Of a stretch of DNA of 64,000 bases, positions 1-64,000 are shown one piece after another. Source of the DNA: Hydra vulgaris (Eukaryota > Cnidaria > Hydrozoa > Anthoathecata > Hydridae). Below the pieces are notes generated by a model. The model saw only the letters and a program-made list of their open reading frames with translations. It searched no databases and had not been told where the DNA came from. Position numbers and translations under genes: made by a program. Position 1 is the first letter of the stretch; each line of letters starts with the position of its first letter. The stretch spans positions 39,167,501-39,231,500 of the forward strand of contig NC_088929.1 in assembly GCF_038396675.1 (NCBI RefSeq). The letters run 5' to 3'.

Positions 1-816
1 CTTAATATTCTAAATGTATATTAACTAAACCTTTACCATATTCTTATCTTCATGTTTAAACTTGATAAAAAAATATCACCAATGTTATTTAATTCACTTT
101 TTGAAAAAATAAACCACATATACCCTACCAGATTTTCAAAAAACAATTACATTCAATCCAAAACACATTATTCAGCAACCAAATTCTCAATTGCTAACCG
201 AGGTCCTAAGCTGTGGAATACAATATTAAATAATGAGCTGAAATCTAATTATTCTTTAAACCAGTTTAAAACAAAACTTAAGCAATTACTGATGATACAT
301 GAAAATGAATTAAAGTTCTTCTAAAAAGCTTTTTAAACTAGCAAACAAAAACAAAAATTAACCTACTAATTACTCTTTAATATTATATTTAATATTCTAA
401 ACAATAGTCTGCTATTGTAAATGTATTTCTTATCTTATAAGTTTTGAATTTACAAACGATTTTTTTAAGTTTTATTATTTGAAATACTAATTACTAAAAA
501 TATTGTAAAATTTTATAATTTCAATTTTTATTAAAAAAAGTTATTGTAAATTCTTTTTGTAATATTAATACTTATATATCATCTTATTTTACTAATCAGT
601 TCTTAAATATAAATACTCTTTGAATTACTAAATATTTTAAACGTTATATATTTTATTTTTTGCATTTTGTTAAAACATTTTATTTGATGAATATGCATTT
701 TTTTGGGGGGGGGGCTTAATGATAAGATAAATTTTGTCTTCTTCAAGCCCCAGTCATGTAAATATTTGTTTTTATAAATTACGAGTGTAAATTATTTTCA
801 ATCGGCAAATACAAAA

Positions 817-856
<40 letters not shown>
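1..856 (+). mobile_element. 3' end of a non-LTR retrotransposon (LINE), 5' truncated by the window edge
   Basis: An open frame at 52-324 encodes about 90 residues that resemble the extreme C-terminus of CR1/Jockey-group reverse transcriptases: a block reading NRGPKLWN, an Asn-rich linker, then SLNQFKTKLKQLL before the stop. A non-coding stretch of about 490 bp follows and ends in a pure A tract at about 820-856, as expected for a LINE 3' UTR and tail. Its last 100 bp (716-815) contain a block (GATAAG ... TCTTC..CAAGCCCCAGTCATGTAAATATTT ... CGGCAAATACA) that recurs at 17108-17210 and 18366-18475. No catalytic RT motif lies inside the window. The family assignment rests on C-terminal similarity only. 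Confidence 0.6.
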
Positions 857-857
<1 letters not shown>

Positions 858-2111
858 GTAAGCCTAACAAAATATCGTTTAAAACAAAATTTCAAGTTTT
901 ACCTTTAATAAAAAACAGCAACAATAACAACAAAATTAACAACAAGCCGCCTTAGTAAAAGAAAAATCTGTATTTAGTCTCGCGTTTTATACACACACTG
1001 CATACTCTTAGTTTGGAGAGTATCTAAATATAGTCAATCAACTCCAAATATTTCTATTTATCATTTATAATCATAAAAAAATTATAAATAGAAATTATTT
1101 CGTTTTATTACTGGAACTCACTGCTTATAATCATTCACTAAAAACCAAGACAACATTTTGCTATTAAATATTTATAAAAATAGCAAAATGTTAAATTTTG
1201 TTCATTACACAGTGTTTTTTTTTCCATTACTGGTGTTAATAGGTTAATAGGTTGGCACTTTTAATCATAATAGCTTTTAAACAAATATTTTGAAACCATT
1301 GCTAAAAATTCTCATCATAAACTTTATCTTTTTTCTAATTTTTTCTGATTTTTGATATGAAGTTGTGATCTCTTTAATGGCGTTATACGCTATTTACCAA
1401 CACCAACAACCAGTGTATTTGATGACACCAAAAGTAAACTTTTGGTGTCAACCCTCTAGACTAAAAACTAAAAAAAGTCCTCTACTTCAAGAAATTTCTT
1501 AAAATAGAAAAAAAGAAAAAGAAATAAAAAAAAAAAATTCTAGCATATTTACTTTTTATTCATTTTAGTGTCACCCTTCTGATGGGGTCACCCGGTGCAG
1601 AGGGCACCCCAAGCAACGCCACTCCTAACAACTGGTGTTGTTGTATCACAACAGGTTGTTGAAAACAGGTATATTGATATCGAGGTTTTTTATGTAATGT
1701 ACTTTTATTTTTATACATTATAAATTCCCTACTTTTTTTATTTTAGATTTATGACGTTATTTTATTATGATTAGGCCGTTTTAAAGAATTAAATTGACAT
1801 TAGTTACGTTGTGTTTATTTTGGTTGTAAATATATATACTTTAGTTTTCCATTTAGTTTTAAAATAACCATGCTTTGCTGTACGATAAACAGGGAGGAGT
1901 AACTTAATACGTTTGAGAACCGAAAATTTTCTATCATTATTTTCCTCTATTAATTAAAACCTATTGAAATGTTAGAATAACGCCTTTTTTATCTATGATG
2001 GAGAGACTTGAGATATTAGCGTCTCAACTTAATTAAATAAGTCGGCAAACTTAAAAGAAACAATTTTTTCTTGAAAAATATATATTGCAAAACTTTTTTT
2101 TATTTTTTTGC
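857..2111. other. AT-rich stretch with no recognised gene
   Basis: No convincing open frame, splice-bounded exon or RNA gene was seen. The stretch holds a 13-bp-arm hairpin (1423-1450) and a GC-richer patch at 1570-1625 that may be the end of an unidentified repeat. Confidence 0.4.
1423..1450. repeat. Perfect hairpin, 13-bp arms
   Basis: TGACACCAAAAGT and its exact reverse complement are separated by two A residues. It is one of many short snap-back palindromes in this window. Confidence 0.85.
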
Positions 2112-2735
<624 letters not shown>

Positions 2736-2779
2736 AAACGCATACTGAAACATATGGAAACTGAAACAATCGGAAATAT

Positions 2780-2825
2780 ACGGAAAAAAACACATACTGA
2801 AACTTTTTAGTCCCTGTGTAATAAG
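2780..2825 (+). other. Spliced leader sequence (Hydra SL-A type) at the 5' end of a LINE
   Basis: Forty-six bases beginning ACGGAAAAAAACACATACTG and ending in CCCTGTGTAATAAG match the 46-nt Hydra SL-A leader as I remember it. A functional SL RNA gene would have a GT splice donor directly after AATAAG; here the next bases are ATAACTAATT, so this is not an SL RNA gene. About 88 bp further on an ATG opens LINE ORF1. The simplest reading is that a trans-spliced LINE RNA was reverse-transcribed with its leader attached. A partial echo (CGCATACTGAAAC, GGAAACTGAAAC) lies just upstream at 2739-2766. Confidence 0.8.
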
Positions 2826-2913
2826 ATAACTAATTAAACTAAATAATTCTCGACCAGAAGGTAATCCACTGTATTACGGTAATTGCCCTCTTTCCTTAAA
2901 TCAAGTAATATCA

Positions 2914-3850
2914 ATGGATGATCCAATCTTTTTGCTATCAAACTGGCCTAGTCTAGGCCAGGGTAATTATACAACATCAACAAGACAGCACCATGACTGG
3001 TTTAAATCTCTAGCAACATCAATCAAGTTGTTACAGGAACAGCATATCACCATATCAAACCGAGAAAGATTTTTGACTCGATCAGAAAAAAAACCAGACA
3101 ATATACCAACTTACGACTAAAATAGATGACCTGGAGAAGGAAGTACTTAGAACAAAAAAATTAAATACTTTAACAACCAATTCTAACCTTTCAAATAAAC
3201 AACCACTATCCACATTTGCATCGTTATTCAGTAAAAAAAAAAGCGAGGAAGAGTTAATCATGATCACTAAGATAAGGCAGGAGTTGGATGAGAGCAAGCG
3301 TATTGAAAAAAAATTTTTAATAAGCAATATTGAACCATCTCAGGGATATGAGGTTGAAATTAAGGATAAAGATGATGAGTTAGTAAGAGAAATCATATCT
3401 GTACTACAAGTAAATGAAGAAACAACGCCAAAATCATTTAGATTAAAGTCTGGGACAGAAAGAAAGACAACTAAAATGATTTTAGTTGAACTGAAAAGTA
3501 AAGAATTAGTCAATTTAGCACTAGCCAATGCATGCAAACTGAGACATAACGAAAAATTCAAAAGTATTTATGTTAACCCTGATAAAACTAGTGTTCAGCG
3601 AGTAATTGAGAAGAGACAGCGAGAAAGAAGAGATGAGCTAAATGCAAACTTGAAACACCAGGATAGCATGGGTATGCGTTGTGATGTTAACCATGGAAAA
3701 AAGTCTTTCTATGTCGCAAGAAATGGAGTTTTGAAAAAAATAACAGTAGAGCTTTCAGAGTTTGAAACTGACTACTTTTTACAAAAAGGTCTACAAGTAC
3801 TTCAACCTGTGCAACACCAGAACCATCAAGATAGTATGCAGAGTTATTAG
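2914..3850 (+). pseudogene. LINE ORF1-like protein, frameshifted
   Basis: The ATG at 2914 follows a short leader region and starts MDDPIFLLSNWPS; this frame stops at 3120. A second frame picks up at about 3121 (KIDDLEKEVLRTKKL, coiled-coil-like) and continues to 3850. It contains an acidic stretch, then a region with MILVELKSKELVNLALANA and YVNPDKTSVQR followed by a basic stretch, a layout resembling RNA-binding ORF1 proteins of CR1-like LINEs. It would act as a nucleic-acid chaperone coating LINE RNA. No zinc knuckle is visible. The assignment depends on position before the endonuclease/RT region more than on sequence identity. Confidence 0.6.
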
Positions 3851-3989
3851 CAATTAATGAACAACTTAGTGTTTAGTACTAAGCATGTCCAGCCAACTAT
3901 CTGTAACAAAAACGCTATCTCCATAACCATCAACAAAAATCTAGTAATAGTAGTAATTATACAGCTTTAAACAAATCACATGTTTCTGT

Positions 3990-4861
3990 ACAAATGCATC
4001 ATCGCTTTGTAATAAAATGGACATTCTTGCTACAACTGTCACAACATTAAATTCCCCAATGATAGTGGCAATCACAGAAACTTGGTTCAGTGATTACTCC
4101 AGCTTCCAATTACTAAATTATAATCTTTTTAAGAACAACAGACCTGATTCATATGGTGGCGTTACAATTTATATACTACACTTTATATACTACACAGTTA
4201 CAAAATAAACAAGCATCCTACTTTAATGTAATTGAGCTTCATAGTAAAATGTCAGGGCAGGTATGGTGTATAATATTTCACAAAAGTAAAAAGTTCCTTT
4301 TTGGATGTATTTATCGAGAGCCAACTCAACAGAACAATCAATTGTAGCCTAATTTCTGCTGGAAATATAGCAAAAAAAAAAGCTATGGAGTTACAAATAA
4401 TTGGTAATTTCAATCACCCTGAAATACAGTAGACAGCAGCTGGTGGCAGCACAAAGAAAAATGCAACAATGTCGAGCATTGACTTTTTGAATCTGTCAAC
4501 TCTGCAGCTCTTGCACAGCATGTCATGAAACCTACTTTTGGCAATAATACTCTTGACCTTGTGCTAACTAACTGCCCTCTCCAGAATTATAGAACTCAAT
4601 ATTGGTTCATCTCTTGGCATCTCAATCAAAAATAATTTCCATTGCACTCTTATATGGAGTTTCTTGTTTGAACCATCAATCTCACCAACCAGGGTGTTAT
4701 TACTAACTAAACCAAACTATGGTAGAGGCGACTATAAAAACCTAAACAAATTTTTTGCAGATGCAGAATGGAGGAAACAACTTGAAAAGTTCAAAAACAA
4801 TCCCATTATGATAAACCAACTCATTCAAAACCAACTGAGTTTCGATACAAAGAAGGATTAG
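3990..4861 (+). pseudogene. LINE endonuclease domain, degenerate
   Basis: Fragments of an exonuclease-endonuclease-phosphatase (APE-like) domain appear in shifting frames. The frame from 4017 reads PMIVAITETWFSD, containing the conserved ETW motif; near 4400 a frame reads IIGDFNHPEIQ, matching the GDFN motif; the frame from 4664 resembles the linker toward RT. Such domains nick target DNA to prime reverse transcription. In-frame stops and frameshifts show it is dead. Confidence 0.65.
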
Positions 4862-5230
4862 CTAAATATGTACCAAATCAAGCAACATCAAATCAAAACT
4901 TGTCTCACTTTCAAAAACTAATCCAAAAGTTGTATACAACTATATTTTCAGTCAAAAAAAAGCAAAGTTTACTGTTCCCTCTTTGATAAAAGACGGCATA
5001 GAGCTAACAAAATCGCTTGAAAAAGCGGAATATCTTAACAAACAGTTTCAGTCTGCTTTTTCTAAAATTAACCACAAAAACAAGTTTACATTCCCAAACA
5101 AGACTGATCAGGTATGCAAGATTGATCAATTTGATCTTAATGAAACTGCAGTTTTTGGCGAGTTGAGTGCTTTGAAGAAATACAAAGTGATTGGCCCTGA
5201 TGGTATAAGTCCTTATGTTCTCAACGAGTG

Positions 5231-5417
5231 TGCTTGGCCTATTTCTATCTTGGCCTATTTGGCCTATTCTATATTGTATATGTGCTTGGCCTATTCTATA
5301 TTGTGCCTATATTTGGCCTATTCTATATTGTATATTGTGCTTGGCCTATTCTATATTGTATATGTGCTTGGCCTATTCTATATTGGCCTATCTCAACGGT
5401 TTAGCTTGGCCTATTTC
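5231..5417 (+). repeat. Minisatellite expansion inside RT coding sequence
   Basis: Imperfect units built on TTGGCCTATTCTATATTG recur about eight times. Related RTs have a single Trp-Pro-Ile-Ser segment here, so the array looks like a local expansion of GCTTGGCCTATTTCT. It stays free of stops in two frames and changes the frame across its length. Confidence 0.85.
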
Positions 5418-5629
5418 TCTTCTGATAGTTTTATCATTTGAAACAGGTTTAATACCTTATAATTGGAAAGAAGCAAATGTGATACCAATATATAAAGAAA
5501 AAGGTAAACAAAACGACCAGTCTGAATATAGACCAATATCTTTAACAGCCATAATATGTAAAATCATGGAGAGGTTGTTGAAAAAACATATGATGAGTCA
5601 CCTGGTTCAGCACAAGTTAATCACTAAGC

Positions 5630-5637
5630 ATCAACAT
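5630..5637. repeat. 8-bp target-site duplication, left copy
   Basis: ATCAACAT lies directly before the left terminal inverted repeat and is repeated exactly at 9335-9342. Eight bases is the duplication length of hAT elements. Confidence 0.9.
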
Positions 5638-5793
5638 TAGGGTGTCCCACTTTTAAACTGACCAAAATATTTTTGTTAGCACTCATTCTTAATCATCATC
5701 ATTAGGTCCCAGGACCCACCAAAAAAATTTTAGACTTCTAAGTACATTGATTCAGGTAGAAGCAGGTTTCATATGAGAGGTTGCGTGATTATT
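5638..5793 (+). repeat. Left terminal inverted repeat of the hAT-like element
   Basis: About 156 bp, ending GAGGTTGCGTGATTATT, mirrored at 9179-9334 with scattered substitutions such as GGTCCCAGGACCCACC against GGCCCCAGGACTTACC. Confidence 0.9.
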
Positions 5794-6147
5794 CATAAAT
5801 TTTACAGAATTTTTTTAATTTTTAGACATTTTTGGTCTAAAAAAATATTTCAAAACATCAAATGGAGAAAATAATATTATGTTCTAAACTATAATGTAAT
5901 TTTAATGCATTTAAATGACCTTAAACATGTTTTTTTTAATAAAATTTTAATTTTTAGGCCTGTTGAAAACAAAAAAATACCAATACTCATTATAAAATTG
6001 TATCCTATCATATTAAATATTAAAACATCTGCAATTTTACTAATTCATATGTTTTTTTTTATTTTATTTTTTATTTGATGTGACTTGATTGATTTCTATT
6101 ACATTTGATTTTTCAGAAATATCTAAATTAAAAAAAATATATAATGG

Positions 6148-9035
6148 ATGATAATGGATGATGATGGAACCCTCCGCAGATCCTCTTGGACCAGAAGAGG
6201 TCAGAGTGCAGCAAGAGAGAGAACTGAGGAGAGTTCCAAAGAGCCTTCCTTATGCCAAAGTCCTTCTTCTTTGAGAAATACCTCTCCTAGAACAAGCAGG
6301 GACCATCAGCCAGGATCCTCATGTACATCCCAAAGCAGAAGTCCAGCTCCTCAGCGAACCAACAGGAGTAGAAGAACACTCTACTTGCTTCAGCAACTCC
6401 TTCATATGTTTGCACCAAACAGGTTATATTTTTTATTTACTTTTAAAAAGTATTAGAAAAAGCTGAGTAAAATTGTTTATCAAAAATATGTAGTATGTAG
6501 AAAAACAATGTAAACCTACTTTTAATTTTTTTAGACTACCCACAATGGGAGAAGTTTGTCGTCAAATATATTGGCTAAGATCAAAGAAAAATAAATAAAA
6601 CTTATCCTGTGCACAAATGTCAAGGTCAAGATTTATGGTTTGCAGTGAAGGGGAGTGTGAAATTAAAAACAGAGGGGAATTCACTGGTGTATGTATACTC
6701 AGAGAACTGTTAAATCTTTGGGACAGGGGTGGTTTTGATTCAAAATTTCGGTTAACAGAGCAAGTAGTCAAGGAAAAGCTTGTACAATCTTATGATCGCT
6801 ACCAGAAACTATGCAAAGTTAGAACCCTTTATGAAAATAGAGAGAAACAGGAGCAATTAAATAAAAAAAAACAGGATTTTGTAAATGAGGCAAACTGTAC
6901 ATTTCAAGTTTATAAAACAGATATCTTATATCTGATCAAAAATGATGAAAATAGAGACAAAGATGCAAAAAGAGAGGACATTGAGTTCCTGAAGAAAGCA
7001 TTTAGAGGTGAAATGGTAAATTTTGACAACAGTAAAGACAAATCTTATCATGACAGAATTAAAGATGGAGAAAAAAGAATGTTTGATATGGTAGAGAGAA
7101 TGCATAGAGAAGATGAACGGGAAAAAGAGAGACAGGAAAGGTCAAAGAAGAAAACAATAGAGGAAAAGGAAAGAATGAAAAATTTTGAGACGGAAGTATC
7201 ATTTTCATCAAGTGGAACAAGTGCAACTGATAATGATAGTGATTTTGAGCCTTCACCAAAAAAACAGAAGATTAGTAAAGATAGAGTTTGCCTGCAGCTT
7301 TCAATGAATGACATTCTTGACAAATGGGTTCCATTCTTGACCAGGTATAAGGTAAGCGTTAGAGCAGAAACCTCACTCCTGGCCCCACTTTTCAGTATCG
7401 CTGGTGTTGATCTCAATACAGTTCCTGTATCAAAGAGTGGTCTGCATAGAAACAGAAAGATTGTTATTGAAAATGAAGCAGAAATGGTCAGAGAAGAAAA
7501 TCTAGACAAAGTGCGAGATTTAAAGGTTGTCCTTCACTTTGATACAAAACTTGTCAAGCATTATAGAACTGAAAAAAAAATGTCTGAAACTGTAGAAAGG
7601 CTAGCTCTTAGTCTTTCATCACCCCAGGTCAATGAACCCCTAGATTTCTTGCTCGGAGTTTTTAAATTGAGTCATCTAAAGGACAGGATCAAGCTATTGC
7701 TATTCAGAACATTTTAGAATACTATGAGCTCACTGACAAAATCATTGTAGTGCAGATACAACTGCCTCTAACACTGGAAAGTACAATGGGGCTATAAAGT
7801 TCCTGGTGGATTATGTGCCTCAACGACCAGTGCTTTGGCTCCTCTGTAGGTACTAAAATATTTATAAAAATTATTTATTTTGTCACATACATTTACATTG
7901 TACAGTGTACAGTTTTTCATATTTAAATTTTTTCAGGCACCACATATCTGAAAGGCACATATCACATGCAATGGATTATATTCAAGGAACAACAAAATCG
8001 CCGTCAAGAGCAATATATAAAGATTTCCAAAATAACTGGCGAGAAATACAAGAAGGAGCTAAAAATATGGATCAATTGCTTTTTTTTAACTATGACAGAG
8101 ATGAGTTTAAAGTAGGTACTACTTTTCATACAAGATGATAGATACTAAGAATTTTTGTGAAACAGCCTTGAAAAAAGATTGTTTTCAAAGAGGAGACTAT
8201 AAAGCTCTATGTGAACTACTGGTCATTTACCTTGGGGGCCATGTACCTGGTTTCCAATTCAAGCAACCAGGTGCACATCATCATGCCAGATTCATGGCTG
8301 ACTGCCTATACTTGCTTACCATGCAGCTGACTTCGAAGATAAATTCAAAATTGAATAAAAGTGAGAAAGATATGTTGCAAATTTCAACTGACTTTATTGT
8401 CACATTTTATGGATCATACTTCCTGAAGTCTCCTATTGCAACCCAGGCACCATCAAATGATTTGGATGCTTTCAAACTGCCTTTAGAAATGATGTCAAAT
8501 AAGCTATATAAATCCAAGTATGGTCCCCTGGCAAAAAAAATTCCATTCAAGCCTGGTTCATCATAGTTGGTACCTGACCCCTTAGTTGGTTATTCTTTCA
8601 ATAGCAAATGGTGATCTAGATTCAAAGGAAAGAGCTGAAATAGCTCTAAAGCTGATAAGCTTTGATCCTCCATCACATGATGAGTTCAGTACAGAACAAC
8701 CAGATTCACCAACACATATACTTCCCATGTCAGTTTTGTCTGATTTTGTTACAGAGGATTCCTGGCTGATATTTACTTACTTAGGTATTTCTAGAGAAAT
8801 GATAAAAACATGGATAGATAATAACTTTAATGTTTCAAATGTTTCATATACAAATTTTCAAAATCAAGTAGCAAACCTTGCAGTGGTCAATGATAGGGCT
8901 GAGCGCCACATTCGACTTGTACAAGGTTTTGTGGCTCAAACCCATGATGAAGGATTACTACAAGACACAATGCAAGTTGTAACTAAAAACAGAAAAGAAG
9001 TTGGAAAAGATATGAAAAAAACTGATTTTATGTGA
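6148..9035 (+). pseudogene. hAT-like transposase gene, multi-exon, frameshifted
   Basis: Probable exon 1 (6148-6422, Ser/Arg/Pro-rich) ends CAG/GTTATA; acceptor TTTTTTTAG at 6533-6534. The main exon has an open frame 6617-7717 with a Lys/Glu-rich coiled-coil segment, then VVLHFDTK, whose Asp (7541-7543) fits the first catalytic residue. After frameshifts near 7670 and 7745 the second Asp lies in ADTTASNTG (7755-7757). A short intron (7850-7936, AG/GTACTA ... TTTTTCAG/G) splits the codon after Cys; splicing gives LCRHHIS, a CxxH motif typical of hAT folds. Further blocks are FKQPGAHHHARFMAD (about 8260) and VVNDRAERHIRLV, whose Glu (8901-8903) may be the third catalytic residue. Other breaks fall near 8110-8134 and 8566-8580. 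Confidence 0.75.
7850..7936 (+). other. Spliceosomal intron splitting the transposase CxxH motif
   Basis: The 87-bp intron begins GTACTA after TGTAG and ends TTTTTTCAG before GCACCACAT. Joining the exons gives Leu-Cys-Arg-His-His-Ile-Ser in frame, the block expected in this transposase family. Confidence 0.8.
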
Positions 9036-9178
9036 TTTTTTAAAGATTTTGACCTTTTTATTGTTGCTATTTTGTGATAAATACTCATTTGTGATTTTTT
9101 AAAAAGCTAAAAATTAAGGAAATATTTTTTTTAGATAAAAATGTTTGAAAAATAAAGATGTTTGCGATATCTTTTTCA

Positions 9179-9334
9179 ATAATCACGCAACCTCTCATAT
9201 GAAACCTGCTTCTACCTGAACCCATGTACTTAGAAGTCTAAAAATTTTTTTGGTAAGTCCTGGGGCCTAATGATGATGATTAAGAATGAGTGCTAATGAA
9301 AATATTTTAGTCAGTTTAAAAGTGGGACACCCTA
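9179..9334 (-). repeat. Right terminal inverted repeat of the hAT-like element
   Basis: Reverse complement of 5638-5793 with a few mismatches, ending at GGGACACCCTA next to the duplicated ATCAACAT. Confidence 0.9.
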
Positions 9335-9342
9335 ATCAACAT
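9335..9342. repeat. 8-bp target-site duplication, right copy
   Basis: ATCAACAT, identical to 5630-5637. The RT sequence resumes directly afterwards. Confidence 0.9.
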
Positions 9343-10556
9343 GGCTTCGTAAGACAAAAATCATGTGTTACAAATTTATTAGAGATAATAGACATTACAT
9401 CAGAGGCACTTTAATCTGTAACCGTTACGCAATCATAATCTATCTGGATTTTGCTAAAGTCTTTGATGAAGTCTGTCATTAAGCATTAGTTATCAAATTA
9501 GAGGCTTATGGTTTCAAAGGTAAACTACTTAAATGGCTAAAAGTATTTCTTATGGACAGAAAACAAAGAGTTCTTGTTGACGAAAACAACTCTGAGTGGA
9601 TAAAAGTTCAGAGTGATGTGCTACAAGGATCTGTTCTAGGTCCTCTATTGTCTATAATGTACATAAATGACGTGCCTGATGTTGCTAAATGCTCACTCAA
9701 GCTCTTTGCTGATGACAGCAAACTAATAGATATAATAAAAAATCAATTTGACATTGAGCAGCTGTAGACAGATCTTGATGCTGTTGCGAAATAGGCAGAT
9801 AACTGGAAAACGGAATTTAATGCAAGCAAATGCAAAGTATTGACGATAAAAAAATCGTCCAAAAAAATTATCTATGACCACAAATTTAGCATACAAAATC
9901 AAGATAACAGCCGAACATACTTTTTGTCTACCAACCAAGAGCGAGATCTTGGAATTTTAATAACTAGCAATCTAAAATGGTCAGCTCAATCAAAACAGGT
10001 AGCAGTTAAAGCTAATGCAGCACTAGCTTCACTCAAGCGTAGATTTAGATACTGGAACCCTTCAGTGTTTAAAACGCGTTATACCACATTTGTGAGACCT
10101 CACCTTGACTATGGAAAGCCTGCATGGGCTCCACTTAACAAAGTCGATGAAAAAGTTATTGAACGAGTACAAAGAAGAGCCACTAAATTATGTCATTCAT
10201 TAAGGGGAAAAAAATATGAAGATCGACTAGCCCTACTCAATATCCAATCAATCAAAGCGCGTAGCACACGGGTAGATGCAATTCAGTATTTTAAGGAAAG
10301 CACTGGCCTTAATACTACATCCTGGATCCACCCTCCAAAAAAGTCCCAATCCGGCAATTGTCCTGGGCCAGCAGGTGCAGTTAGAAGAAATAAGGAACGA
10401 CTAACCAAACAGCTCACAAATAACTGTCGTCAAAGAGAATACTTTTTCCGAAATAGAGTGGTTAATATTTGGAACACACTTCCGGATGAAGTCAAAAATT
10501 CCAAAACTACTAATTCGTTTAAAAATATTTATGATGCCTATATGAAAACAATATGA
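9343..10556 (+). pseudogene. LINE reverse transcriptase, C-terminal half
   Basis: Reading resumes HGFVRQKSCVTNLLE, then YLDFAKVFDE (first catalytic Asp region), LQGSVLGPLL and YINDV, and LFADDSK near 9701-9721, so the FADD box is intact. Single stops (near 9411, 9481, 9765, 9793) break the frame. The frame 9840-10556 carries the thumb and C-terminal region: ERDLGILITSNLKW, YTTFVRPHLDYG, ERVQRRATKL, YEDRLALLNIQSI, and VVNIWNTLPDEV near the end. It is the continuation of the RT at 4960-5637. Confidence 0.9.
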
Positions 10557-10625
10557 AACTTACATACAGTTCAGCTGTCATAGTTGACCATATTCATTTG
10601 GTCTGCTCCGCTTTGTGCCTCAATC

Positions 10626-10748
<123 letters not shown>

Positions 10749-11100
10749 GGCCACCAAGAGCTTTCATGACCCCCGGGGCATAGCAGCAATTAGGCGTCCC
10801 TATAAACATGCATACTTTAAAATTAAAAACATGTTCAATAATACAAGTTAATGACTGTTTTTATATTTGTAATACAGTTAATTAATATTCATATTTTCAA
10901 GAACCGCATCTGAATTAATAACACTTAAGCAGCATATTTACTGACTAGGATTAATAAACAGATTCAAAGAAATTAATATGGAAAACACTCTTTTCTTGCT
11001 TTTTTACTAGCTAAATTCGAATTAAATTGCATATAGATTGGAAAATAAGCTATCGACCGTTTGAGTATATTTGGTTAAGAAAACCATAATCCATTATTAA

Positions 11101-11535
<435 letters not shown>

Positions 11536-11599
11536 GTAATAAAGTCATATATAAAGACTAAAATTTTAAGAAAAGAATATTAAATTTCATGGTGTAATT

Positions 11600-11961
11600 T
11601 ATCAGCGTTCAAAATCTATTTCCATATAGAATTTAAATCCCCCTTAACTTGAGGGGGTTACAAATTTTATATGTTCATAACTTTTAAATGTTAAAAGATT
11701 ATTGTATGAAATTTAAAATCTATTGATGAATATAACTTTAGTTAAGAATAGTACAAAATATATTTTTTCAACTTATTGCTCTCACGTTTGGGGTAGTTGT
11801 GGCCAAAATTTTAGGGGTTTTTTGTTCCCAGGCTCGAATCATCGCAATTTTTTGCGAAACATTTTTATTTGACATAAGTATATACGTATAAATGTTTGGC
11901 GTTTGGTCCATGTCAGAAAATTATTTATCTCAAACACAAAAAAATGCTTGATCCGCCCGTG
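11600..11961 (-). mobile_element. Half copy of a fold-back element
   Basis: Similar to the right half of the 618-bp fold-back element at 20682-21299: it begins near the central CCCCTTAACTTGAGGGGG, contains GTTTGGGGTAGTTGTGGCCA, and ends GATCCGCCCGTG. The left arm is missing. Confidence 0.7.
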
Positions 11962-12335
11962 AAAGTATGTATATTTGCTATATATATTTGACATGCTACA
12001 GCGTGTTTATTTTAACATTGTTCGACTAAAGATTTTAATATTTATATTGCAACGTAGTTTTTAGTGTATAATCTTTACGTAGCCTTTTCACAAAAAATAT
12101 TTTATTGTAAACTTACTAAAGCCATGTGGGATTTAAATGTTATTGTTAAAGTTGCTCTATGAAACAATGTCAACGTCAATGTCAATTATGGTATTGTTAA
12201 TAAAAAAGAAAATTAAAAAAATGATTATTGTTTATTTTTTATTATTATCATCAAAGTATGATTTTTAAATGTTTACTTTGTTTATGTTCTATGTGTGTAT
12301 GCTTATTAATAATCATATTATATTTAAAAACTGAC
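11962..12335. other. No recognised feature
   Basis: AT-rich sequence without a supported gene or repeat. Confidence 0.35.
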
Positions 12336-12440
12336 GTCACTTCTTTGAATTCTGATTGAATTCAAAGTAGTGACACCAGTTTTCTGATAAGGATGGTGTC
12401 TCTCAATCAGAATTCTGCTTGAGAGACACCATCCTTATCA
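12336..12440. repeat. Two adjacent hairpins
   Basis: Hairpin 1: GTCACTTCTTTGAATTC (12336-12352) pairs with 12358-12374, one mismatch. Hairpin 2: TGATAAGGATGGTGTCTCTC and one further base (12385-12405) pair perfectly with 12420-12440 across a 14-nt loop. The loop TCAGAATTC echoes hairpin 1. Confidence 0.9.
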
Positions 12441-12639
12441 ATTTTTAGTTATTATTATTAAATACTTATGATTAATTTACTCATTATTATATTACTATAT
12501 ATTATTATCATTTTTATAAATAGATATATTTCATTTTTTTATTAAGCAATTATTTTTTCTTTCTACTATCAAGTTATGAATTTTTTTTATTATTATTATT
12601 ATTATATTTATTATTATTATAACATTATTGTATGATTTA

Positions 12640-13110
12640 AAAAAGGAAAATAAATATCTTGTTGTAAATGACCAATGAAGAACACAAATAGCAATGGTGC
12701 AAAAACTGACCTTTGAGGGACACCACTCGTAACCTTTTTCAACTCAGACGTTTATTTTCCAATTATTACTAATTTTTTCATTAGCTAGCCAACTACAGAT
12801 CCAGTTTAATAGCTGGTCTCAAATATTATAATCATGAGATTTATAAAAAAAGTTGTTGTGTGATACTGTGTTGAATGCTTTGGCAAAGTCATTTTTTATT
12901 AATAAATAATTATGTCAACTAGGTGTCCACGGTAAAATACATCCGTTAAAATGTTACGGGATTCAATCAGGTTTGTAAGATTATTTTGTGAGATGCAAAT
13001 CCATGTTAAGACTGATATTAGGTTGTCCACAGTGTTTCATAATCCAATCTATGATAATTCTTTCCGTCACCTTGCTTGGTATAGTTTAGAGACACCAGCT
13101 TGTTGACACA
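12640..13110 (-). pseudogene. LINE RT remnant
   Basis: On the minus strand broken frames read DFAKAFNTVSHN (near 12890-12850), then a segment resembling LLNWICSWLANE, and GVPQRSVFAPLLFVFF (near 12722-12680, normally GVPQGSVLGPLLF). The catalytic YADD/FADD box is not visible. Heavily decayed. Confidence 0.7.
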
Positions 13111-13689
13111 AATCTTGACTTTGTTTTCTTTTGAGGGTAGTCGTGATATTTGATTTATATTAAGATTTTAACACTCCTTAGAAAGTTGTTAAACCTTATC
13201 AAATAAAGTTTATTAATTTAGTTTTGTTTTTTTAATTTTGCTATTTAAAATTGTTATTAATTTTTTTTTTTTTCAGAATAATCATAAAAGCATTTATAAG
13301 TTTTATAGATAAAATGTTTTTATCGATAAGACCTAGTGTCTTCTTCAATATCATCAATATAAAAAAGTCAACTTTTCTTTTATCGGTTTGTTCCTACCAA
13401 CTATAAATCTTTGGTAATACAAATAAAAGTAACTTGTTACGCACATTACCAAGAAAATTATATTTTATACCTCATCAACAAAAACAATTTTTTTTACTTT
13501 TTTGTAAACAAAATTTATTATGTTTTTTTTTTTGTCTTTTGTATTTTGGCGCCCCTATTATCTTGGCGCCCGGGGCACGTATGCCCCGTAATTACCATTG
13601 TGCATTTTTTCACACTCAATACTCTTTAAGTGCTTTTACACTTCACCTATGAATTCGTTTTCAAATTTATTTATTTTATATTTAACTTA

Positions 13690-15290
13690 ATTCCTTTAAC
13701 TTAATTCCTGAAGATATTCATTATGATGATGTTCTTGAAAGGCTTAAAAATCTTGATCAAAACAAAGCATATGGAGTTGACAAATTACATCCATATATCT
13801 TAAAAAACTGTGCTACTTCCTTTCACACTAATTTTTATGGAGTCAATAGAAAAAAGTCAACTACCAAATCAATTTAGTTCAGCAAATATAACTGCACTAT
13901 ATAAAAAAGGTGACAAAACTGATTCTGGGAATTATAGACCTATATCACTTCCTTGTATTAGTTTTAAAATACTTCAAAGAATAATAAAAAACAAGTTAGA
14001 AAAATATCTTCACGAAAATAATATTATAGCTAATGAACAGCACGGGTTTGTTAAAAACAGGTCATGCACGACCAATTTACTTGAAACTCTAGATTATATT
14101 ACAAGAAACGTTGATCAAGGAATTCCTGTTGATGTAGTTTTACTTGATTTTGCAAAAGCATTTGATACTGTTCCACATCAAAGGCTTATCTCGAAACTTA
14201 AAGCATATGGTATTAATGGCCTGGCACTTAATTGGTTTCAAGCTTTCCTGTCTAATAGAAGGCAGAGAGTCGTTATGGGAGATTATGTTTCAACTTGGGC
14301 CGAGGTGTACAGTGGAGTTCCTCAAGGCTCAGTATTGGGTCCACTACTGTTTATACTCTATATAAATGATCTTCCTGAGTCTCTAAAAAATACTTCAAAA
14401 TTGTATGCTGGTGACACCAAAATCATGTCAATTAGTTCTTCTGATGAGTTACATAATAAACTTCAATGCGATTTGAACTCTGCATATGCTTGGACACAAG
14501 ACTGGTTACTTAATTTTAATATTGAAAAGTGTTTAGTTATGCACTATGGCTTTAAAAATAAACGATATCCATTTTATATAAATAGTTGTAAACTCAATAC
14601 ATCGGATTCTGAAAGAGACCTAGGAGTGATTTTTTTAGATAACTTGAAATGGAAAAATCAGGTATTATCGAGTGCAAGCAAAGCAAATCGCATGCTGGGC
14701 ATTATAAAGAAATCGTTTGTTCAATTTGATGCAGAACTGCTAAAATCTCTTTATCTTACTTTCATCCGACCACTTCTTGAGTTTGCTGTACCCGTATGGG
14801 CTCCTTATCAAAAACAAGATATTGTCATTTTAGAAAAAGTACAACGTCGTGCCACTAAATTAATACCTCAAATCAGTAAATTATGCTATGAAGATCGACT
14901 AGCTTGTCTTAGAATGCCCTCACTTTTTAAAGAAAGACAACGAGGGGACATAATACAACTGTATAAAATTTTCAATGGTTACGATAAAATTGAATTTACA
15001 GAAAATCATTCCTTTAAATCAAATTGTACTCGTGGCCATATCCTAAAATATTCAAAAGACTTTTCGAAACATAAATATAGAGAAAACATTTTACTTAATC
15101 GAGCTGCAAATTACTGGAATGCACTGCCAGAAACTGTTGTCAAAGCTACTTCAATAAATTCATTTAAAGCAAGACTTGATCGATGGGAGTCAAACCATCA
15201 CGAGACTCAGCTGTCAAAGTGTGTATAAAATCACACTCACTGGTAGCAATACCAGTCACAGCAGAAACTAATACTAATACTAATACTATT
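13690..15290 (+). mobile_element. 5'-truncated LINE with a long open RT frame
   Basis: Coding similarity begins near 13707 (PEDIHYDDVLERLKNLDQNK) and shifts frame near 13815. The main frame to 15228 spans about 470 residues: GNYRPISLPCISFKILQR, EQHGFVKNRSCTTNLLE, LLDFAKAFDTVPHQRL, SGVPQGSVLGPLLFILYIND, KLYAGDTK, and the C-terminal AANYWNALPETVV. The catalytic box is YAGD instead of Y/FADD, so one of the paired catalytic aspartates is changed to Gly. The 3' tail is a short (ACTAAT)n-like repeat at 15270-15288. Confidence 0.9.
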
Positions 15291-15376
15291 TACATATATT
15301 CTTTAACACAAACATATGAATAATATAAAGCTTAGACTTAAAATGGTTATAATAAACTTATATAAAGCAAAACCAA

Positions 15377-15478
15377 CCCAGTGGGCACGTTTTTAAAACG
15401 TTTTTTAAACGTTTTTATAAGGTTTAAACCTAATAAAAACGTCCAAAGAACGTTTTAAAAACGTACTGTGCCACTGGG
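15377..15478. mobile_element. MITE of 102 bp with CCCAGTGG ends
   Basis: The ends CCCAGTGGGCACGTTTTTAA and its near complement ending GTGCCACTGGG fold over almost the full length; the interior is rich in AACGTTTT. No coding capacity. No clear target duplication was found. Confidence 0.75.
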
Positions 15479-15659
15479 AATGTCTTTATTATGAAAACAG
15501 AAAGAAAAAAAACTGTTTCTTTCAAGAATGCTTTCTTATTATAAGTGTATTAACTTTTTTTCATGCGATTCTGCGCATAAGAAACGATGGCGTAATATAA
15601 AGAATGCGTGCGCATGAAATTATCGGAACTGTGAAGACGTCTAATATGGTGAGAAACAA

Positions 15660-16080
15660 ACGGAACAATTGAATAAGCGCGAACTTCATAAGTGCAAACT
15701 GACATAAGTGCGAAGCGTTGTATAAAACTGTCACAAGTGTGAACTGGCATAAGTTCAAAACGGCATAAAAGCGTCAAACAAATTTGCAAACATTGGGATA
15801 ACTGCGAATTGGCATAAGGGCAAAGCAGTTACAAAAACTGGCGTACGTGTGAACTAACATAAATGCGAAGCAGTTACAAAAACTGGCATAAGTGCGAATC
15901 GGCATAAATGCGAGCTGGCATAAGTGGGCCGAATAAATTTGCAAACGTTACCATAAGTACAAAATGCCAGTTTGCACTTATATTTGCAATTTTATTCGGC
16001 GCATTTATGCCAGTTTTTGCAACGCTTCGCAGTTATGCCAGTTCACACTTATGAAATTCGCGCTTACTCAGCCTCCCAAA
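15660..16080. mobile_element. Fold-back element built of GCATAAGTGCGAACTG-like units
   Basis: Many imperfect direct repeats of GCATAAGTGCGAACTG run through 15680-15955, and inverted versions (CAGTTTGCACTTAT, TGCCAGTTCACACTTATGAA) fill 15965-16066. The outer arms TAAGCGCGAACTTCATAAGTG (about 15673) and its complement (ending 16066) pair. No coding sequence. Confidence 0.75.
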
Positions 16081-16479
16081 TAAACGTTTATTAACTTTGA
16101 CATATCGAAATTTTTTTAAAGAATTTTTCAACTTTTAAATTTTCAAATTTTTCAATTTTTAAAGCCTTCTAAAGTTTTTATTCTTATTAGTGATTGATTT
16201 TTTTAAAGTTATTTTTTTGATGTTATGTGATATTGTTTTTTTGTTGATAACCAATAAAAATCAATAAACGTCCTCCAAACCGCTAAGCACCACTAACACT
16301 AAGTGTTTCTACATTAAAACTCATTAGCAATAAGAGAAGGGAGGGGAAATGGAGTTTGATAAAAGATATTAATTTTAGGCGTCCAAGCCTGGTGTTTAAT
16401 TAAAGATATAAAGTCAATTTAAAGTTATAAATTTTTAACCGTTAACTCAAAGCCAAGATGAACTATTTTCTTTTTTAAT

Positions 16480-16710
16480 TGAAATAAATAGACTAAATAT
16501 ATATATAATAAAGTATATAAACTTGACCCGTTTTACGAGATCAGGCAGCTGGTTTAAATAATTATTAATTAAATATTTTAAACAGATCTTTTATATTATT
16601 GTTTGAGTAAAAAAGATTGGAGTCATCAGCAAACAAAATAACAGTTAAAATTTTGGATACTAAAAATAAATCATTTATATACAGTAGGATTAATAGTAGG
16701 GTGGAGCAAA
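16480..16710 (-). pseudogene. LINE RT remnant with FADD box
   Basis: The minus strand reads LLLILLYINDL then TVILFADDSNLFYSNNNIKDLF, the RT palm region with the catalytic FADD preserved. No other blocks remain. A different repeat appears to start at about 16697 (GTAGGGTGGAGCAAATCTG). Confidence 0.75.
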
Positions 16711-17107
16711 TCTGAAAGTTTTTTTATATCAAGCTGTTTCTAAATCAAATTTTAAGTTTGCAACGCTATTTTGGTTAGAAATTTGCTTTATTTTTCAAAA
16801 TGGCTGCCAAAAATTGGTAAAAAGTATTTTCCCGAAAATATATGCGTGTTATATATCATTCTATATGCTTTCTTAGGTGCTGTATTCAATTGTTACAGAA
16901 ATTTTGCGTTAAAAAACGTTTTAGGTCAGGAACATGTGTTTCCTGTCCGTCATAGAAGCACATGGGAAATGATTAAAACTTAGCAAATAGTTGCAAAGGT
17001 AGACGCGCACCTTTGTGTGCACGTACTTGACCACTATGGCGCTTATGTGATCAGTAGCAAGTTAATTTTGGTATAAATAATCTATCTACCTATTTACGGG
17101 ACTTAGT
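16711..17107. other. No recognised gene
   Basis: Possibly part of an unidentified repeat that starts near 16697. The open frame at 16771-16983 is short and shows no recognisable domain. Confidence 0.3.
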
Positions 17108-17210
17108 GATAAGACTATTTTTATCTTCTTTTTGCTACTGCCATGTAAATATTTATTTATGCATTTTGGTATTGTAGCATTATTTAAACGGCGAAATATA
17201 TACATATATA
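17108..17210 (+). repeat. Copy of a dispersed 3'-UTR-like block
   Basis: GTGATAAGACTATTTTTATC followed by TTCTTTTTGCTACTGCCATGTAAATATTT and an ending AAACGGCGAAATATA. It is related to 716-815 and 18366-18475. Confidence 0.65.
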
Positions 17211-17549
17211 AGTGACCGAATAATATGCCTAGGTGACTGTTGACACGTTCACTATGCTAAAAAAAACCCATTGTTTTAGCGCTGATTTTTCATTCGAGGT
17301 CTCAAAGCACACCGAGAAAGTACCGAGAAGAACCAACATTCATCAGTAAATCCAAATTGCAAAGTGTTGCTCATTTAATTGGATAGATGATACACCTGTG
17401 TTTAGTGAGATCTGGTTCTAAAGTTTTCTAATATAGTGACGCAAGCAAAACAGGAACTAACCAACAACTAGTTATTAAAGGACGTCTATCTGCTGTGTCA
17501 ACAAAAAATTGCCAAGAAGATAAAAGTCAAATATCAAACTCTCATGACT

Positions 17550-18330
17550 GTTAAACAACATAAAAAATCATGTTACAAGAAAACAAGTCTATGGATACAG
17601 AAAACTCAAGATTTCAACATGCGTATTACAAGCAGAGCCTACGACATCAGAATAAACGATGTGGCAACCAACGGATAATGGAAGAGTCGCTCGGATTTAA
17701 AATGGCGATGAAAACGAGGCATTCTATTTTGATAAATGCTACGGGTCTTACTTGGCAATTAGTACATCGACAGTTTCACGGAGGTGGAAAAAATAGGTGA
17801 AGAAAAACGAGGAAAGACATCAGTCAAATGAGAAAAAACAAAAGGCTGTGAAGGAAACCAGAATCAGGAAAAAGCATGCAGAACTCTGCAGTATATGGAT
17901 GCCCTAAACATGGGTAACTGTGAAGGATTTATCTCAGAAGACCAAGATTAAGACTTCGTTGCTGCGCTTCCAATCATGCCAGAAACACCAACTTCAAGTT
18001 CAATAAATGACTCTACTAGTCCAGGAGGCATCTTCCCAAAAATTCCGGGAAGAGCTAGTCGTAAACGTCTAGACGAACGTATAATGAGATGCACAATCCA
18101 GTGCTATTGTGACCACAAGATCCGTCGCGGTGATGTAGTTAATATGATAGTAAAACTACGAACATCATCTATGGTCAGAAAAAAACAATCAATTTAAATT
18201 GGCTGATTAATTCTGAGTAAGAATCTAATAAATCGTAAAAGAACACAATCGCCGAAAACCTGAAAAAACGTCACTCTACTAGAGATCTTAGCTACATTTT
18301 CCCTCAGCGTGACTTATGTCTTGTAATTTA
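17550..18330 (+). pseudogene. Unrecognised degenerate coding region
   Basis: I do not recognise this protein. Short frames run through the interval. The best is 17976-18197 (a Ser/Pro-rich start, then SRKRLDERIMRC and DHKIRRGDVVNMIVKL). Upstream in the same frame, DALNMGNCEGFISEDQD is separated by one stop. A frame near 18250 (KRHSTRDLSYIFPQRD) may continue it. The 3'-UTR-like block at 18366-18475 follows directly, so it may be the body of a transposable element. Confidence 0.35.
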
Positions 18331-18365
18331 AAGAAGTTTTAATTTTATTATTGAACAATTTTTTT

Positions 18366-18475
18366 AATCGGGTCGGCGATAAGGCTAACTTTGTATTCTT
18401 CTTGCCCCAGCTATGTACTTTATATTTGCATTTCCTGATTTTTGTAGTTTCTTTTTTTCATCGGCGAAATACATA
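18366..18475 (+). repeat. Copy of a dispersed 3'-UTR-like block
   Basis: GGCGATAAGGCTAACTTTGT, then TTCTTCTTGCCCCAGCTATGTA, ending TTCATCGGCGAAATACA. It aligns with 716-815, where the block ends in a poly(A) LINE tail. Confidence 0.7.
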
Positions 18476-19112
18476 ATAATATTACAAGAAAAAAACAACA
18501 ACTTAAATATAAAATAAAAAGCATGAACTTTTTCGAAAATTTATTTTTTTAATTTCAGTCGTGTATTAATTTAATTTTATTTTTTTGAAAAATTGACATA
18601 AAAATCTTCAAAATAAAATTTTCTATCAGTGACCTGAAATCCACACTAACAATACCTGGCATCAGCATACGTCGTATAGCATCAAAACAAGTCTCAACTC
18701 CAAAATCAACCAACTTGCAGTCAACCAAGCAAAATTTTCTTTTATTGTTTTTAATTTATTGTTTAGTGTAAATTTTTTCATCAAATTAGGCAATAAAGAT
18801 AATTTTATTTTAGCAGTTTTTGCTAAAGTAAAATTGCTAAGACGTAGTTCGAAATCTTTATTTTAATTTTTATTTTAAAACATACGTTACTTACTTATGT
18901 TAATTATAATATGTTAATATTGTGTTAACTAATAGTTTTTAAAATATTTTTATTATAATTTTTATTTGTAACTTGTAAAAAAACAAAAACTATAGAGAAT
19001 ATTTTTAATACATTTAAAATATGAAACATTTTTTAAAAAATTTTAAAAATTGCAGAAATATTATCACTAAGAAAAAAAAATCCATAATGGCGCAAAAACA
19101 GTGTAAAAAACA

Positions 19113-19151
19113 CTTAAGTCTTGTGTTTTCAAAACACAATTTAGACTTAAG
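19113..19151. repeat. Imperfect palindrome
   Basis: CTTAAGTC TTGTGTTTT pairs with AAAACACAA ... GACTTAAG around a two-base centre, with a small asymmetry. Confidence 0.8.
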
Positions 19152-19399
19152 AACAAATGAATCAAACTTTGCTAATCTATTGATGACATTATGTAACCTC
19201 ATTTGAGTGATAGATTTTTAAATAGTAATATTATTAATAAAGATTTGATTTTTATATAAAATGAGTTAAAATTTATATTATTAACAAGCAATTTAAAGAA
19301 GTTAAAAATAATGAGTTTTAAAAGCAACAAAACAAGTTCTATTTTGTAAAAAATCCAGAAAATTTTAGAGCAAATGCTTTAATCAATCAAAGTAAATCA

Positions 19400-19776
19400 T
19401 GTTTTGAAATCTTGATAAAACATTGATAAAAAACTTGCAGATAATATAAAAATAAATAGAAAATTAAAGAAATAATAACTTTTTTTTTAAAATTCTTTAT
19501 AAATGAAGTAGATAATTAACATTTAAAAGCATGGTCGAAAAATTACATAGACAAATGAGCTTGTTAATTTTTTTTTGTGTAGTTTTTATAAATACTTTTA
19601 TGGTAGCTATGGCGTTGCTAAGATAAATAGCATTGTTAATTTAAAATTTATTTTTAAATTTACACTCTTTAAACATGCGCCAAGAAAAAAAGGATAAGAT
19701 TTTAAATAAAATACGTCTAAAAACAACACAATGACATTTTATTCTAAAATAAGTATATTAAATGCGGTCTACCACC
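19400..19776 (-). mobile_element. Truncated Kolobok-type terminus
   Basis: Read on the minus strand from 19776, the sequence begins GGTGGTAGACCGCATTTAAT, next to TTAA (19777-19780). It shares blocks with the left 350 bp of the Kolobok element at 42332: CTTAGCAACGCCATAGC and GACCATGCTTTTAA. The second terminus was not found. Confidence 0.7.
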
Positions 19777-19936
19777 TTAAATGTTGTGCAGACATAATAA
19801 AATATTCACTTTTAAATTCACTTTCAATTTTGAAACTTACAACAGAATTTATTCAATGTTTGTTTCTTAAAAAAACTTCTCTATATCATTAAACAAAAGT
19901 TTAATAGTACTAATATTATATAATAAAAATATAATA

Positions 19937-20277
<341 letters not shown>

Positions 20278-20681
20278 CCTAATAATTTGATTATCAATAA
20301 TGTTCGAAATATTTATAAATAATAAATACTATAAAAATGTTTTCTTTTCTTTCAGTTTTAAAATACAAATAAGCAACAATATATATTAGGGTCCAGGTCT
20401 AGTCTTTATTTTTGGATCATGGCATGGTTACAAGATATATTGTACCTCCGAAATACATAATCTCCAAGGCAATGCTTTTGCGTTACTTGAATGTACTTTA
20501 TGTGTTTAAAAAAAAAAAAGGTTTTTTATTTTATTATAATAAAATGGAAAACCAGGAATTTTTTATTAATATATACCTAGCATAGTATATATGTACTATG
20601 CTGGATATATCTACATACATAGGTATATATGTACATACAGCTTATTTTTATAAGTATATACCTAGCATAATACATCGCATA

Positions 20682-21299
20682 CAGAGGCGGATCCAGCTTT
20701 TTTGGTGTTTGAAATAGCTAACTTCCAGACATGGAGCATACTCCAAACATTTATATGTTTATACTTATATTATGAATAAGAATACTTTGCAAAAAATGAC
20801 GACGATTGGAGCATGGTAATATAAAGCCGTAAAATTTTGACCACAACTACCTCAAATGTTAGAGCTAAAAGTTGATAAAGTATATTTTTTTTACTATTCT
20901 CAACTAAATTAATATTCATTGACAAATTTTAAACTTCATTAAATAGTTTTTTAGCGTTTACAAATTATGACCACATAAAATTTTTAGCCCCCTCAAATTG
21001 AGGGGGTTCAACTTTACATAGTCATAACGCTATAAGATTATTCTATGAAACTGATAATTTATCAATGAATATGAATTTAGTTGATGATAGTAAAAAAAAT
21101 TTTATTATCAATTTGTTGCTCTCATGTTTGGGGCAGTTGTGGTCAAAATTTTGAGTTTTTGTGTTATCAGGTTCATCAATCATCGCAAATTTTTACAAGG
21201 CATTCTTATTTGACATAATTATAAACATTTAAGTTTTTAAAGTTTGCTCCATGGCTGGAAGTTATCTCAAACTCCAAAAAAAGATGGATCCGCCCCTGA
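20682..21299. mobile_element. Complete fold-back element, 618 bp
   Basis: The ends CAGAGGCGGATCCAGCTTTT and its near complement (ending AAAGATGGATCCGCCCCTG) are inverted. Similarity between arms continues for most of 300 bp up to a centre CCCCCTCAAATTGAGGGGG near 20990-21008. No coding capacity. Half copies lie at 11600-11961 and 38677-38985. Target duplication is unclear. Confidence 0.85.
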
Positions 21300-23129
21300 C
21301 ATAGTATTTTTATAAATATATACACATTTATACATAGGTACTACATACGTACATACATACATAGCCATTGCACGAAATCGAAAAAATGACGTAAATTGCA
21401 TAAATAATTTTTTTTTTTGTAATATTAGTTTATTTTTACAAGTTGTCGAGTTGCCAAAAAATTAGGCTACTCTGAAGACACAAATAATGTTCTTTTGCCG
21501 AATTAACGTAAAGTTACCCAAAGGTAATTAAATAAAATTACTTATTTTAGCACTTTGTAATGGTATATTAATTTTAACAATAATTCTAATTAAATTTTAT
21601 CAAAATTAATCTATAAACTGTATTTACTATATAAACTATATTGAAATATTGATTGAAGAAATCAAAAAGCCACACTTGCACGATGCTCTGCCATCACTTA
21701 AATCAATTAAAAAAGTTTGCATCGTTTATTTTTAATACCTGAATGAGTAAATAAAGGTTTTGTAATAGCACGATGATTAATTATAATAACGCGATGCATT
21801 AATGGCCATCTGAAAGAAAAATCAGTCACTTTAATTGAATAATTTAAACCATCAACGATGTTTGATAATATTTTTTAAAAATAATTTATATGAACATTTT
21901 GACAATATGTATGCATAAAAACTAAAGTTTCAATAAAATAAGTTTTTTGTCAAAGATAAAATATTAAAAATGTATATAATGACTAATAAAAATAACAATT
22001 TTTTCTAATCATAGTTATTGTAACTGCTTATTTCGGATTGATTCCGCTTGATTGAGAAAATTTTTTTTGCCAGTATTTTCTAAAGTTTGATGAATTGGTT
22101 ATTTTTCTTGAAGTTATAAAAATATGTTTTCTGAAAATATTTATTATTATTTTAAAAACTTTTGCCTTTAAGTATAACAAAAGAAAAAAAAAAAAAACTA
22201 TTAAGGAACAGGCAAAGATAGATAATCCAATAAATAAATTGATAAAATAAGTATTTTAAAATCATTTTATTTTTAACAATACTAATTTCCTTTTCATATT
22301 AGCGATGCTCTTTAAGATTTATCATTTCTTATTCTATAATCCAACTTTGGAAAAATGCCATCCTCATAAAGATAACAACCTTCGTCCATTTTCTCACATC
22401 TAATGCCATGCTCTCTCAACACAGAATCAAATTTAAAAAAATTCAAAATATTAAATGAGAAATATTATGTAATTACGAAGTGTTGTTAATATAAAAATTG
22501 CATTAAATTCATTCCGAAAGTTGCAACTTTTTTATATTCAATTTTACGTTATCTAATTGTTATTAAATCTAAACGAAGTTAACTCAAATTATAAAATAAA
22601 CAATCTAAACTATATATTTAAATAAACTTGAGTTTTTAAGTCTAAGAATTTATTTACAACTGAGTTAACTTAAATATTTTAGAATATTCACAAGATTCCT
22701 TAAAAATGACTCGTTCAATCCATTCCTAAGTGGTTATCGATTACAAAGTACACATAAAAAAACTTCTTAGGAGTTTTTTATAACAGCAGTTGTTCGTATT
22801 CACAGCCAATGCGTTTGACTTGTTGTTATTTTTAATACTACTTATATTACATTAAATTTCGTGCAAGAATTACCAGCAAGATTTTGGATTAAAATATTAG
22901 GTTATCATTTAAATAAGTACCGTCTAAAAATTATGAAAAAAAAATAATAATAAAAATAATCCATTCATTCATTTAATCATCCAGGAAAAATTTTATACGC
23001 AAAAAGTCTGTCGGATGGAGAGCTAAGCCTAATGAATAATGGCAAATATTTGATTTAGAATGCAAAACATTCTGAACTGCCCGTGGTGATAGAAGGAACA
23101 ATTTATTTAAGGTCTAAATTAAATTTGAA
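21300..23129. other. Upstream region of the ShK/Kazal gene, no assigned feature
   Basis: AT-rich. On the minus strand at about 22442-22316 there is a short frame ending in a stop (REHGIRCEKMDEGCYLYEDG, then IFPKLDYRIRNDKS) with a coding look, but no clean splice acceptor was found. The rest shows nothing convincing. Confidence 0.3.
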
Positions 23130-25230
<2,101 letters not shown>

Positions 25231-25899
25231 AGCAATAAGAAAATAATTATTTTCCAAATTAGTTTTTGCATACCGCAATATTGCTTACTGAGATAAAAAG
25301 ACTGAGTCAAATATATTAAAAAGACGGCGAACCCAAGACAGTTTAAATGAAAACTGCGTTGATATTTAAATTAAAGGCAATTTTACCCTATTGCATTTTA
25401 AATTACGATTGTACATTTTTATTAAATTATTTAGCAAGTTTATTTATAGTAAGTTTTTTAACAAACGATCATATTTTAATTGACGAAACTGTTGTGTTTG
25501 ATAAAAGAATCATGTTTTTGTATTTGCTTTAGACTCGACAATATTTGATAGACTTCAAAGTAACTCCAATTACTTTACCATGCGTAATGTGTATTAATAA
25601 CTTTAATTCGTTGAAATTTTTTATGTCTCAATTAAAAATATTTCTGATGTATTTAAACCGGAAGTATATAAATGTCAAAAGATAATGAATTATATTACAG
25701 AGTTAAAGAAATATTTATCTAATTTTCATAGAGAGATAAAGATGCGCGAACACATTACAATTGCAAATCTAATCATAAAGATTAATATTAAGCTTAAGTG
25801 TAAAAAATTGAAATGTAAACCAACTAGATTTGGCTAAATAGTTTAATCTGATTTACGGAGGAGAGCCTAATATAAATCGTCAGTTAAATTTTTTTTTGT
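25231..25899. other. 3' flank of the ShK/Kazal gene
   Basis: AT-rich. Presumably includes the 3' UTR; no other gene was recognised. The frame at 25347-25532 is hydrophobic and low-complexity. Confidence 0.3.
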
Positions 25900-25914
25900 T
25901 GATGTTATGTATTT

Positions 25915-26017
25915 TTTGGTGCAATTTGCACCCATCTACATGAGTACTTAAGTATTTTATGCCCATCTGCATGAGTACTTTAGTATTTTGTGCCCATCTA
26001 CAAGAGTACTTAAGTAT
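25915..26017. repeat. Three-copy tandem repeat, about 34-bp unit
   Basis: TGCCCATCTACATGAGTACT followed by TAAGTATTTT is repeated three times with small changes. Confidence 0.9.
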
Positions 26018-26650
26018 AATCCTTTTTTAAAAAAGAAAATATTTCATGAAAACTTGATTTTTTACTTGAAAAAAAATTATAGCCATATAACTCTGAAAAT
26101 CAACTCAAACTCTAAAATACGTTCTATCCGCTCCTGTCTTGAACCTTTTTACCTTCAGACATTTAAAAAAAACTGTTCAAACCGTTTTTTTTTAAAGATT
26201 TCATCGTTTGTAATTGATAAACTTTTGACCTTGTTTATATTTCATAACGAATATAAACGAATACAAGTATGTGAAATATCTAAATCGCTAGCTAAATAAA
26301 CCAGAATCAAAAAACTTTCAACTTTTAAATTCTGCACGTTTTTGTTTTATTGTGCAATAAAGGTAATCCTGCTTGAAAAATTTGATCCAAAATAACTTAA
26401 ATGTTGTCTTTTAATTTAGGATAGTTCCATAAATATTTATTTGTTTATTGGTTTATTTTTCGGTGTTAATATAAGTTTAAATGCAAAATATCTTGTGTGG
26501 TGTATTAATAATACCTAAAAAAAAAACTTATCTCTCCAAAGATTTTGGACATTCTATATTGGAATCTAAGACCTAATTTGCCCTACAAAATGATTTAACT
26601 TTTCCACTCGACATTAAAAAGTTGAATTAAATATGACAAATCTTAAATTT

Positions 26651-26820
26651 GATAATATTCATAAAGCGGCATCGTGCGTCATAGAGTGGAAAAAGCTTTG
26701 AAACGCATTTAGTGACCTAAATATTATTATTCAAAAATAACAGTCAGTAGAAAATGTTTAAAAGCTTTTTCCGCTCTGTGACGCATGATACGGCCCTACA
26801 AATATTATTATACAGTATAA
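26651..26820. mobile_element. MITE, about 150 bp
   Basis: GGCATCGTGCGTCATAGAGT then GGAAAAAGCTTT near 26668-26700, and the inverted form AAAAGCTTTTTCCGCTCTGTGACGCATGATACGGCC near 26760-26795. Weaker symmetry extends outward on both sides. No coding sequence. Confidence 0.7.
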
Positions 26821-27684
26821 AATTGTTTTTGTTTTTTGTTTTTTTGTTTAAAAGCTGGCGATTAAAGTTAGTACTACTAAACCAACGAATATAAATATAT
26901 TATATTGTATATAAAGCATACATTATATAAAGCAAAATAACAATTTAGTATTATATACACTGACGATCGTTAAATATGATAAACAAATAATTCGGCTTTT
27001 AATTAACGATTTTTATTCGTTAATGAGTGTTTGTATTACCTTTTTTTAAATCAATATTTCCCGGGACAATAACGTCACAAAGTCTGTTTTACGTATAGAA
27101 GAATGTGCGTATATAACTTCAATATATAGCTTATATACCTTCAAGCTAAATAGACTGCCTGTCTTTCTCAACGCTTGAGAAAAATAAACAATCTTTCTCA
27201 AGCGTTGTAGTTTTGGCTTAAGGAGTTTTAAAGTAAAATGCAAATATGTCATCAAATTATATTCTTTATTTCTTAAAAAAGTATTACAGAGTTAAAGTTA
27301 ATGAAAGGGTTTGGATAGTTTTAAACTAAATCTTTTCCAAATTTTAATTTAAAATAAAAATCCTAATATAAAATAACCAATGTGGTTTTTCTTTTAACTA
27401 AATTTAAGCCATATTTTAGAATAATATTAAATTCATATTCAATTACCAATCATTCTCAAACGTCATTTCAATTACGGTCATTTTTATATTTCATACAAAG
27501 TACAATAAGGATTGGTTATTGAATATAAAGCACAGAAAAGGTCGGAAATTGGATGAAAACGAGAATGATTATTTACAAAATTTTGTTTTTTGTGTCACTT
27601 AAATCAAAATGGGATTCATACAGTTTAAATTTGAATTTAAAATTAAACTTTGCCATCAGTGCCGAATAATTAAACCGACAAACT
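26821..27684. other. No recognised gene
   Basis: AT-rich. A short hairpin-like pair (GACTGCCTGTCTTTCTCAACGCTTGAG / CTTTCTCAAGCGTTG) lies near 27150-27205; nothing else is supported. Confidence 0.3.
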
Positions 27685-28028
<344 letters not shown>

Positions 28029-28083
28029 AAATAAAACTTTTACAACTTTGCAATATAAAATAAAAATATAATTAAAACAGAAA

Positions 28084-28140
28084 GGGGCTCAAAGAAGATG
28101 ATGATGGTCATACGTCATCACAATCTTATCATAGAGCCCC
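28084..28140. repeat. Short inverted repeat with GGGGCTC ends
   Basis: GGGGCTC at the left and GAGCCCC at the right, with partial pairing inside (GATGATGATG against CATCACAATCTTATCAT). Confidence 0.55.
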
Positions 28141-28283
28141 TAAAACAAAATTTCAAAAGAATATTGAAATATGCTATAAAATATTTAATAGAATTTCAAT
28201 AAAGTATTGTAATGAAATGCGTAAAGCGCTAATAAGATGCAACAAACAAAATGTAAATATAGAACAAGAACAGATTAATTAAC

Positions 28284-28681
28284 AACAGAGACGTTGCAAG
28301 GAGGAAGTTATGTGGGGGAAGGTAGGGGCGTTTTTCTGGTGGGTGGGGTGGGGGGAGCCAAAAGGGAAAAAAATTATAAAAATAAATGAATTCACAACTC
28401 AGACCCAGACCCAACAACTGCTCAATTAAACTACTCTTGTTCTTGAACAGCTGAATTAAAGAGCAAGTTCAAGAACAAGAGCCAGTCAGCTCTTTGAGGT
28501 AGTACTGCCCCCCCCCCCAAACCTTCCCCAATATAATTTTTGTTCCTACGGGGGTGTTACATATTCTAAAATGACAAAATTTCAACACTTAAATCTTTGT
28601 GCAGCATTATCGTCCTTGTTTAAACATTAAACGTGACTAAAAGATTAAAGGCGAAACTTGAAACCTTAGCTACGCCACTGA
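28284..28681. mobile_element. Putative MITE with CAGTGGCGTAGC-like ends and G-rich arm
   Basis: The right end reads TTAGCTACGCCACTG; the left end CAGAGACGTTGCAAGG is a decayed complement. Inner arms also pair (GTTATGTGGGGGAAGGT near 28307 against ACCTTCCCCAATATAA near 28520). The left arm includes a G-run cluster (28340-28356) and the right a run of 11 C (28508-28518). A hairpin with perfect 15-bp arms (CTCTTGTTCTTGAAC) lies at 28434-28481. Confidence 0.55.
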
Positions 28682-29807
28682 ACAATAATTATTCTGAGGA
28701 ACTTTAACCAAAAATGTTTCTTCAAAACTTTAAAGTTTCTTTTTTTGTTGTACTTAATAGCAAATTCTAAATAAAGTATATAACACGCTTTGATTAATTT
28801 AAAATTTTATTATGAAAAGATGACTTTAAAATGTTGCCACAGTGTGATTACAATTTAAAGCATCTTTAACATTTCAAGTAAAATGCGCATTATCATTATA
28901 CTATAAAATATTTAAGATTCAACATAGAATATTTATCATTATTAACATATAATATTTAAAATATTAAAGTTGAAACCCATATTTAATATTCTTCATTATT
29001 TGCAATATCCAGATGAAATCTGTTTATCTAACTGCAACACAAACTTATTAGTAAGGATACAGAGAATAAAAAAAGGAGTATGGATTTAAATTACTACATG
29101 TACCAGATCTATGGTGTATGGAGCTCTAAAAATGTTAGGAGACTTATGAACTATATCGAGAAAAATTTGAATAAATTTAGACAGATATCTAGAAAAAATC
29201 CAAGTAAATAAAGTAGCCAACTAATTGTATTATTATAATGTGCTAAATAGTATTAACGCTCAATAACATAACAAAGTACCAATTACTAGAAAAAAAAAAT
29301 TATTACTTGATTTATTAGTGCCCAGATTTATTTTTGTGCCAATATTTATTTGACATTTGTTATATATATATTTAAAATGCCTCTTCTTCTGTCTAAATAT
29401 TTTTTTTGTAAAAAAACTATTTTATTTATTTTATAAAACTCAGTAAATCTAATCATTAGTAATGTTAATTATAAGGGAAGGGAACTTTTCCTTGAACACT
29501 GAAAGCAAAGTTTTTTAATAACTAATTCCTAAATTTACCAGAATATTTAACTTCAGATTTGGAATAATTTTTCTGTCAACATGATGTTTATTCCCAAATC
29601 TTCATTGATATTGCTACATTTATGTGTACTTTATATTGAACATTAATCATAACAAACAAACTCTTAAAACAAACATCAATATTATAAAATCTAATAAACA
29701 AAATTATTTTTTTACAGGTTTTTTTTATAAGTATATGTGTGTTACTATATTCAGTAATTAATTTCTTTAGCTGCATTATGTCAAAACGTCGCAACGTTTT
29801 CAAAAAA
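28682..29807. other. No recognised gene
   Basis: AT-rich sequence without supported coding or repeat features. Confidence 0.3.
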
Positions 29808-29934
29808 TAAATTTTTGAAAAAAAATAAAACTGTTTTAGTCTTGAAATTAATGAAGAAGTGCGGTACCAGTAAATTTTTGAAAAAAAATAAAATTGTTTT
29901 AGTCTTGAAATTAATGAAGAAGTGCGGTACCAGG
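29808..29934. repeat. Tandem duplication, two copies of about 63 bp
   Basis: Two nearly identical units containing GTCTTGAAATTAATGAAGAA then GTGCGGTACCAG lie end to end. They appear to be within the 3' UTR of the minus-strand LINE that follows. Confidence 0.9.
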
Positions 29935-32190
29935 CACTTCTATGCTGAAGATACTCGGTATACCCAATTGACTTTTTATTTTGTTTGGCTAATGCTTATA
30001 TGCTTTTCTGGTAAAAAAGATTTTGTAAGTATTTACGTAAAGAATCCAATCGTTTTCGACACAGTTTGTAAAATAATGGAATCGTTAAGCACAATTAGAC
30101 ACATTCTGTTTTTCCAGGCAAAGTTTATGACCGCGTAGGTTGTAGATTGTAATGTAGCAGGCGCTGTTATTTGTGAAATGAAGAAGTCAACTTTTTTGAA
30201 ACCATGCGCTATTTTATACAGTTGTATAAGATATCCACGTTTCCTTCTAGTTTTCAGAGTGGTTAGTTCAAGGATGTTGAGTTTTTCTATGTAAGAAAGG
30301 TGTTTGAGCTCAGTAATTACTTTAGTCACGCTGGATGTGTTCGAGTATATCTATATCCCATTTGAGATAGGGTGACCATGCTTGGATAGCAAATTCTAGT
30401 GCGCTCCAACATAAGTAGTATAGTACTTTCTAAAGCAGTATACCTCTGCTTCTAAACAACTTTTTGAGCTTTCGGAGCATTATTTGCTTTTGACGCTGCC
30501 AAACCAACCTATTGTTTGACTTTGAGATGAAACAAGCACACCAAGGTCACGTTCAGCGATAGTGACTTGTAGTTGATTATGTGTATTATTTTCTTTTTTT
30601 ATTGTGTACTTGTGTGTGAACTTGTTTCCTTTTTTTTCTTCATGCATCCCTTTACACTTGTCTGTGGCAATTCATGACAATAAATTATCACTTGAAGTTA
30701 CCACTCGCTGTTTGTAAGCCATTGTTCAAACCAACTGATTAATGACCCAGCAATGCCGCATGCTTTTAGTTTATACAGTAGTCAACGGTGTGATACTTTA
30801 TCAAAGAGTTTACTAAGGTCAGTGTATATTACGTTAATAACGTTACCTTGGTGAACACCTTCAGTTAAGATATCTTCAATTAGACTTGTAACGCAGCCTC
30901 TTTTGTTCATGAAACCATGTTGCTCTTAGTGATAAGGCTGTTTTTGTTGCAAAATTTTATAATTCAATTGTGTATGATGCTCTCGGTGATTACAGGTTAC
31001 GGATGTAAGTGAAACAGGATGGTAGTTTGATATTTTTGTTCTGAACTTTCTTAAAAATAGGAGTAATGTTTGATCTTCTCTAAAGGTCTGTAACAATGCT
31101 TTCTTTAAGCGATTTACGGTAAACTAGTGCAAAAGGTATAGTGAAGGCAGTTTCGCATAATTTTAGGACTCTAAGATGAAGCCCATCAAACCTATTGATT
31201 TGGATTCTTTAAGGCTCACCAGTCTGTGTTGGACATCAGTGAATTTGATATTATAAGTATTCATATTGCAAGTTAATTCAGTTTTTTTTTTGAACTCTGA
31301 CAGTCATTTGCGGGTTCTAAAGCAAATACAGATTAGAAGTAGTTGTTAAGAATACTTAGTAATAACATTTTGTTTGTGGTTGTATGGTCATTTTTTATTA
31401 TAGTAATTTAACTGTTTGTTTGACATATCATTTCTGTTTCACGTGGTTTTGTAGTCTTTTGGAATCAGACTTGAAACCACTGGCAATATATTTCTCATAA
31501 ATTGTTGTTATAGTTTTAAAGTGAAAATGCTGACAGAATGCAGAAAGTGATTTTTTCAGATTGAGGGAGGAATTTTAGGCACTTGATACTTTTGTCTTAG
31601 ACGTCGTTGAAGAATTGAAGGTTGAGATGGCTGTCGGATTTGTGTTTGAGTTAATAGGGGCTGGTTGAAGTTGTTGGTGCTGGTGTAATATTAATTGCTG
31701 TTGACATTGATATTGATTGGTGGCTGTGTTGACTTGGTCTTTTTGCTGCTTAGTGATCCAGATTAAAGTTTTCTGAATACTTGATTGAATTGTATCAATG
31801 CATCGCGCAATCCCAGTGCGTCTGTGGATGACCTAACAAAAGTGCTGGAGTGAACCAGATGCTTGGAGTTAACAGTTTTTTTGTTTTTTCTGGACTAAAA
31901 GTTTGTTGAATGCATCCTGTTTGGCTGGAGTACGGTTTTTGCAAATAAAAACCCCTCTAAATACTTCAATATTATGAAATTTTCCATTCTTGATGACATC
32001 AGATTGTGATGCTTCTAGTTTAAGGTCAACCTGAATACATCTTACTACTTTTCTTTCATTTTGGTCGCTGTTAAGATCGATTTTTTTTCCGTGCCTGTGG
32101 GCGAAGGTAATGATGTTTTTGTCAATTCCTACTGCTTCGAAAAAATCCCCAATGAGCTCTAAGTCTGGCTTATATATAGAACAACAGAAT
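29935..32190 (-). mobile_element. Degenerate LINE on the minus strand
   Basis: Read from 32190 downward. An ORF1-like segment (DFFEAVGIDKNIITFAHRHG, then VFRGVFICKNRTPAKQDAFN, about 32150-31890) resembles ORF1 proteins of CR1-like LINEs. A Gln/Asn-rich stretch (about 31740-31600) follows, then RT blocks: GLHLRVLKLCETAF (about 31180), a YHPVSLT block (about 31010), QHGFMNKRGCVTSLIEDILT (about 30925-30860), a DLSKLFDKVSHR block, ERDLGVLVSS, and a C-terminal open frame 30329-30033 (LSYIEKLNILELTTLKTRRK). The catalytic FADD and PQGS blocks are missing, so it is internally deleted. Confidence 0.75.
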
Positions 32191-32319
32191 AAGAAAAGGT
32201 ATCAAATCTATGAAACGGAGATATTTTCACAGTAGCAGAGAGTTAGGAATAAGCTACTCAAATAAAAATCAGCTAAATAGCCTCATTATTGGCAATTCAT
32301 CATAAATTTTAATAAAAGC

Positions 32320-32800
32320 CTTTTTAAAAATGAAATTATAGAGAAAAAACGACTTTGAAAGTTTGACATTAGGCAGAATCAAACACTTCTTTAAATATTA
32401 AGAAAAAAGAAATATAAGATTGATAATTGCATCATTAGTTAGACCACGCCTTGAATATTGAGCCTTATTAAGGAATTTACATAAACAAAAACATATTATT
32501 ATGATAGAACAAATCAAATATAGAGCAACTCGCGTTAATAATCTAAAAAGTTTATGTAAAAACATATCATGTAAAAACTCACTGATAAACAACTTTACAG
32601 ATTTGTTAATAAACTAAATGTGTTTAATTATTAATGCTCTAACAATTATAGAAAATTCTATTACAAAAGGCAACAATTAATATAGACCACAACCCAAAAA
32701 AATTAAATCAAGAAAAAAAAAATCCAATGGAATCATTTATAACAAGAAGTCGTGAAACTTAAACACTCTATAATAAATATATACAACACTATGAAAAGCT
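32320..32800 (+). pseudogene. LINE RT C-terminal remnant
   Basis: Plus-strand frames read LIIASLVRPRLEY, HKQKHIIMIEQIKYRATRVNN and NFTDLLIN, the thumb and connection region of CR1/Jockey RTs. Strongly decayed. It lies head to head with the minus-strand LINE. Confidence 0.6.
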
Positions 32801-33780
32801 GTTAAAGTCTGACATCTGTTGTTAGGCTACAGGTGGGGAGCCCGAAAAACTTTGAGGTGCCCCAAAAACAGCGTAGCCAGTTATATGGCTATAAAAAATT
32901 TAATCTGTATTTTAAAACCATAAAAGAAATGTTTATTGATACATGCATGTTCCAGCAACAATTAAAAGTAGAAGAAAACAAAGATAATAATATAGGAAAA
33001 TTACAAGCGTTACAAAGCTTTTACAGGCGTTTTGAATTTAAAAAATAGTATAAAATATTTAGAATTTTTAAGAATAATTGCTATAAAATAGTGAACTTTT
33101 AGACTAAGTTCGCAAATCAAATCCAGTTTACTTATCCTTTATATACTTTATAGGGTCATTCCATATCGTCGCGGTTTTGACATTTCTATTTCAAAAAGTG
33201 AAAATATAAGCAAGGAACTTAAGAAACTTTTTTTTTTGGTAATGTGTACATTTCACGTACTACTATCTGAAAAATTTACAGTAAATTTTATGCTATAATT
33301 GCATTGCTATCCCATAATAAAATCAGTCGGGTTGTGACAGCTACAACAATAGAAACAGAATTTGTTTAAGTAATTTTGTATTTTTGTAAAAAACTTTGGA
33401 CAAATTAAAAATTTAGTTTTTTAAATTATTTTTTAAAGGATGTTATATTAACTATAATACAATTTTTTTTTTGTTCATGTTTTACATAAAATGGTAGCTA
33501 GCAAAAATTTCGCGGTTGTGACATCGCAGTCTTGACAAAATATTATGTATTTTTAAGGTATATTTTAGCAATCCCAAAACTTTCCCAAAGTTTTTTAAAA
33601 TATATGAACAATTTAAACAATGTTTATAGTTATCCTTAGAAAAATAAAAAATACATCAACAAGTTTTTAATAAAAAAAAACGTAACAAATCACTTTATTA
33701 ATTTGCAATATTAAAGACATTAACTAAACAATATTAAAGACATATTAACTAAAGACATATAAAGTTTATATATAATATAG

Positions 33781-33871
33781 CAAACAAAAAATTGTTATTT
33801 AGTATATTGATTTGTTTAGTTTATATTATAAACTTAACAAATCAATATACTAAATAACAATTTTTTGTTTG
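33781..33871. repeat. Long hairpin, 45-bp arms, just after the transposase stop
   Basis: CAAACAAAAAATTGTTATTT ... pairs with its complement ending at 33871 with one mismatch across 45 bp and a one-base loop. It lies immediately 3' of the transposase stop codon (33877). Confidence 0.95.
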
Positions 33872-33876
33872 CCATA

Positions 33877-35420
33877 TTATTCGTCTGATAATGGTGATAT
33901 TTTTTTTATGCTAAAAATTTCATTCTTAACCTTCAAGTCTTTGCATATAGCTTCATAAAATTGCCGCGCATTTTGAATAACAACTTGTCTTGCTTTAACC
34001 TTTTGCCATTTTATTCTTTTTAAAGTTCCTCCTACCCCATCAATGGCTCCTTTTCCGTGGGCTATAGCAAAAAAATTCCACTCGAAAGTTGGAATATTAT
34101 AAGTCACTTGACAATACTTTAGGAATTTTACCATAAAGCGGTTTTTAAATTGAAAAGATGCACCATCTCTCCAAAACGTTGCTTTGTTTATAATAAAAGA
34201 AATAAAAATTGAACTATTTAAGAAAAATACCTTTAAAATTAATTCAAGGAAAACACTGATGCATGTTTTGCTGTTAACATTTTTATTTGTTAAATAAGCA
34301 ACCAACTTTTTTATTTGTTAAACAAGCAACCAAACCAACCAACCATCTTTTTTAAACCTTCACCATAAGTTGCAACAGTGAAAATTATTATTTAAGATTG
34401 TCTCCAATAAGCACTTTGAACTTGTTCTTGATAAATACAGTTACAGTTTTGGCTAAAATCAAAGTGTATTAATAATTCACCACCCATAATATTATCTATT
34501 TGGTGGCGATAAACAGACGCTTGGTGACGTTTAATTAAATGATGAATTGAGGTAGCATTTTCAAAAACTCTGTTTATGTTGCAGAAAAAGACTGTTTGAT
34601 CAATTTCTGCTATCGACAATTTGTAACCTTGTCCTCTTACCAATTTATGTAACTGAATTAAATGCATTCTTCGTTTTGCTATTTGGATGGTGGTAGTATT
34701 TTGTTGTTAGGACAGTTAGCACAAAAACTACATGATAGTAAAAGGCAATCTGGAGTAAGAGGGCTAAAAATGATCCATTTATTTACCCAATTTCTGTTGT
34801 AAGGTTTAAAATTAAGGTTTGAGGATAAGCGTTGCATATATCAATAAAATTTTCATGAATTAGACAACAGCAGGTTTCGAGAAGTATCTTTAAATATTGA
34901 GTATTTGAGCTGGACGAAAAGCACAAAATTTGGAAAATTTTATCTCGCAACCAAATTCTTCTTCGTACAAGGCATAACATTGCCTTAATTTTTATAAAGC
35001 CTTTCATACCTGGAGTCCATCGAAATATTTCTTTGCGGTTGTAAAACTCTAGTACATGATTGAATACACTAGATCATAAACGGATGCGTTTTTTTATCTT
35101 TGATATATCTGGTAAAGAGATGTTCATTTCTTTTGCTAACTGTTTAATGACATAATCTGCTTTTCTTGGCGACTTTGGTAAAGCTAATTTAACGCGGTTC
35201 ACAGCACAAGCTTCCAATGAACTTGAATGATAGACGACTTTTTCCATTTGACTAGAAAAAGAACAAGGAATATCAATAATACCTTGAGCTATTTGAAAAT
35301 CTCTGTGTTTACGCTGTCGTAATTTAGCAAGCACCATTTTTTTCAATTCTTGCTTTGGCATTGAATGTTCGTTCTTTTTCTATTTCTATTAATTCAATTT
35401 TCTTTCTTTCTATATAATCT
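33877..35420 (-). pseudogene. DDE-like transposase, broken
   Basis: In coding order: frame 35361-35074 (LALPKSPRKADYVIKQLAKE, an N-terminal block seen in a widespread invertebrate protein family); FYNRKEIFRWTPGMKG near 35050; frame 34667-34392 with KRHQASVYRHQIDNIMGGEL then LIHFDFSQNC, whose Asp fits a first catalytic residue; and frame 34305-33877 with FWRDGASFQFKNRF (second Asp candidate) and FFAIAHGKGAIDGVGGTLKR. Related proteins carry SDGxxxQFKN and ATSHGKGxxDGxGG at these places. Frameshifts and stops separate the blocks. I read it as a transposase from these motifs and the flanking inverted repeats; no superfamily name is claimed. Confidence 0.65.
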
Positions 35421-36329
35421 TTACAAACTTGTTTGTGCAATTTGGGCGTTGTTTTAATATTTATGTTTCCTGGATTTTTATGTAGAATATGTCAAATAAG
35501 TTAAATTTTAAATTAGTTTATAATCTTTAAATACTCAATTATACCAGTTATTTAAATTATTTTCCAACACGAATTAAATCTTCTTCCTTGACCCTTTTGA
35601 ACATCTAAACGATGCATTTAAACATTGAAACATCAGCCACGTCGCGGTCATGACATAAAATAAATTGCATTTTACTTTTTTCTAGACAAGGACTTTATAA
35701 ATTTTTTTTTACATATATATTTATTTCAACTTAAATGCTTTTGCTAAATATTTTCTAATTAAAAAAACTTAAATTTGGGTTGTATAAAAAAACTAAATTT
35801 ATTTAATAGTCGGGGTCGTGACGGTGAAAAACGCCTTTTTTCTTTTTAGTAACACGCCAACTAATAATTGAGATAATAATAATATCAATTATTAACAAAT
35901 TATTTAATCACTAATGTTTAATCTGAGAATTAAAAGTTAAAAAAAAACAAAAAACGTTTAACACAACTCCATGTTAAGAAATCCATGTTTTTTATATCAT
36001 AAAATATTAAAAATTTTAAACATCTCTTACACATGCATAAAAATAAATGACGATGTAAAAATATCTTTTTCAGATGCACTAATGTGTCTGTTAATTTAAC
36101 TTTTAAAAATTTATTTCTTATATTCATTTTAAATATTTTTGAAATATGACAACCTTATATGGAATGGGCCTATACATAAATGAAACCATTTGCATTTTAA
36201 GTAGAAGAGAAACTTGTAAAAAAAAAAACTTAAAATGTACATATCAACATGTGGTTTTTGGGGTGTTTTAAAAAAAATTTAACCAAAATCAATCTTTTTC
36301 ACTAAATTTGCACTGAATTTAAACAAATA

Positions 36330-37160
36330 TCTCATTAAAATATTTTCATCATTTTTCCTAGCACCTACTAATACGATTTCTGGATTTTGCCCATTTACTT
36401 TGCAATTTACTTTGTTGCAAACAGACTTCATTGCGTTAAGACAGGTTAGACAGTCCTTTAAGCCGGAAGTTTTACATTTTATGCCCTCACAATTATATTA
36501 AAGTATACATTGTATAAAAAGTTTTTCAACTTCCTCTTTTTTGCAGTTTCTTCTTTTTCTTTTAAGGTTTTTCTTTGTTTCTTTTTATGGTTTCAACTAC
36601 AGTTAGTATATTATTTGCTGTCATTGAACCATGTACTTGGGTAACGCGTGCAATGTCTTTTAATAATTTAGGCTTGACCTTTTTGATTATCGAAAAACCT
36701 GGTATTTCTTCCTGTTAGATACTTTTTTCATCAACTTCATCTAACAGTTCCATAGTTTGTTTGAACTTAGATTTTCAGAAACTCGCTGAATCACGTCTTT
36801 TATCAAGCAAAGAAATTAAAGGAGATGACTTTTTCTCAGCTTCAAAACAGTTTTCTGTTCTTTTAAGTTTGTCTTTTTAAGATTAAAAATGATTTTAAGC
36901 TAGTATAATTATTCATAAATTTGTTCTTAAACCACATATTTTATTGCATACCTGAAAATGAAACAAATGGTTGAATTGTGACACATTCTCTGTTTTCTCT
37001 ATACATTCTTTGACATACATCCCAGAATTGGTACCATCAATCCCATATTTAATAAATTGGGGTGTTTCATAACAGTTAAACATTCGGGTAATATCAACAG
37101 TGCCATTCCAAACCCCTGCTTCAATTTTCTTTTCATTAGCAAGTGAACCCAAAATATATT
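36330..37160 (-). pseudogene. Pogo-like DDE transposase with C-terminal Cys cluster, dead
   Basis: The frame 37152-36913 reads VWNGTVDITRMFNCYETPQF then IKYGIDGTNSG. Related proteins have CDETPQF here, the Asp being the first catalytic residue of DDE_1 transposases; in this copy it is Tyr. Lower, broken frames read KPKLLKDIARVTQVHGSMTA (about 36690-36630) and a Cys-rich block CLTCLNAMKSVCNKVNCKV ending PEIVLVGARK (about 36450-36350). Upstream 37600-37500 contains ITKMKGGRKFHKLSLNA, possibly the DNA-binding N-terminus. Element ends were not found. Confidence 0.6.
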
Positions 37161-38676
37161 ATTACATGGAAGTATGTATAGTTAAAAAAGTACATTGATA
37201 CTTATTTAAAAGATTTTCAAACTGATACCCAAATGATTTCATGCCATTTCCCTTGAACAATTGCACGGTTTTAAGACACTCTACCTTGTCGTTTGATTGT
37301 AAGATTACAATGTTTAGCATTAACGTGGAGCCAAATGATCAACTCAATCTATAAAAAGAGTTCCGTTATATAAAAAGAATAGTCTGGTAAAAAAAGGGAT
37401 ATTTAAATATAAAGATAACTCAGAATACCCTATTTATATTACAGAGAATTTTTGTAGGTTAAGTGATTTTATTTCAACTTACTTTCCTTTTTCCAGTGCA
37501 GCTCAAGCATTTAATGATAGTTTGTGAAACTTCCTTCCACCTTTCATTTTTGTAATGTCCTCTGTTGCAAGAGGTTCTAAAAAAATTTCTACAACATTCT
37601 GTGATAAAATAATTTTATTATACATAGATATCTTTAATTATTACAACTACAACTACTTGTAACATTTAAAGTCATAGACAATGTTTTATAGAATTTTTTT
37701 TTTTGTAATGTTGTAGTGTTGATCTGTTGATGCATAAATAAAATATTATATATATAATATTTTATTTATATATAATATTATTTATATATAATTATATATA
37801 TATAGCTATAGCATTTGCGTTTGCAGCGCAAATTTTTACATCTGTCTTAAAAGTAGCTTGTTTCACTTTTCATAAGAACTTTATTGTTTAAATCAATATT
37901 ATAAGGTGAAAATCTATTTATATAGCTTCTCATCTGTAATTTATGTCAATGTTAGTTTAACTTAACCACTGATGGACCAGTACCAACTCGATGTCTGTTG
38001 TTCTGCTTCTGCAAATCTTTATTGAGCCATTAATAGTTTTTCAGAGGCTACCCAGCAAAGGCTCAACAATGGCTCTGTTACGACTTTCCAGAACTGGAAA
38101 TCCAAGCACGGAACTTTATAAGTCCTTTGATGAATACACTGGCATAGGCTAGCCATTATCAGACCAGTCTATCCTTACTGTCTTGAAATCATTTTAAAAA
38201 CTATTAAATTCCTTGATGCTTTGTTCAACCTGCTAACAAATCTTTTTAGCCATATAGAAAACTACGTGACCATCCGGTATAAGTCAATGTTATTTGGAAC
38301 CATTCTCCAAATATATTTAAATTAAAGAAGTATTTGATTGTGCTGCAACTCTTAACAAAACCTTAAGTCAAAACAATTTAGTAAAGAATATTACTGCTAT
38401 TCACCTCAAAAAATTACAATATCACAAGCACTAAACATTGTTAAACCTTTATAATAAAAAATGTTTTGTTTAACCCTCCTTTATCAATAAACGTCAAGAC
38501 AAAAATAGCAAAAGTTTTTTTAAATTTAAAAACTTCCTAAAAGATCATAACCGTAATAACGTTAGGGTGCAACAGTCTTCTAAACATTTGCAACATCATT
38601 GCTTTACACAAAAATAAAATTTTACGTAATACTTCCTATTTTAATCCTCGACCGAGTAATTGCCGACAAATTGATT
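37161..38676. other. No clearly assigned feature
   Basis: The first 450 bp may hold the N-terminus of the pogo-like transposase. An imperfect TA-rich palindrome lies at 37740-37802. The remainder shows only short, stop-laden frames. Confidence 0.3.
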
Positions 38677-38985
38677 CAGTGACGGATCCAGCATTTATTG
38701 GTGTTTGAGATTCCTAACTTCCAGAAATGGAGCAGATTCCAAAAATTTGTATGTTTATACTTATGTCAAATAATAATGCTTTGCGAAAAATTGCAATGAT
38801 TGGATAATGGAATTAAAAAAGCTTTAAAACTTCATCCCCCTGTGAGGGAAACAAGTTGATAAAATATTTTTTGTACTATTCTTAACTAGACTTATATTTA
38901 TCGATAAATTTTAATTTTCATAATATTATCTCTCAGTGTTCAAAAGTTATGACCATATAAAGTTTAAAAGCCCTCAATTTGACAT
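38677..38985 (+). mobile_element. Half copy of the fold-back element (left arm)
   Basis: Begins CAGTGACGGATCCAGCATTT, contains GAGATTCCTAACTTCCAGAAATGGAGC, and ends near GCCCTCAATTTGACATG, the centre of the full element at 20682-21299. Confidence 0.75.
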
Positions 38986-39105
38986 GTCAGTATTCTGGAA
39001 GAAAAAAACGAAGTTCAAAAAAGGAACTACCACAAACTTTATGTAAAGTTCTGATTTTAAATGATCAAATTTCTCTCCAATTTGTTTTATATAAAGTTGT
39101 GTAAT

Positions 39106-39285
39106 TTTTTTTTTTTTTTGTAGTTGTTTATGTGCGTCCAGAAGTCCTTTTGGTCTTATCACAGTGCACCGCGGAAGTTTACGCCTCCTTCCGTACCAAT
39201 GTTGCTTGTAGGGCTAGAGCCGGCGTTGAATCTTGGACCTCTGGGTTCTGAGCTGGAACTCTAACCACTGCGCCACGGCTGCTCT
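39106..39285 (-). mobile_element. tRNA-derived SINE with A tail
   Basis: On the minus strand it begins AGAGCAGCCGTGGCGCAGTG, a pol III A-box-like TGGCGCAGTGGTTAGAG. About 35 bases on is a B-box-like GGTCCAAGATTCAA, then a conserved body ATTGGTACGGAAGGAGGCGT. It ends in an A tract (plus-strand T at 39107-39120). A second copy is at 56200-56343. Confidence 0.8.
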
Positions 39286-39599
39286 GATTATATTTAACCA
39301 AAAATATTTTCGTTTTCCCAAAAGGGTTAAATTTTGAAAGTTTCTACTTTGAAAAAATATCCCATATGTTTATTTTGAATTTATTTTTACAAAGATGAAG
39401 AGAAAAAAACTGCTTAGATAAGTCCTTCTATTGAGCTAACTTCGTGCAATCATATATATAAAATCTTATCACCTGCAATAAAATCTCCGATCTTTATCAT
39501 GATCATTTTTTATCAATAGTTAGCTTTATCTCGTGGCATTACTCTTAATGAGGCAATTTTATGACATCTTTTCTAGGCAAAGAGATGGAGAGGGGAGGG

Positions 39600-40570
39600 G
39601 GGGGGGGTTATGGTAAAAAAAGACAACCAATGATAAGAGTGCCTCAAGGCTTGGTCTTGGGCCCATTGCTATTCGTAATCTTTGTAAATGACCTGCCGGA
39701 CAGAATTACTCATCATATGAAACTGTTTGCCGACGACAGCAAAATAATTGGGATAATTAAAAAGGAGTCGGATAACATTACTCTCCAAGATAACGTTGAT
39801 AAAGCAGTGGAATGGTCACATATTTGGCTCTTGCATTTCAACGTTGAGAAATGCAAAGTAATGCATGTTGGGCGCGGATGTAACAAGTCAACGTACAAAT
39901 ACTCATTGTCTAACGTTGACGGCACCTGTCGTCCTCTCGAAAAAACCGCAGTCAAAAGAGGCCTTGGTGTGATGGTCTCAAATGACCTTAACTTCAGACC
40001 GCAAATAGAGTCAGCCGCATCATTAGCAAATAGAATGCTAGGGCGACTCAAAAAAACATTTCGCAGTCGCTGTTTTTATGGCGCACTCTGTATCTCACTT
40101 ACACTCGCCCCCATCTTGAGTTTGGTGTACAAGCCTTGTCACCGCATTTAAAATCAGACATTGCCATTCTCGAGCAAGTCCAACATCGAGCAACAAAAAC
40201 AATATCGACTATTAAACACCTGTCCTATGATGATCGACTCCAACGGCTCGGTTTAATAACTCTTGAAGAACGCTGCAAAAGAGCAGATCTTATCGAGCAA
40301 TTCAAAATCACTCGTAAACTCAAGCTTGTCAGTTTTGTCGTCCCACAAAAATTTTCAAAATGTAAAGATAAGTATATTCTAAGTACATTCTAAGATAAGT
40401 ATACTCTTAGAGGCTATAACCATAAACTAGAGCGTCTGATGATAAAAACTGTGAGGAGCAATATAACTTTTTTTCAAATAGAATTGTTCCCCCATTGGAA
40501 TTCGCTTTCGCAAGAAGCAGTGAACGCTCAATCCATAAACGCTTTCAAAAACAACATAAGAAAGTAATTT
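39600..40570 (+). mobile_element. 5'-truncated LINE RT
   Basis: It starts inside the palm: RVPQGLVLGPLLFVIFVNDL, then KLFADDSK (catalytic box intact), WLLHFNVEKCKVMHVG and LGVMVSNDLNF in one open frame to 40151. After a frameshift, SDIAILEQVQHRATKTIS and YDDRLQRLGL (40136-40393), then NSLSQEAVNAQSINAFKNNI to the stop near 40567. A G-rich run (39592-39607) lies at the 5' junction. Confidence 0.85.
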
Positions 40571-40689
40571 TATAGATAAAATTCCTGCTTTGTCTGTAGC
40601 GTCTGTATCTCCATGTTCGTCAGCATAGAGGGACCTGGTGTAGCACCTCTTCATCAAACTAATAATAGATTATTGTATTTGTATTTGAT

Positions 40690-40825
40690 CACTGAATATA
40701 ATAATAGCAATAATAATAATAATAATAATAATAATAAAGGTAGGGGAGGAGGTCAAAAATTGCCTAAAAAAGGTGAGGTCAAAAAATTGCCTAAAAAAGG
40801 TGAGGTCAAAGTTAAAATATACTGC
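40690..40825. repeat. (AAT)n tail and short tandem repeat
   Basis: (AAT)n at 40699-40736 probably marks the LINE 3' tail. It is followed by GGTGAGGTCAAAAAATTGCC-type units repeated about 2.5 times. Confidence 0.8.
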
Positions 40826-41252
40826 TCTGACGCGTATTTTAAATTTGACCACCTGGTTAAACTTCATCAAGTTAAAAATTTTGATCATATATGTCATTAA
40901 TATATAATAGAGTTTGAAACCAAAACTACATTCTTTGTTATTTAATTTAAAAAAAAAAAATTATCGGTATATTTTAGTCAGAGAGTACGCTGAAAAATCT
41001 CTGGAAAATACAAATTTAAATAAATACGTAACAAGGAAGAAAAAATAAAAAACTTGTTTCAAAATTGGCTTCAAAGCTCAGTGTCCGCTATGTTTGCATG
41101 GAGCATAAAGGAGCAAGATCAAAACAGGTATTTGCAATCTCTGAAAAAACTTTTGTAAATTATAAATATAACCTAAACTTAAAAGCATATTCTACAATGA
41201 TTTTCTTTGGTTGTCAAAAAAAATCTGTATTTACTTGACTAAGAAAAAAGTA
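40826..41252. other. No recognised gene
   Basis: AT-rich sequence with no supported feature. Confidence 0.3.
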
Positions 41253-41848
41253 GTGCTAGAAGTTCAGGCGCTACTCAACTTTGTCTCCCTCCCCTTCCTC
41301 CTTTGATTTTATGATTGAATATGATAGAATACATTATACTGATTCAAAATCATATAAAAACATAGGTCTGAAAAGTTGTGTAAAGTTCTTTAATTTGTTG
41401 TTAAAGTATAAAAACCACTCTAAATAAGCTAAATTAAATATTCGCAATAAAATATTCGCCATCTTTTTTACTCTTTTACATCTTTTTTACTCGATTATAA
41501 TAAAATTCTTTTTTAAAAGTAACTTTAAAATAGCCTGGTTTCTATTGACACTTCAAAGCAAACTGTTCGCAAATGCAAAACGCATTTCTAATTGATCCTA
41601 ACCCTAACCCTTACCCAAATCCAGTGACCGATTTTTAAATGACAAACATTAAAGTTTTTAGTGTAACTTTTTAAACTTTAACATTAAATTAGAGTACTTT
41701 CTTCAAGTTTTCAGACCTGTATTTTTTTATGATTCTGAATCACTATAATGTATTTTATAATAATCAATCATAAAAACAGGGAAGGAGGAAGGAGGGAGGG
41801 AGGAAGGAGGGAGGGAGCAAGTAGCGCCAAAGTTCTTGGTTATCAAAA
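41253..41848. mobile_element. Fold-back element with pyrimidine/purine-rich arms
   Basis: The left arm (GGCGCTACTCAACTTTGTCT CCCTCC...) and right arm (…GGGAGGGAGCAAGTAGCGCC) are inverted. Pairing continues through TTATGATTGA.TATGATAGAATACATTATA and CAGGTCTGAAAA to about 41400/41690. The right arm holds an expanded GGGAGGGAGGAAGGA tract (41780-41817). Confidence 0.75.
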
Positions 41849-41971
41849 AAATCCATTGTATCATAATTATGAAAAAGTTCCATTTTAATTAATTTTACGT
41901 TTTAAATGTCAATTCAAATGTAAGTGATAAAAATTCAAATCTTAGTGATAAAAAAAAGCAATCTTGTATAT

Positions 41972-41994
41972 ATGATATAATGTGTGTGTGGTGT

Positions 41995-42030
<36 letters not shown>
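41972..42030. repeat. (TG)n microsatellite
   Basis: TG repeat with GGTGTGG interruptions near its start. Confidence 0.95.
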
Positions 42031-42031
<1 letters not shown>

Positions 42032-42327
42032 ATTACTCTTATCATTATTAATATATAGAATTCCATACCAGATTTGCTTTAAAATAGATTTCATCAACTA
42101 CATGCTAAAACAGTTTTAAATTCTTTTCCATCTTTCTTTTTCCAATGCAAGCTGATGTTTTATTTTCAGAGTCATTTAATGAATAAAGGACAAAAATATT
42201 TTGTTATTTCAAACATTGAAACTGTTAATAAATAAATTTTAATTTATATTTCAAATGAATAATAAAGTCTTTTGTATACTTTGCAAAAGCAACATTATTT
42301 TAATAAGACCCAAAACTAATTTAACCA

Positions 42328-44312
42328 TTAAGGTGGTAGACCTATGAAAAATAGAGATTTTTGATCAAAAATTGAAAAAATATTTTATTTATTGTTTTTA
42401 TATAAAAATTTATCCTCTATCTGCTGATATATGACTTGTTTAGGTTTGATCACACTAAAAGGGTTTAAATTAACATATTTTATTAGCTAGTTTATTTATT
42501 TGCCTTAGCAACGCCATAGCAACGAAAAGTTGAGACCTTTTTTTACCCAAATTAGATGGCCAAAATGACAAATCTTGTAAAGCTTTTTTTTCCAATATAA
42601 TATTGATCTGCGGTGTTTTTGGTCATGCTTTTAAGTTACATTTTCTTATAATAATTGTCATACTAAACTGTTTAATATTGGATGTGGTATAAAATCATTA
42701 TTTATGAATCTTTCAACTCTTGATTTAAATCAAACAAGTTGTACTTGTGTATAATTGGAATGTCTTCTGGAAAAAGCAACAAGCAAAATTTTTTACGGAA
42801 AGCAGATCACACATGTCACATTAACCATATAAAGTCATCTGGTGCAATGGAAGCAGATGGTGCATCGGAAATCTTTCTCGATCAGTTGAAAAATATAATT
42901 TGATTTATCATGAATACCTAGGGGATGGTGATACTTCCTCTTTTAAAGAAGTTGAATAATCTAATCCATATAAAAATTATAATATTCAACCAATAAAATT
43001 AGAATGCATTGGGCATGTGCAGAAGCGACTTGGTACACGCTTGCGAAAAATCATTCAGAAGTATAAAGGAACAGAGAAACCCCTACACGGAAAAAGAAAT
43101 TTGACTAATAGTGCAATTAACTCAATGCAGAATTATTATGGTATTGCAATTAGAAATAACACTAACAACATTTATGCAATGAAAAAAGCAGTAGGAGCAG
43201 TTTTGTGGCACAGCATAAATTTCAGTGATAATAGCATTCGTCATTCTATGTGTCCTAGGGATGAATATTTCTAGTGCAAGTGGCAATTAGACAAGCTTAA
43301 AGTTACAAATACTCACACTAACAAAATTAACTTACCTATCTTTATTCATAGTATAATAAAACCTATTTTTAAAGATTTATCTGATGACAATTTGCTAAGA
43401 AAATGTTTACATGGTCAAATCCAAAATTCAAATGAAGCATTTCATTCAATTTTATGGACTCGTTGACCTAAAAATATTTTTGTAAGTAGAAGAACATTTG
43501 AACTTTGTATAAACTCTGCAATAGTTCATTATAATGATGAAGGAGATGGGGTTAAATCTGTTTTAAGTTACTTCGGACTGTTAGGATCAGTGACTATTCC
43601 AAAACTGGTTTTAAAGGACCAAAAAAGAATTGTAAACAAGAGTCGTAAATCAACTTCAATATGCAAAAAGCAAAGAAAAAAACTTAGATCTCTTCATAAG
43701 AGATACTTAGATACTGAAAAAACAGATTCATATAGCTATGGTAGCTTTTAAGGAGTGTTTATAGACATAAATTTTGGTTTTTAATTTTTGACTTGATTTT
43801 TCTCATTTTGAGATTTTTAGTTTTTTTTTAATTTTAAAACATGATATCTCCAGTTTAAATTCAGCAATTAAGCTGAAATTTTTAGGATATGTTCTTCATA
43901 CATAAAGAATTCATTTGTCATAAGATTTTTAAAATTTCTTATTTTGGGGCGCTACAATGTGGTTTTATCTGTCAGAGTTTTTTCATAAAAATATATATTC
44001 AAGTTTAAAAGTCAATATAATCTGAACTAGGGAGGCAAATTTAAAAACCCTATGACAAATGAATTTTATACATATGTAGAACTACCATACCAAATTTGGA
44101 ATTTTGATTTATTGTCATTTTTGAGAAATTGTGTTTTGAAGTTTTCGTTTTTTCCACACTTTTTAATAAAATTTCGAGGCAAGCGAGGCACTTTTTTATA
44201 TATTTTTTTGATTTTATGTTTAGTTTCATAATTATTTTTAACAACTGCTTAGTTTTGTAGTTAATATAACTTTGATGCTTGAAAAAAGTTTTTCATAGGC
44301 CTACCACCTTAA
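42328..44312 (+). mobile_element. Kolobok-type DNA transposon with TTAA duplication
   Basis: The element proper is 42332-44308 (1977 bp). Ends GGTGGTAGACCTATGAAAAA and its near-exact inverse are flanked by TTAA on both sides (42328-42331, 44309-44312). TTAA duplication and the encoded protein identify Kolobok. The transposase is incomplete at the N-terminus and disrupted. Confidence 0.88.
42750..43750 (+). pseudogene. Kolobok transposase, partial and frameshifted
   Basis: Blocks in order: HINHIKSSGAMEADGASEIF (about 42820-42880); after a frameshift VEKYNLIYHEYLGDGDTSSF with a candidate catalytic Asp; an open frame from 43017 including LECIGHVQKRLGTRLRKI (starting just upstream) and MQNYYGIAIRNN; after a stop near 43274, PIFKDLSDDNLLRKCLHGQI then QNSNEAFHSILW with Asn-Glu as expected for the family; then a basic C-terminus to about 43750. 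The N-terminal part of the usual protein is missing, with AT-rich sequence in its place, suggesting internal deletion. Confidence 0.8.
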
Positions 44313-44500
44313 TAATTTTTAAAACCATAAATAAGCAAAGCTTTTCGAAGCGCTATTGGCTATTTTAAAACATTCAAATTTATGATCGAACTAAACTACA
44401 ACGCCACCTCATCATTAAAAAAAGTGCCAACTATTAACAAACAAAATGTATGTAATTAACCAGAAGTTTTGTTATCAAACGCAAAATAATTTAAAACATA

Positions 44501-44541
44501 TTAAAATCTAATGGAATTTATTATATTCCATTAGATTTTAA
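44501..44541. repeat. Perfect hairpin, 17-bp arms
   Basis: TTAAAATCTAATGGAAT pairs exactly with 44525-44541. Confidence 0.95.
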
Positions 44542-44639
44542 TTTGCTTTAAAATCAGCTGGACAAATACATGTTGTAATGTTAGTTGACCATAAACTTAC
44601 AGTATTTTAAATTTAAAAAGTCTATCGAACCTAACAGGA

Positions 44640-45015
44640 GTTATTATAGACAATTATTTCGTTAAGACATTGGTTTATTCTTATAGGAGTTGAAAGAATC
44701 TTATAGGAAATATATTATTTATATTGGATTATACAATTATTTCTATAGCAGTTTTATTCTTCCTATTTGAATCCTATAGAATTGCAATTGCATTCCTATA
44801 GGTATTATATTAGTCCTATAGGAATTCTATAGAATTTATAGATTACATATATGAATCCTATAGAACCTATAGAAGTGCAATAGGATTCAAAAAGGTATCC
44901 TATAGAACCTATAGGATACATATATTAATCCTATAGGACCTATGGGATTGCATTAGGATTCCTATAAAACCTATAAGAATTCTATAAGTCCTATAGCAAC
45001 TATATTGGACCTATA
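44640..45015. repeat. CCTATAGG-rich degenerate array
   Basis: More than fifteen instances of the self-complementary core CCTATAGG or one-base variants (CCTATAGAACCTATAG, TCCTATAGGAATTCTATAG) within 375 bp. No coding or simple tandem period explains it. Confidence 0.8.
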
Positions 45016-45480
45016 ATCAGGCAAAATAAAAACAATTTATATGCAATAAAAAATGCAATTGCTGCAGCTTTACACTATTCAAGTGAGCACGATAATCCTG
45101 AAAAATGACATCAGTATTGTCCTAGTACGGCTGAAACCTGGCGTAATTTTGAAAGAAACAAAATTACTGGTAAAACTTACAAAGGTATCATAAGCATTGA
45201 CACAGTAAGACCAGTATATATATATATACATATACACTTTAAAGATCTTGGTTGTGATGAACTTTTGAAAATGCATGGTGAAACTCAAAACGTTTACGAG
45301 TCTCTCTCTATAATCTGATTTGGACAAAATGCTAGAAATAAGTTTAAGTGGAGAATAGTACCTTAAAAATGTCTGTAGCTTCTGTTGTTGTTAACTATAA
45401 TGATGGGACTACAGTAGTACTTCCTGTGTTTATCAAACAAGGTGTAAATTGTGGTTTTTATACTGCAGAGGAACCAAAAT
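45009..45480 (+). pseudogene. Second Kolobok transposase fragment
   Basis: Plus-strand frames read NLYAIKNAIAAALHYSSEHD, HQYCPSTAETWRNFERNKIT, then DLGCDELLKMHGETQNVYES, which align in order with the 43017-43480 part of the element at 42332. Stops interrupt it. No terminal repeats were found. Confidence 0.65.
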
Positions 45481-45631
45481 AAAGATATTCATTGTGTCAA
45501 ACAATCGGACCAAATTATAGAAGAAGGGTATAGTGGTTAAGATTTGATTAAAACTTGAAGGAGAGACATGGTTAGTATTAAAACTTGGTAGTGATGAAGA
45601 CATGGTAGTGATTAAAACTTGAAGGAGAGAC

Positions 45632-45676
45632 ATGGTTATAGCCAATATTAAATAGTTTAATATTGGCCATAACCAT
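45632..45676. repeat. Hairpin, 21-bp arms
   Basis: ATGGTTATAGCCAATATTAA and one more base pair with 45656-45676, one mismatch. Confidence 0.92.
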
Positions 45677-46504
45677 ATAATTACAATATATTACTTTTTA
45701 AAACCTCTTAGCTTTATTGCCACTTTTTCCACGCTAAATCTGAATTTTTCAGGAAAAGTATTTTCTGATAAAAAATAGATGAGCTGAAATTTTACAGGTT
45801 TCAAGATGAAAATATTAGAAATGTAATCTATGATGCAGAATTTTAAAATTTTTTTTTTTAAAATATCATTTTTTATCATGTTTCGGTCCCAAAGTTCCTT
45901 TAATTTTTATCTCTTAAAGTTCGAATGTCAACCTGGTAAATTTAAAGAAGTTTAAAAAAACTCTGCTTCATAGACATTATAGACAACTAAATACATTAAA
46001 AATTTTGACATTTTTTTGGGTTATATAAGATAAAAAATTAGGCAGTTTTTAGGGTTAAATAAACACTAATTATGCGCATAACTAATTGCGTCATCACTAT
46101 AAATTTATCTTTTGTACTTAGTTATATTTTTTATTTGTTTATTAATAGAAAAGAGCCTAAGTCTGGTGTTAGTTTTCAATTTTTTGTTGAAAAAGATGTC
46201 TTTACCTTAGTACCACACCTGTAAAGGATTTTATTTGAACTTTTTCTTGTTAGCACGGGATTTCAATTTTAAAATTAGTTGTTTCTAATTACTATGTTAG
46301 TAGAGACTGAATTGATCAGAATTTTTAAATTAACACTAACTTTGACCTGGCGTACAAATTTTAGAGCGCCCTCGTATATTACTACAAACAAAAATAATGA
46401 TATACTAGGATTACTTTTTTAAACTTAGAAGACGAAACATCAAAATATTTCGAGAATAATTCTAAATTAAACTACAGCACCCCCTAACAATCTGTTTCAG
46501 TTGC
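45677..46504. other. 3' flank of ATP5F1D, no other feature
   Basis: AT-rich; presumably contains the 3' UTR of the minus-strand gene. No other feature supported. Confidence 0.3.
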
Positions 46505-49500
46505 TTATTTTCCATCAAGTGCAAAAAGCAAAGCATCACAGGTATCCACCTGAATTTGAGCCTCTGCTTTGAGAGCTTCTGTGTTGGCAACACTTAAAGC
46601 AGAACGCGCGTCTTCAGCTGCTTTTCGGGCACTGTTTAAATCAAATCTATCAAGAGGACTTGCTTCTTCAGCAAGTATTTGAGCAGTGGAGTCTTTGTTA
46701 ACAGTTATGGTACCGCTACTAACAAAATACTTCTCCACACTACCTAAAAAATGAAATTTATTTCAGCAAAAGTTTTAATTCAATTATTAACGAGTTCATA
46801 TAAACTATTGTTTTTTTTTTAATTTCACTTTGATAAGTGATTTGGAAAAATAAAAACACTTATTTACCATCTTTGGTGACAGTCAGAAGTCCAGGTCTCA
46901 AAACAGCAATGATTGGTACATGTTGGGCAAGTATACAAAAATTTCCAGAACCTGACGGTACGTCAACTTGTGTGACAACTGTATTGTTAAAAAACGTCTA
47001 AACAAAAGTAATTATCCCAAGTCAATCAAAAGAAAAAAACTAAACAATTTATTACTTAAAATTTGATGCCTGCATGTATCAACGTGAAATATAGCTTCAT
47101 TAAAATAGAACTTTATTAAATTTATGAATAGTTATTAAATTTGTTATCAAATTTATATTTAAATTATTTTTATCAAATTTATAAATAATTGAAATTTTTC
47201 ATTCATTTTTTTTATTAATTCATTAAATTTAATAATAATTAAAATAAAACTTCATTAAAATCGTTAAAATAGAACTAAACCTGATGTGATGTAAATGAGA
47301 AACAACAATAACAGACTTTTAGGCCATAGCGTATTAACATAACATGATGATTTTTTAATTCCAAAAAATTAGTTGAAGAATTGGATTAACTTAAAGTAAT
47401 TTTATGGATCTATTATGGAAGAATTACTTCCATGGATCCATAAAACAAGAAAAAAAATAACATTAAAGCCTATATAAAAATTACAGAACAGGAATCCGGG
47501 TTCTAACTATATCATCTAATCTGACACACTTCTTGTACCTATTGATGTACCATTAAACTGTTGGTAGAGCCTATGAGCAAATCGGAAAACGCTAGATGAA
47601 ATTTTTTTTCCAAAATTATACTAATACAGGCTAACAGCGGACATAATGGTGAAATATAGTGACATAACATAATGGTGACAAATGATCTAGTGTTCCAAAA
47701 AACATACTAAGATTATTAGATTATTTAAATCTCTCCACTGCTTTACTAAAGAGATTATTTGTATGTAATGTCGACTTGTATCTTGTTTATGACTCTAGAC
47801 AGTGCTCAGTTCCTCCACATTCACCCTTCGGTGCTTCTGACACGGTTTGATCTCTTAAAAACTATTATCTCATTCTTCTTCATCATCAGAATCCATTTAT
47901 CATCATACCTCTTGCAACTACCTTAAAGCTGACTGGGACTCTTTCCAAGATTTTCTTTGTGATAGCCCTTAGGTAGAAATCTTTCATCTTCCTGCTGACA
48001 ATTGTGCTTCTTATGTAACTTCTTGGATTCAGCCTGGCATAAAATTTTTTATTCTCTCTCGACGATTCCAAGTCAAGCCCCACTATTCTCCATGGATTTC
48101 CTCTCATTGTGCTGCTGCAATTTTTAATCGTAACCATTACTTCTATATCTATCCCTTAAACAATTCTCCGGAAAACAAGTGCCTGTTTATTATTGCTACC
48201 ATTTGAAACCATTGGTTTCAAAACCAAGAATTCAAAGACAAGATCAGCTAGCTTTAGACAAAACCAAGGTTTTGTCTAAAGCCAGCTGCTCCAAAGTCAG
48301 CGATTAGTGATTTAGTGTTTCTTTTACACGTGATATTAAAGCAGCTTTTGCCATATTAGCAAAACTTATATTTTTAGAATAATAACTAAAAATCACAACA
48401 GTGTCTGTTTTTTTTTCTTAATCAACCTTTAATTCTTACTCAAGCTATTTGAATTTTTTAACTCTAATTATTTATCAATTTTCTAATTTTCTAATTATTT
48501 GTTTTATAAAAAAAAAAAAAAAATCTTGCCTTGTGTAACCACTTATTAGGATCTATTAAGAAAAAAAAACATTTATTGGAAAGCATGAACTGAAATTTAA
48601 AATTTTCACAATAAACAAATGCAAGTAAGCAATTAATGAATTGTGAAAAACTCAAAATATATTCTAACCATTTTGGGTTTTTCTGAATTATCGACTAAAT
48701 ATATTTCAATAGTATTAAATTCTCAGGTAACAAAATCATATGAGATTTTGTGACCTGAGAATAGAAGGCTTTGAATGAATACTAAATATTGTAACATAAG
48801 AATAGCAGGCTCAAAAGTTAGGCTCTCGTGACTTCTGGATAATCTTTAACAGTGTCTATAAAAAAGGCAAATCTGTTATTCCATCTCTCATGTGTGGTTC
48901 AGATTTTGCCACCTAGCCCTAAAGACAAAGCTGAATTGTTTGGTAAGAACTTCTCATCAATATCATCTCTTGATTCCACTAGTCGCTTTCTACCTGATAT
49001 AGCTGACAAACAGGTTGATCCATTGATTGACATTAATATCACTCCAGCTTCTGTATCTAAAATGATTTCCTGCTTAGACTCTTCTACAGCTTGTGGTCTG
49101 AACAACATAACTGTTATAGTCTTGCAGAAGTGTTCTCCAGAGCTGCTGTCTATACTTACAAAACTATTTAACAAGTGCTTATCAGAGTCTTGTTTTCCAG
49201 CCTGCTGAGAGCAGCATCTGATATTACCATTTTCAAAAGTTCTGGAAAACAATCCGACTCTTCCAGCCACCACCCCATTTGTCTTTTTACTATCATAAGC
49301 AAGGTTTTTGAGTCTTTAACAAACAAACACTGAATCTCTCATCTTGAATCTAAAACTAAAACTTATTTTCTGATCATCAATATGGATTTGGATCTTCTCA
49401 TTCTACTGCTGATTCTGATGCAAGTAACCACTATTAAAGTTAGAAGTTACTGGAAGAGAAAAGATGAAGTTTATTGAGCAAGATAACAATTAACAGGTGA

Positions 49501-52500
49501 CTTAAAAGATTGCAAGTTATATGAATCAGGAAAACAAGATGAAAGGAAGGAATTCTAAAGAACTGATGTTCTAGGAAAAAAACTAAACAAATAAGAATTT
49601 TTGGAGCACTTAGGAACAATCCTAGTAAAAGGATGAGACTTAATTGAATAACGAGTAACACAAGAATGAATTTTAGCAGATGGCACAAGAGACACTAGCT
49701 CTTTAGAGCAGTGCCCGTTATATCATTTATAGAAAAGAGAAGCAACATTATGACGATGTGATAATGGTCGGAGGTTGGCTGCAAGAGCAGGTTTAATATA
49801 ATCCTTCCTTACCAATTGTAGTATAAAAGTTGTCCTTGATGGAAAGCACTCTTTTTCATATCCTGTAACTTGAGGGGTTCAACTGTAACTCAAGGTTCTA
49901 TCCTTGGCCCTATACTTTTTTAAATTTACATTAACAATCTCCCAGGAATTCTCAATTTCTAAAGTGGCATTGTTTGGAGGGGGCCTTTGAACTTGGAAAG
50001 GATTTCAATTCTGCTACAGCTTGGGGCTCTCAGTGGCTGGTGAACTTTACTCAAATAAAACCTAAATAAATGTTTTTCAGCTAATTATTATCGCAATAAT
50101 CTAGATCTTCCTATATTTATGAACGGTAATATACTTAATGAGTTATCTACCCTAAGGTTGCACCTCTTTATCGTACTCACCACTTACTCAGGATTCTATT
50201 CTCTATCTCTATAAATTTTAAATTTATCCTTGTATGGAATACTGTTGCCATATCTAGGGCAGATCTTCCAATGATACCCTTTCTCTTTTAAACAAGGTGC
50301 AAAAATACATTGTAAACATAGTTGGACCTGCTCTTGAAGCCAACCTCCAACCATTATCACATTGCCATAATGTTGCTTCTCTTTTCTATAAATAACATCC
50401 TTTTACTTACTCTTTTCTCATCCTTTTACTTACTCTTACTTTTAATCCTTTTATTCAATTAATTCTCATACTTTTACTTTTAAGTGCTCCAAAAATTCTA
50501 ATCTGTTTAGTTTTTTTCCTAGAATATCAGTTCTTTAAAATTTCTTCCTTTCATCTTGTTTTCCTGATTCATATAATTTGCAATCTTTTAAGTCGCCTGT
50601 AAATTGTTATCTTGCTTAATAAACTTTTCTCTTCCAGTAACTTCTAACTCTAATAGTGGTTGCTTGCAGTCTTGTTGGAAGTAAAGAAACTTTTTTTGTT
50701 GTTTTTATACATTTTTTGATTTTGTTGACCTGTGTTATCAAAAAAAACATAACCAGCAGCTAGTAGGGCAGTATTAGTAAATAAATAGATTGGTATGTGT
50801 AAGCCTGTCTTGTATGTATAGTTATGTGTAGTCAAATATAGGACATTATGAGGGGTAAATAAAAATCAGGACAATATAAAATAGGAAGTATAATTAGCAT
50901 ATTAAAGACCCTAAGATGGATTAAACACCAATATACGGAAAATCTTTGACTCTAAACCTCGCAAACCAACCTATAATTATCCCAGAAAAGGATTTATGTA
51001 TAGCATTCATCTAATGTTTTCATAAATCAGATAATCCTTGATAATTTTTTTCAGACATTAAAGGATTAAACATAAGCATAGTTTATTATCTGCTCTATGA
51101 CTCAAAAGAAAATAAATCTAACTCACACCTGGAACCATTATTACATTTTATGGTGGCTCAAGTTGTGTAATGTGTCTGATGTAAATGTGTTTAAGCAACT
51201 AAAAATGTGTTTCTTACGGTGGAAAAGTATCCAAAATCTCTGAAATTTGGAACTATAATGGACATCAAAGGATTGTTAAATGCACTAGCTTCTGCAAAAG
51301 GAATTACAAAAACTACAATAAAGAGAAACAACTGATGATGGAGGATTGAGTTCATGAAGGTTGAATAAGCAGCAAATCTAATCTTTCTTTATAAAATATT
51401 AAATAATATATTGACATATATTAATTAACTACGATTGAAACATTGATAGAAAAACTGAAATGAATTAAAATAGAATAGTATTTAAGAATAAATAGTATAA
51501 AAACAATGTATAACAACAAAGTCATACAATTATTAAACAAAATAATTAGTGCAATTCACAATATCTAAAACTTACTTAAACAATGCATTAAGTTATTGAA
51601 AATATTTTGTTTGAATGCTTGAATGTAGACCAAATTACCATACCATTTAATTTACATTAAATGGGATGGTATTATATAAAAATGTAATATATAAAAGAAT
51701 ATTGAACAAGTATATAGATGAAAATATCAAACAATTGCATGCCATTATTGAAGAGAACTCTAATGCAATACATGATACAATTGAAGCCCTGACATAAATT
51801 GATTAAAATAATTAAATTTCTAATCAATTGTTTCTTTCAAAACTTTCTTAAAAAAAGACAACAAGCATCCGATACCTCACAAATTAACCAGAGGATAAGT
51901 TGCGGTTTTATTTGTCACAAGTCGGACACAAGCCAGCATTCGCTAATTGAGTAAGAGATTATGAATATGCAAGAACAATAGTAAAATACATTTGTAAGAA
52001 AAACTTGTTCTACACCTTCTTTAAAACAGCAGGTGTCATTCATTATGTCAGGTGTCATTCATTATTTCAGGTGTCATATGCATATATGTTGAAAAAGAAA
52101 ATAGCATTATTGGTCAAAACTTTGTCAATTGTTTAAAACCTGTTATATTTAAAATAAATCAGCAAAGGTTGTAACAGAGTTTCAAATTTTATTTGTTCAT
52201 AGTTTCAAAAATATTTAAATTGATAACATGAAAACACTCTATTCCAACTTAAAAAAGTGAACAAAAAAAAACAAAGAAAGCTAATTCGCCATACCAAAGC
52301 AAAGAACTAAAGAAAATGCATGGTCACTCAATATAATAATTTCTCTGGAATTCAAAATAATGCTAATTATGTAGCTGCAGAGCTATTAAAAAATAAAGAA
52401 TAAATTGAAGAAAATGACAAAGTTTCTCAAACAGTGGAGTACATCAGGTTGTCCAAAGCATTCAAGCTACACATCTGCAGTACTGAAATTTAGAATCCAT

Positions 52501-53662
52501 TTGTAAGAGGATGATCACATAAAAAACAACAAAACACATCTCCTTCACCAATAAAGTCCACTCCATTTATTTATCTCCTGTGGACATGCTTGGAAGTCTT
52601 TTATGCTTTGAACCAGAAACAGGATTATGCAGCTACAATAATAATAGATTCTTGAACTTTCCAACATCTAAATTAATTTTTTTTTATTCAATTAACTTAT
52701 TTATGAAATCTTTGGGAAAAAAAATTAACCAAAGCACTCTTTAGTGTAGATTAATGAAAGAAAAGAAAACTTAATGAAAATATAACACTTCCTTGAATAA
52801 CATTTAGATTAATTAGATTAAATAGAGCCCGAAAACTGTGCTAAATAGTATTTAACTTGATGAGCTAATTATCTCCAGAAAAGCTAAAGCACAGTAAGTT
52901 TTTAGCTTTTTGAAGATAGGTTTAAGCAAAAGTCACAGTGCTTTGGCTTAATAATAGTTTTAATTCTAATATACATTTTGTATCCCAGATTACTCAAAAT
53001 TGTGCAGAGTTACTCTAAATGTTACATTTCAACAAAAACGCTGAAATTTTTAAGTCACTAGGTTGTGGCTTTTCTAGGCAATATCATAAACCAAGATTAT
53101 TCAAAACATACCATGTTTAGATGAATATTTTTAGGGTGGTGGTGCTATAACTAAATCATTAACAATCATTATTAACTATTTATTACCATTTTTAAACTGT
53201 ATTTTATACATAGTTTAAAAATTACATATTATTTAAAACTAGTTCCATAATCAGAGAGAGAAAGAGGTCGAGAGAGAGAGCAAGGGAAAGAGAAAGAGAA
53301 ATAAAAAGAGAGAGATATAGAGAGAGAATAATAATTACAAACAGTAATTCAATTAATCAACCGTAACAAGATAATATTTGCACTACCCGTTACACTGGCA
53401 AAAGTATTATTTTAAGTTTTGTGAAAAGTATTATTTCTATTAATTAAGCAAAATATGACAAATTTTTACTTAATTTTTCTTATTATATTTTTAAATTATA
53501 CTTTATAATTATATGTGAACTTACCTCTCTAGGTGTGCCAAAAGTTAGGGATAGACTGTCACTTGGACCAACATCAGCATACGATCTTCTAGATTTAATA
53601 ACTGATTGTAAAATTCGAATACTAGATTTATTCAAAACTGATCTTTTTAAAAAGAGAGCCAT
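46505..53662 (-). CDS. ATP5F1D: Mitochondrial F1-ATP synthase subunit delta
   Basis: Three minus-strand exons: exon 1 53662-53525, exon 2 46997-46868, exon 3 46743-46505, encoding 168 aa, the usual length. Exon 1 begins MALFLKRSVLNKSS, rich in Arg/Lys/Ser and ending near RRSYADVG, a typical mitochondrial presequence; it ends after GTPRE at GAG/GTAAGT. Exon 2 carries the beta-sandwich (QVDVPSGSGNFCILAQHVPI, VLRPGLLTV). Exon 3 carries KYFVSSGTITVN, ILAEEASPLDRFDL and a C-terminal Ala/Glu-rich helical hairpin. Splice phases are 0 and 1 and all borders are GT/AG. The protein is the central-stalk subunit (bacterial epsilon) that couples the c-ring to F1. Intron 1 is 6527 bp and filled with repeats; intron 2 is 124 bp. 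Confidence 0.95.
48245..48288. repeat. Hairpin, about 21-bp arms
   Basis: CAGCTAGCTTTAGACAAAAC C pairs with 48268-48288, one mismatch, two-base loop. Confidence 0.92.
48720..48761. repeat. Hairpin, 18-bp arms
   Basis: TTCTCAGGTAACAAAATC pairs with 48744-48761, one mismatch. Confidence 0.92.
49430..50680. repeat. Inverted duplication of the LINE C-terminal segment
   Basis: The minus strand of 49815-49430 reads PLSHRHNVASL ... YNGHCSKELVSLVPSA ... FFPRTSVL, the same sequence found on the plus strand at about 50290-50680. The arms are about 385 bp with a spacer of about 480 bp. Confidence 0.85.
50681..53255. other. Intronic sequence without recognised coding features
   Basis: Part of ATP5F1D intron 1. 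Contains a small inverted pair (ATACCATTTAAT / ATTAAATGGGATGGTAT, 51634-51672) and a CATTATGTCAGGTGTCATT direct repeat at 52037-52080. No exon or transposon domain was identified. Confidence 0.3.
53256..53333. repeat. GA-rich microsatellite
   Basis: Imperfect (GA)n with AAGAG units, about 190 bp downstream of the exon 1 splice donor of ATP5F1D, inside intron 1. Confidence 0.9.
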
Positions 53663-54442
53663 TGGTCACTACAAAAAAGTTTAAATTTAAGTTTACGTGA
53701 CTATCTAAACCAGTAGCGACTCGGCCTAAAACTATGAAACCCAAAGTGTTTAATTACACGGAATCCGATTTCAGTTGAGAATGCGTAAAAAATATCAAGT
53801 ACACTATGCTAGTAGATCTTCAGACGAACTAGTATTGTGCTTACGAAATGAAAAATAATGTTCTCCCTCCTCCTTCAAATGGCTTTATTTTAAAATATTG
53901 CCGAAAAAAAGAACAGAAAACTTATTTCGGAAAAATATTTCTTTTAGTGTTTTTCCGGTCACTTGGAATACAAGTTTTAAAATTTCTTAAAAAAATCAAA
54001 GATTTTTTTAATTTTAAATCCGTTTTTTTAAAAAAAAATAAAAATAAAGAAGTAAACATTTATAGTAAACTCTATATGTTAGGAGCGATAAACACTCCGA
54101 AGACTTAGACTCTACTCCTACTTTGAAATAGATTGATAATTTTACAATTAGGTTAATAATATAATCATTGAACTTTATTAAATACTAAGCTTGACTACTG
54201 TGCTGAATAATAAGCTATATATTATTTTGTTAATTTGTCAATTTCACGAGCTTTTTAAATTTAACATAAAACTTTGATGTTGTTTTCCAGTTAATAAACA
54301 AAAAACTAACAAAAAGTATAAGTTTTAATTGTTTTTTCCATTGTTTATTTTCAAAGGTATAAATTAATCTGTTAGTTGTATCATATTATTTAACCAAAAT
54401 CCCCTCAAAAATCAAGTAGAAAAAGTATGCAGAAGAAATGGG
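53663..54442. promoter_or_regulatory. Presumed ATP5F1D upstream region
   Basis: Sequence 5' of the ATP5F1D start on the minus strand, in the divergent interval shared with Derlin. No core promoter element was recognised; assignment is positional only. The open frame 53848-54108 is low-complexity and not supported. Confidence 0.3.
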
Positions 54443-54493
54443 CAGTTATTTTAACGAGGTTTTAGCTTGCTAAAAACCTCCTTAAAATAACTG
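54443..54493. repeat. Hairpin, about 24-bp arms
   Basis: CAGTTATTTTAACGAGGTTT TAGC pairs with the segment ending ATAACTG at 54493, one mismatch and one unpaired base. Confidence 0.88.
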
Positions 54494-54521
54494 ATAATGC
54501 AATAATTACTTTAATTTATTG

Positions 54522-54587
54522 AAACAGATAACTTTATTCAGTGAAACAGTTTTCAAAAACTGTTTCACTGAATAAAGTTATCTGTTT
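54522..54587. repeat. Perfect palindrome, 32-bp arms
   Basis: AAACAGATAACTTTATTCAG ... (32 bases) followed after two bases by its exact reverse complement. The longest error-free snap-back in the window. Confidence 0.96.
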
Positions 54588-54719
54588 TCTTGCCCAGGTT
54601 ATAGCACACATATTTTCATATGGGGTAGATTATCTGGTTGCTAATCTGCAAGTTACTGGACGATTGAGACTCGCATACAGTATATTAAAAGTACAAACCA
54701 AGTAGGATAGGATAAACTT

Positions 54720-56150
54720 ATTATGAACAAATATATTATTAAAGTGATGCAGGCAGTTGTAGATAAAGTTTTAAAATGCGATCAAACAAAAAATGTATGG
54801 AATATCAAACCAAATGCCAATATTTGTATGGTGTGATTTAAGTTCAATGGAAAAGGAACTGTAATTATGCAAGGTGACCAAAAAAGGAAAATGCAAATGG
54901 CTCTGACAAAAGTCTGACGCAATGCACATCAACATAGTTGAACTGGATGCATGTATTAAAGGCTTGAATATTGTATTGAAATGGAATTTGATTGGCTTCT
55001 CTTCCAAAACTGAGTATCTCGACTATTCAGTTGGGTAAGTCTGGGTTACAGTTGGGTAAGTCTGAATAGATTTGTAAAAAACATGTAAACTGGAGTGGCA
55101 AAACAAAATGGTAATTCCACAGGCTGTATATATTCAGAAAATTGATTGAGGATTGCCATAAACGTAAATACTATATGGGTGTCAAATACCAAAAATATTG
55201 CTGACGAGCTAACGAGAGTGCCACAAAATAGATAAAAAGCATTATTGCAATGCAAGAATGTAATACCATTTTTATGTGTAATAATCAACATATTCGACAA
55301 ATTCATTTAATTGTACATAAGGGAGTTTCAAAGACTATGGAGTTATGTAAGCGTACTAGTATAATCGTTAACAGAGACACAGTAAACAGTTGTCACAGAA
55401 TGTGATAACTGTGGTTGTCACAGAATGTGATACATGCAGTTAAATTGATCCTAATGTGATTTAGTTGGATAAAGGAAATCTTACTATTAGTAAAGTATGG
55501 GAAAGAGTAGCCTAAGTACTAATCTTGAAGCATTGCTATATTTCATCTGAATTGATTGTGGGCTTAGCAGGTACATATTGTAAATACCATTAAGTGACGA
55601 TAGCGCATCAATGGTTATTCAGCCATTAGAAACAAAATGGTCCTCACTTGAACCTCCTTATAAAGTTTTTCAAGATAATTCCAACTTATTTAGATCACAG
55701 ATTAAGCCAGGCATGGCTTCGAAATTGGAAACAAAACTTATCTATCAAGCTGTTAAAAAACCATTGCAAAATGGAATTGTTGAAAGAGTTCATCGGATGA
55801 TAAAAAAGACAAATGTGAGAGCAATTTTTTTTTTACCATCCGATGAACTCTTTTAAATGTAATATATTCATGTATAAATGTAATATACCAATGTACAAAT
55901 GTAACATACCCATGTCAAATGTAATATACTCATGTCTGCATTATTAATCAACAAAGTTCCATTAAAATACCTTTCGAAATTTTTTGCCAACATTTCAAAC
56001 ATAATTCCTGGAGTCGATAAGTTCAAATCAACACAAAAGTTTGACTGAGTTTCAAGTATGGAAAGTTGGCAATAAAGTGTGGGTAAAACCCAATCGTTTG
56101 ACAACATGCACACAAAGGTGGTTGAAAGAAAGTGACGTGGTACTTCATAG
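54720..56150 (+). mobile_element. Decayed LTR-retroelement pol (RNase H to integrase)
   Basis: Plus-strand fragments follow pol order. RNase H-like: a segment ending HINIVELDACIKGLNIVLKWN (about 54925-54985, stops present). Then KGVSKTMELCKRTSIIVNRD (about 55320-55375) and DPNVI.LDKGNLTISKVWERV, the zinc-binding and linker region. The frame 55611-55856 carries the integrase core (KVFQDNSNLFRSQIKPG, Asp; NGIVERVHRMIKK, Glu). A tail VWKVGNKVWVKPNRLTTCT (about 56052-56110) resembles the integrase C-terminus of Ty3/gypsy-like elements. No LTRs were identified. A palindrome (55783-55853) truncates the integrase frame. Confidence 0.65.
55783..55853. repeat. Hairpin inside the integrase frame
   Basis: AAAGAGTTCATCGGATGATA ... 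pairs with TTTACCATCCGATGAACTCT... ending about 55853, one mismatch over about 24 bp. The right arm replaces the expected integrase sequence and leads to a stop. Confidence 0.9.
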
Positions 56151-56199
56151 TTGTTTAACAGTTCATTTTTGTGTAGACAAAAACAAAAGACCTAGCAAC

Positions 56200-56343
56200 T
56201 AATGAAAATCACAGAGCACCATTCGAAAGGAAGTTCAAGCCTCCTTCCTTACCAATTTTATAAGATTTGCCCAGAGGTGTGGTTGAACCATGGATCTCTA
56301 GTTTCTGAGGCAAGTGCGCAAACCACTACGCTACGGCTGCTCT
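56200..56343 (-). mobile_element. Second copy of the tRNA-derived SINE
   Basis: Minus strand starts AGAGCAGCCGTAGCGTAGTG (A-box-like), has GATCCATGGTTCAACC (B-box-like) and the body ATTGGTAAGGAAGGAGGCTT shared with 39106-39285. It lies about 290 bp upstream of the Derlin start codon. No A tail was seen. Confidence 0.78.
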
Positions 56344-56635
56344 AAATTTGGCACTAAACAAACCTTCCGAACTTAAAACTTGTCAACTATAAAAGTCTAA
56401 TTTACCTAAAGGGATTAGACCACCTGTTTCATCATCTCTCTATAGAAAAAGAGTAATTCCTAACCAAAAGTTAGGTAGTATTCTTCTCAACTTTTTGTTG
56501 AGAAAATATCTCGAACTTTTTTCCCGGTCCCAAGAGAGTTCGAGATACCGAGAATAAACTGGATCTTCGCCCTAAAGTTACGTGTTAAAATTAAAAACAT
56601 GCGCACTACAACCAAAACAAACATTATTTTTAAAA

Positions 56636-59600
56636 ATGGCGTATCAATCTTTCCAACAAGAGTATATGCAAATTCCTGTTGTTACGAGAGCATATACAAC
56701 AGCATGTGTTGTGACAACAGTGGCAGTTGTAAGCATTTAACTAAATGTTTTTTATAAAAATTTTTAAAAAGAAAAATTATCTTATTTAGAAATTAGATTT
56801 ATAAAAGTAGAGCTAAACTGTTCTCACTCACAATAAAGCATTAGATTTATAAAAGTAGAGCTAAATTATTCTCACTCACAATAAATTCACTCACATTAAA
56901 TTCAGGATATGCATTATAGGTAAAAAAAACATAAATGAACTTTCCTAAGTTTGATCTCACTGCTAACCTTAGCCCAAAAAGTTATTGTAAAAGACAATCT
57001 CTAACTAGTTTCTGAACTTGGTTCTGTTTAACCTAGTTCTTTTCTTTAAACATGTTTTTCTCTTATAACATTTATAACATTCTCCCTATAAAAAAAAATC
57101 AAAATTAAATTAACTTATACAAAAAAAATCAAAATTAAATTAATTTATACAAAAAAAATCAAAATTAAATTAACTTATAGAAAAAAAATCAAAATTAAAT
57201 TAACTTATAAATTGATAATAAAAGTAACGAGTTTATGAGTTTCTAATGAATTAGTATAGAAGTAATAAAAACAAAGTTGGGGTGTTCAAAAAAAGAAGCA
57301 CATTTTCTTCCGTTACTCAATCCTATATAACTTTAAAATAATCATTGTCATTGAAGAATAAAATTTGTTATTTTAAAATAATATGTTTTTGTTTTTCCTA
57401 GTATTAACAAAAAAAAAGGGCCTCGGTGGGAGTAAACGTACATAGCAAGTCATGCCAGTTGCTCCTCTAAACAGCTTCTTACGAGAGCTTTTGGTTTTTG
57501 CACAAGCTATGCATTAAAAAAATATTTTATTAAATACAAAATTTGATTTTATGCTTGTTACAAGCATATGTTTGTAATGTTAATGCTACAAGAATATATA
57601 CATGGCAAGGGTTTTACCACAATTAAAAATTATACAATAAAAGTGAATATATTAAAATGTCTAAATATTTTAAAGTAATTATTAGTCTAAATATATTAAA
57701 GTAATTATTATATATAAAGTATATAATTCATTACATAAAATAAAAATTGTTATGCAATAATTTATAGTGTATTAGCTTTATTTTTTATCAGTTAAATAAT
57801 TTTATATTCTATCAATATAATTTAGAGTGTAATAATTTTATATTTATCAGTAGTCCAATCTAAAATATTCAGTAAATAGACAGTTAATCAAAAATATTTG
57901 AATTTAAATCAACAGCCATGCCTTTTAAAAGCATTAAAGTTCATTATGCAATTAATTTTGTTGAATATAAAATGACTTTGTGTTTTTCATTTTAGTTACA
58001 ATGATAATCATACTTGTAAGAGGAAAAGTTATACTTTTGCGTGAGCCAAAAATTGCTCCAGTAAACTCGGCAAGGCTCTCACCCACACTGGAGTGTGAGT
58101 GAGAGCCTTGCCGAGGCCTGACCTGGTACTCAAAAGAAGTAGAGTTGTATAAAAATTTAAAAATTATTGATTTTTTCATAAAAAATTTACTAATTTTATT
58201 GATTTAATTGCACAAAAACTGTGGTTTTTTAATGAAAAATAGAAAAAGTGCATTTCTACAAAAAGCGCATTTCATAAATTAATAATTTTTTTTTACTTGA
58301 GATGTTTTTAATAAGACAATTCTTATTTTTTTATTTTATTTCTTTTGAGAACCAGGTTGACCTACTTTTGAAGGATTTTTTTTTAATCTAAAGTGACAAA
58401 TATTAGGTAAAAAGTAATAATACTAATAAAATTAATAATACTTTTAAATTCTGTAAATCTTTAAATATTCAACTTTATTGCATAGCAATAAAGTTGTGCT
58501 TTGAAAAATATATATAAATAAATTTGTTATATGCAAATGTAAAAAATCTATTTATGTAACATTATATACAGTGTGTAATATAAGAAAACCTTTCTAATAG
58601 TTGCAAGTATTTTTTTGCTTAAACTGTTTTGTTTTGAATTTTGTATTTATGTTAATGTATTTAAAAAAATTTTCAATTTGAAAAAACATAAAACATAATG
58701 TCTCATCCAAGTGGAAAATTTGAAACTTCAATTTTAGATTTGCCATGACTCTTCCCTCTCTTGATAATTTCTGCTTGGTAAAAATATGTCATCTTAGTTC
58801 CACCATTTTTATAGCGTTACGTATAAATGTCTGTAAGTGTAAACGTCTTAGCATAAGTTGAGTTTACAGGTGTTATATGGAATGATTATGCATAATATAT
58901 GTATTATATGAGTTAATTTTAAAATTTTATTTTAACAGCTAGATGTCTTTTTTGCTATATATTTTTTTTTTGCTATAAATAAATTTTTTGTAACTTACTA
59001 AATTAATAAAGTTAATTCTAAATTAAATCTAAACTAAACTTAATAAAGTCGATTCTATTACTTACGAATTAAGTAAATTCTTATTGCTTACTACAAAAGT
59101 AGATTAATTTTGATTACTTACAAAATAAGTTAATTTTTATAACTTACTAATTTAATAAAGTTAATTCTAAATTAATTCTAAACTAAACTTAATAGAATTA
59201 ATTCTATTCCTTACGAATTAAGTAAATTCTTATTACTTATGAATTTGCAAATTGACATTGCGAAAATAGTTGCAAAAATAGTTGCAAAAGCAAGATTGAA
59301 AAAATTTAAAAAATTCATAAAAATTAAAAATTCTTAAAGCAATTTTTCAGAATAAGTAAATTTACTAAAGAATGTTGAAGTAAATAAAGAATAAGTATAA
59401 AAATGATCAGTGTGAAAATGGCAGGCCTGGTCAGCTAGTTCATTAAAATATAGATGAAGTTGAAACTCCTTGATCTTCTTCACTAACATTTGTACTTCTA
59501 GCTGTTTGAACTTGTATAATGTGAGTCATGGTGAGTCTGTTCTACAAACACTTTTTCTATACTTATTTTTTATATGGTCTCTTTACCTAGATTATTCGTT

Positions 59601-62600
59601 AGCTGAAGAAAGATAAATCATTTAAAAGTCTTGGCTTATGGTTAACAACTAACATTCCATACTTTAAAACTTCTTATTATAAACTTCTAATAATAAATGG
59701 AGGGAGAAGTATGGATATTTTTGTTGTTGTTCTTTTCCCCATACTAAGAGCTCATTTATTTATTTTGAAGAAAAGAAAATGTTTGAACGCAACATCTTCC
59801 TAATTTAGTAAAAAAAACTTTACTGTGTTAGGTCCGCAGATTTACCTAATTGATTACATAAACACATTAATAAGTATCTCATGCAGATGACAATTTTTAA
59901 TTTTTAAGGTATATTTCAAAATTTTGAGGTTATAGTTAAATTTCCAAGGTATATTTCAATTTTTAAGGTATATTTCAAAATTTTGAGGTTATAGTTAAAT
60001 TTCTAAAGTATATTTTAATTTTTAAGGTATATTTCAAAATTTTGAGGTTATAGTTAAATTTCTAAAGTATATTTTAATTTTTAAGGTATATTTCAAAATT
60101 TTGAGGTTATAGTTAAATTTCAACATTCCCACCAAGCTCTTTCCTTTCATTTAATCAGCAGGTAAGGAAATTTATTTTAATTAATAAATTATCAGCAAGT
60201 TTAGTCAATGCAGGCGGCTACATCCTGTTAAAACCAGAAGCCTTCCTTCCATAGAAAGAAGCTGGGTTGATTGGTAAAGATGAGAAGAAATAATAAAAAG
60301 GTTATTTAATAAAAGGTCAGGTCAGGTCAGGTTACCCTACTTAAGGTCAGGCCAGGTTATCCTGCTACTTATAACATAGTATGCTACTGGTAACATAGTA
60401 CAATCTGTTTCATATCCTGCTGCCTTGTAGGATATGCTTTTTTAGGCAAAAGCTAAGAAATGCTAACTCTGATTTGTAGAAGGCTCAACTTCTCTACTCA
60501 ACTCAACTACTGTCTTGTAGAAGGCCTCAAAGGCGAAGACTTTGAGAGGGGTAAACAGATTTTATCTGTTTACCAGCTTTGGTAAACAGTTAAAATCTGT
60601 TTACCAAAGACCCCTTCTTCATCTATTAGGCTGGCATAGATGTATTTATAATACATTGTTTCTGGTTTATGATGTTGAATGCTGAATCTTCTTGACTAGT
60701 TGCATGGGTTTTGCTTATAAAACTGTTTTTAAGACTAGGCAACTCATTCTATTATCTCCTAATGAGGGTGCAGCTCTAAAATTCAGTTTAATTGCTCTGA
60801 GGCTGGCTGGTAGTCTGGTTTCCCAAACTCTGTAGTAGCTCTCAGAGAGGGTAGTTCCATCAACAGCTATAAAAGTATTATTGTACTAACAGTGCCTTGA
60901 TGCACATGGATGGTGTCCTTGTTTGTACTCTTGGTGTGCATTGTTGAGGTCACATTTAGAGCTCTTTGTTGTGGCTTAGGGTTTATTAATAGTAATGATG
61001 CAATTGCTTGGACTATTAGATGGTGTACTGAGTACTATCTGTTCTTTGAATCAAGTTCTTTAAACTATTTAAAAAATGACTAAAGTACCAAAAGCACAAA
61101 AAACCATCGTCATCACCAAGTTCTCTATCATTCTCTAAGATTTGTGGTCTTCGAAATAACTTTTCTTCTTTTGAGTCTTACCTCTTGCAAAGTTCACCAT
61201 ACCTACTTGCTCTTTGTGCAACTAATTTGAGTTTAGCTGTCATATCTTGTGATCTTAGTGTTAATGGTTGTCTTCCTTTAATTCCTTAAGACTCCAATAG
61301 TCACATGCTTACACCAGAATTCACCCATTTATTGGGAAACTAGGTTTCTTGTTTTTATTTAATTATTGGGAAACTAGATTTCTAGTTGGATTGATTGGTG
61401 AAAATGAGAAGAAATGATAAAAAGGTTTTATAATAAAAGAAATTGATGTCAGGTCAGGTTATCCTACTGGATGTCAGGTCAGGTCATCCTGGTTGCACCA
61501 CATTACTCTATCACCTTTCTCTTTATTTTATATAGCTCTCCTTCATCTCAAAACTGCGCTCTTTTTGATGTTATTTCTGATAAAATTGACCAAATCCTTT
61601 CTCTTTATCCTTCAGCCAATATCGTTGCTGTTGGTGACTTTAATGCCCATGACACTGAATGGCCTGTCTGCAGTGTCATTGGCTCTGCAGGCATTAAGGC
61701 CCAAAAATTTTACCTTTCTCAATCTCTAACACAGATAGTCAACTTTCCTGTAAACTTGCTTTCTAGTCAATCCAATTCAGTTACATTCTCTGCTTGACTT
61801 TTGTCTTGTTTTTGATTCTAGTCAGTGCTCAGATTCTCCACATTCTGGGTGAATGTGGAAAATCTGAGCACTGACTAGGATCAAAAGGTAATCTGATCAT
61901 GGTTTGATCTCTCTAAAACTATTATCTCATTATTCTTCATCATCAGAATCCCCCTATTATTGTATCTCTTACAACTACCTTAAAGCTGACTGGGGCTTTT
62001 TCTGTGATTTCCTTTGTGATGGCCCTTGGGTAGAAATCTTTCATCTTCCTGCTAACAAATATGCATCTTATATAGTTCAGGCTGCCCCGGTCAAAATAAA
62101 AATGATACGTTGTTGAGGTTTATGTTGGCTTTGACTGACTCTAAAAGATTTGAAAAAGTTTATCAGTATTTTCCTATACGTTTTTACCAAATGATTTTGG
62201 AGTCATAAAAAAAAATGTTCGAAAGCATGATTGCATCTATGTCACAGAAAAATACATTGATTTGGTTTCAAACTTCAACTCAAAAATTTACAGTCATAGA
62301 GATAAAAACTGAAGATGTTTTGGAATTTAAGAAATAGTGGCCGAATTTGTACAAAAAAACGTATTTGTCAACTGAATCTTACTGAAAAAGACCTAAAAGA
62401 ACAGAAAAATCATTTGCACCTTCAACATTCATGAGTTTTCAGTATGATTCAGATAGTAACGGTACTATCATAGCCGAGGAATATATTGATGGATTGATTA
62501 AACATTCATTTTTATTAATGAAAAAACTTACAACTTCTATTTTACTTCCATCAGCCAAGGGTTATGATTTTAAAGTGTCGATCAATAAAAAAATAGATAG

Positions 62601-64000
62601 ATTATTTAAAACAAGTTCAGGACAGCATTCTGGAAGAGCAAATGTCATTTTATAATAACATTTTTAGCTGGCCAATTGCAAATGTTGAAGATAATCCAGA
62701 TGAGAATGATGGATAATATGAGTATGCACCTTGAAGATATTAAAACATGACAAATAAATACATCTAAAATGTTAATAAGGTTACTTTTAAGTGTAATTTT
62801 TAATAGTCAGCAATAACAAATATGATTACTACAATTGTTTTGGTTTAATTTTATACCTCTAACCCTATTTCATGCTAAAACAACATAAGTTAAGAACAGT
62901 TTTTCAGGTTTTTTTACATTATATTTATTAATAAACGGTGAAGATTATTTGCTATTTAATTTTTTTACCATTCAAATACTAAATTAAGCATAAAAAAGTT
63001 CTTTAAAACTCATTTGTGAAACAGTTTTTATTGATTCTTGAAATATTCAAATTGAGTGACTTATGAGGTTTTTGAAATGACCCCTTCAAATATAACTAAA
63101 TTTAAAAGTTATTGTTATATATACAAATTATTATATGATGGTTATATAAAGTGTAATATTCTATTAACAGATTTTTTACATTTTGTTGTAGCAATTAGAC
63201 TTTGTCAATCCATTTCAATTGTATTTTAACCCTGATCTAATATTCCGAAATTTTCAAGTAAGTTTTGATGATTTTTTAGATTCCTTTTGTTATTGATACT
63301 TTATTTATGCTTTTATTTATTATTTTTTTTTTTTAGTTATGGAGATTGGTTACTACATTTCTTTTCTTCGGAACTTTTGGTTTTAATTTTCTATTTAACA
63401 TGATATTTACGTATCTTTCCTTTGACAGTTTTTTTTGTAATAATTAATAACTTAACAGTTTTTTTGAAACAATCAACTTATTATATTACATTACACATTA
63501 AATAATGTATCACATCAAATTTGAACTGCATAATATGTTTCCTTAAATATTAACACAGATATAGATATTGCAGAATGCTGGAAGAGGGTTCATTTCGCGG
63601 AAGAACAGCAGATTTTTTGTTGATGTTTTTATTTGGCGGCTTTTTTATGTCTGTATCTTTTCAAAGTTTTTGTTATAAAAAAGTTGTTATAACAGAAAAA
63701 GTTTTTTTTTGTAACTCCTAATGAACAGTTCGAACTTAAATCAAGGAAAGAAATTTAATAAAATTTTCAACCTTTTTGATTATGTACACTTCACTACCTT
63801 CTTTCAATCTATGTACATTAGTTATGACTATTGGCTGTGGTTTAGAAACATTGACAAGTTGTAAAAATCATACTAATGTATATAGTTGCTCAAAAAGTGC
63901 TTTTCTTTATAATCTAATAATTAATCTTATTAGATTATTAGGGGAGGGAAATTTATTTTAGATTATATTTTTGTTCCAATTTTTATAAAGCTTAGCATAT
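56636..64000 (+). CDS. DERL2: Derlin (DERL2/3-type), 5' part; continues beyond the window
   Basis: Visible exons: 56636-56728, 63192-63257, 63337-63410, 63559-63652, all with GT/AG borders in frame (about 109 aa of a usual 235-240). Exon 1 starts [20 protein letters not shown], matching the DERL2/3 N-terminus and not Derlin-1. Exon 2 encodes [22 protein letters not shown]-like sequence, exon 3 [20 protein letters not shown] containing the conserved WR, exon 4 [19 protein letters not shown] followed by a GG motif of the rhomboid core. Derlins are ER membrane rhomboid pseudoproteases that move misfolded proteins to the p97-dependent ERAD pathway. Intron 1 is 6463 bp and repeat-laden; the others are 79-148 bp. 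The remaining exons lie past 64000. DERL2 versus DERL3 cannot be separated here. Confidence 0.93.
56791..56890. repeat. Two-copy tandem repeat in Derlin intron 1
   Basis: TTAGATTTATAAAAGTAGAG then CTAAACTGTTCTCACTCACAATAAA is repeated with two changes. Confidence 0.88.
57089..57208. repeat. Four-copy tandem repeat, about 30-bp unit
   Basis: AAAAAAAATCAAAATTAAAT TAACTTATA units, in Derlin intron 1. Confidence 0.92.
57209..58065. other. Intronic, no recognised feature
   Basis: AT-rich part of Derlin intron 1 without a supported gene or element. Confidence 0.3.
58066..58115. repeat. Hairpin, 24-bp arms
   Basis: CTCGGCAAGGCTCTCACCCA CACT pairs with 58092-58115 with one mismatch and a GG loop; notably GC-richer than its surroundings. 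Confidence 0.95.
58985..59240. repeat. Diverged tandem duplication, about 150-bp unit
   Basis: TTTTTGTAACTTACTAAATT ... ACTTACGAATTAAGTAAATTCTTATT occurs twice with moderate divergence. Confidence 0.8.
59895..60121. repeat. Minisatellite, about 58-bp unit, four copies
   Basis: AATTTTTAAGGTATATTTCA then AAATTTTGAGGTTATAGTTAAATTTC repeats head to tail. Confidence 0.92.
60550..60605. repeat. Nested hairpin
   Basis: GGTAAACAGATTTTA pairs with TAAAATCTGTTTACC at 60591-60605; inside, CTGTTTACC pairs with GGTAAACAG. Confidence 0.85.
61814..61882. repeat. Hairpin, 32-bp arms, inside the LINE endonuclease region
   Basis: GATTCTAGTCAGTGCTCAGA TTCTCCACATTC (61814-61845) pairs with 61851-61882, 30 of 32 positions. 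The homologous stretch at 47790-47840 has only the left arm, followed by CACCCTTCGGT. Confidence 0.95.
62116..63191. other. End of Derlin intron 1; one unassigned frame
   Basis: The frame 62431-62655 ([20 protein letters not shown] start, 74 aa) has ordinary composition but matches nothing I recognise and lacks splice context. The rest is AT-rich. Confidence 0.3.

Follow-up and report, generated by a model that had tools for sequence, protein, structure and literature searches.

Spliced leaders at the 5′ ends of a group of LINE retrotransposons in Hydra vulgaris

How does a LINE retrotransposon come to begin with a complete spliced leader of its host? The question is raised by a copy near the start of a stretch of 64,000 nucleotides from Hydra vulgaris (G000:C10:39167501-39231500, from a genome of 911.5 Mb in 15 contigs), called here the window. 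A preliminary description of the window, made from its letters alone, proposed that the transcript of this LINE had been trans-spliced and then reverse-transcribed together with the leader, and that this might be general. The observation itself is confirmed and proves to be general. The proposal gains support from copies chosen without reference to the leader, from the presence of several leader types on one LINE body and from stacked leader relicts. Judging from these sequences, LINEs of this group are very likely trans-spliced by the host and copied back into DNA together with the leader, which, once integrated, would provide the acceptor for the next round.

The leader in the window and the LINE behind it

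Positions 2780..2825 of the window (+ strand) read ACGGAAAAAAACACATACTGAAACTTTTTAGTCCCTGTGTAATAAG. A base-by-base comparison gives 46/46 identity with Hydra vulgaris SL-B1, the reference being the SL-B1 letters printed in upper case in Table 1 of PMC7986045 (SLFinder row), and the SL-B1 primer of PMC3273482 agrees with the same bases. The preliminary description was right that these are a Hydra leader from end to end but misnamed it SL-A, a name that fails on alignment with published leaders: SL-A has 24 nt, and 2780-2825 is a copy of the SL-B1 exon. The number of 46-nt SL-B1 matches expected in the window from its base composition is about 10^-21, and the 33-nt 3′ part of SL-B1 occurs there a single time, even with up to 3 mismatches allowed.

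The leader stops at its exon boundary. There is no splice donor, since ATAACTAATT, which lacks GT, comes directly after that boundary; nor does an Sm-like site ([AG]ATTTT[CG][AG]) lie within 135 nt 3′ of the leader. The absence of both rules out an SL RNA gene at 2780-2825, bearing out what had been argued from the missing donor. What is found is a complete genomic SL-B1 copy standing as the 5′ end of a LINE copy, an arrangement that other copies share. Within the leader lies TTTTTAG (2804..2810, +), a predicted splice acceptor; the B1 relicts of other copies (see below) begin after its AG.

The LINE continues on the + strand. Its 5′UTR (2826..2913) contains a copy of a conserved motif at about 2858-2891, and the ATG at 2914 stands 88 bases 3′ of the leader end, exactly the gap first described. 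ORF1 (2914..3850) has a frame change near 3080, the open parts being 2914-3117 and 3077-3847, and a relative (P0001) is 83% identical to the region 3260-3847. Behind it come pieces of ORF2 in broken frames (3957..4861, +) that are endonuclease-like by their motifs; none of them matched any Pfam model. The reverse transcriptase (RT) is split by a nested inverted-repeat DNA transposon that is not part of the LINE (5637..9335, no strand assigned; inverted repeats of 85 bp or more at its ends, flanked by TCAACA on each side), whose 366-aa ORF matched nothing in Pfam. The first part of the RT lies at 5410..5637 (+), and the second, with the C-terminal part, at 9337..10556 (+). With the window's other LINE RT (13810-15228) as tblastn query, alignments are obtained on both sides of the insert, with E values of 4.5e-11 and 2e-67, respectively. 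The Pfam model RVT_1 gives 0.011 and 6.2e-05, under the curated cut-off in both cases, and the second part has homologs besides. The tblastn alignments are the better evidence for the RT assignment, and by them an RT follows ORF1 in the order of a LINE. Thus, of the statement that endonuclease and RT follow in order, the RT and the order stand, and the endonuclease is a label given by motifs.

The 3′ end of the LINE, whose exact position is not fixed, and a (TA)n tract behind it occupy 10557..10745 (+). The copy is disrupted by frame changes, stops and the nested insert, and as part of the account favored here the region from 2780 to about 10630 is best explained as one dead copy of a CR1-like LINE group. 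CR1-like here means similarity only; named homologs of the LINE RT are mostly bird proteins. Rfam found no match in the window, and the leader patterns and ORF1 had no matches in separate collections of viral contigs and genome contigs. A protein in a MAG named Rickettsiales (P0002) is 81% identical to the LINE ORF1 over 72% of the query and is probably host DNA placed in a bacterial bin. Elsewhere in the window, ORFs at 23964-25107 carry Kazal and ShK domains and probably belong to a host gene.

Leader-headed copies in the genome

A search with the leader plus 55 bases of the 5′UTR gave at least 41 matches of 83-100% identity, none of which begins later than within query bases 1-8 (40 of 581 candidates were scored). 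As sole evidence this search is biased, because the query itself holds the leader. Two sets of copies were consequently chosen by sequence outside the leader. Set A consists of 26 matches of a body-only query (2826-3120) that reach its first three bases; 40 of 51 candidates were scored, and the 41 rows divide into set A, 12 late-starting matches used as a control, and the window and two others, which were omitted. Set B consists of exact matches of the 5′UTR motif. If up to 2 mismatches are allowed, the motif is found at 335 places in the genome; 84 of the matches are exact, in 80 places, of which 71 were scored and 9 more were known beforehand to bear exact SL-B1. A leader was called when the score exceeded the best of 97 reversed-sequence controls.

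By this measure a leader stands at the 5′ end of 22/26 copies in set A and of 63/71 scored copies in set B, or 72/80 when the nine exact SL-B1 places are added, which answers the question posed at the outset, how many copies of this LINE start with an SL. Leaders above the control are lacking in 12/97 scored copies. Among those 12, four (L087, L091, L146, L147) show other leader-like ends, and since scoring used the earliest motif match, the upstream sequence amounts to just 34 nt for L162, one of the 12, and to 97 nt for L140. L146 and L147 lie 1.1 kb from each other, oppositely oriented, and have in common a non-leader upstream sequence, which ends in a leader-like remnant just before the LINE UTR. 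In the control of 12 matches that begin late in the query, one was masked and 8/11 readable loci had no leader (one of these, L181, has a diverged UTR); the 3 with a leader are those in which the UTR had diverged or been shortened.

Approaching from the leader's side, 338 genomic matches with up to 2 mismatches were obtained for the 3′ part of SL-B1 (33 bases), and 0 for its reversed control. Behind the dispersed leaders the LINE 5′UTR is the usual sequence. Classification of 49 distinct SL loci found the LINE 5′UTR motif at 29, SL RNA genes at 11 and something else at 9; without the 8 loci that came from the leader-plus-UTR query, the figures are 21, 11 and 9. (Matches less than 120 bases from the start of a locus or less than 200 from its end were skipped, among others those in L061, L065, L066, L070, L071, L076 and L077.) ORF1 and/or RT of the LINE kind lie downstream of exact SL-B1 in 15/17 loci, and RT in 13/17, counting 20 loci minus 3 that are SL RNA genes. 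As to the 5′UTR motif itself, it is strongly conserved and forms a predicted hairpin, with covariation nearly absent (one pair), according to a prediction from 24 of 28 relatives (L006, L050, L059 and L064 were left out).

The sequence upstream of the leaders is rich in TA. The window copy sits in (TA)n, and the (TA)n-rich tract at 2500..2735 (no strand assigned) is its probable insertion target, by its sequence and by the (TA) enrichment upstream of leader-headed copies generally: pure (TA) of at least 20 bp occurs within 60 nt upstream in 30/72 such copies, versus 25/1276 window positions. Insertion therefore appears to prefer (TA)n. Flank duplications adjoining the leader are clear in 2/17 related loci (L040, L056), both TA-rich; of the remaining 15, four score above shuffles, with TA-rich flanks, ten do not, and one gave no result.

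Between the tract and the leader of the window copy, 2736..2779 (+) contains an echo of the leader that matches leader positions 9-24 at 15/16 bases, a score reached by 10/2000 shuffles and 4/11576 window 44-mers. The echo had been noticed before and tentatively ascribed to template jumping. It is real in the window copy, but as a general source of upstream echoes template jumping is rejected: scores above the control occur in 2/63 copies, and what is found in one of the two is in fact a second, nearly complete leader. Template jumping is retained as possible for the window copy alone.

Relicts, stacks and the exchange of leaders

Three types of leader recur in these copies: B1, T2 (ACGGAAAAAAACACAAAAAACTAACAGTTCTATTTGTGTTAATAAG) and T3 (ACGGAAAAAAACACATCTAAACTTTTTACAGTATTTGTGTTAATAAG), T2 and T3 being labels coined in this analysis. 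Each has two AGs and no more, an internal one and one at the end, spaced 15, 19 and 16 nt apart, respectively. In 23/83 copies a complete new leader is followed by a truncated older one, which starts after the older leader's internal AG, so that the length of the relict equals the spacing of the two AGs (15, 19 or 16 nt). The register is strict: within a range of -6..+6 the best offset is 0 in 23/23 cases; the reversed control gives no relict. The same 23/83 copies are thus leader-relict retrocopies in the manner of those known for DinoSL, and there are exceptions: scars off the internal AG occur in L053, where the remnant is 10 nt long (GTGTAATAAG), and in L169, where it is 8 nt long (ATAATAAG), and L052 has a misfitting AAG between its two relicts. 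The window copy has no relict behind its leader.

The combinations encountered are B1 on B1, T2 on B1, T3 on B1, B1 on T3, T2 on T3, T2 on T2, T3 on T3 on B1, and T3 on a TGC type, whose relict (in L051, L056, L074 and L137) matches none of the leaders identified here. B1 followed by a B1 relict has 36 genomic matches, a few of them in the same locus, and its control 0. Some copies are stacked more deeply. L200 (C8:13374850) reads leader, leader, relict, relict and then UTR, in L157 and L175 a leader stands behind another of a different type, both of them whole or almost so, and L125 is stacked as well. Whole leaders in tandem point to parent transcripts that, in some cases, started above the integrated leader.

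The relicts bear on the rival account that comes closest to surviving, in which leaderless masters with their own promoter and outron give rise to leader-headed copies as one-step products that never move again. Such dead-end copies would also be expected to share a single junction and to carry random leader types, and 62/85 leader-headed copies do lack a relict. Nevertheless, a relict requires a template that already bore a leader, and so leader-headed copies do move again; with relicts in 23/83 copies and 36 matches of B1 plus its own relict, dead-end copies are rejected as the sole account. The stacks in L200, L125, L157 and L175 stand against it too, as does the upstream sequence: a blastn comparison of 94 sampled upstream pieces, judged by eye, turned up duplicates (two pairs), TA-rich tracts and fragments of leaders, and no common promoter-like sequence was found among them. 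I consider the dead-end account improbable.

The histories of leader and LINE body can be compared directly. One UTR subfamily of 18 copies includes 8 with B1, 4 with T2, 2 with T3 and 4 with leader and relict. All three leader types thus occur on the same 5′UTR, joined at the same base in 17/18 copies, which bears on the question, raised beforehand, whether one acceptor position is used. Relatedness was tested with 81 of the 97 copies (those whose leader starts by base 15 and reaches its end), and the pairs were formed from set B copies with at least 20 nt of UTR. Among pairs with UTRs at least 85% alike, 64/210 share their leader type, as compared to a mean of 68.6 after permutation (p of at least the observed number, 0.83). 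From these comparisons, leader type is independent of LINE relatedness. Leaders of the same type (bases 15 to end) are on average 92.7% alike, and likewise where the UTRs are less than 60% alike; where the UTRs are at least 85% alike, they are 95.7% alike.

It could be argued that the LINE captured a leader once, in the distant past, and has passed it on as its 5′ end ever since. Most sampled 5′-complete copies do bear a leader, and leaders of one type resemble each other a little more when the copies are closely related, both as a single capture would have it; the suggestion made in advance, that the 46 bp might simply be the LINE's own 5′ end, is correct to that extent. But leader type is not inherited with the body (unless leaders were swapped by recombination), same-type leaders stay alike while UTRs diverge, and relicts of other types lie behind the leaders. 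Since type is not inherited with the body, the leader is not simply the LINE's own sequence, and since the two histories are largely separate, the leader has been renewed. A single capture is rejected on the independence of leader type from UTR relatedness, and I give it very little probability.

Genuine SL RNA genes lie elsewhere. On C1, at about 60.53-60.56 Mb, lies an array with a repeat unit of about 1.43 kb that also includes 5S rRNA genes. In it GTAGGCATC and AATTTTGA come after the leader, and its members are SL-B1 RNA genes, with donor and Sm-like site; in three SL-bearing loci Rfam recognized 5S rRNA and nothing else. T2 is likewise an SL RNA exon, found in a tandem array on C7 (about 21.1 Mb) with the donor GTATGCTTC and with GATTTTCG. 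It is present in 2 of three members examined (in one with one A fewer), and the third has another 5′ half. Copies of T3 with GT exist, and among the loci examined no gene combines complete T3 with an Sm-like site. With donors and Sm-like sites in separate arrays and neither at the window leader, the possibility that related sequences might reveal an SL RNA gene did not materialize. That an SL RNA gene or pseudogene came by chance to stand before a LINE, or that the assembly made it so, is the least credible explanation of all, practically negligible: Hydra does have many such genes and pseudogenes (in this genome and PMC7346339), but the match stops where the exon does, neither a donor nor an Sm-like site follows, and the same arrangement recurs on many contigs.

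Other repeats carry leaders too. In L193, L198 and L205, and in L189, L195, L197, L203 and L206, a leader or its 3′ end is followed by bases like GTATGCTTC or GTATGCACC, resembling the start of an SL RNA intron, and then by a common non-SL sequence; these are perhaps chimeric retroposons headed by SL RNA. In L065, L067 and L075 a second repeated body, unlike the LINE 5′UTR and beginning TATTTATATAATTAATAA, stands directly behind SL-B1, with ATGGATGCAATTAAAGACTCC seen in it at L067 and L075. ACT or CACT precedes the leader in L003, L008, L044, L058, L064 and L073, as in the flanks of SL-B1 RNA genes, and the starts of SL RNA perhaps vary by a few bases.

A proposed cycle and its parallels

If host trans-splicing and reverse transcription of the leader are put together, the following cycle is the likeliest. 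When a leader-headed copy is transcribed, the host spliceosome would add a new leader. Use of the terminal AG of the integrated leader would replace the old leader without trace, possibly with a change of type. Use of the internal AG (TTTTTAG in B1, AACAG in T2, TTACAG in T3) would leave a relict of 15-19 nt behind the new leader, and use of an AG at or above the start of the leader would leave two whole leaders in tandem. The RT of the element itself would then copy the RNA all the way through the leader at the 5′ end, and insertion would often be into (TA)n. In the RNA the leader presumably aids capping or translation. Of these steps the DNA itself displays the outcome: leaders as 5′ ends, leader types that differ on one body, relicts in register, and stacks; acceptor use is read from such scars.

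Going further, and here I would put the chances at somewhat below even, the leader may act as a mobile 5′ module, providing cap and translation context in RNA and two splice acceptors in DNA. A copy so equipped would need no outron of its own and could make use of whatever transcription arrives from upstream, perhaps with help from (TA)n targets, which are TATA-like. If that is true, the stacks give a readable minimum count of retrotransposition generations.

On the proposed cycle, host trans-splicing belongs to the life cycle of a retrotransposon in an animal, and the DNA keeps a record of generations, one relict for one round. It also becomes directly testable how transcription of LINEs is kept up although they have their 5′ end replaced. 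The cycle may also explain part of the SL loci in Hydra surveys that lack a donor or have transcripts matching past the leader (PMC7346339, PMC7986045). In the relevant portion of the SLFinder study, 239 Hydra SL loci are given, many of them doubtful, with transcripts that match beyond the leader, and TEs are named as a possible reason (PMC7346339). No paper was found, in the literature searched, that gives the sequence letters of T2, T3 or the TGC type.

The RNA side of the cycle has been seen in Hydra. According to the main text of PMC12220107, SLs are present in 30.9% and 29.7% of TE Iso-Seq reads in two haplotypes, as compared to 48.1% of non-TE reads. That figure, about 30% of TE reads, concerns the same phenomenon from the side of the transcripts; leaders in genomic copies are not reported in the main-text places consulted (PMC12220107).

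Two known kinds of LINE resemble the Hydra group in part. CR1-type LINEs have the same order, ORF1 then RT, but the 5′ end of the Hydra group comes from a host leader. The trypanosomatid LINEs with the Pr77 promoter also live in hosts that trans-splice; in the account of them drawn on here, however, the transcripts driven by Pr77, which lies at the 5′ end, are unspliced (PMC8190864).

Retroelements with genomic SL are described in Schistosoma mansoni, where six TEs have it and the authors suggest that trans-spliced elements were reverse-transcribed (PMC5832876). The difference is one of extent: the elements are six, the authors caution that assembly chimeras may be involved, and those parts of the paper that treat the elements mention neither relicts nor exchange of leaders (PMC5832876).

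The closest parallel is provided by dinoflagellates. Slamovits and Keeling are said to have described, in 2008, dinoflagellate retrogenes with DinoSL relicts. As set out in passages of PMC6050394, PMC12014239 and PMC3942190, the process is the same, in that trans-spliced mRNA is reverse-transcribed with its leader and relicts behind a new leader record repeated rounds. In dinoflagellates, however, host genes are retroposed by an RT from elsewhere, whereas in Hydra, an animal, it is the retrotransposon that carries a leader and renews it, and several leader types take part. No report of a leader-headed, leader-swapping LINE cycle turned up in the literature searched. Reverse-transcribed trans-spliced RNA with relicts is accordingly known already, from dinoflagellate retrogenes, and it is the LINE group using the leader as a self-renewing 5′ end in an animal that looks new within that literature.
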